50,076 nucleotides of DNA from an uncultured Gammaproteobacteria bacterium (GCA_947259075.1 CAMYKQ010000019.1:1-50076), one strand, 5' to 3'. Positions 1 through 50,076 are shown, numbered from the stretch's first letter. Numbers and translations are program-made. The notes: a model not told the origin generated them from the letters alone.

Positions 1-1
1 C

Positions 2-1045
2 CCCGCGCCGGAGACCACGCCCGCGGCGGCGCCCCCCGCGACGGCCGCCGCCGCGGGCGCCGAAGAACTGCCATTAGCCACGCTGCGCGCACTGAACGTA
101 GACGGCAAACTCACTATCGGCAAACTGAAAATCAATAAGCTCAGCACCAGCGGCATCGACGTCGGCGTCAAAGCGAAAGACGGTTTAATCCGGCTCAATC
201 CGCTGGCCGCCGACTTATACAGCGGCACCTATCGCGGCGATCTACGCCTCGACGCCCGCGGTGAAAAACTGCAAATCAGCATGGATGAAAAACTCAGCGG
301 CCTCGAAATTGGCCCCTTCACCCAAGCATTGCTGCAAAAAGATCTCGTCGCCGGCACGGGCAATATCAACCTGCAGCTCAGCGCCAGCGGCAGCAGCGCC
401 GAGGATATCCGCCGCAGCCTCAACGGCAATCTCGGCTTCTCCTTCCTTAAGGGCCACGCCAACGGCGTGAACCTGGTGGAGATGATACAAAAGGATTATC
501 TGAAATACATTCAAGCCCTGGCAATCGACGCTAACGAGCTCAATCAAACCGTGTTCTCCAATTTCAGCGCCAGCGCTAAAGTCACCAACGGCGAACTCGC
601 TACCGACGACCTCACCCTCAATTCCGCGCAGCTCAACGTGAAGGGCCGCGGCACGGTGAACCTGGCCAGCGAACAAATCGCCCTGCGCCTCGACGCCATT
701 CCCAGCGGCCAGCTCGCCAAACAACTCGGCCAGTTCAAAGACGTGGTGGTGCCCATAAAAATTAAAGGCACGCTCACCTCACCGCAATTCGCCACCGACC
801 TCGACGAAGCGCTGAAGCAAAAGGCCAAGGCGCGTCTCAATGCTGAAAAAGAAAAACTGGAGGCCGAACTGAAGGCGAAGGAAGAGGCGTTGCGGCAAAA
901 GGCCGAGGCGGAAAAGGCCAAGCTGCAACAACAGGTCGAACAAAAGAAACTCGAAGCCCAGCAAAAACTCGACCAGGAGAAAAAGAAGCTGGAAGACAAG
1001 GCCAAGGAACAGCTGCAGAATAAACTGAAGGGTCTGTTCCAGTGA
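2..1045 (+). CDS. AsmA family protein, 3' part (5' end outside window)
   Basis: The reading frame is open from the first bases of the window to the TGA at 1045, so the gene starts upstream. The visible ~347 residues begin with an Ala/Pro-rich linker, then a beta-rich stretch with motifs such as DGKLTIGKLKI, LYSGTYRGDLRLDARG and LNVKGRGTVNLAS, typical of the C-terminal half of AsmA-like proteins. These are large inner-membrane-anchored periplasmic proteins linked to outer-membrane lipid transport and assembly. The last ~75 residues form a highly charged Lys/Glu/Ala/Gln helix, probably a coiled coil. The stop overlaps the mutY start by four bases (GTGA), so the two are likely co-translated. Family assignment rests on fold-like pattern and tail; the exact AsmA subfamily (AsmA, TamB, YhjG, YicH) is not decided. 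Confidence 0.8.
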   Translation, partial: PAPETTPAAAPPATAAAAGAEELPLATLRALNVDGKLTIGKLKINKLSTSGIDVGVKAKDGLIRLNPLAADLYSGTYRGDLRLDARGEKLQISMDEKLSGLEIGPFTQALLQKDLVAGTGNINLQLSASGSSAEDIRRSLNGNLGFSFLKGHANGVNLVEMIQKDYLKYIQALAIDANELNQTVFSNFSASAKVTNGELATDDLTLNSAQLNVKGRGTVNLASEQIALRLDAIPSGQLAKQLGQFKDVVVPIKIKGTLTSPQFATDLDEALKQKAKARLNAEKEKLEAELKAKEEALRQKAEAEKAKLQQQVEQKKLEAQQKLDQEKKKLEDKAKEQLQNKLKGLFQ

Positions 1046-2151
1046 AGCGCGCCGCACGCGCCGCGGCGGCACACGCGAACCGCACACCGCCCGCGTCAGC
1101 TGCCGATAATTTCAGCAAACCGCTATTGCGGTGGTGGGACCAGCACGGCCGCAAAGACCTGCCGTGGCAACGCGACACCACACCCTACCGGGTGTGGGTC
1201 TCGGAGATCATGCTGCAACAAACACAGGTGAGCACGGTCATTCCGTATTACCAGCGTTTCATGGCGCGCTTTCCCGAGGTGATTGACCTCGCCGAAGCGC
1301 CCATCGATGAAGTGCTGCACCATTGGAGCGGCTTGGGCTATTACGCCCGCGCCCGCAACCTGCATCGTTGCGCGCAAATCATCCGTGATGTCTTCAAGGG
1401 TGAATTTCCCCGCGATCACGCCACGCTAATTCAAATGCCCGGCATCGGCCGCTCCACCGCCGGCGCCATCCTCGCCCTCGCCGCGGGGCAACATCACCCG
1501 ATACTAGACGGCAATGTGAAGCGCGTGCTAACCCGTTATCACGGCATCGAAGGCTGGCCCGGCGTCAAGCAAGTGGAAACCATGCTGTGGGAGGTCGCGG
1601 CGCGCCACACGCCCGCGCAACGCAGCGGCGACTACACCCAGGCCATCATGGACCTCGGCGCCACGCTATGCACGCGCGCGCGGCCGCGCTGCGGCGACTG
1701 CCCGGTGAAACAAGACTGCATCGCTTATCTCGAAAATCGCGTCGCGCATATACCCACGCCTAAACCCCGCCGCGCCCTGCCCGTGCGCAGCACGCAAATG
1801 CTGCTGCTGCACAAAGGCGACGCGGTATTGCTGATGAAGCGTCCGCCCGCCGGCATTTGGGGCGGACTGTGGAGCCTGCCGGAATGCGCGGCGCAAACCG
1901 ACGTGACCGCGTGGTGCCGCGAGCAACTGCGCTGCGATGTTGAAGCACACGCCCAATGGACGCCGCTGCGTCACACCTTCAGTCATTTTCATCTCGACAT
2001 TCAGCCGGTACAGGTGCGCTACGCGGGACACACGGGCGCGGTCATGGATGGGACGGACAGCGTTTGGTACAATCTCGGCGCGCCGCCGCCGGGAGGGCTG
2101 GCGGCGCCGGTGCAGCAACTCTTATCACAACTCAAAGCGGCGCTGCGCTAA
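1042..2151 (+). CDS. mutY: A/G-specific adenine DNA glycosylase MutY
   Basis: Removes adenine mispaired with 8-oxoguanine or G in base excision repair. The 369-residue protein has the complete family architecture. Catalytic Glu is at about residue 55 ([10 protein letters not shown]). The helix-hairpin-helix is at 130-140 ([10 protein letters not shown]) with the catalytic Asp near 155 (ILDGNVKRV). A 4Fe-4S ligand set C-x6-C-x2-C-x5-C lies at 209, 216, 219 and 225. A C-terminal Nudix-like domain that recognises 8-oxoG starts near 250 ([16 protein letters not shown]). The start is GTG at 1042, overlapping the AsmA-like stop. yggX follows 19 bases downstream, the order also found in Escherichia coli. 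Confidence 0.97.
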
Positions 2152-2170
2152 AGCGCCAGGGAGCGACACA

Positions 2171-2443
2171 ATGTCTCGGACGGTGAAGTGCATCAAATTA
2201 AATAAAGAAGCCGAAGGCTTGGCGATGGCGCCCTACCCCGGCGAGCTGGGTAAACGCATCTTCGAGAACGTCTCAAAAGAAGCCTGGCAGCAGTGGCTGA
2301 AACATCAGACCATGCTCATCAACGAGAACCGCATCTCCCCCATCGACCCCAAGGCCCGCCAATTTCTCGAAGGTGAAATGGAAAAATATTTCTTCGGCGC
2401 AGGCTCGGCCTTGCCCGAGGGTTATGTGCCGCCGAAGCAGTAA
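2171..2443 (+). CDS. yggX: Probable Fe(2+)-trafficking protein YggX
   Basis: A 90-residue cytosolic protein that protects iron-sulfur clusters from oxidative damage. The sequence starts [17 protein letters not shown], with the conserved Cys at residue 7, continues with [19 protein letters not shown], and ends EGYVPPKQ, matching the family over its full usual length. The ATG at 2171 follows a GGGAG-type ribosome site. It sits directly after mutY, an Fe-S enzyme that also answers oxidative damage, and the two are very likely one transcript. Confidence 0.95.
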
Positions 2444-2475
2444 TTGAAATCGGGCCCAGCCAGGGCGCGCAAGCG

Positions 2476-3171
2476 ATGAGACGCGTCTTCCTCAGGCTAT
2501 CGCTGCCCCCCTTGTTTTTTCTACCGCTCATCATCGCGGCGGTTATTTATTTCTCCCTCACCACTACGAACCCCGAAGCGGCGGAGCGCCAAACCATCGC
2601 CCATCTCCCCGTCATTTTGCTCGGCGTGCAATTCAGCCTGCTGTTATTGCTCATCAAGATTTTGCGCACGGATAAACTCAAAGGCGCCGACATCGCTTGG
2701 CGCATCACGCCGGGACAGACACCCGCCAGCGAAACGCTGCTGGGAATAGGCATCGGCGCGGCGCTCGCCGCACTCTATTTGATAGCCCTATCCCCTCTAA
2801 TCGAGTTGGCGCAAACCCGCATCGGCGATTACGTGCCGCCCGGCGAAATCATGCCTGCGCTGGGCGGAATGATCCTCCCCTTCTTCATCGCCAACATCGT
2901 CCTCGCCCCTTTCGTCGAAGAAAGTTTGTATCGCGGCTATGCGATCAACGCGCTGCGCCGCCGCTACTCGCCGGCCACGGCCGCATTGATCTCCTGCTTG
3001 TTCTTTGGACTGCTGCACTGGGCGGGGGGATTCTGGTACATCCTCGCCACCGGCCTGATCGCCGGTGGCGTGTTCAGTCTGCTGTTTCTCTGGCGAAAAA
3101 ATATCGCCGCGGCCTTCCGCGCGCACCTAACGCTAAACACCGTGGAATTTATTTACATCCTATCTCGATAA
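2476..3171 (+). CDS. CPBP family intramembrane metalloprotease
   Basis: A 231-residue multi-pass membrane protein of the CAAX-protease/bacteriocin-processing (Abi) family. Hydrophobic segments occur near 10-30, 45-62, 90-110, 125-145, 170-190 and 195-210. Motif 1, EExxxR, is visible as FVEESLYRGY near residue 155. A conserved His lies in the following helix (LFFGLLHWAGG). The family uses Glu and His residues for zinc-dependent cleavage within the membrane; the substrate is unknown. It follows yggX by 32 bases and converges on the SUMF1-domain gene with a gap of only seven bases. Confidence 0.85.
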   Translation: MRRVFLRLSLPPLFFLPLIIAAVIYFSLTTTNPEAAERQTIAHLPVILLGVQFSLLLLLIKILRTDKLKGADIAWRITPGQTPASETLLGIGIGAALAALYLIALSPLIELAQTRIGDYVPPGEIMPALGGMILPFFIANIVLAPFVEESLYRGYAINALRRRYSPATAALISCLFFGLLHWAGGFWYILATGLIAGGVFSLLFLWRKNIAAAFRAHLTLNTVEFIYILSR

Positions 3172-3178
3172 ACCGGTT

Positions 3179-4348
3179 TCAGCGCAGCACATTCCGCGCG
3201 CAGCGGAAACCCACATCGGTCCCGCTCATGGTGGGATCGGCGTGGGCGCGGCGCGCGCCGCGAAAGAAGGCTTGTAAGGCGTAATGGCCTTGACCGGCGC
3301 CACCGCCACGCAAGACTTTGTGCACCTCGCCGTAGAGCGGGTGTTGATACTCCGCGCCGGGGTAGGCCTGATACCACTCGTTCACCCACTCCGAGACGTT
3401 GCCCGACATATCGAAGACACCGAAGGGTGATTTGTCTTCAGTGAATGAACCCACCGGCGCCACCGCCTCATCGGCATCGCGGTCTTCGCCGGTATTGGCC
3501 TTGCCGTCGACCCAGGCATTGCCCCAAGTATATTCCAGACCGTCAACGCCACGCGCCGCCTTTTCCCATTCCGCCTCGGTGGGCAGGCGCTTGTCGGCCC
3601 ACTCGCAATAGCTGTAGGCGTCGTACCAATTGACGCCCGTCACCGGCAGGGTGTCGCGGTAACGTTGAATCTTGAGCAGCTCATCCAGCAAATTGGATTT
3701 GTCCATTGTGCTGGTATCGCGGTCGAGCTTGAAGTATTCGCTGGCGACCCAGCGCAGACTCTCGACATCGGCGGTCATCAGTTTTTCGTCACTGGCGTTA
3801 TAACCGTTCTGCACCCAGGCCATGGGTTCGGGATAATCGCGGCCCTGCGGTTTGGTCCGCGCCTTCATCTCCGCCACGAACACCTTGTATTGCGCGTTGC
3901 TCACTTCGTAGGTGTCGATGAGGTAGGCATCAAGATAGGCGTTACGCTGCGGATGCTCGTTGAGATAAAGCGGATCGACCATGCCGAACTCCTGTTGCAG
4001 TCCGCGCTTATCCACCTTATCGCTGCCCATGACGAAGTTACCGGCGGGGATCAACACCATCTCCACATTGACGATGGCGTGATGCGTCACCGCGGCTTGC
4101 TGCGCGTCGTGGCCGTCACCGCACCCGGCCGCAAACAAGGCCAGACTCAAAACAACGCTGCGGAAAGCGCGCCTAGGAGCCTGTCGGACTTGGGCGATCG
4201 TCGCGAGCAAGGTGGGAGAGCGAGGCCAGTTTTTCGATCGTTCGAGGAGAATAGCCGTCGCTATTTGACGAGAAGGATCGGGAAAATGGACCGCTTTCCC
4301 ACCGGCGCAGTAGATCAGTCCCAAGTCCGACAGGCTCCTAGACTTCAT
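3179..4348 (-). CDS. SUMF1/PvdO-domain lipoprotein with MITE-derived N-terminal insertion
   Basis: The C-terminal ~280 residues form a SUMF1/EgtB/PvdO domain (MVLIPAGNFVMGSD, NWYDAYSYCEWADKRLPTEA, WEKAARG, FDMSGNVSEWVNEWY, DVGFRCAR). The paired catalytic cysteines of true formylglycine-generating enzymes are absent: the corresponding stretch reads GGGAGQGHYALQAFFRGARR. Sulfatase maturation is therefore not supported. Just before the domain is a lipoprotein signal with lipobox LFAAGC. The ATG at 4348 gives MKSR, followed by 55 codons contributed by the MITE at 4173-4341, then RAFRSVVLSLALFAAGC. Deleting 165 bases (element plus one CTAG copy) restores a normal signal peptide starting MKSRRAFRSVVL. 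An ATG at 4399 and a TTG inside the element are alternative starts. Whether the present protein is still exported is unknown. Confidence 0.8.
   Translation of the reverse strand: MKSRSLSDLGLIYCAGGKAVHFPDPSRQIATAILLERSKNWPRSPTLLATIAQVRQAPRRAFRSVVLSLALFAAGCGDGHDAQQAAVTHHAIVNVEMVLIPAGNFVMGSDKVDKRGLQQEFGMVDPLYLNEHPQRNAYLDAYLIDTYEVSNAQYKVFVAEMKARTKPQGRDYPEPMAWVQNGYNASDEKLMTADVESLRWVASEYFKLDRDTSTMDKSNLLDELLKIQRYRDTLPVTGVNWYDAYSYCEWADKRLPTEAEWEKAARGVDGLEYTWGNAWVDGKANTGEDRDADEAVAPVGSFTEDKSPFGVFDMSGNVSEWVNEWYQAYPGAEYQHPLYGEVHKVLRGGGAGQGHYALQAFFRGARRAHADPTMSGTDVGFRCARNVLR
4173..4341. mobile_element. MITE copy A, in frame within a signal-peptide coding region
   Basis: Both ends carry CTAG and an 18-base terminal inverted repeat, GAGCCTGTCGGACTTGGG, read inward from each side. 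Counting one CTAG as target duplication, the insert is 165 bases (55 codons). It is too short for a transposase and has no stop codon in the minus frame it interrupts. A second copy lies at 37669-37868. The CTAG duplication resembles the YTAR target preference of IS5-group elements; that affiliation is inference. Confidence 0.85.
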
Positions 4349-4505
4349 CACACCCGCCCCGCTTGCCCGCCACAGGATAATTTCTTGGCGCCCGCCCAAC
4401 CGTTCTTGCCATTATTTCACCTTTTACCCAAGCCACCACGACACACGCCCGGCCGCCGCCGCGCCCAATTCAATGAATTTTCATCGCAACAAGCCCATCG
4501 GCGGC

Positions 4506-4534
4506 TTGACTCGGGGCCGCCCAATCGCTTTAAT
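4506..4534 (+). promoter_or_regulatory. Promoter of tRNA-Phe
   Basis: A -35 TTGACT at 4506-4511 and a -10 TTTAAT at 4529-4534 are separated by 17 bases. They lie about 14 bases before the mature tRNA 5' end, with a GC-rich segment following. The match to the sigma-70 consensus and the position make this a strong candidate. Confidence 0.7.
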
Positions 4535-4548
4535 ACGCCTTCCCTCGG

Positions 4549-4624
4549 GGCCAGGTAGCTCAGTCGGTAGAGCAGGGGATTGAAAATCCCCGTGTCGGCG
4601 GTTCGATTCCGTCCCTGGCCACCA
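4549..4624 (+). tRNA. tRNA-Phe (GAA)
   Basis: A 76-base cloverleaf with the 3' CCA encoded. The acceptor stem GGCCAGG pairs with CCTGGCC. The D-arm contains GCTCAGTCGGTAGAGC. The anticodon stem GGGGA/TCCCC encloses loop TTGAAAA with anticodon GAA at 4582-4584. The T-arm contains GGTTCGATTCC. It stands alone, with no other RNA gene nearby and no clear intrinsic terminator downstream. Confidence 0.97.
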
Positions 4625-4678
4625 TACCGTACCCCCCTCAAACACCGCAGCTTAGCCGGCAATCCGCCGCGCACCGGT

Positions 4679-5491
4679 CTACACCTTGGCGAGATAGTTG
4701 GCCCAATCGTGGCGGTTGTCGCCGCAGACGATGAAGTGGGGATTGAGCAGCGACTCCTTGGTGTTGTAACGCAGCGGCGCCATGCTGATATCCAGCAATT
4801 GACCGCCCGCCTCTTCGACGACGCACTGCGCGGCGGCGGTATCCCACTCCGAGGTCGGCCCCAGGCGCACGTAGATATCGGCCTTGCCCTCGGCCACCAG
4901 GCAGGACTTGAGCGAGCTGCCCATGGAAATGATTTCGTGTTCGTCGAATTGGGCGAGGAAACGGTCGAAGCTTTCGTCGCGGTGCGAACGGCTGCCCGCC
5001 ACCACGATGCGCCCGCCGTCCCAGGGCCGCACCGTAATCGCGCGCGCCGCCTCGCCCGGGGCCTCGCGCCGGGCGCCCTGCCCGGCGCAGGCGGAATAAC
5101 ACACACCGCTCACCGGCACGAGGATCACCCCCAGCACGGGCCGGTGATCGCGGATGAGGGCGATGTTGACGGTGAATTCGCCGTTGCGCTTGATGAACTC
5201 GCGGGTGCCATCGAGCGGGTCCACCAGCCAATAGTCGCGCCAAGCCGCGCGTTCGGCATAGGGGATATTGGCCGCCTCTTCGGACAGCACCGGCACTGCG
5301 GGGGTCAGCGCGCCCAAGCTGGCGACGATGGCGTGATGCGCGGCCATATCGGCCTCGGTCAGCGGCGAGCGGTCGTCCTTGTGTTCGATATTAAAGCCGC
5401 GCGCGTAGACCTCCATGATCTTGCGCCCCGCCTCACCCGCTATCTCCACCACCCGCGGCAACAAGGCGCAGGGGTTGTGTATCTCACTCAT
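4679..5491 (-). CDS. cysQ: 3'(2'),5'-bisphosphate nucleotidase CysQ
   Basis: Hydrolyses 3'-phosphoadenosine 5'-phosphate (PAP), the by-product of sulfate assimilation, to AMP and phosphate. The 270-residue protein is full length for the inositol-monophosphatase superfamily. Metal-binding motif DPLDGT is at 91-96, the upstream Glu in LSEEAA near 70, and the second motif WDTAAA at 216-221. The start ATG is three bases from the nudE stop, so the two genes are surely co-transcribed. The CysQ branch rather than SuhB is favoured by the N-terminal pattern and by pairing with nudE. Confidence 0.92.
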   Translation of the reverse strand: MSEIHNPCALLPRVVEIAGEAGRKIMEVYARGFNIEHKDDRSPLTEADMAAHHAIVASLGALTPAVPVLSEEAANIPYAERAAWRDYWLVDPLDGTREFIKRNGEFTVNIALIRDHRPVLGVILVPVSGVCYSACAGQGARREAPGEAARAITVRPWDGGRIVVAGSRSHRDESFDRFLAQFDEHEIISMGSSLKSCLVAEGKADIYVRLGPTSEWDTAAAQCVVEEAGGQLLDISMAPLRYNTKESLLNPHFIVCGDNRHDWANYLAKV

Positions 5492-5494
5492 CGT

Positions 5495-6052
5495 TCATTC
5501 CCCATTTTTTTCTTCGCGGAGCATATCGCGCGCCATATACAAGGCGGCGATGCTGCGCGCCTCGGTACAATCGTCCTGCAACAGCAGGGACTTGAGCTCG
5601 CTCAAACGCCAGGGCACCACCTCGATCTCCTCCGGCTCGTCGCCGCGGCGGCGTTGCGGGTACAAATCCTGGGCGCAGATCACATGGGTGACATGGCCGA
5701 AATAACCCGGCGCCAAGGTCAGCGAGGCCAGCGGCCGCAAACGCCGCGCGCCGTAGCCCACCTCTTCCATCAACTCGCGGTTCGCGGCCTCGAGGACGTC
5801 TTCCTCCGGCTCGATCAAACCCTTGGGCAGGGCCAATTCATAGCGATGCACCCCGGCGGCATATTCACGGATCAGCAACACCGTATCCTCATCCAGCAGC
5901 GGCACCACCAGCACCGCGCCGCGCGGCGAGGCGCTGAGGCGTTCATAACGCACCCGCGTGCCGTTGGAAAACTCCAGCCCGACCTCCTCGATATGAAAGA
6001 GCCGGGTGCGGGCGACGGTGTGCACGCTGGTGATCCGGGGTTTTTGCGACAT
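5495..6052 (-). CDS. nudE: ADP compounds hydrolase NudE
   Basis: A 185-residue Nudix hydrolase acting on ADP-ribose, NADH and Ap3A-type substrates. The Nudix box GLIEPEEDVLEAANRELMEE fits G-x5-E-x7-REUxEExGU exactly, and the residues upstream (LPKG) and downstream (LAPGYFGHVTHVICAQDLYP) match the NudE subgroup. It is the first gene of the nudE-cysQ pair. It lies divergent from yrfG across about 100 bases, the arrangement known from other gammaproteobacteria. Confidence 0.92.
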   Translation of the reverse strand: MSQKPRITSVHTVARTRLFHIEEVGLEFSNGTRVRYERLSASPRGAVLVVPLLDEDTVLLIREYAAGVHRYELALPKGLIEPEEDVLEAANRELMEEVGYGARRLRPLASLTLAPGYFGHVTHVICAQDLYPQRRRGDEPEEIEVVPWRLSELKSLLLQDDCTEARSIAALYMARDMLREEKNGE

Positions 6053-6057
6053 AGGCC

Positions 6058-6807
6058 ATGACTAAAAAATGTGAGGCCCGCAGGGGCGCCGGGGCTAGTA
6101 TACTACCACTCATTGATTCGGCATTGACCACGGCGGCGGACACCCACAGCGTGATTGATTGGCAGCACATCGACAGTGTTCTACTCGACATGGACGGCAC
6201 CCTGCTCGACCTGCACTACGACAACCAATTCTGGCAAGAGCTGGTGCCGCGGCGCTACGCCATGAGCCGCGGACTGGACGTCAACACCGCCAAGGCCGTG
6301 CTCAACCCCCTCTTCCGCCGCAGCGAAGGCACGCTGGACTGGTATTGCATCGACTACTGGTCGCGCGAACTGCGGCTCGACATCCCGCTGCTCAAACGTG
6401 AAGTCGCGCACCTCATCTGCATTCACCCCCACGTGCTCGATTTTCTGCGCGCGCTGCGGGACACGGGCAAACATATTTTACTGGTGACCAATGCGCATAA
6501 TAAAAGCCTGGCGTTGAAACTGGAATACACCCGCCTCGGCGATTATCTCGACGTCATCGTCAGCTCACACGACATCGGCTATCCGAAAGAAGATCCGCTG
6601 TTCTGGCGGCGGCTGGCGGAGCTGCATCCCTACTCCCCGGCCCGCAGCCTGCTCATCGACGACAATCTCGCGGTGCTGCGCTCGGCGCGCGCTTACGGCA
6701 TTCAACATCTGCTGGCGGTACACCAGCCCGACAGCCGCCGTCCGCCGCGTGATACTCACGAGTTCGCCGCCGTGGAAGACTTCCGCGCCATCACCCCCGC
6801 CATCTGA
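6058..6807 (+). CDS. yrfG: GMP/IMP nucleotidase YrfG (HAD superfamily)
   Basis: Dephosphorylates purine nucleoside 5'-monophosphates. HAD motif I is VLLDMDGTLLDL, motif II is LLVTNAH, and the later motifs GYPKEDPLFW and LLIDDNLAVL are all present. The conserved segment begins about 30 residues after the ATG at 6058 (DWQHIDSVLLDMDGT). A GTG at 6151, giving MIDWQHIDSVLL, matches the usual family start better and lies downstream of a -10-like sequence, so the longer form may be over-extended. It is divergent from nudE-cysQ; all three deal with nucleotide by-products. Confidence 0.9.
   Translation: MTKKCEARRGAGASILPLIDSALTTAADTHSVIDWQHIDSVLLDMDGTLLDLHYDNQFWQELVPRRYAMSRGLDVNTAKAVLNPLFRRSEGTLDWYCIDYWSRELRLDIPLLKREVAHLICIHPHVLDFLRALRDTGKHILLVTNAHNKSLALKLEYTRLGDYLDVIVSSHDIGYPKEDPLFWRRLAELHPYSPARSLLIDDNLAVLRSARAYGIQHLLAVHQPDSRRPPRDTHEFAAVEDFRAITPAI
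6097..6106. promoter_or_regulatory. Palindromic -10-like element between nudE and yrfG
   Basis: The segment TAGTATACTA near 6097-6106 reads as TATACT on either strand. It could serve as the -10 of yrfG, of nudE, or both. No convincing -35 is seen on either side. Its position supports a yrfG start downstream of it (TTG 6124 or GTG 6151) rather than the ATG at 6058. Confidence 0.35.
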
Positions 6808-6816
6808 AACACCCTA

Positions 6817-7212
6817 TTATTCCGGCTCCAGCTTTAGCGCCACGGAGTTGATGCAATAACGCAGGCCGGTGGGCTCGGGACCGTCGCTGAACACATGACC
6901 CAAGTGCGCGCCGCAGGCCTTGCACATCACCTCGGTGCGGGTCATGCCGTGACTGCTGTCGCGCTCGGTGGCGATCTGCCCCGCATCCGCCGGCTGATAA
7001 AAACTCGGCCAGCCCGACCCCGAGTCGAACTTGGTCTGCGCGTCGAACAAGGCCGCGCCACAGCACACGCAGTGATACACGCCCGGCTCCTTGCAATCCC
7101 AATATTCACCACTGAAGGGCGCCTCGGTGCCCTTGCAGCGGCAGACATCAAATTGCTCCGCGCTCAGTTCGCTGCGCCATTGTCCCTCGGACTTACTGAC
7201 CTTTCCCACCAT
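6817..7212 (-). CDS. msrB: Peptide-methionine (R)-S-oxide reductase MsrB
   Basis: Reduces methionine-R-sulfoxide in damaged proteins using thioredoxin. The 131-residue protein carries the structural zinc ligands C48-x2-C51 and C97-x2-C100, the signature [11 protein letters not shown], and the catalytic Cys at 120 ([10 protein letters not shown]). A strong AAGGAGG ribosome site precedes the ATG. It converges on yrfG with nine bases between stops. No msrA is present nearby. Confidence 0.96.
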
Positions 7213-7349
7213 CTAGCGTCCTCCTTCACCTTTCAATAGTGCCCCGCACAACGCCACCGCCGCGCTGCGACCTTTTGTCACACGACAAGCTCCGCGCCCC
7301 ACGGCATAGTTAACACTTTAATTTCAGAAAGCATACTCGAGGGACCGCC

Positions 7350-8345
7350 ATGAAAAAAACCATCGTGCTGCTCACCGGCCTGCTGGGCGCGCTGCCCGCG
7401 ATGACGCCCAACGCGCTGGCCAGCTGCGGCTCGGCCAATTGTTTCCTCGTCACCGGCGCCCAAGAAGGCGCGGCGGCGGCCGACCAGCTCATCATCGACC
7501 TATCCTACCGTTTCATCCCCATGGATCAACCGCAGCACGGCAGCGATAGCGCGGCCGAGGCCGTCACCCCGGCCATCGATTTCGCCAGCGGCGTCATCGA
7601 GCCCGACCACCACCGCGAAGTGCGCACCAACAACGAACTCCTGCAAATGGACTTGAGCTACGGCCTGAATGAGCGCTGGACCCTGGCCGCCAACCTGCCT
7701 TTAGTGAACAACCGCCGCCACGAGCACTATCACCTCACCCCCACCAGCGAAACCTTTCTGCAGGAAGACTTCACCGGTCTGGGCGATATCCGCTTCAGCG
7801 CGCGCTACACCGCCGTGCAAAAAACCAAACACGGCCTGATCGTCGGCGCCGGCCTCAAGGCCCCCAGCGGTGAATACAAATTGCTCAACTCCGACGGGGA
7901 GATCAGCGAGCCCACCATCATGCCGGGCACCGGTTCCTGGGACGGCGTGTTCTCGGGCCACTACCAATACCACATCCGCCCCCATCGCATCAGCAGCTTC
8001 GTCTCCGGCTCCTATCAAATCACGACGGAGAACAGCCTGAATTATCAATTCGGCAACACCCTCATCCTCAACACCGGCCTGGTGTACACGGTGCACACCG
8101 ACAAACGCGCCATCAGCACCAGCCTGCAGCTCAACGGCCGTTACGCCCCGCGCGACGAATTCCACGGCGAAGAGGTGCCCAGCACCGGCGGCACCTGGAT
8201 TTATCTCACCCCCGGCGCGCAGATCCAGCTCAGCGATACCACCGCCATTTACACACATGTGCAAGTGCCGGTGTATCAATACGTCAACGACAGCAATCTC
8301 GTGCCGCGCTACGGCTTCATCCTTGGCGCGTCCTTCAATTTCTGA
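7350..8345 (+). CDS. Probable outer-membrane beta-barrel protein
   Basis: A 331-residue protein with a clear Sec signal peptide (MKKTIVLLTGLLGALPAM...ALAS). Mature protein starts SCGSANCFLVTGAQEG with a Cys-x4-Cys pair. Alternating hydrophobic beta-strand patterns run to the end, which finishes in ...YGFILGASFNF, the terminal Phe typical of outer-membrane barrels. A His-rich stretch (PDHHREV, NNRRHEHYHL) lies in the first third. The ATG follows GAGGG. It heads a three-gene operon with a propeller lipoprotein 19 bases downstream and a TlpA-like thioredoxin. It resembles uncharacterised 'transporter' barrel proteins; the substrate is unknown. Confidence 0.75.
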   Translation: MKKTIVLLTGLLGALPAMTPNALASCGSANCFLVTGAQEGAAAADQLIIDLSYRFIPMDQPQHGSDSAAEAVTPAIDFASGVIEPDHHREVRTNNELLQMDLSYGLNERWTLAANLPLVNNRRHEHYHLTPTSETFLQEDFTGLGDIRFSARYTAVQKTKHGLIVGAGLKAPSGEYKLLNSDGEISEPTIMPGTGSWDGVFSGHYQYHIRPHRISSFVSGSYQITTENSLNYQFGNTLILNTGLVYTVHTDKRAISTSLQLNGRYAPRDEFHGEEVPSTGGTWIYLTPGAQIQLSDTTAIYTHVQVPVYQYVNDSNLVPRYGFILGASFNF

Positions 8346-8364
8346 TTTAACGGGAGAGAACACC

Positions 8365-9906
8365 ATGCTCACAAGATCACCTCGCGCACCGCTGTTCGCC
8401 GCCCTCGCCGCCCTCGCGCTAGGCGGCTGCGTGGAACAGGCCAATCCGCCCAATACCTCACTCAACACCACACCGGCCAGCGGACAAAGCGACACGGCCG
8501 CCGCCAGCCCCTTGGTGCTGGTCGCCGACACCGCCAACGGCCAAGTGGTGGTGATCCGCCACGCGGGCGACACCGACAACAGCGTCAGTCAAAAACTGGC
8601 GGTGGGCGTGAGCCCCGGCGACATCACCGTCACCGCGCGCGGCCACATCTTCGTCAACGTCACCGGCTCCAATCTCGTGGCGGCACTGGACCCCGAGAAC
8701 GGCCAGCTCAGCTTGAACAGAAACATCGCCGCCGGCACCCGCCCCGTGCACGGCTTCCTCGACCCCGACGGCACGCGGGTGTGGGCGCTGAACGACGGCG
8801 ACGGCACCAGCGGCGCCGACCCCATCCGCTGCGCCGCCAGCGGCAGCGGCTCGGCCACGGTGATTGAAGATAGCAGCGAGACCGGCGATCACGCCGCCCG
8901 CCTCGCCCGCCACGCCGGCGAAGACCACGGCGGCGACACCGCCGGCGGCGATACGGACAGCCCGGCCGCGGACGACATCGCCGCCCTCGCCCACATCTGC
9001 CTCGGCAAGGGCCACAAAAAAGCGGCCTTCAGCGTGCCGAGCGCCGATTTGCCCGCGACCCCGCGCCGCGCCTTCATCAGCAACCTCAAGGACGGCACGG
9101 TATCGGTGGTCGACAACGAACCCGCCTCCGCGACCTATCTCAGCGTGCTCGCCACCATCGATCTCTGCGACGCCAGCAAAGCGGCCTGCGACGGCGACAG
9201 CAGCACCCCCAACGGCGCGGTGCCGCACGGCCTGGCCTTCTCGCCGCTCAGCGGCAAGATCTACAACGCCAACGTCGGTTACGGCACGGTGGCGGTCATC
9301 GACCCGGCCGGCATGCGTATCGAAAAAATCCTCGACATCGGCTTCGCTAACAAAATCCACCTCAGCCCCGGCGGCCGTTTTCTCGTGACCAAGGGCGCCG
9401 ACACCAGCGGCAATCCCAATCACGTGATCGGCAAACTGGCGGTGGTGGACCTGCTCAACGACGCCGTCACCCCCTTCGACCTGAGCGACATCTATCCCGA
9501 CGACTTCGTCTTCACCCCCGACGGCGGCAAACTCTATCTCGCGACGGCCAGCGGCGGCAGCGCCGCGCAAAAGGCCAATCTGAAAAACAATGTCGTGCTG
9601 GTCTACGATCTTTCCACCCCCGGCGCGCCGACGCTGATTAAAGAGATCGCCGTCGGCGCCACCGACGGCGGCCACCGCGCCCTGGCCCTGCACGCCCACG
9701 ACGGCCTGGCCAAACACCTGTTCGTGCCCAACGCGGCGGACGGCACGGTGTCGATAATCAAAATCAGCACGGATGAGGTAGTACAGACCGTGGACGTGGA
9801 CGGCAAGCCCGGCGCCATCAGCGTCTACCTGCCGCCCGTCAGCGCGGCCGCCGACCACGACGCCAGCACCGGCGAACACGCGCATGCTTTATTCGCGCGC
9901 AATTAA
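8365..9906 (+). CDS. His/Asp-rich beta-propeller lipoprotein (YVTN-like repeats)
   Basis: The ATG at 8365 follows GGGAGAGA and opens a lipoprotein signal with lipobox LALGGC. The 513-residue product contains repeated strand patterns of YncE/YVTN-type propellers: PLVLVADTANGQVVVI, RRAFISNLKDGTVSVVDN, GKIYNANVGYGTVAVIDP, and KHLFVPNAADGTVSII. Between two blades is a low-complexity insert rich in His, Asp and Gly (HAARLARHAGEDHGGDTAGG), and the C-terminus is also His-rich. Two Cys pairs (IRCAA/HICLG and DLCDASKAACDG) may form disulfides. The location is probably the periplasmic face of the outer membrane. Metal binding is plausible but unproven. Confidence 0.75.
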   Translation: MLTRSPRAPLFAALAALALGGCVEQANPPNTSLNTTPASGQSDTAAASPLVLVADTANGQVVVIRHAGDTDNSVSQKLAVGVSPGDITVTARGHIFVNVTGSNLVAALDPENGQLSLNRNIAAGTRPVHGFLDPDGTRVWALNDGDGTSGADPIRCAASGSGSATVIEDSSETGDHAARLARHAGEDHGGDTAGGDTDSPAADDIAALAHICLGKGHKKAAFSVPSADLPATPRRAFISNLKDGTVSVVDNEPASATYLSVLATIDLCDASKAACDGDSSTPNGAVPHGLAFSPLSGKIYNANVGYGTVAVIDPAGMRIEKILDIGFANKIHLSPGGRFLVTKGADTSGNPNHVIGKLAVVDLLNDAVTPFDLSDIYPDDFVFTPDGGKLYLATASGGSAAQKANLKNNVVLVYDLSTPGAPTLIKEIAVGATDGGHRALALHAHDGLAKHLFVPNAADGTVSIIKISTDEVVQTVDVDGKPGAISVYLPPVSAAADHDASTGEHAHALFARN

Positions 9907-10411
9907 ATCCGCCTTGCGCCGGTTAACGCCGTCCCTGCTGGGCGGCGTCCTCTTTTTCTCCGCCGCGGCGCAGGCCGCGCAATTCAGCGCGGGCGCGCCA
10001 GCACCGGATTTCACCGCGCCCGCGCTGCAAGGCCCGCCCATCACGCTCGCCGCCCTGCGCGGCAAGCCGGTGCTGCTGGCCTATTGGGCGAGCTGGTGCG
10101 CCCCCTGCCGCAGGGAACTCGACACCCTGCAAAAACTACACACGGCGGGTAATCTGAAATTCGCCATCGTCGCATTGAATCTCGCCGAGACCCGCGAGAC
10201 GGCGCGTGACTATGCGGCGCGACGCGGCTTGTCACTGCCCATCGCACTGGACTTAGAGGGCGACATCGCCGCGGACTACCAGGTGCTCGCCCTGCCCGCC
10301 AGCTTTCTCATCGATGGCGAGGGACGCATCGTCAAACGCTTTTTGGGTGAACTGAGCGCAGAAGATATAAACGCCGCCGTGGCGGCGGCGTTAAAGATCA
10401 CTACGCAATAA
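9884..10411 (+). CDS. TlpA-like thiol-disulfide oxidoreductase
   Basis: A 175-residue exported thioredoxin-fold protein. The N-terminal hydrophobic segment ends near AQAAQF, and the redox motif WCAPC has its cysteines at 72 and 75. The AhpC/TSA-type pattern (GAPAPDFTAPALQG, LPASFLIDGEGRIVKRF) and the cis-Pro (ALPAS) are intact. The ATG lies 23 bases inside the end of the propeller gene, in another frame, which implies translational coupling. It may reduce cysteines in the two upstream envelope proteins or act as a metallochaperone-type reductase; this is inference from position. Confidence 0.85.
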   Translation: MLYSRAIKSALRRLTPSLLGGVLFFSAAAQAAQFSAGAPAPDFTAPALQGPPITLAALRGKPVLLAYWASWCAPCRRELDTLQKLHTAGNLKFAIVALNLAETRETARDYAARRGLSLPIALDLEGDIAADYQVLALPASFLIDGEGRIVKRFLGELSAEDINAAVAAALKITTQ

Positions 10412-10435
10412 ACGCGGTTCAGCACAACGGCAACT

Positions 10436-11104
10436 TCAGGACAACAGCCGCACCACCGCCTCCGCGGCGGCGGCGCTCGATTGCGGGTTTTGCCCCGTCA
10501 CCAGCCTGCCGTCCACCACCACGTTTTCTTGCCAATTGGCGGCGGGCTGCACTAAGGCGCCCAACTCGCGCAGCTTGCTTTCCAACAGAAAGGGCATCAG
10601 CTTATCGAGCTGCGCCTCGCGCTCCTCGGCGTCGGTGAAGGCCGCCAGCTCGCGCCCGCGCACCAGCGGCGCGCCGTCGCGGCCTTTCGCCTCCACCAGC
10701 GCGGCCGGACCGTGACACACCGCGGCCACCACCTTGCCTTCGTCGAGAAAGCGGCTGACCAGGGCCGCTACTTCGTGATTGTGCGGAAAATCGAACATGG
10801 TGCCGTGGCCGCCGGGAAAGAACACCGCATCATATTCGGTGACGTCCATCTCCATCAGGCGTTGACTGTGCTTGAGCGCCTCGTGCGGCCCCTTGACCTC
10901 CAACGCCTCTTGATCCGCCGGCTCGCTGCGCGGGTCCACCGGCACCTTGCCGCCCTTGATGCTGGCCACCGTCACCACATAACCCTCGGCGGTGAAACGC
11001 TCGAAGGGCACGGCGAATTCCTCGAACCACAGACCGGTGGGATGGGCCGCGTCGATACGGCCATAACTGGTGGTCACCATGAGTATGCTTTTGCTTGCGT
11101 CCAT
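10436..11104 (-). CDS. DJ-1/PfpI family protein (type 1 glutamine amidotransferase-like)
   Basis: A 222-residue cytosolic protein of the Hsp31-like branch. The nucleophile-elbow motif AAVCHGPAAL places Cys at 130 and His at 131, and an acidic residue for the triad lies in TGLWFEEF near 28. Motif FFPGGHGTMFDFPHN is characteristic of this branch. Family members act as glutathione-independent glyoxalases, deglycases or chaperones; which applies here cannot be read from sequence. It stands alone, followed by converging tlpA-like gene 24 bases away and preceded by a repeat-rich gap. Confidence 0.88.
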   Translation of the reverse strand: MDASKSILMVTTSYGRIDAAHPTGLWFEEFAVPFERFTAEGYVVTVASIKGGKVPVDPRSEPADQEALEVKGPHEALKHSQRLMEMDVTEYDAVFFPGGHGTMFDFPHNHEVAALVSRFLDEGKVVAAVCHGPAALVEAKGRDGAPLVRGRELAAFTDAEEREAQLDKLMPFLLESKLRELGALVQPAANWQENVVVDGRLVTGQNPQSSAAAAEAVVRLLS

Positions 11105-11230
11105 CGCGGCTCCTTTCGCTGACAGCTCGGCCGGGGTACAACACGGCGGCGGGAAATTACTAGAGCCTATCTCAAAATATGAACGGGATCCAAAATGCCT
11201 CGACGGCTGGCATGGTAAGCAATCCTATTA

Positions 11231-11268
11231 TCTCCCTCTCCCTCAGGGAGAGGGTTGGGGTGAGGGGG
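11231..11268 (+). repeat. REP-like palindromic repeat, copy 1
   Basis: The core CCCTCTCCCT-C-AGGGAGAGGG is a perfect inverted repeat with 10-base arms, followed by a TTGGGGTGAGGGG tail. It lies inside the MITE-like element. Confidence 0.75.
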
Positions 11269-11299
11269 TATATGCATTGTAATGCCTTAATTATTTGAT

Positions 11300-11336
11300 C
11301 CCCTCATCCTGTCCTTCTCCCTGGGGGAGAAGGAAC
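11300..11336 (-). repeat. REP-like palindromic repeat, copy 2 (inverted)
   Basis: Same repeat in the opposite orientation, with arms CCTTCTCCC and GGGAGAAGG and the tail read as CCCCTCATCCTG on the plus strand. Together with copy 1 it makes the MITE interior an imperfect long inverted repeat. Confidence 0.75.
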
Positions 11337-11580
11337 CAAGATTAATCAGCTCGGTGGATCACATGTTATTACGCGTCAAATTTAATTTTGAGATAGGTTT
11401 TAAACACCCAATTAGCAAAGCCACGCTTACCGCGCGGTTCCCGCCCCCTTCAAAGGAGGCGGGACAGGGTGGGGATAGTGTAGTCCACAAATAATGAGCC
11501 TCCCGTCGCGGGGAGACAAGCCGGGCGCGCCCAGCCCGGTGCTACGCTAGCCAGTGCGGTATTTTGTCTTGAATTTAAAC

Positions 11581-11617
11581 TCCCTCATCCTGTCCTTCTC
11601 CCTGAGGGAGAAGGGAC
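11581..11617 (-). repeat. REP-like palindromic repeat, copy 3
   Basis: Nearly identical to copy 2 (CCCTCATCCTGTCCTTCTCC on the plus strand), with perfect 10-base arms CCTTCTCCCT/AGGGAGAAGG. It lies outside the MITE ends, about 180 bases further on, so the repeat is also found independently of the element. Confidence 0.75.
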
Positions 11618-11685
11618 GTCTTGAATATGCAACCGAGATATTCAATCGCCGGGTTAATAAAAACCGACATCTGCGCCACGCGACA

Positions 11686-12663
11686 TTAAGGCGCCGCGCG
11701 GCGCCCGCGAATCTCACGCAAGGTATCGGCGTAGGTCTCGTTCTCCGCGTCCGCCGCCAGCGCGGCGCGGGCGTAGTGCTCCGCCTCAGCCAACTCACCT
11801 TGCCGCGCCAAGACGTGAGCCAAGTTATTCAAGGCCGGCCCATGCGCGGGGGCGATGCTTAGCGCGCGGCGATAGGCCAGAACGGCCGCCGCGTGCTGCC
11901 CCTGCGCATACGCGCTATTCCCCAAGCCGAACCACGCGACAATACTCACGGGCCAGCGCTGGGTGGCGGCCATATAGGCACTGGCGGCGGCGCGCGCAGC
12001 GCCCGCGGTTTCCAAATTGGCGGCCGCGCGCAGATACGCCAGCTCCTCGGCCGTGACCGGCAACTCGGCGGGCGGCAGCACCGCCAGCGCCCAGTAATCA
12101 CCACGGCGCCAGGTGTGTTCAAACGTGGCAAACGATAAGACCTCGCGCGGCTCGCCGCCGGAACGCAGCACGATGCGTTCGCGCGCCAGGTCGAAACCCA
12201 CCACCACCGCATAATGCCAGCGCGGCGCCCAGCTCAACCCTAAATTCTGTAAGACGATGACCGGGTGCCCCGCCGCCACTTCGCGCAGCAGCGCCTCGAA
12301 CTTGGGCGCGAGCACATAGGCGAGGCGGCCGTGACGGCGCGCGGCGGCGAGCAATTCCAGCTGCAAACTGCCTTGGCGTTGCGGCAAATAGACTTGCGGC
12401 ACGATGTCTTCGGGCGTGACCTCCGCGCCGCTCCACACCAGCACGGCGGCCAGCGCCGCCGGGCCGCATTGATGCCGTTCTTGCGGGAAGAATGGCACGG
12501 TATCGAGCTCTACCTTCGGAGATAAATCCGCGGGCGGCGCCGCCCGCCACTGCGTCGATTGCAAGGGCGCCGCGCACGCCGTCAATAAGATCAGCAGCGC
12601 GGCCGCGCCAAAGCGGGCGGCGGCCCGCGGGCCGCGCGCCCGGTTTGCGCGCGCGGAGGTCAC
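11686..12663 (-). CDS. PA2778-type C39-like cysteine peptidase with TPR repeats (lipoprotein)
   Basis: A 325-residue protein. The N-terminus is a long arginine-rich leader and hydrophobic stretch ending in lipobox LLTAC (Cys 30). The papain-like C39 domain has Cys 66 in HQCGPAALAAVL and His 150 in WAPRWHYAVVVGFD. Residues ~205-320 form TPR-like helices (AWFGLGNSAYAQGQHAAAVLAYRRAL, ALNNLAHVLARQGELAEAEHYARAAL). This matches the family named after Pseudomonas aeruginosa PA2778. Its ATG overlaps the stop of the upstream PA2779-type gene by four bases. Substrate and role are unknown. Confidence 0.85.
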   Translation of the reverse strand: MTSARANRARGPRAAARFGAAALLILLTACAAPLQSTQWRAAPPADLSPKVELDTVPFFPQERHQCGPAALAAVLVWSGAEVTPEDIVPQVYLPQRQGSLQLELLAAARRHGRLAYVLAPKFEALLREVAAGHPVIVLQNLGLSWAPRWHYAVVVGFDLARERIVLRSGGEPREVLSFATFEHTWRRGDYWALAVLPPAELPVTAEELAYLRAAANLETAGAARAAASAYMAATQRWPVSIVAWFGLGNSAYAQGQHAAAVLAYRRALSIAPAHGPALNNLAHVLARQGELAEAEHYARAALAADAENETYADTLREIRGRRAAP

Positions 12664-13061
12664 CGCACGGTTTTCTTCACGAAGGGAAAGACATTAGTGA
12701 AACCGAGGATGTCGGTGACCAGCAGCACCAGAAACAAAAATACCGCCACCCCCAGCACATCACCGCCCGCGGGCAGCTCGTGCAGCTTGCCGGCCAGGCT
12801 TTGCAGCTCGGCATCGCTGAGGGCGGCGATGCGCGCCCGCGCCTCGGCGGGATTCACGCCCAAGGCCTGCAATTGCGCGCGCACATCCTCGCGCGCCAAG
12901 GCCTCGAGCAATTGCCCGCGATCCACCGTCCCCTGCTGTTGCGCGATGACCTCGCCCGTGCCCACCATCGCCGCTTGTACCGGCAGGTGAACGCTCAACA
13001 GCGCGAACGCCACTAGCACCACACTGCTCACACCCCGCGTCATGCGCCGCATCAGCTTCAT
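12660..13061 (-). CDS. PA2779-type small membrane protein
   Basis: A 133-residue protein named for its consistent pairing with the C39-like peptidase. The start at 13061 has GGAG eight bases upstream. An N-terminal signal-like segment (SSVVLVAFALLSVHLPVQA) is followed by a soluble helical part (DRGQLLEALAREDVRAQLQALG, LSDAELQSLAGKLHELPAG). A C-terminal transmembrane helix (VLGVAVFLFLVLLVTDILGF) and a basic end (FVKKTVR) complete the layout. The pattern suggests the middle faces the periplasm. It may be the partner or substrate of the peptidase encoded next; this is inference from the overlap. Confidence 0.85.
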   Translation of the reverse strand: MKLMRRMTRGVSSVVLVAFALLSVHLPVQAAMVGTGEVIAQQQGTVDRGQLLEALAREDVRAQLQALGVNPAEARARIAALSDAELQSLAGKLHELPAGGDVLGVAVFLFLVLLVTDILGFTNVFPFVKKTVR

Positions 13062-13261
13062 CGTTTTTTCTCCAATTGAATGTTCGTGCACGCTTGAATG
13101 CAGTAGAAGATAGATAGAATAGGTTCGCGGCAAAGTTTGCCGTTGCCGCACGCGGCCCACGTTAGCGCAAGCCTCACGCCTTGTCCACGCCCGGAGCGGC
13201 GGGCGCCGCATGCTAAAATGCACGGCCCAATCGCGGGTACAGTTGCGGCGGCACGCTCACC

Positions 13262-13558
13262 ATGGACCTCATCAATCTTTTAGGCCTCACCGCCGGTGGA
13301 TTCACCACGGTGTCCTTCCTGCCGCAAGTGCTCAAAACCTGGAAGAGCAAATCGGCGGCGGACATTTCCTCCGGCATGTTCGCGCTGTTCAGCGCCGGGG
13401 TGTTGCTGTGGCTGCTCTACGGCATCGCGCTGGGCGCCGCGCCCATCATCATCGCCAACGCCATCACCTTGGTGCTGGCCCTCGTCATCCTGGTCTTAAA
13501 ATTTCATTATCAGCGGCGCGGCCGCCAATCAGAGGGCACTCATGTCTCAGGCCCGTAG
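13262..13558 (+). CDS. SemiSWEET family sugar transporter
   Basis: A 98-residue protein with three transmembrane helices: residues ~5-22, 40-60 and 65-85. The PQ-loop motif is clear (VSFLPQVLKTWKSKSAADIS). SemiSWEETs dimerise to form bidirectional sugar uniporters; the substrate here is unknown. The 3' end overlaps the 3' end of the converging sulfurtransferase gene by 19 bases. A TAAAAT hexamer at 13213-13218 is a possible -10. No strong ribosome site precedes the ATG. Confidence 0.88.
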   Translation: MDLINLLGLTAGGFTTVSFLPQVLKTWKSKSAADISSGMFALFSAGVLLWLLYGIALGAAPIIIANAITLVLALVILVLKFHYQRRGRQSEGTHVSGP

Positions 13559-14940
13559 AGCCGCGCGTAACAATCATCGCAAATGGTGTGATTCAGTCGC
13601 GGCGGCGCCAGGCCATCGAACAGAGCCAGCCGCGTAACCGCCGCCTCCACTTCCACCCAAGCCGCGCTGCCCAGATCGACCCGTTTACACCAGCCACAGA
13701 TGCGCACCATAAGCTCGCTGTGTTGCACGCTAGGATCAAGCCAATTCACCGGCGGCCGCGCCTCCTGACGCTCCACCCACGCGGTAAACCTCACCCGCCC
13801 TGCGGTAACGGGCTTCAGCTCCAGATTCATGAAGCGGCGCAGCCGCGGGGCATCGCAACGAAATGGCACGCGCACGCTCTCGCCATGCTCGCGCACCCGC
13901 CGCAACAGCGCCTGATAAATCTGTTGCGTCTCGGCATTCGTCACGAACTCCCACAACGAGTGGCCGATCACCTTGCTCGCCGTCAGCGCCGGGCTGGCGT
14001 TCTCCGCGGCGAAGTCCTGCCACGCCTCATTTACGGCGACGATGCAATCCGCCTCATCGAGGAAGTAGACAAATTCCCGCTTGTCCTCCAAGCCATCCAC
14101 CCGTTCTATGGGCCGCGCCGGGTCGCGGATCCATTCGCTCCACGAACCGGCGTAGAGCCGCGCGCCGTGCAGACCGGCGTGCTCCATCGCCAGTAAATTA
14201 TGGCAAGCGGTGACGCCGGAGCCGCACATATGCACCACCTGCCGGGGCCGCGCCCCGCCGAGCAGCGCCAGAAATTGATGCTGGAGTTCACTCGCGGGGA
14301 GGAAACCGCCGCGCTCGTCGAGATTGTGTTGCAAGGGGCGATTACGCGCGCCGGGCACGTGGCCCGCCACCGGGTCGATGGGTTCCACCTCCCCGCGAAA
14401 ACGCTCGGCGGCGCGGGCATCAAGCAACACTACATCCCCCGCCGCCAAGGCTGTTTGTAAAGCCGCGGCATCCATCGCCGCGCCAAGCGCCGCCCGCGGC
14501 GTGAACAAGGCGGCCGTCACGCGCGGGGATTCCGTGCTCAGAGGCCGCCCCTCGCCTTGCCAGCGCGACAGACCGCCGTCGAGCACGGCCACCGCGCCGT
14601 GGCCCAGCCAGCGCAGCAGCCACCACAGCCGCGCGGCGAAGGCGCCGCCCGCATCGTCGTAGACCACGACTTGGCTGCCGGCGGCCACGCCCCACGCACC
14701 CAGCTTCGCGGCGAGCGTCTCCCGCGCCGGCAAGGGATGGCGACCGCTGGCCGGGGTGATGGGTGCGGATAAGTCGCGCTCAAGATGGGCGTAACGCGCG
14801 CCGGGGAGATGGCCCTCGCGGTAAGCGCGTTCGCCCGCGGCGGGATCGGCCAGGGAAAAGCGGCAGTCGATCACCACCCAGCGCGGGTCGTCCAGGCTGG
14901 CCGCGAGGGCCTCCGTCGAGATTAACGTTGCGTGGGTCAT
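13540..14940 (-). CDS. Two-domain sulfurtransferase fused to PAS-like and four-Cys C-terminal domains
   Basis: Residues 1-280 form a complete tandem rhodanese of the SseA/3-mercaptopyruvate sulfurtransferase type: inactive first domain, then active-site loop CGSGVTAC with catalytic Cys 239, ending at YAGSWSEWIRDP. The frame continues for ~186 residues. Residues ~290-390 read as a PAS-like domain (FVYFLDEADCIVAVNEAWQD). Residues 410-460 carry two CxxC pairs (ICGWCKR at 415/418, ICDDCYA at 454/457), a pattern seen after PAS domains in some sensory proteins and likely metal-binding. Mercaptopyruvate sulfurtransferases normally end near residue 280, so this is a true fusion or unusual architecture. 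It converges on the SemiSWEET gene, with a 19-base overlap. Confidence 0.85.
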   Translation of the reverse strand: MTHATLISTEALAASLDDPRWVVIDCRFSLADPAAGERAYREGHLPGARYAHLERDLSAPITPASGRHPLPARETLAAKLGAWGVAAGSQVVVYDDAGGAFAARLWWLLRWLGHGAVAVLDGGLSRWQGEGRPLSTESPRVTAALFTPRAALGAAMDAAALQTALAAGDVVLLDARAAERFRGEVEPIDPVAGHVPGARNRPLQHNLDERGGFLPASELQHQFLALLGGARPRQVVHMCGSGVTACHNLLAMEHAGLHGARLYAGSWSEWIRDPARPIERVDGLEDKREFVYFLDEADCIVAVNEAWQDFAAENASPALTASKVIGHSLWEFVTNAETQQIYQALLRRVREHGESVRVPFRCDAPRLRRFMNLELKPVTAGRVRFTAWVERQEARPPVNWLDPSVQHSELMVRICGWCKRVDLGSAAWVEVEAAVTRLALFDGLAPPRLNHTICDDCYARLYGPET

Positions 14941-15037
14941 CGCTCACCATCCCCCGTGTATGCCGCGCGCCATTTTTCATTGACGCGCCCTTCTGACACA
15001 ATAGCAAACGCGGCAAACGGCCGCTTGGAGTCGCAGC

Positions 15038-15883
15038 GTGAAACTGAGCGTCAACGATTTTCGTCAGTGGGAACACAAGTGCATCACCCTGCTCGGTATG
15101 TCCGGGGTGGGCAAGACCGTCCTGTCCGTGATGCTGCGGGCCCACAACTGGTTCCATTATTCCGGGGATTACCGCATCGGCACCCGTTATCTGGACGAGC
15201 CGATACTCGACAATATCAAACAGCAGGCCATGGCCATCCCCTTCCTGCGCGATCTGCTGCGCTCGGATTCGATTTACATCGTCAATAACATCACCGTGGA
15301 CAATCTCAATCCGGTGTCGAGTTTCCTCGGCAAACTGGGCGACCCGGAAAAGGGCGGCCTGCCGCTCAAGGAATTCAAACGCCGCCAGGCACTGCACCAC
15401 GAGGCGGAAGTCGCGGCGATGAAGGACGTGCCGGAGTTCATCCGCAAGGCCCAGGAGATCTATGGCTATCGCCATTGCGTCAATGACGCCGGCGGCAGCG
15501 TGTGTGAACTCGACGACCCCGAGGTGCTGCGGGTATTGGCCGAGCACAGCTTGATTCTCTACATCAAGGCCACGGAGCAGGACGAGCAGGAATTGATCCG
15601 CCGCGCCGTGAAATATCCCAAACCGCTTTATTACCGCGAAGCCTTCCTCACCGAGCAACTCGCCATTTACATGGGCGAGCGCCAACTCGACTACGTGGCG
15701 ATGATAGACCCCGATGACTTCGTGCGCTGGATGTTCCCGCGCCTGTTTTATTCGCGCATTCCGCGTTACGAGGCCATCGCCCGGCAATACGGCTACACCA
15801 TCACCACCACCGAATTGGCCCAGGTCAAGGACGAGGCGGATTTTCTGCGCCTGGTGGAAAAGGCCGTGGAACAACAAACCTAA
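15038..15883 (+). CDS. P-loop nucleotide-binding protein of unknown function
   Basis: A 281-residue soluble protein with a clear Walker A motif at 20-27 (GMSGVGKT). No other domain is recognised. A hydrophobic strand HSLILYIKATEQDEQEL near 170 resembles the region after a nucleotide-binding core. The remainder is rich in Tyr, Arg and acidic residues. The start is GTG, with GGAG 10 bases upstream. metA follows after 30 bases in the same direction, so co-transcription is likely, but no link to methionine synthesis is visible in the sequence. It could be a kinase-like or GTPase-like protein. Confidence 0.75.
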   Translation: MKLSVNDFRQWEHKCITLLGMSGVGKTVLSVMLRAHNWFHYSGDYRIGTRYLDEPILDNIKQQAMAIPFLRDLLRSDSIYIVNNITVDNLNPVSSFLGKLGDPEKGGLPLKEFKRRQALHHEAEVAAMKDVPEFIRKAQEIYGYRHCVNDAGGSVCELDDPEVLRVLAEHSLILYIKATEQDEQELIRRAVKYPKPLYYREAFLTEQLAIYMGERQLDYVAMIDPDDFVRWMFPRLFYSRIPRYEAIARQYGYTITTTELAQVKDEADFLRLVEKAVEQQT

Positions 15884-15913
15884 TGCCAAGCGGCAAGTAA
15901 CGAGCGTACCCCC

Positions 15914-16990
15914 ATGCCCCTGGTCTCCAATTCAAAACTCCCGGCCTTCGACCGCATTAAAGAAGAAGGCGGCACCGTGCTGCCCGGCGACGAGGCCTTG
16001 CATCAAGACATCCGTGAGCTGCACATCGGCCTGCTCAATATGATGCCCGATGCCGCCCTCACCGCCACCGAGCGGCAATTCTACCGCCTGGTGGGTGAGA
16101 GCAATCAGATCGCCCAATTTTACATGCACCCCTTCACCCTCAAAGAACTGACGCGCGGGCCGGAGGGACAAGCGCATGTCGCGCAATATTATGAAAGCTT
16201 CGAGCAAATTAAAGAGAGCGGGCTGGACGCGCTCATCATCACCGGCGCCAACGTCACCCAACCCGATCTCGCGCTGGAAGCCTTTTGGCAGCCGCTGATC
16301 GAGGTCATCGACTGGGCTTATGACAATGTCACCTCGACGCTGTGTTCCTGCCTTGCCACCCACGCGGTGCTGCAATTCCGCTACGGGCAAAAGCGCCGCC
16401 ACCTCGGCTTCAAACGCTGGGGCGTGTATTCGCACCGAGTGCTGGACCCGCTGCATCCGCTGACGCAAGGCGTCAACACCCGCTTCGACGTGCCGCATTC
16501 GCGCTTCAATGACGTCAGCCGCGCCCAATTCGAAGCGGCGGGTTTACACGTGCTGGCGGCAAGCGCGGAGGCCGGCGTGCATCTCGCGGTGAGCGAGGAT
16601 TTATTCCGTTTGGTGTTCTTTCAAGGCCACCCGGAATACGACACCATCAGCCTGTTCAAGGAATATAAACGCGAAGTCACGCGTTACGCCGAAGGCGCGC
16701 GCGCGGATTATCCGCCCTTCCCCGAACATTACTTCACACGGCGCATTCAGGCGATTTTGGATGAGCATCAAGAACGCGTCATCACCGCGTTGCGGGATGG
16801 CGCGCCGGTACCGGAACTGCCCGAGGCATTGATCCGCCCCAGCCTCGACAACACCTGGCACGACACCGCCGAGGCCGTCATCAACAACTGGATGGGCAAG
16901 GTGTATCAAATCACCAATCAAGACCGCCGCCGGCCGTTCATGGACGGCGTGGATCCGGACGATCCCTTGGAGTTGCGGCGCGGACCTTGA
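15914..16990 (+). CDS. metA: Homoserine O-succinyltransferase MetA
   Basis: Acylates homoserine, the first committed step of methionine synthesis. The 358-residue protein shows the family start (MPLVSNSKLPAFDRIKEEGG) and motif LNMMPDAALTATERQFYRL. By alignment with the E. coli pattern, the catalytic Cys is at 146 (TLCSCLATHA) and the His/Glu pair at 239/241 (FFQGHPEYDTIS). It is about 50 residues longer than the E. coli enzyme at the C-terminus. Some MetA-fold enzymes use acetyl-CoA; the acyl donor cannot be fixed from sequence alone. No S-box, SAM or Met-box operator was recognised upstream. Confidence 0.93.
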   Translation: MPLVSNSKLPAFDRIKEEGGTVLPGDEALHQDIRELHIGLLNMMPDAALTATERQFYRLVGESNQIAQFYMHPFTLKELTRGPEGQAHVAQYYESFEQIKESGLDALIITGANVTQPDLALEAFWQPLIEVIDWAYDNVTSTLCSCLATHAVLQFRYGQKRRHLGFKRWGVYSHRVLDPLHPLTQGVNTRFDVPHSRFNDVSRAQFEAAGLHVLAASAEAGVHLAVSEDLFRLVFFQGHPEYDTISLFKEYKREVTRYAEGARADYPPFPEHYFTRRIQAILDEHQERVITALRDGAPVPELPEALIRPSLDNTWHDTAEAVINNWMGKVYQITNQDRRRPFMDGVDPDDPLELRRGP

Positions 16991-17140
16991 ATGATGGGGC
17001 GTGATGGAGATTGATCCCGCTATGTGCAATAACGAATAGTAATGGAATTTATTATCGATTTATCGCGGTAGCGGGGAGCATTGGTAATTCAGAGGGGGCT
17101 TCCCACGTCATTTACAAAATTAGTAGAGCCAGAAAGCGAT

Positions 17141-17305
17141 ATGTCATCAGCACTTGGTGCGGCGCTAATCATCATCATGATTTCACTTATACTTGCCGCG
17201 ACGCTGCTCATCTCCAAGCAGATGGAGATCGATAGCTGCTTGGATTCGGGTGGAAGCTGGAATTATGATATGGCTGTTTGCAACCCCACAGCAATCAAGC
17301 CATGA
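17141..17305 (+). CDS. Small single-span membrane protein (54 aa)
   Basis: Starts MSSALGAALIIIMISLILAA, forming one hydrophobic helix, followed by a short soluble tail with CLDSGGSWNYDMAVC, a Cys-x13-Cys motif. The CLDxGGxWxYxxxxC tail recurs in small uncharacterised bacterial membrane proteins, which supports it being real. The ATG at 17141 has only a weak GAAAG ribosome site; an upstream in-frame ATG at 17081 would add 20 residues of non-typical sequence. It lies between metA and the convergent GGDEF-EAL gene. Confidence 0.6.
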   Translation: MSSALGAALIIIMISLILAATLLISKQMEIDSCLDSGGSWNYDMAVCNPTAIKP

Positions 17306-17334
17306 GTCACGCAAGAAAACCCTCGCCCCTCAGT

Positions 17335-20300
17335 TCAAGCTGACGCCGCTTGCCCGCCCGATGACGCGCTGAGAAAACGCATCACATCCTCCGAGGGCAA
17401 GGGCCGGCTGAAATAATAGCCTTGCATCACCTGACAATTATGGCTTTGCAGAAAGGCCAGCTGCTCCGCCGTCTCCACCCCCTCGGCCACCAGCTCCAAT
17501 TTCAAACTCTGCCCCATGACGATGATGGCTTGAGTGATGGCGGCGTCCTCAGGGTCGCCGGGGATGTCACGGATGAAGGAACGGTCGATCTTCAAGGTGT
17601 CGATGGGGAAGCGGCGCAAATACCCCAGCGATGAATAACCCGTGCCGAAATCGTCCATGCCCAGCCTCACGCCCAAGCCGGTCAACGCGTCCAAGGCCGC
17701 CGCCATGACGGGACCTTGTTGCATCAAAATGCTTTCGGTGATTTCTAATTCCAAGTCCGCCGCCTTCAGACCGTTGGCCACCAGCGCCTCGCTCACGCTC
17801 GCGGCTAAACCGGGGTGCTCGAATTGGCGGCCGGAAATATTCACCGCCATGCGTAACCGCGGCCAGCCTTGCCGCTGCCAGTGCGCCAGTTGCGCGCAGG
17901 CGCTTTGCAAGATCCATTCGCCCACCGGCACGATGAGGCCGGTTTCTTCCAGTAAGGGCACGAAATCCAAAGGCGGTATCAAACCTAAATCCGGATGCTG
18001 CCAGCGCAGCAGCGCTTCGACGCCCACCACGCGCCGGTCACGCGCATCGACCTGCGGCTGATAATGCAATACGAATTCATTGCGCTCCAAGGCGTGCCGC
18101 AGACTATTTTCCAGCGTCAAGCGCTCTAGGGCGCGGGTACCCAAATCCGAGGAGTAGAATTGATGATTATTGCGCCCCAGCTCCTTGGCGCGGTACATGG
18201 CGTTATCGGCATTACGCAGCAGCAGCGTGGCATCATCCCCGTCATCGGGGAAAAGACTGATGCCGATGCTGGCGGTAACATGCAAACTGGTTTCGTCCGT
18301 GAAAAATGCCGGCTTGATCGCGTCGAGTATTTTCTGCGCCACGCCATTCACGTCAGCGGAGTCCGCCACGTCACTTAAGAGAATAACGAATTCATCGCCG
18401 CCAAAACGCGCCACCGTGTCGCGCTCGCGCAGGCAGCGGCCCAAACGCGTGGCCAGCTCGCGCAATAAACGATCACCCGCCTCGTGACCGAGGGTGTCGT
18501 TGATATTCTTGAAACGGTCGATGTCGAGGAACAGCACCGCCACCAGGCGCTCGTGCCAGCGGGCATAGGCCAGCGCTTGATTGAGACGGTCGATAAATAA
18601 ACTGCGATTGGGTAACTCGGTCAGCACGTCGTGATGGGCCAGAAACTGCAAGCGCTCCTGGGTCTGCATACGCTGGGTGATGTCACGGCTAGTACCCACG
18701 AAATGCGTAATCTCGCCCAACTCGTCCTTGAGCGGAGTGATGGTCTTCTCCTCGTAATACAACACACCCTCTTTCTTTTTGTTGATGAAGACATCACTGT
18801 GAATCTTGCCCGCGAGGATATTGGCCCAAAGTCCGCGGAAAAACTCGCCTCCCTGCTTGCCGGAATTGAGGATATTGGGCCGCTTGCCGCGCACCTCCGC
18901 GCCGCTATAGCCGGTCATCGCTTCAAAGGCCGTGTTTACATATTCAATCACCCCCTCACGATCAGTGATCATCACCGCGTCGGCGGTCTTCTCCAAGGCG
19001 GTAGAGAGCATGCGCATCTTCACATCGGCGCGCCTACGCTCGGTGATGTCTTGCGCCACCACCACCAGACAATCCTCGCCGTTCAACTGCACGATCTCCA
19101 TGGACCCGAGCACATCGCGCACCTGGCCCGCCCGCGTGCGTATTTGCCAATCGATACCCCGCACCTCATCGCCGGCGCGCAGCCGCTCGAGCGCGCACCC
19201 GCGCATCTCGGGCGCCACCCAAATATTCAAATCTTGGGAGGTATAGCCGATCACCTCTTCCCGCCGCCACGCCGTCACGTCCAAAAAGGCCGCGTTCACA
19301 TCCACGAAAGCGCCGTCTCCCACCTTGCAAATCGCCACCATCACCGGACTCGAGGCAAAGACCTTGCGGAAACGCGCCTCCGATTCGAGTAGGGCCTGCT
19401 CCGCCACTTTACGCGCGGAAATATCCATCACGCTGCCGACATGGCCGGCAAACCGCCCCAGCTCATCCCGCTCGATCACCGCGACGCCCAGCACCCACAC
19501 GGCTTGGCCACCGGGACGGACGAAGCGGTATTCATCGCGAAAATCCCGCTCCGCGACCACCGCCGCATCCCAGGCTTTCACTACCCGGCCGCGATCGCCG
19601 GGGTGCAAAGTCCGCATCCAGCCCTGGCCCACGCCCTCACTGGCGGCCAGGCCCGTGATGGCGGCGTAGCGCTCGTTGACATACTGGCAGTGACCGGCGG
19701 CATCGCTGCGGAAAATACCCACGGGCGCGACTTGGGTGAGCTGGCGCAGTCTTTCCTCCGAGACCCGCATCTCCTTGTTGAGCTGCGCTTCCAAACGGCC
19801 GCTGGCCCATTCACGCAGTGCCAGGAACAATATCAGGCACAGGCCAAGCGGAAGTAGAACCACGCCCAGCTCGGGCCGCAGCTTCTCATGGAATACGATC
19901 ACCACCACCGCGGTCGCCAGCAAGGCCAGCGGCGGCATCATGCGGCCGAAACGCAACTCACGCGGCGAGGCCGGCCCGCTCGCCGTCACCATGCCTTCGG
20001 GCGCAAGCGCCCGCTGCTTCATCGCGGCGTGATAAATCAGCAAAAAGCCAAGGATCCAAGCCAGGTCGAGATAATGCCCCACCTTATAGTCATAACCGAG
20101 CAAGGCATAGGCGTAGAGAGAGTTGGTGATGGCGTGCACGCTGATGCCGGCCAGCACCAAACCCAACACCCGCCGCGCCGGGCCGGGGGCATAGAAATAT
20201 TGGCTGGCCATGCCCTGCACCAGTAAAGCCATGTACAAAACCGGATAGGCCAAGGCGGTGACGATGTACAAGGCGCCTTGGCCCTGCAGCAGCAGCGGAT

Positions 20301-20781
20301 CATAAAAAACCACCACATGGGCGGCGATGATGCACAGAGTGAAGATGCCTAGCTGGCTGAACTCCATCAACCTGAACGACAAGCCGGTATTTCCGGCGCG
20401 ATAGGAAAACAAACCCGCGGCGAACAAGGGCGCGAACAATAAAAAACCAATATCCGAGAGCGCGGGGAAGGGTGTGACCTCGCCCAAGACCAGTTCGCGG
20501 TAATCCCACACCAGCATGCCTAAAAACCACGAGGCGCAACCGGCGCCGAACAAGAACCAGGCTTTACGCCATTGCCCGCTCAAACCGCGCGCCACCGCAA
20601 AGCAGCGCAGCATCGCCAGCAGCGACGTCATGGTCCAAAATACATTGGCCCACCAATGCCGCTGTTCTTGAGTCAGGGGCAAAATGTAATCGCCGAGGAC
20701 AAACAGGATCACTATACCGGCCAGCATCAAGCCCCTGAAGCGGTATGTATCCCTGCTATTCGCCACGGCGGTCACGGACAT
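17335..20781 (-). CDS. Membrane PAS-GGDEF-EAL cyclic-di-GMP signalling protein
   Basis: An 1148-residue inner-membrane regulator of cyclic-di-GMP. Residues ~15-325 hold about ten hydrophobic segments forming a membrane sensor. Three PAS domains follow at ~340-455, 465-585 and 590-705, each ending in a PAC-like stretch (VMDISARK, AQDITERRRAD, SRDITQRM). The GGDEF domain has an intact active site, GGDEF at 794-798, and an inhibitory I-site RERD at 785-788. The EAL domain has EALLR at 922 and DDFGTGYSSLGYL at 1043. Both catalytic signatures are intact, so either or both activities are possible. The gene stands alone; the signal sensed is unknown. Confidence 0.93.
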   Translation of the reverse strand: MSVTAVANSRDTYRFRGLMLAGIVILFVLGDYILPLTQEQRHWWANVFWTMTSLLAMLRCFAVARGLSGQWRKAWFLFGAGCASWFLGMLVWDYRELVLGEVTPFPALSDIGFLLFAPLFAAGLFSYRAGNTGLSFRLMEFSQLGIFTLCIIAAHVVVFYDPLLLQGQGALYIVTALAYPVLYMALLVQGMASQYFYAPGPARRVLGLVLAGISVHAITNSLYAYALLGYDYKVGHYLDLAWILGFLLIYHAAMKQRALAPEGMVTASGPASPRELRFGRMMPPLALLATAVVVIVFHEKLRPELGVVLLPLGLCLILFLALREWASGRLEAQLNKEMRVSEERLRQLTQVAPVGIFRSDAAGHCQYVNERYAAITGLAASEGVGQGWMRTLHPGDRGRVVKAWDAAVVAERDFRDEYRFVRPGGQAVWVLGVAVIERDELGRFAGHVGSVMDISARKVAEQALLESEARFRKVFASSPVMVAICKVGDGAFVDVNAAFLDVTAWRREEVIGYTSQDLNIWVAPEMRGCALERLRAGDEVRGIDWQIRTRAGQVRDVLGSMEIVQLNGEDCLVVVAQDITERRRADVKMRMLSTALEKTADAVMITDREGVIEYVNTAFEAMTGYSGAEVRGKRPNILNSGKQGGEFFRGLWANILAGKIHSDVFINKKKEGVLYYEEKTITPLKDELGEITHFVGTSRDITQRMQTQERLQFLAHHDVLTELPNRSLFIDRLNQALAYARWHERLVAVLFLDIDRFKNINDTLGHEAGDRLLRELATRLGRCLRERDTVARFGGDEFVILLSDVADSADVNGVAQKILDAIKPAFFTDETSLHVTASIGISLFPDDGDDATLLLRNADNAMYRAKELGRNNHQFYSSDLGTRALERLTLENSLRHALERNEFVLHYQPQVDARDRRVVGVEALLRWQHPDLGLIPPLDFVPLLEETGLIVPVGEWILQSACAQLAHWQRQGWPRLRMAVNISGRQFEHPGLAASVSEALVANGLKAADLELEITESILMQQGPVMAAALDALTGLGVRLGMDDFGTGYSSLGYLRRFPIDTLKIDRSFIRDIPGDPEDAAITQAIIVMGQSLKLELVAEGVETAEQLAFLQSHNCQVMQGYYFSRPLPSEDVMRFLSASSGGQAASA

Positions 20782-21342
20782 AAAACCGCTCCGCGGCCGC
20801 GCGCGTCTCGGCCGGCCGCGCCATCATCGCCCTGCCCGGGCGCGTACCGCGTCATCATTAGCTCCGTCACGACTATCCTTTCCATCACCCCATCCCGGCC
20901 ACCGGCATCAAGCGGCGCAAAAAACAACCGCGAGCTTGCCCCGTGGTCCACGCCCCGGTACCAAAGCCCAAGGCAGATCGCCAGGCCGCCACCCTAGTTT
21001 GTCGGCCCGCGGCAACGGGGCATGAGGCCAGCGCCCCCGCTGCATGCACTGGACCTGGCACCTCCGAGGGAGACCAGTGGAGATGGCGCGCGCCATCTCC
21101 GCTAATGCCGCCCGGCCCGCAACCGATAACCCGGCCATGCTTCCTGTCATCGGGGGGCTATACAAGCGCGACAATCACGTTATTATTTCACCGCCCTCAA
21201 CGGTGAAGGTGGCCGCGCCACCCCGCCTTGAGGCAAAGCGAGCACGCGGCGTGCCGCGCGGACCACTTAGCACGGTGATATCCGCCCGGGGACCCGTGAA
21301 GGGACAATCGACTCAACCATTACTAAAGATATCTCTAGGACG
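20782..21342. other. Gene-free interval with a perfect palindrome
   Basis: About 560 bases without a convincing gene. Short open frames exist but have no ribosome site or recognisable product. The only strong structure is the 22-base palindrome at 21079-21100. Confidence 0.6.
21079..21100. repeat. Perfect 22-base palindrome
   Basis: Each arm reads GGAGATGGCGC toward the centre with no spacer. No T-run follows on either strand, so it is not a typical intrinsic terminator. It could be an operator or RNA hairpin upstream of the gene at 21343. Confidence 0.6.
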
Positions 21343-21741
21343 ATGAACGACAAGCAACATTGGTACGGTTATCTTGAAGCAGGCGCCAAGAGCAGCCCGG
21401 TCCTGCTGGATCGCAAACTCGACACGGGTAATCCACAGACCTTCTATCTCTTCAATCTCACCCGCAAGGAAATTCTGGAATACAACCGCCAGATCGTCGA
21501 GCCCAAGCTGCGTGAGCTGAAAGAGAAGGAATCGGACGCCATCGACGAGCTGAAGCGCGTCTACGGCGAGGCCTTGCGCAATTTCACCCCGCGGGTGAGC
21601 CCGGCCCTCAACGTGCCCGAAAAAGCCGCGCCGGCGAAGGCCAAACCCAAAAAATCCGAGGATGAAAACTTGGATGCCCTGCCCGTCGACGACCTCGATG
21701 AGGACGACGCGGACTGGGAGGAAGAAAACGAAGAGAGTTGA
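21343..21741 (+). CDS. Conserved acidic-tailed hypothetical protein
   Basis: A 132-residue soluble protein. The first ~90 residues are compact (HWYGYLEAGAKSSPVLLDR, QTFYLFNLTRKEILEYNRQI) and include a charged helix. A Lys/Pro/Ala linker leads to a very acidic tail (DLDEDDADWEEENEES). The ATG has AGGA at good spacing. The opening WYGYLEAGxKSSPVLxD is recalled from uncharacterised gammaproteobacterial proteins, but no function is known. It is likely a single-gene unit. Confidence 0.75.
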   Translation: MNDKQHWYGYLEAGAKSSPVLLDRKLDTGNPQTFYLFNLTRKEILEYNRQIVEPKLRELKEKESDAIDELKRVYGEALRNFTPRVSPALNVPEKAAPAKAKPKKSEDENLDALPVDDLDEDDADWEEENEES

Positions 21742-21853
21742 TCGCTCCCCGCGCGCGCTTTAGCCCCCGACCCGGCATGCCCCAGCGCAGCGGTAGCTGC
21801 GCGCGTCTCGGCGGAAACAAAAACCGCGCGGCGCAGCCCGCCGCCGCGGCGTC

Positions 21854-22450
21854 TTATTCCCCACGCGCGCCGCGGCGCACCTGCGTCAAGCGGCCGTTCT
21901 CAAAAATCAAAATCCGCATGAATTGATTGGGGCCTAAATTATAGGTCCATTCATCCACGCGTTTTTGAATCACCCGGCGGCTCTGTTCGTCGAGCACCAG
22001 CAGGGTTTCTTCGTGACGGGCGTCGCTGAAGAACGGCGCGCCGCAACGTTGCAGCACTTCGTATTGCGTCAGCGCGGCGGCCAAGGTGTCGAAGGCGCAA
22101 TCACCCGCCGATGCGTCGACCGCGACACCGCCGCGCTCACCGGTAGCGATGTCGTTCAAGCGGCCGTTTTCAAAGGTGAGGATGCGTTGAAACGCGGTGG
22201 GGCCGAGATCGTAAAGCCAGACTTCGCGGGCAATCGTGATGCGCCGCTCCGTGGCCGGGGTCAGCGTTTCGATGAGTTGCTCGCTCCAGTCGTCGCGCCA
22301 GTCCGGCGCGCCGCAACGCAACAGCACTTCGGCCTTAGCGTCACCCACGGAGACGATGCGAGTGCCGCAGCGGAAGGAATCGTCCGCCAGCAGCGGCGCC
22401 GGCAAACACGCGAGTAAGCAGCAGAGACTCAAGAAACTATTCGCCTTCAT
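21854..22450 (-). CDS. Exported protein with two DUF2845 repeats
   Basis: A 198-residue protein with a signal peptide (MKANSFLSLCCLLACLPAPLLA). Two homologous units occupy about 26-107 and 117-194. Each shows EVLxRCGAP, then W-x-YxLGP-x-x-F-x-RILxFENGRL. This is the DUF2845 pattern, normally one copy per protein. Conserved Cys residues (27, 46, 118, 136) suggest one disulfide per unit. A strong GGAGGAGG site precedes the ATG. Function is unknown. Confidence 0.82.
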   Translation of the reverse strand: MKANSFLSLCCLLACLPAPLLADDSFRCGTRIVSVGDAKAEVLLRCGAPDWRDDWSEQLIETLTPATERRITIAREVWLYDLGPTAFQRILTFENGRLNDIATGERGGVAVDASAGDCAFDTLAAALTQYEVLQRCGAPFFSDARHEETLLVLDEQSRRVIQKRVDEWTYNLGPNQFMRILIFENGRLTQVRRGARGE

Positions 22451-22591
22451 CGTCCCTCCTCCGCGTCAAACGGCACCAGCAAGCCAGGCACTACAGGCTA
22501 GCTCCCTCAAGATGAATAAGCACTGAAGGCATACCCCTAGCCACGGGACATCGCGAGACCTCAGCATGCAAGTAACGCACGCGCACAAATA

Positions 22592-22617
22592 GCAAGGCCC
22601 GCTATTGCGGGCCTTGC
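22592..22617 (-). terminator. Probable intrinsic terminator of thiC
   Basis: A perfect 11-base stem (GCAAGGCCCGC/GCGGGCCTTGC) with a four-base loop, 28 bases past the thiC stop. On the minus strand it is followed by TATTTGTG, a weak T-run. Confidence 0.7.
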
Positions 22618-22644
22618 TCGAACCATCACCACCAAAAAAACGGC

Positions 22645-24534
<1,890 letters not shown>

Positions 24535-24577
24535 TCAACTTAAAGGGTGATATGGGCGCAGGGTCGGCGGCAGTGAT

Positions 24578-24653
24578 GCGGCTTCCCTACGCCGGTCTCA
24601 ACCGGATCAGGTTCGAAGGGTGTTTCTCAGCCTCGTGTACGAGGCACCCCTAG
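24578..24653 (-). promoter_or_regulatory. TPP riboswitch (THI element)
   Basis: Read on the minus strand, the leader has the conserved blocks in order: GGGGTGCC, GGCTGAGAAACACCCTT, GAACCTGATC, then the final helix with GGCGTAGGGAAG. These include the CTGAGA pyrimidine-sensing motif and the ACCTGATC/GGGAAG core. It ends about 55 bases before the thiC start and probably acts on translation or early termination. Confidence 0.95.
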
Positions 24654-24700
24654 CCAGCCGGCGGAAGCGGAACTCATCGGCCCCGCCGGGGAGGCTCAAA

Positions 24701-24727
24701 ACTATAGCAAGCCACCCCGGTTTGCAA
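24701..24727 (-). promoter_or_regulatory. Probable thiC promoter
   Basis: On the minus strand TTGCAA (24722-24727) and TATAGT (24701-24706) are separated by 15 bases, just upstream of the riboswitch. The -10 is good; the spacing is shorter than ideal. Confidence 0.45.
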
Positions 24728-24849
24728 GACGGACTCGCGCGCCAAGCACTTAAGCAGGCAAGCACCCCGCAGGCCGCGCCCACCCTTGCCTGGCGCCAGC
24801 AAACCGCTTACCCTTGGGCAGGCTTTTGTATTTATAGGACTATAGAGAC

Positions 24850-25509
24850 GTGACGACCAACCTCGCCCTAGCCCGCCACAATATGATCGAACAACAAATC
24901 CGTCCCTGGGATGTCTTGGACCAGCGGGTACTGGAGTTGATTGAAAGCCTGCCGCGCGAGGAATTCGTACCCGCCGCTTACCTTAGCCTGGCCTATGCCG
25001 ACCTCAACATCCCGCTGGAACACGGCGAGGTGATGATGGCGCCCAAACTTGAAGCGCGCATGCTGCAAGCCCTCGCCATTCAACCGGGCGAAACGGCGCT
25101 GGAGATCGGCACCGGCAGCGGCTACGTCACCGCCCTGCTCGCCCGCAGCGCCAAGCATGTCTACACCGTGGACATCCACGCCGGCTTCGTGCAACAGGCC
25201 CAGCAAAAACTCGCGGCCCACGGCATGCACAACGTCACCCTGGACGTGGGCGACGCCAGCGGCGGCTGGGAGCAACACGGCCCCTACGATCTCATCGCCG
25301 TCACCGGCTCGCTGCCGGTCTTGCCCGACAGCCTGCGCCGCGGCCTTAAAACCGGCGGGCGCCTCTTCGTCATCAGCGGCGACGCCCCGGTCATGACCGC
25401 CTTCTTAATCACTCGTGTCGGCGAAGACAGCTGGAGCCAACAAGCCCTGTTTGAAACCGTCTTGCCGCCGTTGGTCAATGCACCCCAACCCGCGCGCTTC
25501 GTCTTCTAA
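24850..25509 (+). CDS. pcm: Protein-L-isoaspartate O-methyltransferase family protein
   Basis: A 219-residue SAM-dependent methyltransferase. The SAM-binding motif is LEIGTGSGYVTALLA near 94, followed by VYTVDIHAGFVQQA and DLIAVTGSLP. The N-terminal RHNMIEQQIRPWDVLD and EEFVP..Y are typical of the Pcm-like group found upstream of tolC. It uses a GTG start. Canonical Pcm repairs damaged aspartyl residues, but this sub-branch is divergent and repair activity is not assured. A rhodanese and tolC gene follow in the same direction, a conserved gammaproteobacterial order. Confidence 0.85.
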   Translation: MTTNLALARHNMIEQQIRPWDVLDQRVLELIESLPREEFVPAAYLSLAYADLNIPLEHGEVMMAPKLEARMLQALAIQPGETALEIGTGSGYVTALLARSAKHVYTVDIHAGFVQQAQQKLAAHGMHNVTLDVGDASGGWEQHGPYDLIAVTGSLPVLPDSLRRGLKTGGRLFVISGDAPVMTAFLITRVGEDSWSQQALFETVLPPLVNAPQPARFVF

Positions 25510-25582
25510 GTGCCGGCGCATTAAGTTACGCTAATGGACCCCGGCCCCGCCGGACGCGAACCGCCGTAATCCGAGTGCCGAG

Positions 25583-25903
25583 ATGTTAGAAATCACAGCG
25601 ACCGAACTCAAAGAATACCTCGAACTGGCCGATCCGGCGCCCTTGCTGCTGGACGTGCGCGAGCCTCATGAATGGGAGATCTGCCACATCCCCGGCTCGC
25701 GGCTCATTCCCATGAACCAAGTGCCCGAACTCAGCTCGCAACTCGACCCCGAACAAGAAACCATCGTCATCTGCCACTATGGCGGCCGCAGCGCGCGGGT
25801 GGCGACTTATCTAAGTCAAATCGGCTTCAGCAGAATCATCAATCTCGCCGGCGGCGTAGACGCGTGGGCCCGTGAAGTGGACCCGGACATGCCGACCTAC
25901 TAA
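25583..25903 (+). CDS. Single-domain rhodanese-like protein
   Basis: A 106-residue rhodanese fold with LLLDVREPHEWEICHIPGS and an active-site loop CHYGGRSA carrying the catalytic Cys. The length fits GlpE-type single-domain enzymes that move sulfane sulfur. It lies 73 bases after pcm and 25 before tolC, and is probably co-transcribed. The role of a sulfurtransferase in this conserved neighbourhood is unknown. Confidence 0.92.
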   Translation: MLEITATELKEYLELADPAPLLLDVREPHEWEICHIPGSRLIPMNQVPELSSQLDPEQETIVICHYGGRSARVATYLSQIGFSRIINLAGGVDAWAREVDPDMPTY

Positions 25904-25928
25904 CGCGACGACGCAGAAGGAATTGCCC

Positions 25929-27254
25929 GTGCCCCGGATTCATACCCTCTTATTCGCCAGCGCCCTCGGCGCCCTGTCCAGCATGGCGGCCGCGGATAAT
26001 TTACTGGACATCTACCAGGGCGCGGTGGAAAACGATCCGCAACTGCGCCAAGCCGAGGCCGCCTACCAGGCCGTGACAGAGACCAAGCGCCAAGCCCGCG
26101 GTCAGCTGCTGCCACAAATCTCCGCCGGCGCCAGCCTCACCCGTGACCGCCAGGAGATCACCAGCAGCAGCAGCCCCTTATTCGCCGCGGACACTATCTA
26201 CGCCACCACCAAGGGCTACAGCCTGAGTTTGAATCAAACCCTTTACCGCCGCGATTACTTCGTCGGCCTGCGCCAGGCGGATGCCGCCACCGGCCAAGCC
26301 CTCGCCGCCTATGAGGCGGAACAGCAAAACCTCATCGTGCGCGCCGCCGAACTCTACTTCAACGTCCTCTCCGCCAGCGACGACCTCGAATTCGCCCGCG
26401 CCGAAAAAAACGCCAACCAGCGCCTGCTCGACCAAACCAAGCAACGCTTTGAAGTCGGCCTGATCGCCATCACCGACGTGCATGAATCGCAAGCCGCCTA
26501 CGACCTGGCGGTGGCGCGGGAAATCGCCGCGGACAACCGCGTGACCACCAGCAAGGAAGAACTGCGCGAGATAACCGGCCTCAACCCGCAAACACTCGCG
26601 GGCCTGCAAGAGCGCATTCCGCTGCTCAGCCCCGAACCGGCGGACATCAGCCCCTGGCTGGATAACGCCAGCAAACAAAACCTGCAACTGCTCGGCGCGC
26701 AATTCGCGCTGCAAGCCGCCCGTGAAGCGGTGGAACAGAGCCGTGCCGGGCACTATCCACGTTTGGAGGCGGTGGCCAGTTACGGCTACAGTGACGTCGG
26801 CAACGGCCGCTTCGGCGGCAGTGAATCCAACGACGCCAGCATCGGCCTGCAATTGAACGTGCCACTCTATCAAGGCGGCGTCACCAGCTCGCGCGTGCGC
26901 GAAAGCCTGTTCCGTCTCACCCAAGCCAGCGAGGTCCTGGAACAGCAACGCCGCGCCACCGACCGTCAGACGCGCAGCGCCTACCTCACCGTGCTCGACA
27001 ATATCAGCAGCGTCATCGCCCTCAAACAGGCGCTGGTCTCCAGCCAAAGCGCGCTGAGCGCCACCGAGGCGGGCTACGAGGTGGGCACCCGCACCATCGT
27101 CGACGTGGTGCAATCACAGCGCAATCTCTTTGACGCCGAGCGGAATCACGCCCGCGCCCGCTACGATTACATCCTCGGCACCCTGCGCCTCAAGGCGGCG
27201 GCGGGCCTGCTGGAGCGCGGCGACCTCGAAGAGATCAACCGCTGGCTCGATTGA
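25929..27254 (+). CDS. tolC: TolC family outer-membrane efflux channel
   Basis: A 441-residue outer-membrane factor that forms the exit duct of tripartite efflux and type I secretion systems. The signal peptide (IHTLLFASALGALSSMAAA) precedes NLLDIYQGAVENDPQLRQAEA, the hallmark TolC start. Two OEP repeats follow, the second beginning near residue 230. The start GTG at 25929 is chosen because AAGGA lies eight bases before it; a longer open frame upstream overlaps the rhodanese gene and is not supported. No efflux pump genes are adjacent. It converges on waaA across 16 bases. Confidence 0.93.
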   Translation: MPRIHTLLFASALGALSSMAAADNLLDIYQGAVENDPQLRQAEAAYQAVTETKRQARGQLLPQISAGASLTRDRQEITSSSSPLFAADTIYATTKGYSLSLNQTLYRRDYFVGLRQADAATGQALAAYEAEQQNLIVRAAELYFNVLSASDDLEFARAEKNANQRLLDQTKQRFEVGLIAITDVHESQAAYDLAVAREIAADNRVTTSKEELREITGLNPQTLAGLQERIPLLSPEPADISPWLDNASKQNLQLLGAQFALQAAREAVEQSRAGHYPRLEAVASYGYSDVGNGRFGGSESNDASIGLQLNVPLYQGGVTSSRVRESLFRLTQASEVLEQQRRATDRQTRSAYLTVLDNISSVIALKQALVSSQSALSATEAGYEVGTRTIVDVVQSQRNLFDAERNHARARYDYILGTLRLKAAAGLLERGDLEEINRWLD

Positions 27255-27270
27255 TCCGCCGCCGCGCCGC

Positions 27271-28533
27271 TCACGGCGCCAAATAGTCTTCCAGCAAGGT
27301 CTGCAAACGCGCCAGCGCGCCGCGGTTTTGTTCAACCAGCGCCCGGCCCTCGCGCCCGGCGCCGTCGCGCAATTCGGCGTCCGCCAGATAACGCAGCACC
27401 GCCTCGGCCAATTGCGCCGCGTCCGCCACCCGCAGCGCCGCGCCCGCCGCGATCAGCTGCCGGGTAATATCGAGAAAATTAAAGGTGTGCGGCCCCACGA
27501 CCACGGGCTTGCCCAAGGCCGCGGGCTCCAGCACATTGTGCCCGCCGGTGGGCACCAGACTGCCACCGACGAAGGCCACGTCGCCCGCCGCGTAAAACAG
27601 CGGCAACTCGCCCATGACATCGATCAAAAACACAGCGGCGCGCGCGTCGCACAAGGGCTGTTCCCCGCGCCGGGCCACGGCGTAGCCGCGCTGGCGGCAC
27701 AAGAGCGCCACCTCATCGAAACGTTCGGGATGACGCGGCACCAGCACCAGCAAACACTCGGGCAAGGCGCGGCGCACCTGCGCGAAGGCATCCAACACCT
27801 GCGCGTCTTCACCGGCATGGGTGCTGGCCGCCACCCACACCAGCCGGTCCTCGCCCCAAGCACGGCGCAACACCGCCGCCTCTTCGAGCAAGCTGGCGGG
27901 CAGGTGCATATCGAATTTGATATTGCCGGTCACCCGCACCGCGCGCGCGCCCAATTCCCGCAGACGCGCGGCGTCGGCCTCGGTCTGCGCCGCCACCAGA
28001 CTCACATCGGCCAGCGCGGCGCGGGTCAAGGCCGCCACCCGCCCGTAGCCGCGCGCCGAGCGCGCCGACATGCGCGCATTGGCGACGATGACCGGCACCT
28101 TGGCGTGGGCGCAAGCGTGAAAGAGATTGGGCCACAACTCGGTTTCCATGATCAGCGCCAGCTTCGGCCGCGCGCGCCGCAAAAAGCGCCGCACCGCGCC
28201 GGGCAGATCATAGGGGCAATACACGTGCTGCACGCGCGCACCGAATAAGGCGCGCACCCGCTCCGAACCCGTGGGCGTGGTCGTCGTCACCAGCACCTCC
28301 TCGCCGCGCGCGAGCAGCCAGTGGATGAGCGGCGCCGCCGCCACGGTCTCGCCCACCGACACCGCGTGCACCCACACCGCGTCTTGCACGGGCAAGGGCG
28401 CGATGAAACCGAAGCGTTCCGCCCAGCGGCGGCGATAGGCCGGCGCGCGGCGGCTGCGCCACAGCAGGCGCGCGATCACGGCGGGGATCAACAGATAAAG
28501 CAGCAGACTGTAGAGCGGGCGCAAGGCGGTCAA
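27271..28533 (-). CDS. waaA: 3-deoxy-D-manno-octulosonic acid transferase WaaA (KdtA)
   Basis: Adds Kdo residues to the lipid A precursor at the inner membrane. The 420-residue GT-B enzyme has an N-terminal membrane anchor (LYSLLLYLLIPAVIARLLW), the acceptor-binding segment WVHAVSVGETVAAAPL, then TTTTPTGSERV, ALIMETELWPNLF and the C-terminal FVGGSLVPTGGHNVLEPAA. All are conserved family motifs. It is the last gene of hldE-hldD-gmhA-waaA, 40 bases after gmhA. Confidence 0.97.
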   Translation of the reverse strand: MTALRPLYSLLLYLLIPAVIARLLWRSRRAPAYRRRWAERFGFIAPLPVQDAVWVHAVSVGETVAAAPLIHWLLARGEEVLVTTTTPTGSERVRALFGARVQHVYCPYDLPGAVRRFLRRARPKLALIMETELWPNLFHACAHAKVPVIVANARMSARSARGYGRVAALTRAALADVSLVAAQTEADAARLRELGARAVRVTGNIKFDMHLPASLLEEAAVLRRAWGEDRLVWVAASTHAGEDAQVLDAFAQVRRALPECLLVLVPRHPERFDEVALLCRQRGYAVARRGEQPLCDARAAVFLIDVMGELPLFYAAGDVAFVGGSLVPTGGHNVLEPAALGKPVVVGPHTFNFLDITRQLIAAGAALRVADAAQLAEAVLRYLADAELRDGAGREGRALVEQNRGALARLQTLLEDYLAP

Positions 28534-28573
28534 GTCTTAGGGCTGGCGCAAGCGCGTCTCGCGGCCGTGACGG

Positions 28574-29131
28574 TCACGCATCCAAGCCCTCGCACAATAA
28601 ATGCAGGATCAAGACATGGGCCTCTTGGATGCGCGCAGTGCGCGGCACGCCCACCACCAGCGCGATATCCACCAGTTCGGCGCAGGCGCCGCCGTCGCGC
28701 CCCAGCAGACCGATGCTGTGTACGCCGATGTCGCGCGCGCGCTCCACCGCCGCGACGACGTTCGCCGAGTTGCCCGAGGTGGTGATGGCGATCAAGACAT
28801 CCCCGGGCGCGGCCAGGGCCTCGAGCTGGCGGGAAAAAATCTGTTCGAAACCGTAGTCGTTGCCGATGGAGGTCAGCGCCGAGGTGTCGGTGTTGAGGGC
28901 GATGGCGGGATAACCGCGCCGCTCTTTTTCGAAACGGCCGGTGAGCTCGGCGGCGAGGTGCTGCGCGTCCGCCGCCGAGCCGCCGTTGCCGCAGACGAAC
29001 AAGCGCCGTCCGGTGGCGAAGGCGGCGCGGATCAGCGCCACCGCCTCTTCTAATTGCGGCGCCAGATCGGCCACGTGCGCCACCGCCTCGGCGTGTTCGT
29101 GCAGCGCACCTTGTAAATTAAAACCACTCAT
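28574..29131 (-). CDS. gmhA: Phosphoheptose isomerase GmhA
   Basis: Converts sedoheptulose 7-phosphate to D-glycero-D-manno-heptose 7-phosphate, the first step in LPS heptose synthesis. A 185-residue SIS-domain protein with [41 protein letters not shown] and the SIS loop [15 protein letters not shown]. DiaA is a similar SIS protein, but the heptose gene context favours GmhA. Its ATG overlaps the hldD stop by four bases. Confidence 0.92.
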
Positions 29132-30087
29132 GCACGCACCTGTTCACGGTTGAGGCTATCCAAATAGGCCTTCACGCCCTGCTCCACGCTGAGAAAGGCT
29201 TGGCCATAACCCGCGGCGCGCAGCGCGCCGATATCGGCTTCGGTAAAACTCTGATAGCGCCCGCGCAGCTGTTCGGGAAAGGGGATGTATTGAATCTCGC
29301 CGCGGCCGTGCCAGGCGATCACCGCGCGCGCCACGTCATTGAAGGGCTGGCCGCGGCCGCTGCCGACGTTAAAAATACCGCTGACTTGCGGATTATCCAG
29401 CAGCCACAGATTCACGGCCACCGCATCGCCCACGTAAACGAAATCGCGGCGCTGTTCGCCGTCGCCGTAGCCGTCACAGCCCTCGAACAGTTTCAAGCGT
29501 TCGCCATTCAGCAATTGCGTGTTCAAATGAAAGGCGACGCTGGCCATGCCGCCCTTGTGCTGCTCGCGCGGGCCGTAGACGTTGAAGTAACGCAGGCCGG
29601 CGATCTGGCTGCGCGCCTTGGGCAAGACCTGGCGCACATAGGCGTCGAACTGAAACTTGGAGTAACCGTAGGCATTGAGCGGCGCCTCGTAGTCACGTCC
29701 TTCCTTGAACACCGGCCCGGCGCCGTAGACCGCGGCGGAGGAGGCGTAAATAAACGGGATGCGCCGTTCGAGGCAATAGTGCAGCAGGGTCTTGGAGTAT
29801 TCGTAATTGTTACGCATCAAGTAGCGGCCGTCCCACTCGGTGGTCGCCGAGCAGGCGCCTTGATGGAACACCGCCTCGATCTTGCCGCCGACGTCGCGGC
29901 CCGCCTCGGCGCGGACGATGAAGCCGTCTTTATCGAGATAATCACCGATATCGCAATCGGCGAGATTGAGAAATTTTTCGCCGCGTTGCAGATTGTCCAC
30001 CACCAGCACGTCGGCGCGGCCGCGCGCGTTGAGCGCCTTGACTAAGTTGCTGCCGATGAAACCGGCGCCGCCGGTCACGATAATCAC
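29128..30087 (-). CDS. hldD: ADP-L-glycero-D-manno-heptose-6-epimerase HldD
   Basis: Last step in making ADP-L-glycero-D-manno-heptose for the LPS inner core. The 319-residue short-chain dehydrogenase-fold enzyme has the NADP-binding [11 protein letters not shown] at the N-terminus, the [13 protein letters not shown] motif, and active-site Tyr-x3-Lys in [28 protein letters not shown] is the epimerase signature. It lies ten bases after hldE. Confidence 0.97.
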
Positions 30088-30097
30088 ATCGCTCTCC

Positions 30098-31519
30098 TCA
30101 CAACTTGCAGCGCTCGATGATGCGCGAGGTGGAATGGCCTTCGACGAAATCGAGTATCACCACCTCGCCGCCGTTTTGCGTCACGCAGGCGTGACCCGCG
30201 ATCTGCTCGGGGCGGTAATCGCCGCCCTTCACCAGATAATGCGGCAGCACGCGGCAGATCAATCTTTCGGGCGTGTCCTCGGAAAACGGCACCACCCAGT
30301 CGACGCTGCGCAGCGCCGCCAGCAGCGCCATGCGCTGCTCCAAACCGTTCACCGGCCGCGTCGCGCCCTTGAGGCGGCGCACGGAATCGTCGTCGTTCAC
30401 CGCGACGATCAAGCGGTCGCCCAGCTTGCGCGCCGCCTCCAAATAAGCGACGTGGCCGGCGTGCAGGATATCGAAGCAGCCGTTGGTCATCACCACCGTC
30501 TCGCCGTGCGCGCGCGCGTCCGCCGCCGCCGCCAATAATTGCGTTTCACTCATCACCCCGCGCTCGGGCGCGTAGTCCTCGCGCAGCGCGCGGCGGATCT
30601 CCGGCACGCTCACCGTAGCGGTGCCCAGTTTGCCGACCACGATGCCGGCGGCGAGATTGGCGAAGGCCGTGGCCTGCGGCAGGGATTCGCCCGCCGCCAA
30701 GGCAGCCGCCAGTGCCGAGATCACCGTGTCGCCCGCGCCGGTGACGTCATAGACTTCGCGCGCGCGGGTGGGCAGGTGCAGCGCCTCTTTGCCGCGCTGC
30801 AGCAAGGTCATGCCGTGTTCGCCGCGGGTGATGAGCAAGGCCTCGAAGTCCTGCGCCGCGAGCAAGGCCATGCCTTTTTTCACCAGTTCTTCTTCGTCGC
30901 GGCACGGCCCCGCCACCGCCTCGAACTCGGCGAGATTGGGCGTGACCAACGTCGCGCCGCGATAGAGGCTGAAGTCGCGGCTCTTGGGGTCCACCAGCAC
31001 TGGCTTGCCCGCGGCGCGCGCCACGGCGATCAACTCGCCCACCGCCGCCAGCGCGCCCTTGCCGTAATCGGACAGGACCACCACGTCCGCGCCGGGCAGG
31101 GCCGCGCGCAGCCGCGTGACGAGCGCGGCCGGGGCGAAACCCGGCAGGCCGCTTTCGAAATCCAGACGGATCAATTGTTGCTGACGCGAGATGACCCGCA
31201 GCTTGGTCACGGTGGGCGCGCCGCGCAGGCGCTCGAAATCGCAAGCGACCCCGGCGGCACTGAGGCGCTGAGTCAGCGTGGCGGCCGCCTCGTCCTCTCC
31301 GGTGACGCCGATGAGATGGGCGCGCGCGCCCAGCGCGGCGATGTTCAAGGCCACGTTGCCCGCGCCGCCGGGGCGGTCCTCGGCCTGTTCGACGCGCACC
31401 ACCGGCACCGGCGCCTCGGGCGAGATGCGCGAGGTGCCGCCGTGCCAATAGCGGTCCAGCATGACATCGCCGGCCACCAGCACGCGCGCCTCATTGAAAT
31501 CGGGAATATGGATCTTCAT
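30098..31519 (-). CDS. hldE: Bifunctional heptose 7-phosphate kinase / heptose 1-phosphate adenylyltransferase HldE
   Basis: A 473-residue fusion. The N-terminal ribokinase-like domain (1-~325) carries [28 protein letters not shown] and the catalytic [14 protein letters not shown]. The C-terminal nucleotidyltransferase domain (~340-473) has [16 protein letters not shown] with the HxGH motif and ends [18 protein letters not shown] at 31519 ([18 protein letters not shown]) matches the family; the frame extends upstream but reads through the divergent lpxL region. It heads the hldE-hldD-gmhA-waaA operon. Confidence 0.97.
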
Positions 31520-31559
31520 CGCCGCCCTCGGATTGCCGCGTATCTTAACACGGCCGCCT

Positions 31560-31589
31560 TTGCGCGGCGGCGCCCGCGGCCGGTAGAAT
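31560..31589 (+). promoter_or_regulatory. Putative lpxL promoter
   Basis: TTGCGC at 31560-31565 and TAGAAT at 31584-31589, 18 bases apart, lie 30 bases before the GTG start of lpxL in the 99-base gap to the divergent hldE. Confidence 0.45.
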
Positions 31590-31618
31590 GCGCGCGTGTT
31601 CATTCCAGCCCCAATGAC

Positions 31619-32545
31619 GTGACCGATACCACAGCGCCCCGCGCCCGCCATTTTCTCGCCCCGCGTTATTGGCCCACCTGGCTGGCGCTGGGCCTGATGT
31701 GGTGCCTGGCGCAATTGCCCTTCACCGTGCAGCTGCGCGCCGGCCGTCTGCTGGGACGGCTAATCAATATCGCGGGCGGCCGCCGCCGTCACATCGCCGA
31801 GGTGAACCTGCATCTCTGCCTCCCCGAATTGAGTGAGGCGCAACGGCGCGCACTCTTGACGGCGCATCTCAACTCAGTGGGTATGGCCCTGGTCGAGACC
31901 GCCATGAGCTGGTACACCCCCGCGGAAAAACTGCGGCCGCTGGTGCAAGTCCACGGCCTCGAACATCTGCAGGCCGCCTTCGCGCAGGGCAAGGGTGCCA
32001 TCGTGCTCATGGGGCATTTCACTACCATGGAATTGATCGCGCGCTTATTGTCGATGCAGGTACCGTTACACGCCACCTATCGCCAGCATAAGAATCCACT
32101 CTTCCAGCACCTCCAGGAAAAGGCGCACCGCCGCTATTGCGCCGCCATCGTGCCCCACACCGATATGCGCGGCATGTACCGCGCCCTGAAACAGAATGAG
32201 GCGCTGTGGTACGCGCCAGATCAAAACTACGCCGGCAAGCTCAGCGCCTTCGCGCCGTTTTTCGGCGTGCCCGCCGCCACCATCACCGCCACCTCGCGCA
32301 TCGCCCAGACCAGCGGCGCGCCGGTGATTCCGCTACTGGCCGAGCGCCTGCCCGGCACCCAGGGTTATCGCATCACCGTGCAAGCGCCCTTGGCCGATTA
32401 TCCCAGCGGCGATTTGGCGGCCGACGCCGCGCGCATCAATCACACCATCGAGCAACAGGTGCGGCGCATTCCGGAGCAATATCTGTGGGTGCACCGCCGC
32501 TTCAAGACCCGGCCGCCGGGCGCAGCCGATGTCTACCGCGAGTGA
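31619..32545 (+). CDS. lpxL: Lipid A biosynthesis lauroyl-type acyltransferase (LpxL/HtrB family)
   Basis: Adds a secondary acyl chain to Kdo-lipid A. The 308-residue protein has an N-terminal membrane segment ([19 protein letters not shown]), the catalytic HX4E in [13 protein letters not shown], the R in [12 protein letters not shown] and the [10 protein letters not shown] motif. GTG at 31619 gives the usual family length; earlier in-frame sequence lies antisense to hldE and is rejected. LpxL is favoured over LpxM by the overall motif set, but this is not certain. A glycosyltransferase gene begins within its last bases. Confidence 0.92.
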
Positions 32546-33587
32546 AGTCATGATCGACCTGCCGGCGCGCGCGGACATCCGCCGCATCCTCATCATGAAG
32601 TGGAGCGCGATGGGCGACGTGGTGATCGCCAGCGCGCTGATGGAGGATGTGCGCCGCGCCTTCCCGGCGGCGGAGATCGACCTCAACACCCTGCCGCCCT
32701 GGGCGCCGCTGTTCCGCGAGGACCCGCGCTTCCGCAAGCTCATCGCCATCCCCGTGCGCAAGGGCGCACGCAATATGCTGCAATGGCTGCGTGAAGTGCG
32801 CGGCGGCCATTATGATTTGATCGTCGATCTGCAATCCACCGACCGCGCCCGCATCCTGCTGAGCTTGTTACTCGCCAGCGGTGCGGGCCCGCGCTACCGC
32901 CTCGGCACCCACGCGCGTTTTCCCTATAACATCGCCCCCGGGCCACAGCCGCCCGTGGTGCATGCCTTCGATCATCTGCGCGCCGCCTTGCGCGCGGGTG
33001 GCATCCCCGCGCTCACGCCGCGGCCGGTGCTGCACGTGCCGCCGCGCCATCGTCAGCGCGCCGTCGACTTGTTGCGCAAACACGGCATCGGCGGCGACAC
33101 GCGCTACGCGGTGTTCCTGCCCGGCTGCCAGGCGGCGGGTTATCTCAAACGCTGGGGCGCGCTGCGCTACGGCGCGCTGGCGCTCTATTTGCGCGAAGCG
33201 GGTTATGAAAAAATCGTACTGCTCGGCGGGCCGGACGAAATGGATGAGTGCGAGCGCATCCAGCAGCTCTGCGGCGAGGGAGTGATCAATCTCTGCGGCC
33301 AGACCGAGATCCTCGACCTGCCGCCGATTTGCGAAAACGCCGGCTGCATCATCGCCAACGACACCGGCACCGCCCACGTCGCCGCCAGCACCACCACCCC
33401 GCAAGTCGTCATCTGCGGCCCCACCGATCCGCGCCGGGTCAAGCCCGTCGGCGATAATGTGCGCGCCTTGCAGGCGGAGATTCATTGCATCAATTGTTAC
33501 CGCAAGCATTGCAGCCATCACAGCTGCATGGAGCTGGTGAGCCCGGAGACGGTGCTGACGGCGCTGCGGGAACTGAACGCGCTGTAA
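32529..33587 (+). CDS. Glycosyltransferase family 9 (heptosyltransferase-like)
   Basis: A GT-B glycosyltransferase, likely adding heptose or a related sugar to the LPS core. Motifs are RILIMKWSAMGDVVIASAL at the N-terminus, IVLLGGPDEMDECERI, and the donor-binding IANDTGTAHVAAS. The C-terminal Cys cluster (CINCYRKHCSHHSC) is seen in a subset of GT9 proteins and may bind metal. The ATG at 32529 overlaps lpxL by 17 bases; an ATG at 32550 would begin just after the lpxL stop and is equally likely. It belongs to the same LPS region, but whether it is a WaaC, WaaF or WaaQ type is not resolved. Confidence 0.9.
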   Translation: MSTASEVMIDLPARADIRRILIMKWSAMGDVVIASALMEDVRRAFPAAEIDLNTLPPWAPLFREDPRFRKLIAIPVRKGARNMLQWLREVRGGHYDLIVDLQSTDRARILLSLLLASGAGPRYRLGTHARFPYNIAPGPQPPVVHAFDHLRAALRAGGIPALTPRPVLHVPPRHRQRAVDLLRKHGIGGDTRYAVFLPGCQAAGYLKRWGALRYGALALYLREAGYEKIVLLGGPDEMDECERIQQLCGEGVINLCGQTEILDLPPICENAGCIIANDTGTAHVAASTTTPQVVICGPTDPRRVKPVGDNVRALQAEIHCINCYRKHCSHHSCMELVSPETVLTALRELNAL

Positions 33588-33639
33588 GTCATCAGCGCGG
33601 CGTTCTTTGCTTTCGCCCCGGACACCCCGCGTCCGCCAC

Positions 33640-33662
33640 GCCATGCGACTGCGTCGCATGGC
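33640..33662. terminator. Hairpin between convergent genes
   Basis: A perfect 10-base stem, GCCATGCGAC/GTCGCATGGC, with a three-base loop lies between the GT9 and rocD stops. No T-run follows on either strand, so it may be a Rho-independent-like end or an RNA stability hairpin. Confidence 0.45.
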
Positions 33663-33756
33663 GCCAACCACAATGGCTGACGCCGCTGCGCCTCTACCGC
33701 GGAATTTCTCGAACTCGCTTGGCTTCCGGGACCCGCCGGCGGCTACGGCGCCGCGA

Positions 33757-34962
33757 TCAAGCCTGCTCCAGCGCGCGCAAGACCTCGCGAATCTGCTCAA
33801 GGGCGCCGTCGATTTGCTCGCGGGTGATAATCAACGGCGGGGCGAAACGCACCACGGTGTGATGGGTCTCCTTGCTGAGGATGCCGCGCGCCATCAAGGC
33901 CTCGCACACGGCGCGCGCCGACACCCGCGCGGGATCGACCTCCACACCGATCAACAAACCCTTGCCGCGCACTTCGCGGATCAATGGGCTGCGAATCTGA
34001 CGCAATTGCTCCAAAAAATAATCGCCCAAATCCGCCGCGCGGGTGACGTAGTCGTCTTCCAGCATCACATCGATCGCCTCCAGCGCCACGGCGGCGGCGA
34101 GCGGATTGCCGCCGAAGGTGCTGCCATGGTCGCCGGGATGAAACACCGCCATCACCTCGCGCCGCGCCAGGAAGGCCGACACCGGCAGCAAGCCCCCGCC
34201 CAGGGCCTTGCCCAGCACCACGCCGTCGGGATGCACGCCGTCGTGGGCGCAGGCCAGCAGCGCGCCGGTGCGCCCCAGGCCGGTTTGGATTTCATCGCAG
34301 ATCAGCAGCACATTATGCTTTTTGCAGAGGCGCGCGCAGGCAGCGAGATAACCCGGCGGCGGGATGACGATGCCGCCCTCGCCTTGAATGGGCTCGACTA
34401 AAAACGCCGCGGTGTTCGGGGTGATGGCCGCTTCCAAGGCCGCGGCGTCGCCGTAGGCGACGCGCTTCAAACCCGGCGGGAAGGGCCCGAAGCCCTCACG
34501 GTACTGCGCCTCCGACGACAGGCCGACGATGGCGAGGGTGCGGCCGTGAAAATTGCCGTCGCAGGCGATGATCTCGGCGCGCTCCGGCGCCACGCCCTTC
34601 ACGGTGTAGGCCCATTTGCGCGCCGCCTTCATCGCGGTCTCCACCGCCTCGGCGCCGGTGTTCATCGGCAGCGCCATGTCGTAGCTGGTGACCGCGCACA
34701 GGCGCTGTAAAAACGGCGCGAGGCGGTCGCTGTAAAAGGCCCGCGACACCACCGCCAGCCGCGCCGCCTGCGCGCCGAGCGCGTTCACCAGGCGCGGATG
34801 ACAATGGCCATGGCTCACCGCCGAATAGGCGCTCATCATATCGAGATAACGCTTTCCCTGATCGTCCCAGACATGCACGCCCTCGCCCTTGACCAGCACC
34901 ACCGGCAGGGGTGCGTAATTATGGGCGCAATATTTCTCTTCGAGCTCTATCGTGCGGTTCAT
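33757..34962 (-). CDS. rocD: Ornithine aminotransferase RocD
   Basis: Converts ornithine and 2-oxoglutarate to glutamate-5-semialdehyde and glutamate. The 401-residue PLP-dependent class III aminotransferase has CAHNYAPLPVVLVKGEGVHVWD, PMNTGAEAVETAMKAARKW, the ICDEIQTGLGRTG motif and PLP Lys at 252 (VVLGKALGGGLLP). The ALPMNTGAEAVE and SRAFYSD segments favour ornithine over acetylornithine aminotransferase. The start at 34962 lies inside the 3' end of the arginase gene (44-base overlap), so the two are a coupled arginine-catabolic unit. Confidence 0.93.
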   Translation of the reverse strand: MNRTIELEEKYCAHNYAPLPVVLVKGEGVHVWDDQGKRYLDMMSAYSAVSHGHCHPRLVNALGAQAARLAVVSRAFYSDRLAPFLQRLCAVTSYDMALPMNTGAEAVETAMKAARKWAYTVKGVAPERAEIIACDGNFHGRTLAIVGLSSEAQYREGFGPFPPGLKRVAYGDAAALEAAITPNTAAFLVEPIQGEGGIVIPPPGYLAACARLCKKHNVLLICDEIQTGLGRTGALLACAHDGVHPDGVVLGKALGGGLLPVSAFLARREVMAVFHPGDHGSTFGGNPLAAAVALEAIDVMLEDDYVTRAADLGDYFLEQLRQIRSPLIREVRGKGLLIGVEVDPARVSARAVCEALMARGILSKETHHTVVRFAPPLIITREQIDGALEQIREVLRALEQA

Positions 34963-35875
34963 CGTGTTCCTTTCCCACGCCCACGGCGCACAGCATGCGG
35001 CGCAGTAAACGTAGCGTGACCGAATCGCGGTCGTGATGCGGATTGTATTCGGCGATTTCCAAGGCCAGTAAATGCGGGTCGTGATGCAGATCAGTGAGGG
35101 CATGCACCAGCTCATCGCCGCCGATGCCGCCGGATGAAGGGGTGCCGACACCGGGCGCGTCGCGGGGATCGACGGCGTCCAAATCGATGGTGATGCCATA
35201 GGCCCCGGCGCGCGCGACATGCGCCAGCGCCTCGCGCCACATCGCCGCGAAACCGTGGCGCGCGATCGCCTCCATGAAAATCACCTTCACGCCCAAGCGC
35301 TGCAACAAGGCGGCCTCGCCCGGCTCGTAACTGCGCACGCCGAACAAACACACATGCTCGGGTTGCAACTTGGGCGCGGCACCGGCCAAGTGAACCAGTT
35401 CATCGTGGCCCTCGCCCAGCAAGCACGCCAGCGGCATGCCGTGCAGCGCGCCGCTGGGACTGGTGGCGGGCACATGACTGTCCATATGCGCGTCCACCCA
35501 CAATAAACCCAGAGACGCGTCCGCCGGCCGCGCGGCGCGCACGCCGCTCCAAGTGCCGACCGCGCAGGAATGATCGCCACCGATCACCACGGGGAAATGA
35601 CCCGCGCGCACCGCCGCGCCCACCTTGTCGGCCAAGCGGTGATTGATCTCCACCACCGCGGCGAACACGGCCGCTCCGGTGGGCGGCAGCGGCGCGCGCA
35701 CCATTTCGTAGGCAGGCATGTTTTGCCCATCATGGGTTAAACACGTCACCGGCCCGGAGGCGAACACCGCCTGCGGGCCATCTTCACAACCGGGGTCGCG
35801 CGCGCCCCAGCCGCAAGCCACTCCGATCAATGCCAGGTCTCTCATACCGTGTAATTCATAAAAAGGCTTACTCAT
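34919..35875 (-). CDS. rocF: Arginase RocF
   Basis: Hydrolyses arginine to ornithine and urea, feeding rocD. Manganese-binding motifs of the ureohydrolase family are complete: GGDHS at 99-103, DAHMDSH at 128 onward, and ITIDLDAVDP. Overall sequence (LALIGVACGWGARDPGCEDGP) places it with arginases. Three in-frame ATGs (35905, 35875, 35845) are possible; 35875 (MSKPFYELHG) is chosen, but 35845 (MRDLALIGV) also fits. Urea use cannot be judged because no urease gene is in view. Confidence 0.92.
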   Translation of the reverse strand: MSKPFYELHGMRDLALIGVACGWGARDPGCEDGPQAVFASGPVTCLTHDGQNMPAYEMVRAPLPPTGAAVFAAVVEINHRLADKVGAAVRAGHFPVVIGGDHSCAVGTWSGVRAARPADASLGLLWVDAHMDSHVPATSPSGALHGMPLACLLGEGHDELVHLAGAAPKLQPEHVCLFGVRSYEPGEAALLQRLGVKVIFMEAIARHGFAAMWREALAHVARAGAYGITIDLDAVDPRDAPGVGTPSSGGIGGDELVHALTDLHHDPHLLALEIAEYNPHHDRDSVTLRLLRRMLCAVGVGKEHDEPHDRARREILRP

Positions 35876-36033
35876 CCTATCGACAAGCTGGCGCCACTTC
35901 TCCACCGCGCCCTTTAGTTAATGATACGGGGCCGCCGCTTAAATTCCTCATAGGCGCCTATTTCACCGCAACGGTTGAGCCCGCGCCGATAACTTGATTA
36001 TGCTAGGGACTCGCCCCCTGACACCGCCCCGCC

Positions 36034-36423
36034 ATGCCCATGCCCCCCACGCCGAGCCCAGCCTGGCACCCGCTATGCCACCGCGACGAACTCGCCCACG
36101 GTGAAAGCCGCGAGTTCGCCCTGCCCGGCGGTGATACGCGCTCACTGTTCGCGGTACGCCAGCATCAACAAGTGTATGTCTATCTCAATTCTTGCCCGCA
36201 CACGGGCGCCTCGCTCAACTGGGGCGCCGATGAGTTTCTGAGCTTCGACCGCAGCCTCATCCAATGCAGCCTGCACGGTGCGCAATTCCGCATTGACGAC
36301 GGCCTGTGTATTTGGGGCCCTTGCCTGCGGCAGCGGCTCACCGCCCTGCCCGTGCGCCTGGGCGATGAACAGGTGGAAGTAGACCTCAGCCCCCTGCCGG
36401 CGCGGCTCCGCCGCCCGCGCTGA
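36034..36423 (+). CDS. Small Rieske-type 2Fe-2S protein
   Basis: A 129-residue soluble Rieske domain protein. The two ligand pairs are clear: C-x-H in NSCPHTGASLNW and C-x2-H in IQCSLHGAQFRIDDG. The C-terminal CIWGPCLRQRLTALPV fits Rieske ferredoxins of the NirD/dioxygenase ferredoxin type. No partner reductase or oxygenase is adjacent. It diverges from rocF across about 160 bases. Confidence 0.9.
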   Translation: MPMPPTPSPAWHPLCHRDELAHGESREFALPGGDTRSLFAVRQHQQVYVYLNSCPHTGASLNWGADEFLSFDRSLIQCSLHGAQFRIDDGLCIWGPCLRQRLTALPVRLGDEQVEVDLSPLPARLRRPR

Positions 36424-36513
36424 GGTGTTTTTCACCGTCCCGCCTTGCCCCGCCCAAGGTGAAGGCACCCGCCCGGGCCGCGCGTCTCGCCCTTCTGGAA
36501 GGGGGGAAGACTG

Positions 36514-36549
36514 ACTTTAGTCTTGCGGCGCTTGATATGTGGCTATAAT
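36514..36549 (+). promoter_or_regulatory. Probable promoter of the Nudix gene
   Basis: A perfect TATAAT at 36544-36549 lies 35 bases before the ATG. No good -35 is present at 16-18 bases; CTTGCG at 36522 is the nearest. A short inverted repeat AGACT-x6-AGTCT near 36508-36523 overlaps the -35 region and could be an operator. Confidence 0.5.
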
Positions 36550-36584
36550 GACCGGCCCCCACTTCACAAGGGCACACAGGGCAC

Positions 36585-37130
36585 ATGCACAGACAAGCAC
36601 TACTCAAATTGCTCGGCGATTATCAACCCTACGACAAAGATGAGCGGGACATGTACGAGATGCTGGTCCGCTTCGTCGAAAATGAAGATCAGTGCTTCGA
36701 ACGTGAACTGCGCATCGGCCACATCACCGGCTCGGCCTGGATCGTCGACCGCGAACGCAGTCACGTACTATTGACCCACCACCGCAAACTCGACCGCTGG
36801 CTGCAATTGGGCGGTCACGCCGACGGCGAAGCCGATGTGCTGGCGGTGGCCTTGCGTGAGGCGCGCGAGGAATCCGGACTGGAAGCGGTCACCCCCCTGC
36901 TGGACACACCCTACGACGTGGACGTGCATCCCATCCCCGCCCGCGGCGATGAGCCCCGGCATTTGCACTACGACGTGCGCTGGCTGCTGGAGGCGGACCG
37001 TGCCACACCCTTGGTCGTGAGCAGCGAATCGAAAGACCTGGCCTGGGTGGCGCTGGATGACATCGGCCAGCTCACCAGCGACCGCTCCATCGTGCGCATG
37101 ACGGAGAAACTGCGCGCCGTGACGCTATAA
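36585..37130 (+). CDS. Nudix hydrolase
   Basis: A 181-residue Nudix protein with a complete box, GGHADGEADVLAVALREARE followed by ESGL. The region after it (VHPIPARGDEPRHLHYDVRWL) matches an uncharacterised Nudix subgroup. Substrate is unknown. It follows the Rieske gene but has its own -10 element, so it may be an independent unit. Confidence 0.9.
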   Translation: MHRQALLKLLGDYQPYDKDERDMYEMLVRFVENEDQCFERELRIGHITGSAWIVDRERSHVLLTHHRKLDRWLQLGGHADGEADVLAVALREAREESGLEAVTPLLDTPYDVDVHPIPARGDEPRHLHYDVRWLLEADRATPLVVSSESKDLAWVALDDIGQLTSDRSIVRMTEKLRAVTL

Positions 37131-37150
37131 AAACAAAGCCGCGGCGCCGC

Positions 37151-37438
37151 TCATTCAAGCCAAGACGCAACATACGGCGTGACGATCACCGCCAGCAAGG
37201 TACCCAAAATCACATCGCGGTCAATTCCGATATTCACTGGCAAATTGACTAAAAAAGCCATGGCCAGTACCAGCACGATCAAGGCCATGCGGCGGTGAAT
37301 CACCAAAGCGGTTACCACCCACGCCGCCAAGGCCGCTATCAACCAGCTTGTGTCATAGTCAAAACCCGCCATCAAGCCCTTGGGCAGGTTGATGCCGATG
37401 ACCATCAGTAAAATTATGAATACGAGTACGAACTTCAT
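37151..37438 (-). CDS. Small membrane protein (95 aa)
   Basis: Three hydrophobic segments: KFVLVFIILLMVIGINL, TSWLIAALAAWVVTALVI and MALIVLVLAMAFLVNL, then a shorter C-terminal one. The ATG at 37438 has GAGGGG seven bases upstream. No family is recognised. It converges on the Nudix gene. Confidence 0.65.
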   Translation of the reverse strand: MKFVLVFIILLMVIGINLPKGLMAGFDYDTSWLIAALAAWVVTALVIHRRMALIVLVLAMAFLVNLPVNIGIDRDVILGTLLAVIVTPYVASWLE

Positions 37439-37668
37439 GGGCAAGCCCCTCGGCGGCTGACGCCGCGCTTCGCAAACTGTATCGGCCTGCCGGGGGAAAA
37501 GTCTGAAACGGGAAGCAGCCTCGCGTGATAGTCCGCTTATGTTGGCTGCTGCAGCGGGGTCAGCTTGAAGAAAGACATCGGACGCGGCATACACGATGAA
37601 CAAACATCAAGCCCTGCCGCCCGCACCCGCCCCCAACTAAAGTGGCGCCTCGGTTGCGCGCCACTAGG

Positions 37669-37868
37669 CTAGGAGCCTGTCGGACTTGGGCGATCGTCGC
37701 GAGCAAGGCGGGAGGGCGAGGCCAGTTTTTCGATCGTTCGAGGGAAGAGCGAAGCGAAGGGTGGAGCCGTCGCCCCCTTTTTATATACAAGGGGACGAGA
37801 AGGATCGGAAAAATGGACCGCTTTCCCGCCGGCGCAGTAGATCAGCCCCAAGTCCGACAGGCTCCTAG
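37669..37868. mobile_element. MITE copy B, inserted at a stop codon
   Basis: Same CTAG flanks and 18-base terminal inverted repeats as copy A at 4173-4341. The two copies are nearly identical at both ends, but the middle of B has about 30 extra bases (GAGCGAAGCGAAGGGTGGAG and a T/A-rich stretch) in place of a short segment in A. It is inserted exactly on the TAG that ends the DUF3135 gene; the duplicated CTAG preserves that stop. Confidence 0.85.
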
Positions 37869-38224
37869 GAATGTGCCGTCAAACCACGCACGCGCTCGCG
37901 CCGGTCGGGTGAAAAACGCAACACCGTGGCGGAAGGGGCTGGCTGCGGCAAGCAACCGTTCAAGGCGTCCGCTAAACCGCCCGCGCCATACACCGCCGTC
38001 CACATTTTGTTGAACAGGTGCGTGCTGGAGGCCAGCGGATGGTGGTATTTTTTCCGTTCTAAATCAATTCGCCACTGCAAACCGCGTAAACGGGCTTGTT
38101 GTCCGGGAGCGGCTGCGGCAATACATTCTTCGATGCAGGCGCGGCGTTGCGCTTCAAAGGTTTGCGGGTCGGTCGCGGCCAGCTTGGCCCAAAAATCGAA
38201 ATCAAACCCCGCTTCGGTAGACAT
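37865..38224 (-). CDS. DUF3135 family protein
   Basis: A ~119-residue soluble protein with the DUF3135 pattern: FDFDFWAKLAATDPQTFEAQ, GQQARLRGLQWRIDLERKKY and HPLASSTHLFNKMW. Function unknown. ATG 38224 has GGGG at seven bases; ATG 38230 adds two residues. The stop lies within the CTAG at the edge of MITE copy B, so the insertion leaves the protein unchanged. Confidence 0.8.
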   Translation of the reverse strand: MSTEAGFDFDFWAKLAATDPQTFEAQRRACIEECIAAAAPGQQARLRGLQWRIDLERKKYHHPLASSTHLFNKMWTAVYGAGGLADALNGCLPQPAPSATVLRFSPDRRERVRGLTAHS

Positions 38225-38536
38225 GCTCATACCCCACCACACTGATCTTTATTTGAATTGTGGCCACAGTGTAGCAAATCATCGCCATCCCGGTACCCGG
38301 CTCCCTAGGCATAAATCAAGGCGATTGACGTTGCAGGGCAAAGAATGGCCGAGTTGTACACTCAGGATAATTTGCTAGCTTTACTGAAGCAGGTCTGCGG
38401 TTCAAGGCGTTTTTACCATTAGACCCCAGATGCGCGGCAGGTCATTACTCACTGATTAATCAAAAGCATGGCCGATGCAACGCACTCGCCCGCTTGCTTG
38501 CTTTATCCCCCACCTTCAACCGAGAGGAACTAAGCA
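38225..38536. other. Gene-free interval between DUF3135 and CHRD genes
   Basis: About 310 bases that presumably hold both divergent promoters. A 10-base palindrome TGTGGCCACA at 38259-38268 lies near the DUF3135 start. Nothing else is recognised. Confidence 0.5.
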
Positions 38537-39121
38537 ATGAATAAACTTCTCATTTTCACCACCGCCACCCTCGCCGGCCTCGGCGCCCTCAGGGCCGAGG
38601 CCGGCCCCCCTTTTCCCTTTAAAATGCACGCCGAGCTGAGCGGCGCCGAACAGGTTGTCGACACCCGCGTCGCTGAGGCCACCCTCCCCGTAGTAGGACT
38701 GGTAACCGGCGCCTATGGCGAAGCCCAGGTAACGCTCTCCCGAGACCGCAGCACCTTGCACTACCGGCTCAAGGTCAGCCCAACCGCCACCCCCATTTTC
38801 ATGGCGCACATCCATCTGGGACCCCAAGGCCGTAACGGGCCGGTGATTTTGTGGCTGTTCGGCGACGCCAGCAGCAACCCGCTGCCCTTTACCCTGCCGC
38901 GCGATGACGGTCCTTTCTCCGGTGAAATCTCCGGCATGCTCACGGCGAGCAATTTGATCCCGCAGCCCAGCCTGGGACTCAACACCTTCGAAGACGTCAT
39001 TGCCAATCTGATGCGGGGCAATGCCTACGTCAACGTACATACCCAAGCCCATCCGCCGGGCGAGGTACGCGGGCAACTGGAGGGGCATGAGCATTCAAAC
39101 TTCGGCTTTGGCTGGAGATGA
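38537..39121 (+). CDS. Exported CHRD-domain protein
   Basis: A 194-residue secreted protein. The signal peptide (MNKLLIFTTATLAGLGALRAEA) is followed by a CHRD domain: FKMHAELSGAEQV, HYRLKVS, FMAHIHLGPQGRNGPVI, and the closing YVNVHTQAHPPGEVRGQL. CHRD domains are found in chordin and in many bacterial secreted proteins of unknown role. GAGAGGA precedes the ATG. It stands alone. Confidence 0.9.
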   Translation: MNKLLIFTTATLAGLGALRAEAGPPFPFKMHAELSGAEQVVDTRVAEATLPVVGLVTGAYGEAQVTLSRDRSTLHYRLKVSPTATPIFMAHIHLGPQGRNGPVILWLFGDASSNPLPFTLPRDDGPFSGEISGMLTASNLIPQPSLGLNTFEDVIANLMRGNAYVNVHTQAHPPGEVRGQLEGHEHSNFGFGWR

Positions 39122-39273
39122 TTTAAACACGTCATTCAGATTGACCGGGCGGTGTTCCGCCACGACGGCGGGGCATCGCGCCGGCACAAATGGACCCGCG
39201 CGGACCAAGCGAATAGACAAGCCGCAATAGCGCGCAAACTTTAAAAGGGGAAGGGAATAACGCTTCGCCGCGC

Positions 39274-40641
39274 CTATGCGGCGGCGAGGTTGCGCGCCAT
39301 GGCGTTGAGCCCCTCACAACCTTCGAGGATGCGGCTCATCACCATGACGATTTGAATTTCTTCGAGCTCCAGCGCGGCCATGATCTCAGCCGGCAATTCG
39401 TGACTGGGCGAATCGCCGATGCCGTGCTCTTTCAGCAGGTGATCGGCGAGCAGGGTCAAGCGGGCATAGAGGGCATGAGGCCCGTCGTAATCGGGATTAT
39501 GGTGTTCGCGGACGGCGACGATAATCTCCTCGGGCATATTCCATCCCTCCATCAGCCAGGCGCCCAGCTCACCGTGATGCACGCCCAGCAACGCCATCTC
39601 ATGCTCAACCACCGGCAACTCTGGATTGTCGCTGACGGCATTATTAAGCATGCAGAATTCGCGTTTGAACACATGGCCCAACAGCAAATGCCCCATATTG
39701 TGCAACAACCCGGCGAGATAACTCATGCCCGCGGGCGGCCGCTTGGCGCGGGGCAACTCACGCCCCAAGGCCTGCACCAAGGCGGCGCTGTACGTGGCGT
39801 GGCGCCAAAAGGCGTTCAAGCCCAAGGGACCGAGCGCCGGAATCTTGAACGGCCGCGCGCTGGCGATGCCCAGCGCCAAATTCATCACCATCTCAAAGCC
39901 GAGTACCCGCGAAATAGCGGACTGCACTGAATCAACCTTGCCGCGATAACCGAAAAACGGTGAACGGGCGTAACGGATCACCTGCGCCGCGAGACTGGGA
40001 TCCAATTCCACCAGCTTGCCAAGCTTGTCGGCATCGGCCAACGGGTTAGCGCGCAACATCACGATCTGCCGCGCCATCTCCGGTATGGCGGGCAGCTCTT
40101 TCAGCGATTGAATACGTTTTTTAAGGTCGGCGCCGGGGACGGCGGATGGCTCTCGTTCATGATCGCTACCAATAGGCCGCGAAAAATTACCCGCCAGCCA
40201 GGCATTGCTCAGCAAATTGAAAAAATCTTTGTTACTCATCCGCACCAAATGAGAGGCGTCACCACCGGAAAAATACAGGGCCTCGCACGCCACCAAGGCA
40301 TCATCAACGATGGTGCGTATGCCATAGGGCTCGCCCATGGGCGGGACAAAACGGGGCACACAATCGGGAAATACCTGTTTGATCGTCGCCTCAGCCGCCA
40401 ACTCCACACGGCGGTGCAGCAGCTTGCTCAAGGCATCGACATCGAGACTGTGGGTGGCCAGCATCACCACCATCACCAAACCCACATCGTCCTTCAGCAC
40501 CACGGTCTTCACCACCGAGGCGGCCGAAATCCCCGCGGCGTCCGAGGCCTGCAACAGCGAGGTGAACGGCGGCAACTCATGCACGTCGTAAATCACCCGT
40601 TTTTTGTCGAGGTATTGCCTCAATTTATCCGCGATAGGCAT
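39274..40641 (-). CDS. YbaK-like aminoacyl-tRNA deacylase fused to HDOD domain
   Basis: A 455-residue two-domain protein. Residues ~1-155 resemble YbaK/ProX trans-editing domains (VIYDVHELPPF, ASVVKTVVLKDD, PPMGEPYGIRTIVDD, FSGGDASHLVRMSNKDF). Residues ~175-430 are an HDOD domain (LKELPAIPEMARQIVMLRAN, DPSLAAQVIRYARSPFFGY, YLAGLLHNMGHLLLGHVF). HDOD domains lack phosphodiesterase activity and act in signalling. A strong GAGGAGG site supports the start at 40641. This pairing is known in other proteobacteria, but its role is not. Confidence 0.88.
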   Translation of the reverse strand: MPIADKLRQYLDKKRVIYDVHELPPFTSLLQASDAAGISAASVVKTVVLKDDVGLVMVVMLATHSLDVDALSKLLHRRVELAAEATIKQVFPDCVPRFVPPMGEPYGIRTIVDDALVACEALYFSGGDASHLVRMSNKDFFNLLSNAWLAGNFSRPIGSDHEREPSAVPGADLKKRIQSLKELPAIPEMARQIVMLRANPLADADKLGKLVELDPSLAAQVIRYARSPFFGYRGKVDSVQSAISRVLGFEMVMNLALGIASARPFKIPALGPLGLNAFWRHATYSAALVQALGRELPRAKRPPAGMSYLAGLLHNMGHLLLGHVFKREFCMLNNAVSDNPELPVVEHEMALLGVHHGELGAWLMEGWNMPEEIIVAVREHHNPDYDGPHALYARLTLLADHLLKEHGIGDSPSHELPAEIMAALELEEIQIVMVMSRILEGCEGLNAMARNLAAA

Positions 40642-40905
40642 TAATGCCTCCTCTTGGCATCGCGCCCTATTCGCCGTCAAATGGCTGGAGCATGACGGCG
40701 GCGCACGACTCGTACTGGGTTTATCGGCCACCGGGGCGGCCGGTTAAAGGGTCCACACCCAAAAAAATAGCCATGACCACTCTGTCGAAGGGTTTTACAT
40801 CACTCAGCCCCGATTAAAACCTCGACCACGTAGCAAACTGTGCTGAAAAGAAATAATTTCACTGGCACGAATACTGCTGAGCCACACCCATTTGCAGGGC
40901 CGGGG

Positions 40906-41397
40906 ATGAACATGCCAGCAGAGCAACGCAACCTACAACGCCGCGACCGGCGCCGTTCGCAAAACCACACCCTGTTTCACGTCCACGGCCTTCGTGGCCG
41001 CCGCCGCCACCACCGCCGCCAAGAAAATCAAGCCAAGACACAGCAGGCCGTGGATTGGCACGACCCGCATTTACTATACATTACTTTATCTATCATGATG
41101 TTATGTGCCGCGGACGCCCATAACACACTGCAATTGCTGCAGCTGGGCGCCAAGGAAATCAACTCATTCATGGACTATCTAATCCGGCGCGACATTGAAC
41201 TCTTCGTCAGGGTGAAACTCGGCATGACCGCAACCTGCCTCGTTGTGCTGGTGGGCTACCAGCACATCGCTTTATTCCAGCTTGTAAGAATCCGGCATAT
41301 TCTCTACGCCATACTCACTTTTTACACCGGGCTAATCAGCTACGAAGTCGCCATCTGGCCCGGCCCTTACATTCCGTTTATCTTCATCCCTTTTTAG
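40906..41397 (+). CDS. DUF5658-like membrane protein
   Basis: A 163-residue protein. An N-terminal Arg/His/Gln-rich cytoplasmic part (RNLQRRDRRRSQ, RGRRRHHRRQENQ) is followed by three to four hydrophobic helices beginning LLYITLSIMMLCAADAHNTL. The AxxxTLxLLQLGAKEINSFM pattern is that of DUF5658. ATG 40906 is preferred; a GTG at 40840 would add 22 residues. Function unknown. Confidence 0.65.
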   Translation: MNMPAEQRNLQRRDRRRSQNHTLFHVHGLRGRRRHHRRQENQAKTQQAVDWHDPHLLYITLSIMMLCAADAHNTLQLLQLGAKEINSFMDYLIRRDIELFVRVKLGMTATCLVVLVGYQHIALFQLVRIRHILYAILTFYTGLISYEVAIWPGPYIPFIFIPF

Positions 41398-41411
41398 CGC
41401 CCAGCCCCAGC

Positions 41412-42590
41412 TTAAGCCGAAGCGGCCGGTGAGGCGCAGACCTCGGCGTAGTCGTCGTAACCGGAAAATTTCGCCTCATCACCGCAGACCTTGCATTCCG
41501 TATTGCGCTTGAGCTTGAACTCATTGAATGAACCGTGGAGGGCGTCGTAATAAAGCATTCTGCCCACCAGCGAATCACCCAGATTCAGCAAGACCTTCAA
41601 GGCCTCCACCGCTTGCAGCACGCCGAGCACGCCCGGCAAGACGCCGAGCACGCCGATCTCGGCGCAGGAAGGCGCGCTTTCCGGCGGCGGCGGCTCGGGG
41701 AACATGCAGCGGTAGCAGCCGCCGCGGCGTTTTTCGTAACGCGGCCAGAACACCGTGATCTGCCCCTCGAAGCGATACACCGCCGCGTGGACATTGGGGA
41801 TGCCCATCTTGACGCAGGCGTCATTGATTAAATAGCGGGTGGGCAGATTGTCCGAGCCGTCCACCACCACATCGTAATTGGAAAGGATCTCCTCCACATT
41901 ACTGCTGTCGAGGCGAGTCTCGTAGCCGACGATCTTCACGCGCGGGTTGAGCGACTCCAGCGCCTCGCGCGCCGAAGCCACCTTAGGCGTGTCCACCCGC
42001 GCCTCGGTATGCAGAATCTGGCGCTGTAAATTACTGCGGTCAACCACGTCGTGATCCACCAATCCCAGCGTACCCACCCCGGCGGCGGCCAAATACAGCG
42101 CGGCGGGGGAACCCAGCCCACCGGCGCCGATCAGCAAGACCCGGCTTTCCAGCAGTTTCAGCTGGCCCTGCTCACCCACTTCCGGCAGCAGCAAGTGGCG
42201 GGCGTAACGCTCGCGGGCATCGTCGTCGAGCATGCGCGGCATCTCAAAGGGCAGACCGCCGTTCTTCCAGCGGTTAAACCCGCCGGCGACTGATTTCACG
42301 TCTTGATAACCGAGGTGCTTGAGCGTCTCGGCGGCGAATAGGGATCGCACCCCGCCGGCGCACATCACCAAAATGGGCTGCGCCAGATCGGGCACCTTGT
42401 CTTCGATGCGCAATTCGAGAAAACCGCGGTTGAGCCGCAGCGCCCCCTTGGGACTGCCGGCAGCGACCTCGTCCACCTCGCGTACATCAAGCAATACCGC
42501 GCCCTGCTTGTGCGCCGCCAAGGCCTCTTCCGGCGTCACTTCGGCAATGCTGTTTTTGAGTTCCGCTAAGCGGCGGTCTTTGCCCTTCAT
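41412..42590 (-). CDS. moeB: Rhodanese-MoeB/ThiF fusion, molybdopterin-synthase adenylyltransferase-like
   Basis: A 392-residue protein with an N-terminal rhodanese domain (residues ~15-115: VLLDVREVDEVAAGS, active loop VMCAGGVRSL with Cys near 76). An E1-like adenylating domain follows (~120-375): GAGGLGSPAALYLAAAG, DHDVVDRSNLQRQIL, SDNLPTRYLIND. Zinc ligands are present as CYRC and CKVCG. Such enzymes adenylate the C-terminal Gly of MoaD or ThiS-like carriers and may supply their sulfur through the attached rhodanese. No carrier or moa/thi gene adjoins, so the pathway is not fixed. Confidence 0.9.
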   Translation of the reverse strand: MKGKDRRLAELKNSIAEVTPEEALAAHKQGAVLLDVREVDEVAAGSPKGALRLNRGFLELRIEDKVPDLAQPILVMCAGGVRSLFAAETLKHLGYQDVKSVAGGFNRWKNGGLPFEMPRMLDDDARERYARHLLLPEVGEQGQLKLLESRVLLIGAGGLGSPAALYLAAAGVGTLGLVDHDVVDRSNLQRQILHTEARVDTPKVASAREALESLNPRVKIVGYETRLDSSNVEEILSNYDVVVDGSDNLPTRYLINDACVKMGIPNVHAAVYRFEGQITVFWPRYEKRRGGCYRCMFPEPPPPESAPSCAEIGVLGVLPGVLGVLQAVEALKVLLNLGDSLVGRMLYYDALHGSFNEFKLKRNTECKVCGDEAKFSGYDDYAEVCASPAASA

Positions 42591-43026
42591 TCACTCACCT
42601 CCAAGATCGGTCTTGCTTCAAATGAATACTCACCCACGGGGCGGTTGGCAATACCCCTTTCCCGTCGAGCCCAGGGGTTGCTAAACGTCGATTCATGATA
42701 TGTCGGCGGCGCGGATTCGAATCATTAGCGGCAACATGGCATCCGTGGGGACCGCGGAAACTGGCCTGTTTTATTTTTATCCCGCCGCGGCACAAAGACT
42801 GTTAGAAACGCGCCTGACCCTGGATAATATCACAGCCTTTCTCATCCGCATCCCCTCAACAAAAACAGCGGCGATCCGACATGTAAAGCAAACAGGTTTA
42901 AGATTAAACCAACGCGAAGATGCGGCGGCACCCCGCCCGCGCAAGGCCATTCCGGCCCGCCTTGCGCCCAATCAAGCCCGATGCGGGATCCGGCGGCATT
43001 TCACCCATACAGGAGTTCGGGCAACA
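42591..43026. other. Gene-free interval upstream of the MgtC-like gene
   Basis: About 435 bases between divergent genes. A possible promoter for the MgtC-like gene (TTAGAA at 42802, TAATAT at 42825, 17-base spacing) would leave a ~190-base leader. That leader includes a perfect hairpin GGTTTAA-GA-TTAAACC at 42895-42910. No known Mg2+ riboswitch was recognised. Confidence 0.4.
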
Positions 43027-43719
43027 ATGGACGATCAATTTATCACCGTGGCGCTACGCATGACCTTATCACTGCTGGCCGGCGGCATCATTGGCTTTGA
43101 ACGCACCTATCACGGCCGTCCGGCGGGATTCCGCACCCACGTGCTGGTCTGCACCTCGTCGGCCTTATTGATGCTGCTCTCGGTATACCAATGGGAACTA
43201 CTGCCCGACGCCCCGCAAGACACCATCCGCGTCGACCCCACCCGCATGGCCCAAGGCATCATGACCGGCATCGGCTTTCTCGGCGCGGGGGTCATCGTCA
43301 AAGAGAGCCTGGCGGTGCGCGGCCTCACCACCGCCGCCTCCATTTGGATCACCGCCGCCATCGGCATCGTCATCGGCATGGGGTTTTACTCCGCCGCGGG
43401 CCTGGGCGTGGCCATGGCCCTCGGCACCTTGGCGGTGTTCCGCTGGGTGGAGTCCATCATGCCCGCCATCCGTTACGCCAAGCTCACGGTGCGCCTCCCC
43501 CGGCAAACGCAATTGAGCCAAGACGAGCTGCTGGAGGTGGTGCGCGCCCACGACATCACCACCGGCGGTCCGAGTTACCATTTAGAAGACGAAGGCCGGA
43601 TGTTCCAATACCAAATGACCATACGCACGAACAGCGCCGTCAATCTGCGCTACCTCGCGGAGACCTTGGGCAAGATGGAGCAGATCCAAGAATTCAGCAT
43701 CATGCCCACGCGCGACTGA
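43027..43719 (+). CDS. MgtC/SapB family membrane protein
   Basis: A 230-residue protein with four to five N-terminal transmembrane helices and the MgtC signatures LAGGIIGFERTYHGRPAGFR, THVLVCTSSALLML and MTGIGFLGAGVIVKES. A soluble C-terminal domain (~150-230) follows, resembling ACT-like tails. MgtC proteins affect Mg2+ homeostasis and F-type ATPase. AGGAG lies 10 bases before the ATG. It converges on murU. Confidence 0.9.
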   Translation: MDDQFITVALRMTLSLLAGGIIGFERTYHGRPAGFRTHVLVCTSSALLMLLSVYQWELLPDAPQDTIRVDPTRMAQGIMTGIGFLGAGVIVKESLAVRGLTTAASIWITAAIGIVIGMGFYSAAGLGVAMALGTLAVFRWVESIMPAIRYAKLTVRLPRQTQLSQDELLEVVRAHDITTGGPSYHLEDEGRMFQYQMTIRTNSAVNLRYLAETLGKMEQIQEFSIMPTRD

Positions 43720-43727
43720 TACCGCGC

Positions 43728-45444
<1,717 letters not shown>

Positions 45445-45520
45445 CCCGCCGGCCGTACGGCGGGCCGCCGCGCGCGCCGCCTCCGTCATTATTGCTTCGC
45501 CGCGCATCCCTGCCGCCGGA

Positions 45521-46000
45521 TCAGTGCGGACGCTCGGCCGGCGCCGCCTCTTGCTGCTTCTTCGCCTGCTCCACATGCTGTTGGTACAGCGTGTCGAAGT
45601 TGATGGGGGCGAGCAGCAGCTGAGGAAAACCGCCGCGTGTCACCAAATCAGACACGGCCTCGCGCGCGAAGGGAAACAAGACATGCGGGCAATAACTGCC
45701 CACCATGACGGCGATCTGGTCTTTTTCATAACCGCTGATGCTGAAGATACCGGCCTGCTGCACCTCGATCAGATAAGCGGTTTTATCATTCTGCTTGGCG
45801 GTCACCGTGAGGGTGAGCACCACTTCGTGCGTGGTCTCATTCAGGACCATCGCATTATTACTGAGTTGCAGATTGACGTCCGGCTCCCATTTTTCCAAAA
45901 ACACTTGCGGGGAATTGGGCGTCTCGAACGACAAGTCTTTCACGTAGATTTTTTGGATGGTGAACTGGGGCTGATTCTGTGCTTGTGGCGCCTCTGCCAT
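45521..46000 (-). CDS. secB: Protein-export chaperone SecB
   Basis: A 159-residue chaperone that holds precursor proteins unfolded for the Sec system. Motifs include FTIQKIYVKDLSFETPNSP, KWEPDVNLQLSNNA, EVVLTLTVTAK and CPHVLFPFAREAVSDLVTRG. ATG 46000 is preceded by AAGGAAA. It sits between yibN and gpsA; the grxC gene usually found between yibN and secB is absent. Confidence 0.97.
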   Translation of the reverse strand: MAEAPQAQNQPQFTIQKIYVKDLSFETPNSPQVFLEKWEPDVNLQLSNNAMVLNETTHEVVLTLTVTAKQNDKTAYLIEVQQAGIFSISGYEKDQIAVMVGSYCPHVLFPFAREAVSDLVTRGGFPQLLLAPINFDTLYQQHVEQAKKQQEAAPAERPH

Positions 46001-46100
46001 GGTTATTTCCTTCATGGATATCGATGGTAATGGACTGGACGCGGCGGGCTGAGCACCGCCGCGTCACAGCGTAAATACATGCCGCCCGCAACGGGGCCGT

Positions 46101-46529
46101 TTAATTTTGTGTAGACACCGGCAGGTCCGCCCCTTGCCAGGCCAGCATGCCGCCTCCTAATTTGTAGATGCGGGTGAACCCCTGCTGGCGCAGCTGCACC
46201 CCGGCCTGCGCCGAACGCTGGCCGGTGCGGCAATAGACCACGATGGGCTTATCTTTATGGGGCTCCAGCTCATGCAGCCGCTTGTCCAGCAAACCCAAGG
46301 GGATGTGCACCGCATTGATGACATGCCCTTGGGCGTACTCCTGGTCTTCCCGCACATCCAGGGTGATGGCGTCTTCCTGATTAATAAGCCGCACCGCCTC
46401 CTGGGGTTTGATATCGGCGAAACCTAACACTTTACGTTTCATCTCGACCGCGATAATCAACAAAAGGACGACCACGAAAGCCGATGCCAGCAACCAGTGG
46501 TTAAGTAGAAACTCGCCAAACTGCGCCAT
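46101..46529 (-). CDS. yibN: Membrane-anchored rhodanese YibN
   Basis: A 142-residue protein with one N-terminal transmembrane helix (LLASAFVVVLLLIIAVEM) and a rhodanese domain (ITLDVREDQEYAQGHVINAV, active loop YCRTGQRSAQAG with the catalytic Cys). This layout and its place next to secB match YibN. It is the fourth rhodanese-domain protein in the window. Confidence 0.92.
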   Translation of the reverse strand: MAQFGEFLLNHWLLASAFVVVLLLIIAVEMKRKVLGFADIKPQEAVRLINQEDAITLDVREDQEYAQGHVINAVHIPLGLLDKRLHELEPHKDKPIVVYCRTGQRSAQAGVQLRQQGFTRIYKLGGGMLAWQGADLPVSTQN

Positions 46530-46589
46530 GAGAATTATCGAACCTTTACTTCACCGTGTAGCAATATTCAAGAACTGGGGCACGAATCG

Positions 46590-46907
46590 TCAACGGTTAT
46601 TTTCACAAAAAACTTCCCGCATCATTACGATCAAGCGCAGGGTGCGCTTATCACCCACGCGATAATATACCCGGTTGGCGTGCTTGCGTGTCATCAAAAT
46701 CCCTTTCTCCCGCAAGATCCCCAGATGCTGGGAAATATTACTCTGGGAGGTGCCAACCATTTCCACGATACGTTGAACACTCACCTCATCGATCCCGAGC
46801 GCGCATAAAATTTTCAACCGGATAGGGTGAGCCATAGCTTTCAGCGAGCGTGCCGCTTGCTCTATTTCTTCATCATTAGTTATAGGCGCGGCATTCAAAT
46901 TTTCCAT
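46590..46907 (-). CDS. ArsR-family winged-helix transcriptional regulator
   Basis: A 105-residue DNA-binding protein: HPIRLKILCALG, SVQRIVEMVGTSQSNISQHL (recognition helix) and the wing LMTRKHANRVYYRVGD. Classic metal-binding Cys motifs of ArsR/SmtB are missing; one Cys lies near the C-terminus (EVFCENNR), so the ligand is unknown. The ATG at 46907 has GAGGA seven bases upstream. It is divergent from gpmI across 244 bases and lies upstream of yibN on the same strand, so it could regulate either side. Confidence 0.88.
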   Translation of the reverse strand: MENLNAAPITNDEEIEQAARSLKAMAHPIRLKILCALGIDEVSVQRIVEMVGTSQSNISQHLGILREKGILMTRKHANRVYYRVGDKRTLRLIVMMREVFCENNR

Positions 46908-47151
46908 TATTATGATCCTCGAAGTCGACTGCTTGTTTGTATTATTTACGTCACGACGGCCTCCATAACGCTTGCCACTCCACATCGATACTGCCTTTTG
47001 AGGGCAAAAGATTATACAATCCCTCCCGGTCAGGGGAAACTTAGGTATCCCCTTGGTTTTGCGCTCCACCGGACTCACGGCTGGCATGGCCTCAAGCTGA
47101 AGAAACACCCGTCCGGACTCACATGGACCCTCTTTAAAAAGCATAGTCAGT

Positions 47152-48708
47152 ATGAATGCGTCACGTCACAAACCTGTTGTTTTACTTATTCTTGATGGCT
47201 GGGGTTACAGCGAACACACCGAGCACAACGCCATCTTGAGCGCCCGCACGCCAGTGTGGGATGGCTTGTGGGCCCAACATCCGCATCTATTGGTGCGCTG
47301 CTCCGGCACCGATGTCGGCCTGCCCGCCGATCAAATGGGCAACTCCGAAGTCGGCCACCTCAATCTCGGCGCCGGGCGGGTCGTCTATCAAGAATTCACC
47401 CGCATCAGCCGCGCGATCAAAAGCGGTTCATTCTTCGCCAACCACACCCTCACCGGCACGGTGGACGCCGCCATCGCCCAAGATAAAGCCGTACACATTC
47501 TCGGTCTGCTCTCGCCCGGCGGCGTACACAGCCATGAAGAACACATCCAAGCCATGGTCAAACTGGCGGTGGAACGCGGCGCCCGGCAAGTCTATATTCA
47601 TGCCTTCCTCGACGGGCGCGACACCCCGCCCAAGAGCGCCGAGGCCTCACTAAAGGCCCTCTCCAAACTCTGCGCCGAACTGGGCTGCGGCCGCATCGCC
47701 TCCATCATCGGCCGCTACTACGCCATGGACCGCGACCACCGCTGGCCGCGCGTTCAAACCGCCTACGAGCTCATCACCCAAGGCAAGGGCGCATTCAGCG
47801 CCGCCGATCCAGCCGCCGCGTTGCACCTGGCCTACGAGCGCGGCGAGACCGACGAATTCGTCCAAGCCACCGCCATCGTACCGTCCGGCGCGCACGCCGC
47901 GCGGATCGAAGACGGTGACGCGGTGATTTTCATGAACTACCGCTCCGACCGCGCACGGCAAATCACCCGCGCCTTCATCGAAGCTGACTTCGACGGCTTC
48001 GCGCGGGCAGCCACGCCCAAACTCAGCGCCTTCGTCACCCTCACCGAATACAACGAACAATTCCACGTGCCGGTGGCCTTTCCGCCGGAACGCTTGCGCA
48101 ACACCTTCGGCGAATACATCTCCAATCTCGGCCTGCACCAGTTGCGCATCGCCGAGACCGAGAAATACGCCCACGTCACCTTCTTCTTCAACGGCGGCGT
48201 GGAGCAGCCCTATCCCGGCGAAGACCGCATCCTCGTGCCTTCGCCCGATGTCGCCACCTACGACCTCAAGCCGGAAATGAGCGCGGCGGAGGTCACCGCC
48301 AAGCTGACGGCGGCCATCGAAAACGGGGAGTACGACACCCTCATCTGCAACTACGCCAACGCCGACATGGTCGGCCACACCGGCTCGATGCCCGCGGCGA
48401 TCAAAGCGATCGAAGCGCTCGACAGCTGCCTGGGACAGGTACTCGCGGCCGTGCAAAAGGCCGGTGGCGACTTACTCATCACCGCCGATCACGGCAACGC
48501 CGAGCAAATGGAAGATGACAGCACCGGCCAGGCCCACACCGCTCACACCACCAACCTGGTGCCCTTTGTCTACGTCGGCCGCCCGGCTGAAGCCATCGCC
48601 AATGGCGGGAGCTTGGCCGACGTCGCGCCCACCATGCTCTATTTGATGGGCATCGACAAACCCGCGGAAATGAGCGGCCGGTCACTCATCAAACTCCAGC
48701 AAAGCTGA
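47152..48708 (+). CDS. gpmI: 2,3-bisphosphoglycerate-independent phosphoglycerate mutase GpmI
   Basis: Interconverts 3- and 2-phosphoglycerate. The 518-residue manganese enzyme has the metal Asp at 15 (LLILDGWGY), the phosphoserine at 65 ([15 protein letters not shown]), [10 protein letters not shown], and the C-terminal metal set in [13 protein letters not shown] and [11 protein letters not shown]. It is full length and begins at ATG 47152. envC follows after 19 bases. Confidence 0.97.
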
Positions 48709-48727
48709 GCAGGCACGGAATCGCCCA

Positions 48728-49933
48728 GTGAACACCGGGCCCCGCATCCGCACGAACCCATTTCAACGGCGGCTCGCCGCCATGCTTGCCTCGCTGCTCC
48801 TCGCGGCGAGCCCGCCCGCCCCGGCCGCGCCACCGGATCAAAGCCAAATCCGCGGTAAAGAAGCCGAGCTATCGAACACGCGCCGCGCGATCGAAGAGGC
48901 CGGCGCGCAGCTCAACGCGCTGCGCACGCGCCACGACCGTCTGCGTGCGCAGCTGCGGGCCAATGAGCGCGAGATCGGTGAATTCAACGCCACCTTGCGC
49001 ACGCTGGCGCGCCAGCGTGATGAACAAACCGCGACCCTCGCCCAATTACAACAAGACAAAATACACAAAGAGGCCGGTCTCGCCCGCCAGCGCGGCGCGC
49101 TTGCCGAACACTTGCGCGCCAGCTACGCCCTCGGCAAACAAGGGCCGGTGAAGTTGCTGCTCAACCAAGTGGAACCCGACGCCGCCGGGCGCAGTCTGAA
49201 GTACTACGATTATTTTTACCGGGCAAGGACGGAACAAATCGACACCATCAATCGCACCCTGCTCGCCGTCGCCCGGCTGGAACAGGACATTCAAAGCAAA
49301 GGCATCGAACTCGATGCCCTGCTCGCGCGCCAGCAAGACCAAAAGAGTGCGCTAGAGGCTAAACGTCAGGCGCGCCAAGCCTTGCTCGCCGAACTGGAAA
49401 ATGAGATCAGCGGCTCTCAGCAACGTCTAAAACAACTCAAAGAAGACGAGCTCGCCCTGCAGGAGTTAGTGCGCCGTTTGCGGCGCGCCCTCGCGGAAAC
49501 ACCACCGCCGGCCATCACGGGCAAAGCCTTCGCCCAGCTCAAAGGCAAATTGAGCCTGCCCGCCGAAGGCGGCATCAGCGCGCGCTTCGGCAGCCCGCGG
49601 CAACTCGGCCACCTCAAATGGCAAGGCATCGTCATCGACGCGCCCGAAGGCGCGGAAGTGCGCGCCATCGCCCCGGGACGGGTGGTGTTCGCCGATTGGA
49701 TGCGCGGCTTCGGCCTGCTGCTGATCGTCGATCATGGCGAGGGCTATATGAGTTTGTATGGCTACAATCAAGCCCTCGACAAAAACCTCGGCGAACAAGT
49801 CACCGCCCGTGAGCTGATCGCCCACGCCGGCAGCAGCGGCGGCCACGAACGCGCGGGCCTGTATTTTGAAATCCGCCAGCAGGGCACGCCAGTCAATCCG
49901 CTGCACTGGTGCAAAACGGGAAACGACCGATAA
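48728..49933 (+). CDS. envC: Murein hydrolase activator EnvC
   Basis: Activates AmiA/AmiB amidases during cell separation. The 401-residue exported protein has an N-terminal signal (AAMLASLLLAASPPAPAA), a long coiled coil (~40-265) and a LytM/M23 domain (~285-395: GGISARFGSPRQLG, GIVIDAPEGAEVRAIAPGRV, GLYFEIRQQGTPVNPLHW). The canonical zinc H-x3-D is replaced (HLKWQGIVID), consistent with the degenerate, non-catalytic LytM domain of EnvC. GTG start. Confidence 0.94.
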   Translation: MNTGPRIRTNPFQRRLAAMLASLLLAASPPAPAAPPDQSQIRGKEAELSNTRRAIEEAGAQLNALRTRHDRLRAQLRANEREIGEFNATLRTLARQRDEQTATLAQLQQDKIHKEAGLARQRGALAEHLRASYALGKQGPVKLLLNQVEPDAAGRSLKYYDYFYRARTEQIDTINRTLLAVARLEQDIQSKGIELDALLARQQDQKSALEAKRQARQALLAELENEISGSQQRLKQLKEDELALQELVRRLRRALAETPPPAITGKAFAQLKGKLSLPAEGGISARFGSPRQLGHLKWQGIVIDAPEGAEVRAIAPGRVVFADWMRGFGLLLIVDHGEGYMSLYGYNQALDKNLGEQVTARELIAHAGSSGGHERAGLYFEIRQQGTPVNPLHWCKTGNDR

Positions 49934-49994
49934 GGCGCATATAACTTGTAAGGGTCTTAGGAAGCAGATTGCATGCTAACATGCGTTTGCTTCT

Positions 49995-50075
49995 ATGTAT
50001 AAAGGCAAAAACAGATACTACAAAAATTCCAAGATCAGTGAGGCCAGATTTCGGCGCCTTCTGAGGGCTTTTGCC
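49995..50075 (+). CDS. Start of an IS1595-type transposase (truncated by window edge)
   Basis: The 27 codons visible from ATG 49995 begin MYKGKNRYYKNSKISEARFR. This closely resembles the opening of IS1595-family transposases, which typically read KNRYYKxSKISEAKFR followed by FALDLTA. Base composition is visibly more AT-rich than the neighbouring genes. A small hairpin (GCATG-CTAA-CATGC) precedes it near 49971, and the element end may lie around 49951, but no matching right end is in view. Confidence 0.6.
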   Translation, partial: MYKGKNRYYKNSKISEARFRRLLRAFA

Positions 50076-50076
50076 C

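Follow-up and report, generated by a model that had tools for sequence, protein, structure and literature searches.

In an uncultured gammaproteobacterium we find three closely spaced genes, encoding an outer-membrane barrel, a propeller lipoprotein and a periplasmic TlpA-like protein, which we tentatively interpret, at a little less than an even chance, as a mobile cassette that handles a thiol-loving transition metal at the outer membrane, a copper-like metal being the likeliest candidate. The genes lie within a 50,076-nucleotide stretch of DNA, hereafter the window (GCA_947259075.1, CAMYKQ010000019.1:1-50076), and each belongs to a known fold, while the combination of the three is apparently undescribed. 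Judged by sequence comparison, all three (Table 1) are protein-coding beyond doubt, because orthologues at about 41-58% identity exist in another phylum. The trio is probably a mobile kit that moves or reduces metal across the outer membrane, since the same trio is carried on metal-resistance plasmids of Candidatus Manganitrophus (Nitrospirota), and the most probable job we can assign to it would be thiol-maintained metal handling.

Table 1. Features of the three-gene operon and its flanks, numbered from the first nucleotide of the window.
Feature	Position	Strand or orientation	Remark
msrB	6817-7212	divergent	upstream flank of operon
Perfect inverted repeat TTGTCACACGACAA (TTGTC-ACAC-GACAA)	7275-7288	.	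msrB/barrel intergenic region, upstream of operon; possible operator
Weak sigma-70-like promoter TTAACA-16-CATACT	7310-7337	+	consensus scan: 1 found, 0.5 expected
Outer-membrane barrel gene	7350-8345	+	first gene of trio
Propeller lipoprotein gene	8365-9906	+	second gene of trio
TlpA-like gene	9884-10411	+	third gene of trio
DJ-1/PfpI gene	10436-11104	convergent	downstream flank of operon

The three genes lie exactly where the sequence-only reading had placed them, with a 19-base gap between barrel and propeller and, if the first possible ATG is the TlpA start, a 23-base overlap between propeller and TlpA. The inverted repeat ahead of the operon is the sole match in the window, with 0 mismatches (0.75 matches with one mismatch or fewer are expected by chance), and it also fits TTG-N8-CAA, the general pattern of Crp/Fnr-type sites. 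A scan for intrinsic terminators did not clearly exceed shuffles, and an Rfam search returned one sub-threshold snoRNA match, which we regard as chance.

The first gene encodes a 12-stranded barrel of the COG4313 / Phenol_MetA_deg type. Its AF2 model (pLDDT 84.9; Manganitrophus rows were excluded from the AF2 input alignments) has the 12-stranded outer-membrane fold of COG4313 / PF13557 channels and aligns with the COG4313 channel 4rl8 at a VIA-align Z of 27.5 (rmsd 2.2 over 256 residues) and with FapF at 25.3, all other barrels among the matches listed scoring below 20. The window protein itself passes no Pfam or NCBIfam cut-off and has no PF13557 match; its Manganitrophus orthologue, 56% identical, reaches 53.4 bits with PF13557 (cut-off 22). 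The cysteine pair that had been noticed in the barrel proved real: C26 and C31, positions 2 and 7 past the predicted signal cleavage site, are invariant in 15/15 aligned homologues, where RxH124 is nearly invariant as well. The N-terminus of COG4313 channels fills the lumen, as do the first residues in 4rl8, before the first strand (PMC4493636), and we borrow the lumen position of the Cys-bearing N-terminus from that structure because residues 1-30, which hold the pair, are modelled at low confidence (<50 pLDDT). The window barrel shares its 12-stranded fold and the placement of its N-terminus ahead of the first strand with known COG4313 channels (Pput2725 4rl8, SphA, TcpY; PF13557), from which its type differs in having a pair of cysteines close to the start of the mature protein and in being linked to TlpA and metal genes rather than to degradation genes. 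Gammaproteobacterial orthologues of 46-57% identity occur in several families, often with TlpA, not the propeller, as the next gene; because most barrel orthologues found have no adjacent propeller, we take barrel plus TlpA to be the conserved core. No barrel relative was found in viral contigs, and a search of genome contigs with a single sequence in place of an alignment returned one locus only.

The third protein combines a signal peptide with a WCAPC motif (C72/C75), the WCxxC arrangement of exported thioredoxins, and matches PF00578 (82 bits) and PF08534 (78 bits) far above their cut-offs. The ResA model gives 99 bits, under its cut-off of 170, and because every NCBIfam equivalog model for TlpA, ResA or DsbE falls under its curated cut-off, we assign the protein to TlpA at superfamily level only. 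Of the 33 barrel relatives whose N-termini could be read, 22 carry the N-terminal Cys pair and 11 do not, and a TlpA-like gene lies within the 1.5 kb flanks of 8/22 Cys-pair barrels, compared with 0/11 Cys-less barrels (Fisher, 0.023) and 0/32 control loci (6e-5), counts that ignore kinship and are indicative only, because the HMM was partly built from the same loci and shared descent was left uncorrected. At one Cys-pair locus (L118) there is an overlap of roughly 20 bases that involves the TlpA gene; at two of the eight (L028, L119) the TlpA gene is oriented towards the barrel gene instead of following it. Near many Cys-pair barrels (L034, L040, L041, L042, L043, L044, L045) we also observed a divergent RegB/RegA-like sensor kinase, in some cases with a response regulator, which suggests redox control.

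The second gene encodes an exported lipoprotein (lipobox LALGGC, Cys22) that is modelled as a 7-bladed YVTN/YncE-like propeller. Its matches to YncE, SGL and YVTN HMMs are weak: one stretch reaches 37 bits against TIGR02276 (cut-off 27.85), and Pfam YNCE stays under its cut-off. The AF2 model (pLDDT 75.4, pTM 0.78) aligns with lactonases, YncE, NirF and BtuG at VIA-align Z of about 22-25, with Z of about 24 for 1l0q and YncE, and no metal-site enzymes beyond these appear among the top structural matches listed. The close propeller family conserves C156 followed by C212-x-G-[KR]-G-[HD]-[HK], and the protein ends in a His-bearing C-terminal tail, with a histidine inside the last eight residues in 8/8 exported relatives compared. 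Between the two cysteines, at about residues 174-210, lies a His/Asp/Gly insert that the sequence-only reading had taken as a signal; it is specific to the window, being absent from every aligned relative including the Manganitrophus orthologue, and residues 173-180 and 183-201 are modelled below 50 pLDDT. The same reading had leaned on His clusters shared by barrel and propeller, an argument that finds no support, since the clusters do not exceed those that shuffled versions of the proteins give (barrel, 3 His in 8 residues, p = 0.23; propeller, 4 in 40, p = 0.88; total His 3.9% and 3.5%, respectively).

In the propeller tree the window protein stands beside the exported Manganitrophus forms and branches basally to the non-exported paralogues, at a fork whose exact support (88/64) is not strong, and a clade linked to DUF3570 is separate (100/100); the tree alone does not prove transfer. 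Propeller paralogues occur in 24/369 gammaproteobacterial genomes, among them all 8 genomes with a strong barrel (p 9e-11, kinship ignored). Because most lack an export signal and no neighbour is common to them across families, these paralogues say little about the operon. They form a family of about 425 residues, mostly without export signal, that is also represented in the window's own genome (L085 366-1760, L086 8065-9345), has a conserved Cys and a CxGxGHH motif, and often occurs in at least two copies per genome.

Outside the Gammaproteobacteria, the barrel, propeller and TlpA genes recur in identical order on Manganitrophus plasmid CP114554, where 25 and then 16 bases separate them, and on CP114562 and CP114559 as partly frame-disrupted copies; CP114558 carries a broken barrel and, separately, the arrangement HupE/UreJ-DUF6488-propeller. 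The three genes accordingly form a conserved unit, as had been supposed, and the prospect that they would not co-occur in other genomes did not materialise. On CP114554 the trio lies near a P-type ATPase gene, and the next 40 kb hold CDF, MerR, RND and CusA/CzcA genes. The same plasmid has, at 219-262 kb (L134), a heavy-metal island in which another propeller gene lies near TolC/RND genes. A few hundred bases 5' of the Manganitrophus barrel we also noted a small, exported-looking His/Cys protein (L080 8125-8448; copies in L081, L082 and L084) with a CutF-like leader layout and no Pfam match.

Presence of the trio is patchy close to home as well. A genome of the same genus (G206) and one of the same family (G081) keep the msrB and DJ-1 flanks with the trio missing and about 1.2 kb of other DNA between them. 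Because the trio is missing between the same flanking genes in a genome of the same genus, we conclude that it behaves like a mobile cassette; the pattern fits acquisition in the window lineage, with loss in the relatives as the alternative. In G206 (contig C54, L112) the intervening DNA ends with an apparent second copy of the msrB 5' end, which looks like the trace of an insertion or duplication at this place, and in G081 (L113) it contains a long, FIST-domain-like ORF of about 377 codons.

The metal role that we propose for the operon draws on neighbours in other genomes. Copper or heavy-metal genes are linked to orthologues or relatives at several loci in addition to the Manganitrophus plasmids: one reads barrel-TlpA-small Cys-rich protein-CusB-CusA/CzcA (L035), another DUF2946-barrel-TlpA-PCuAC (L119), a third has SCO1 close by (L044), and at L031 a PepSY_TM gene and a TonB receptor gene precede the barrel, a layout similar to that of L032. 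Both DUF2946 and PepSY_TM/TonB operons have been linked to copper (PMC9973294, PMC12914433, PMC13038864). The metal-handling idea of the sequence-only reading therefore survives in part: relatives adjoin metal genes (CusB, CusA/CzcA, PCuAC, DUF2946, SCO1, HupE/UreJ, multicopper oxidase and the plasmid islands), but none flanks the operon in the window, where the genes scanned on either side are housekeeping or signalling genes. The flank scan and a search for the copper chaperone PCuAC revealed no copper gene linked to the operon in its own genome, where PCuAC was not found, and the sole HupE/UreJ match there is sub-cut-off and on a different contig.

Two known copper systems are among the closest parallels. 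In Bradyrhizobium, TlpA reduces copper-site cysteines ahead of metallation (PMC7558416), and alphaproteobacterial TlpA/ScoI/PCuAC copper delivery shares with our loci a TlpA-like reductase, the barrel relatives adjoining SCO1 or PCuAC; in the window, by comparison, the partners of TlpA are an outer-membrane barrel and a propeller, in an operon that lacks SCO1 and PCuAC. The CrtA-CrpH copper import operons (PMC12914433, PMC13038864) contain the same gene types that precede the barrel at L031, whereas the window operon has no adjacent TonB receptor or PepSY_TM gene, and the L031 receptor is compared with CrtA by gene type. Our literature search found no paper uniting beta-propeller lipoproteins, the outer membrane and copper.

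We hypothesize that the COG4313-type barrel would provide the route across the outer membrane and that its N-terminal Cys pair would either bind a Cu(I)-like metal in transit or latch the plug according to its redox state. The periplasmic TlpA-like protein would keep this pair, together with C156 and C212 of the propeller, reduced. The propeller lipoprotein may dock on the barrel, where C156, the C212-x-G-x-G-H motif and the His tail could bind the metal or its complex and pass it to or from the channel. Sequences and models establish the three genes with their folds, export signals and conserved cysteines, the conservation of the trio in a second phylum, its presence or absence between msrB and the DJ-1 gene in close relatives, and the association of Cys-pair barrels with TlpA; from these we infer a physical complex, electron flow and a copper-like cargo, whose traffic may amount to uptake, efflux or extracellular reduction.

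The same proteins could be read in other ways. COG4313 channels have known or proposed substrates that are hydrophobic molecules, in whose uptake they are implicated (PMC4493636), and the window barrel might be an ordinary member, its propeller a lactonase-like enzyme or binder and its TlpA simply the factor that folds two Cys-containing partners; TlpA-like proteins are able to act as generic thiol reductases of exported proteins, and the best structural matches of the propeller include a periplasmic gluconolactonase and 6-phosphogluconolactonases (Z about 24.5). We consider this uptake of hydrophobic or organic compounds unlikely, as we noticed no degradation or sugar genes around the loci examined, the neighbours in relatives are metal genes, and the Cys pair, absent from 11/33 readable barrels and so not general in COG4313 relatives, nevertheless accompanies TlpA. 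A propeller acting as a lid on the cell surface, where it would trap a corrinoid or metal chelate and deliver it to the barrel, with TlpA as an accessory, has a precedent in BtuG, which caps BtuB (PMC10404256), and in the XusB lipoprotein, which passes iron siderophores to XusA (PMC13142918). The pairing of an outer-membrane barrel with a lipoprotein partner is common to these systems and ours, a Manganitrophus propeller paralogue comes after HupE/UreJ, and our propeller model aligns with the cobalamin lipoproteins BtuG and BT1954 at Z 22-23, values that indicate fold only because equally high Z is common among the propellers listed. BtuB-BtuG and XusA-XusB are, however, Bacteroides TonB-dependent transporters that have no thiol reductase, whereas the window barrel is a COG4313-type partner that is not TonB-dependent, and such capture strikes us as quite improbable. 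That the three genes are chance neighbours would fit the lack of an adjacent propeller in most barrel-bearing genomes; identical order with small gaps in two phyla argues against it, as does a scattered occurrence, with the site unoccupied in a genome of the same genus, which fits a cassette that moves in one piece, and the Manganitrophus copies already make it very unlikely indeed.

Exported propellers also accompany other barrel families, and these loci bear on what the thiol reductant might do. Members of the distant exported clade occur as TlpA-propeller-DUF3570-DsbD_2 (L131), as propeller-DUF3570-DsbD_2 (L132, L103) and as propeller-DUF3570 at a contig end (L130), and a Porin_4-propeller pair adjoins a multicopper oxidase gene (L133). 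The four DUF3570 loci are DUF3570-DsbD_2-sigma54 regulator operons with exported propeller lipoproteins, and their DUF3570 proteins have an SGAT motif of flavinylation type. DUF3570-DsbD-thioredoxin-DUF4266 clusters have been proposed as extracytosolic flavin/thioredoxin electron-transfer systems (PMC8238504); they share with these four loci a DUF3570 protein and a thiol electron carrier, to which our loci add the distant exported propeller, whereas the window operon has a different barrel family with no flavinylation motif or ApbE seen. Retention of the SGAT motif beside a propeller, together with the occurrence of the trio in Ca. Manganitrophus, might suggest thiol-driven electron export, in which electrons would pass from TlpA (or DsbD_2) through the barrel's Cys plug to the outer face and the propeller would support reduction of an acceptor outside the cell, for example Cu(II), Fe(III) or Mn oxide. 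The window barrel, however, offers two cysteines only and no known cofactor motif, we saw neither an ApbE nor a multihaem gene next to it, the link of Manganitrophus to manganese oxidation is based on gene clusters other than this one (PMC9040806), and the copies on the plasmids sit in a metal-resistance island; we regard electron export as correspondingly doubtful, and no likelier than capture by a lid.

Because the pairing of propeller and barrel recurs, albeit at a handful of loci, the finding rises above a single odd operon. A broader and rather unlikely extension is that several unrelated barrel families (COG4313, DUF3570 and Porin_4) have each been paired with a like exported propeller, usually with a periplasmic thiol reductant as well, to form a general TonB-free, thiol-powered machine for moving or reducing metal, in which the lumen-plug Cys pair of the COG4313 type would be the redox gate.

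The outer membrane is not known to have an energy or electron source except via TonB or multihaem conduits. If our preferred reading of the trio as a thiol-maintained metal handler is correct, genetic coupling of a channel whose plug bears a conserved Cys pair with a thiol reductase of the periplasm would give that membrane a simple means of gating or driving the passage of metals. The trio on the Manganitrophus metal-resistance plasmids also offers a concrete metal-handling candidate in a lineage of interest for its manganese chemolithotrophy, and genes now annotated merely as 'transporter' or 'hypothetical' become testable.
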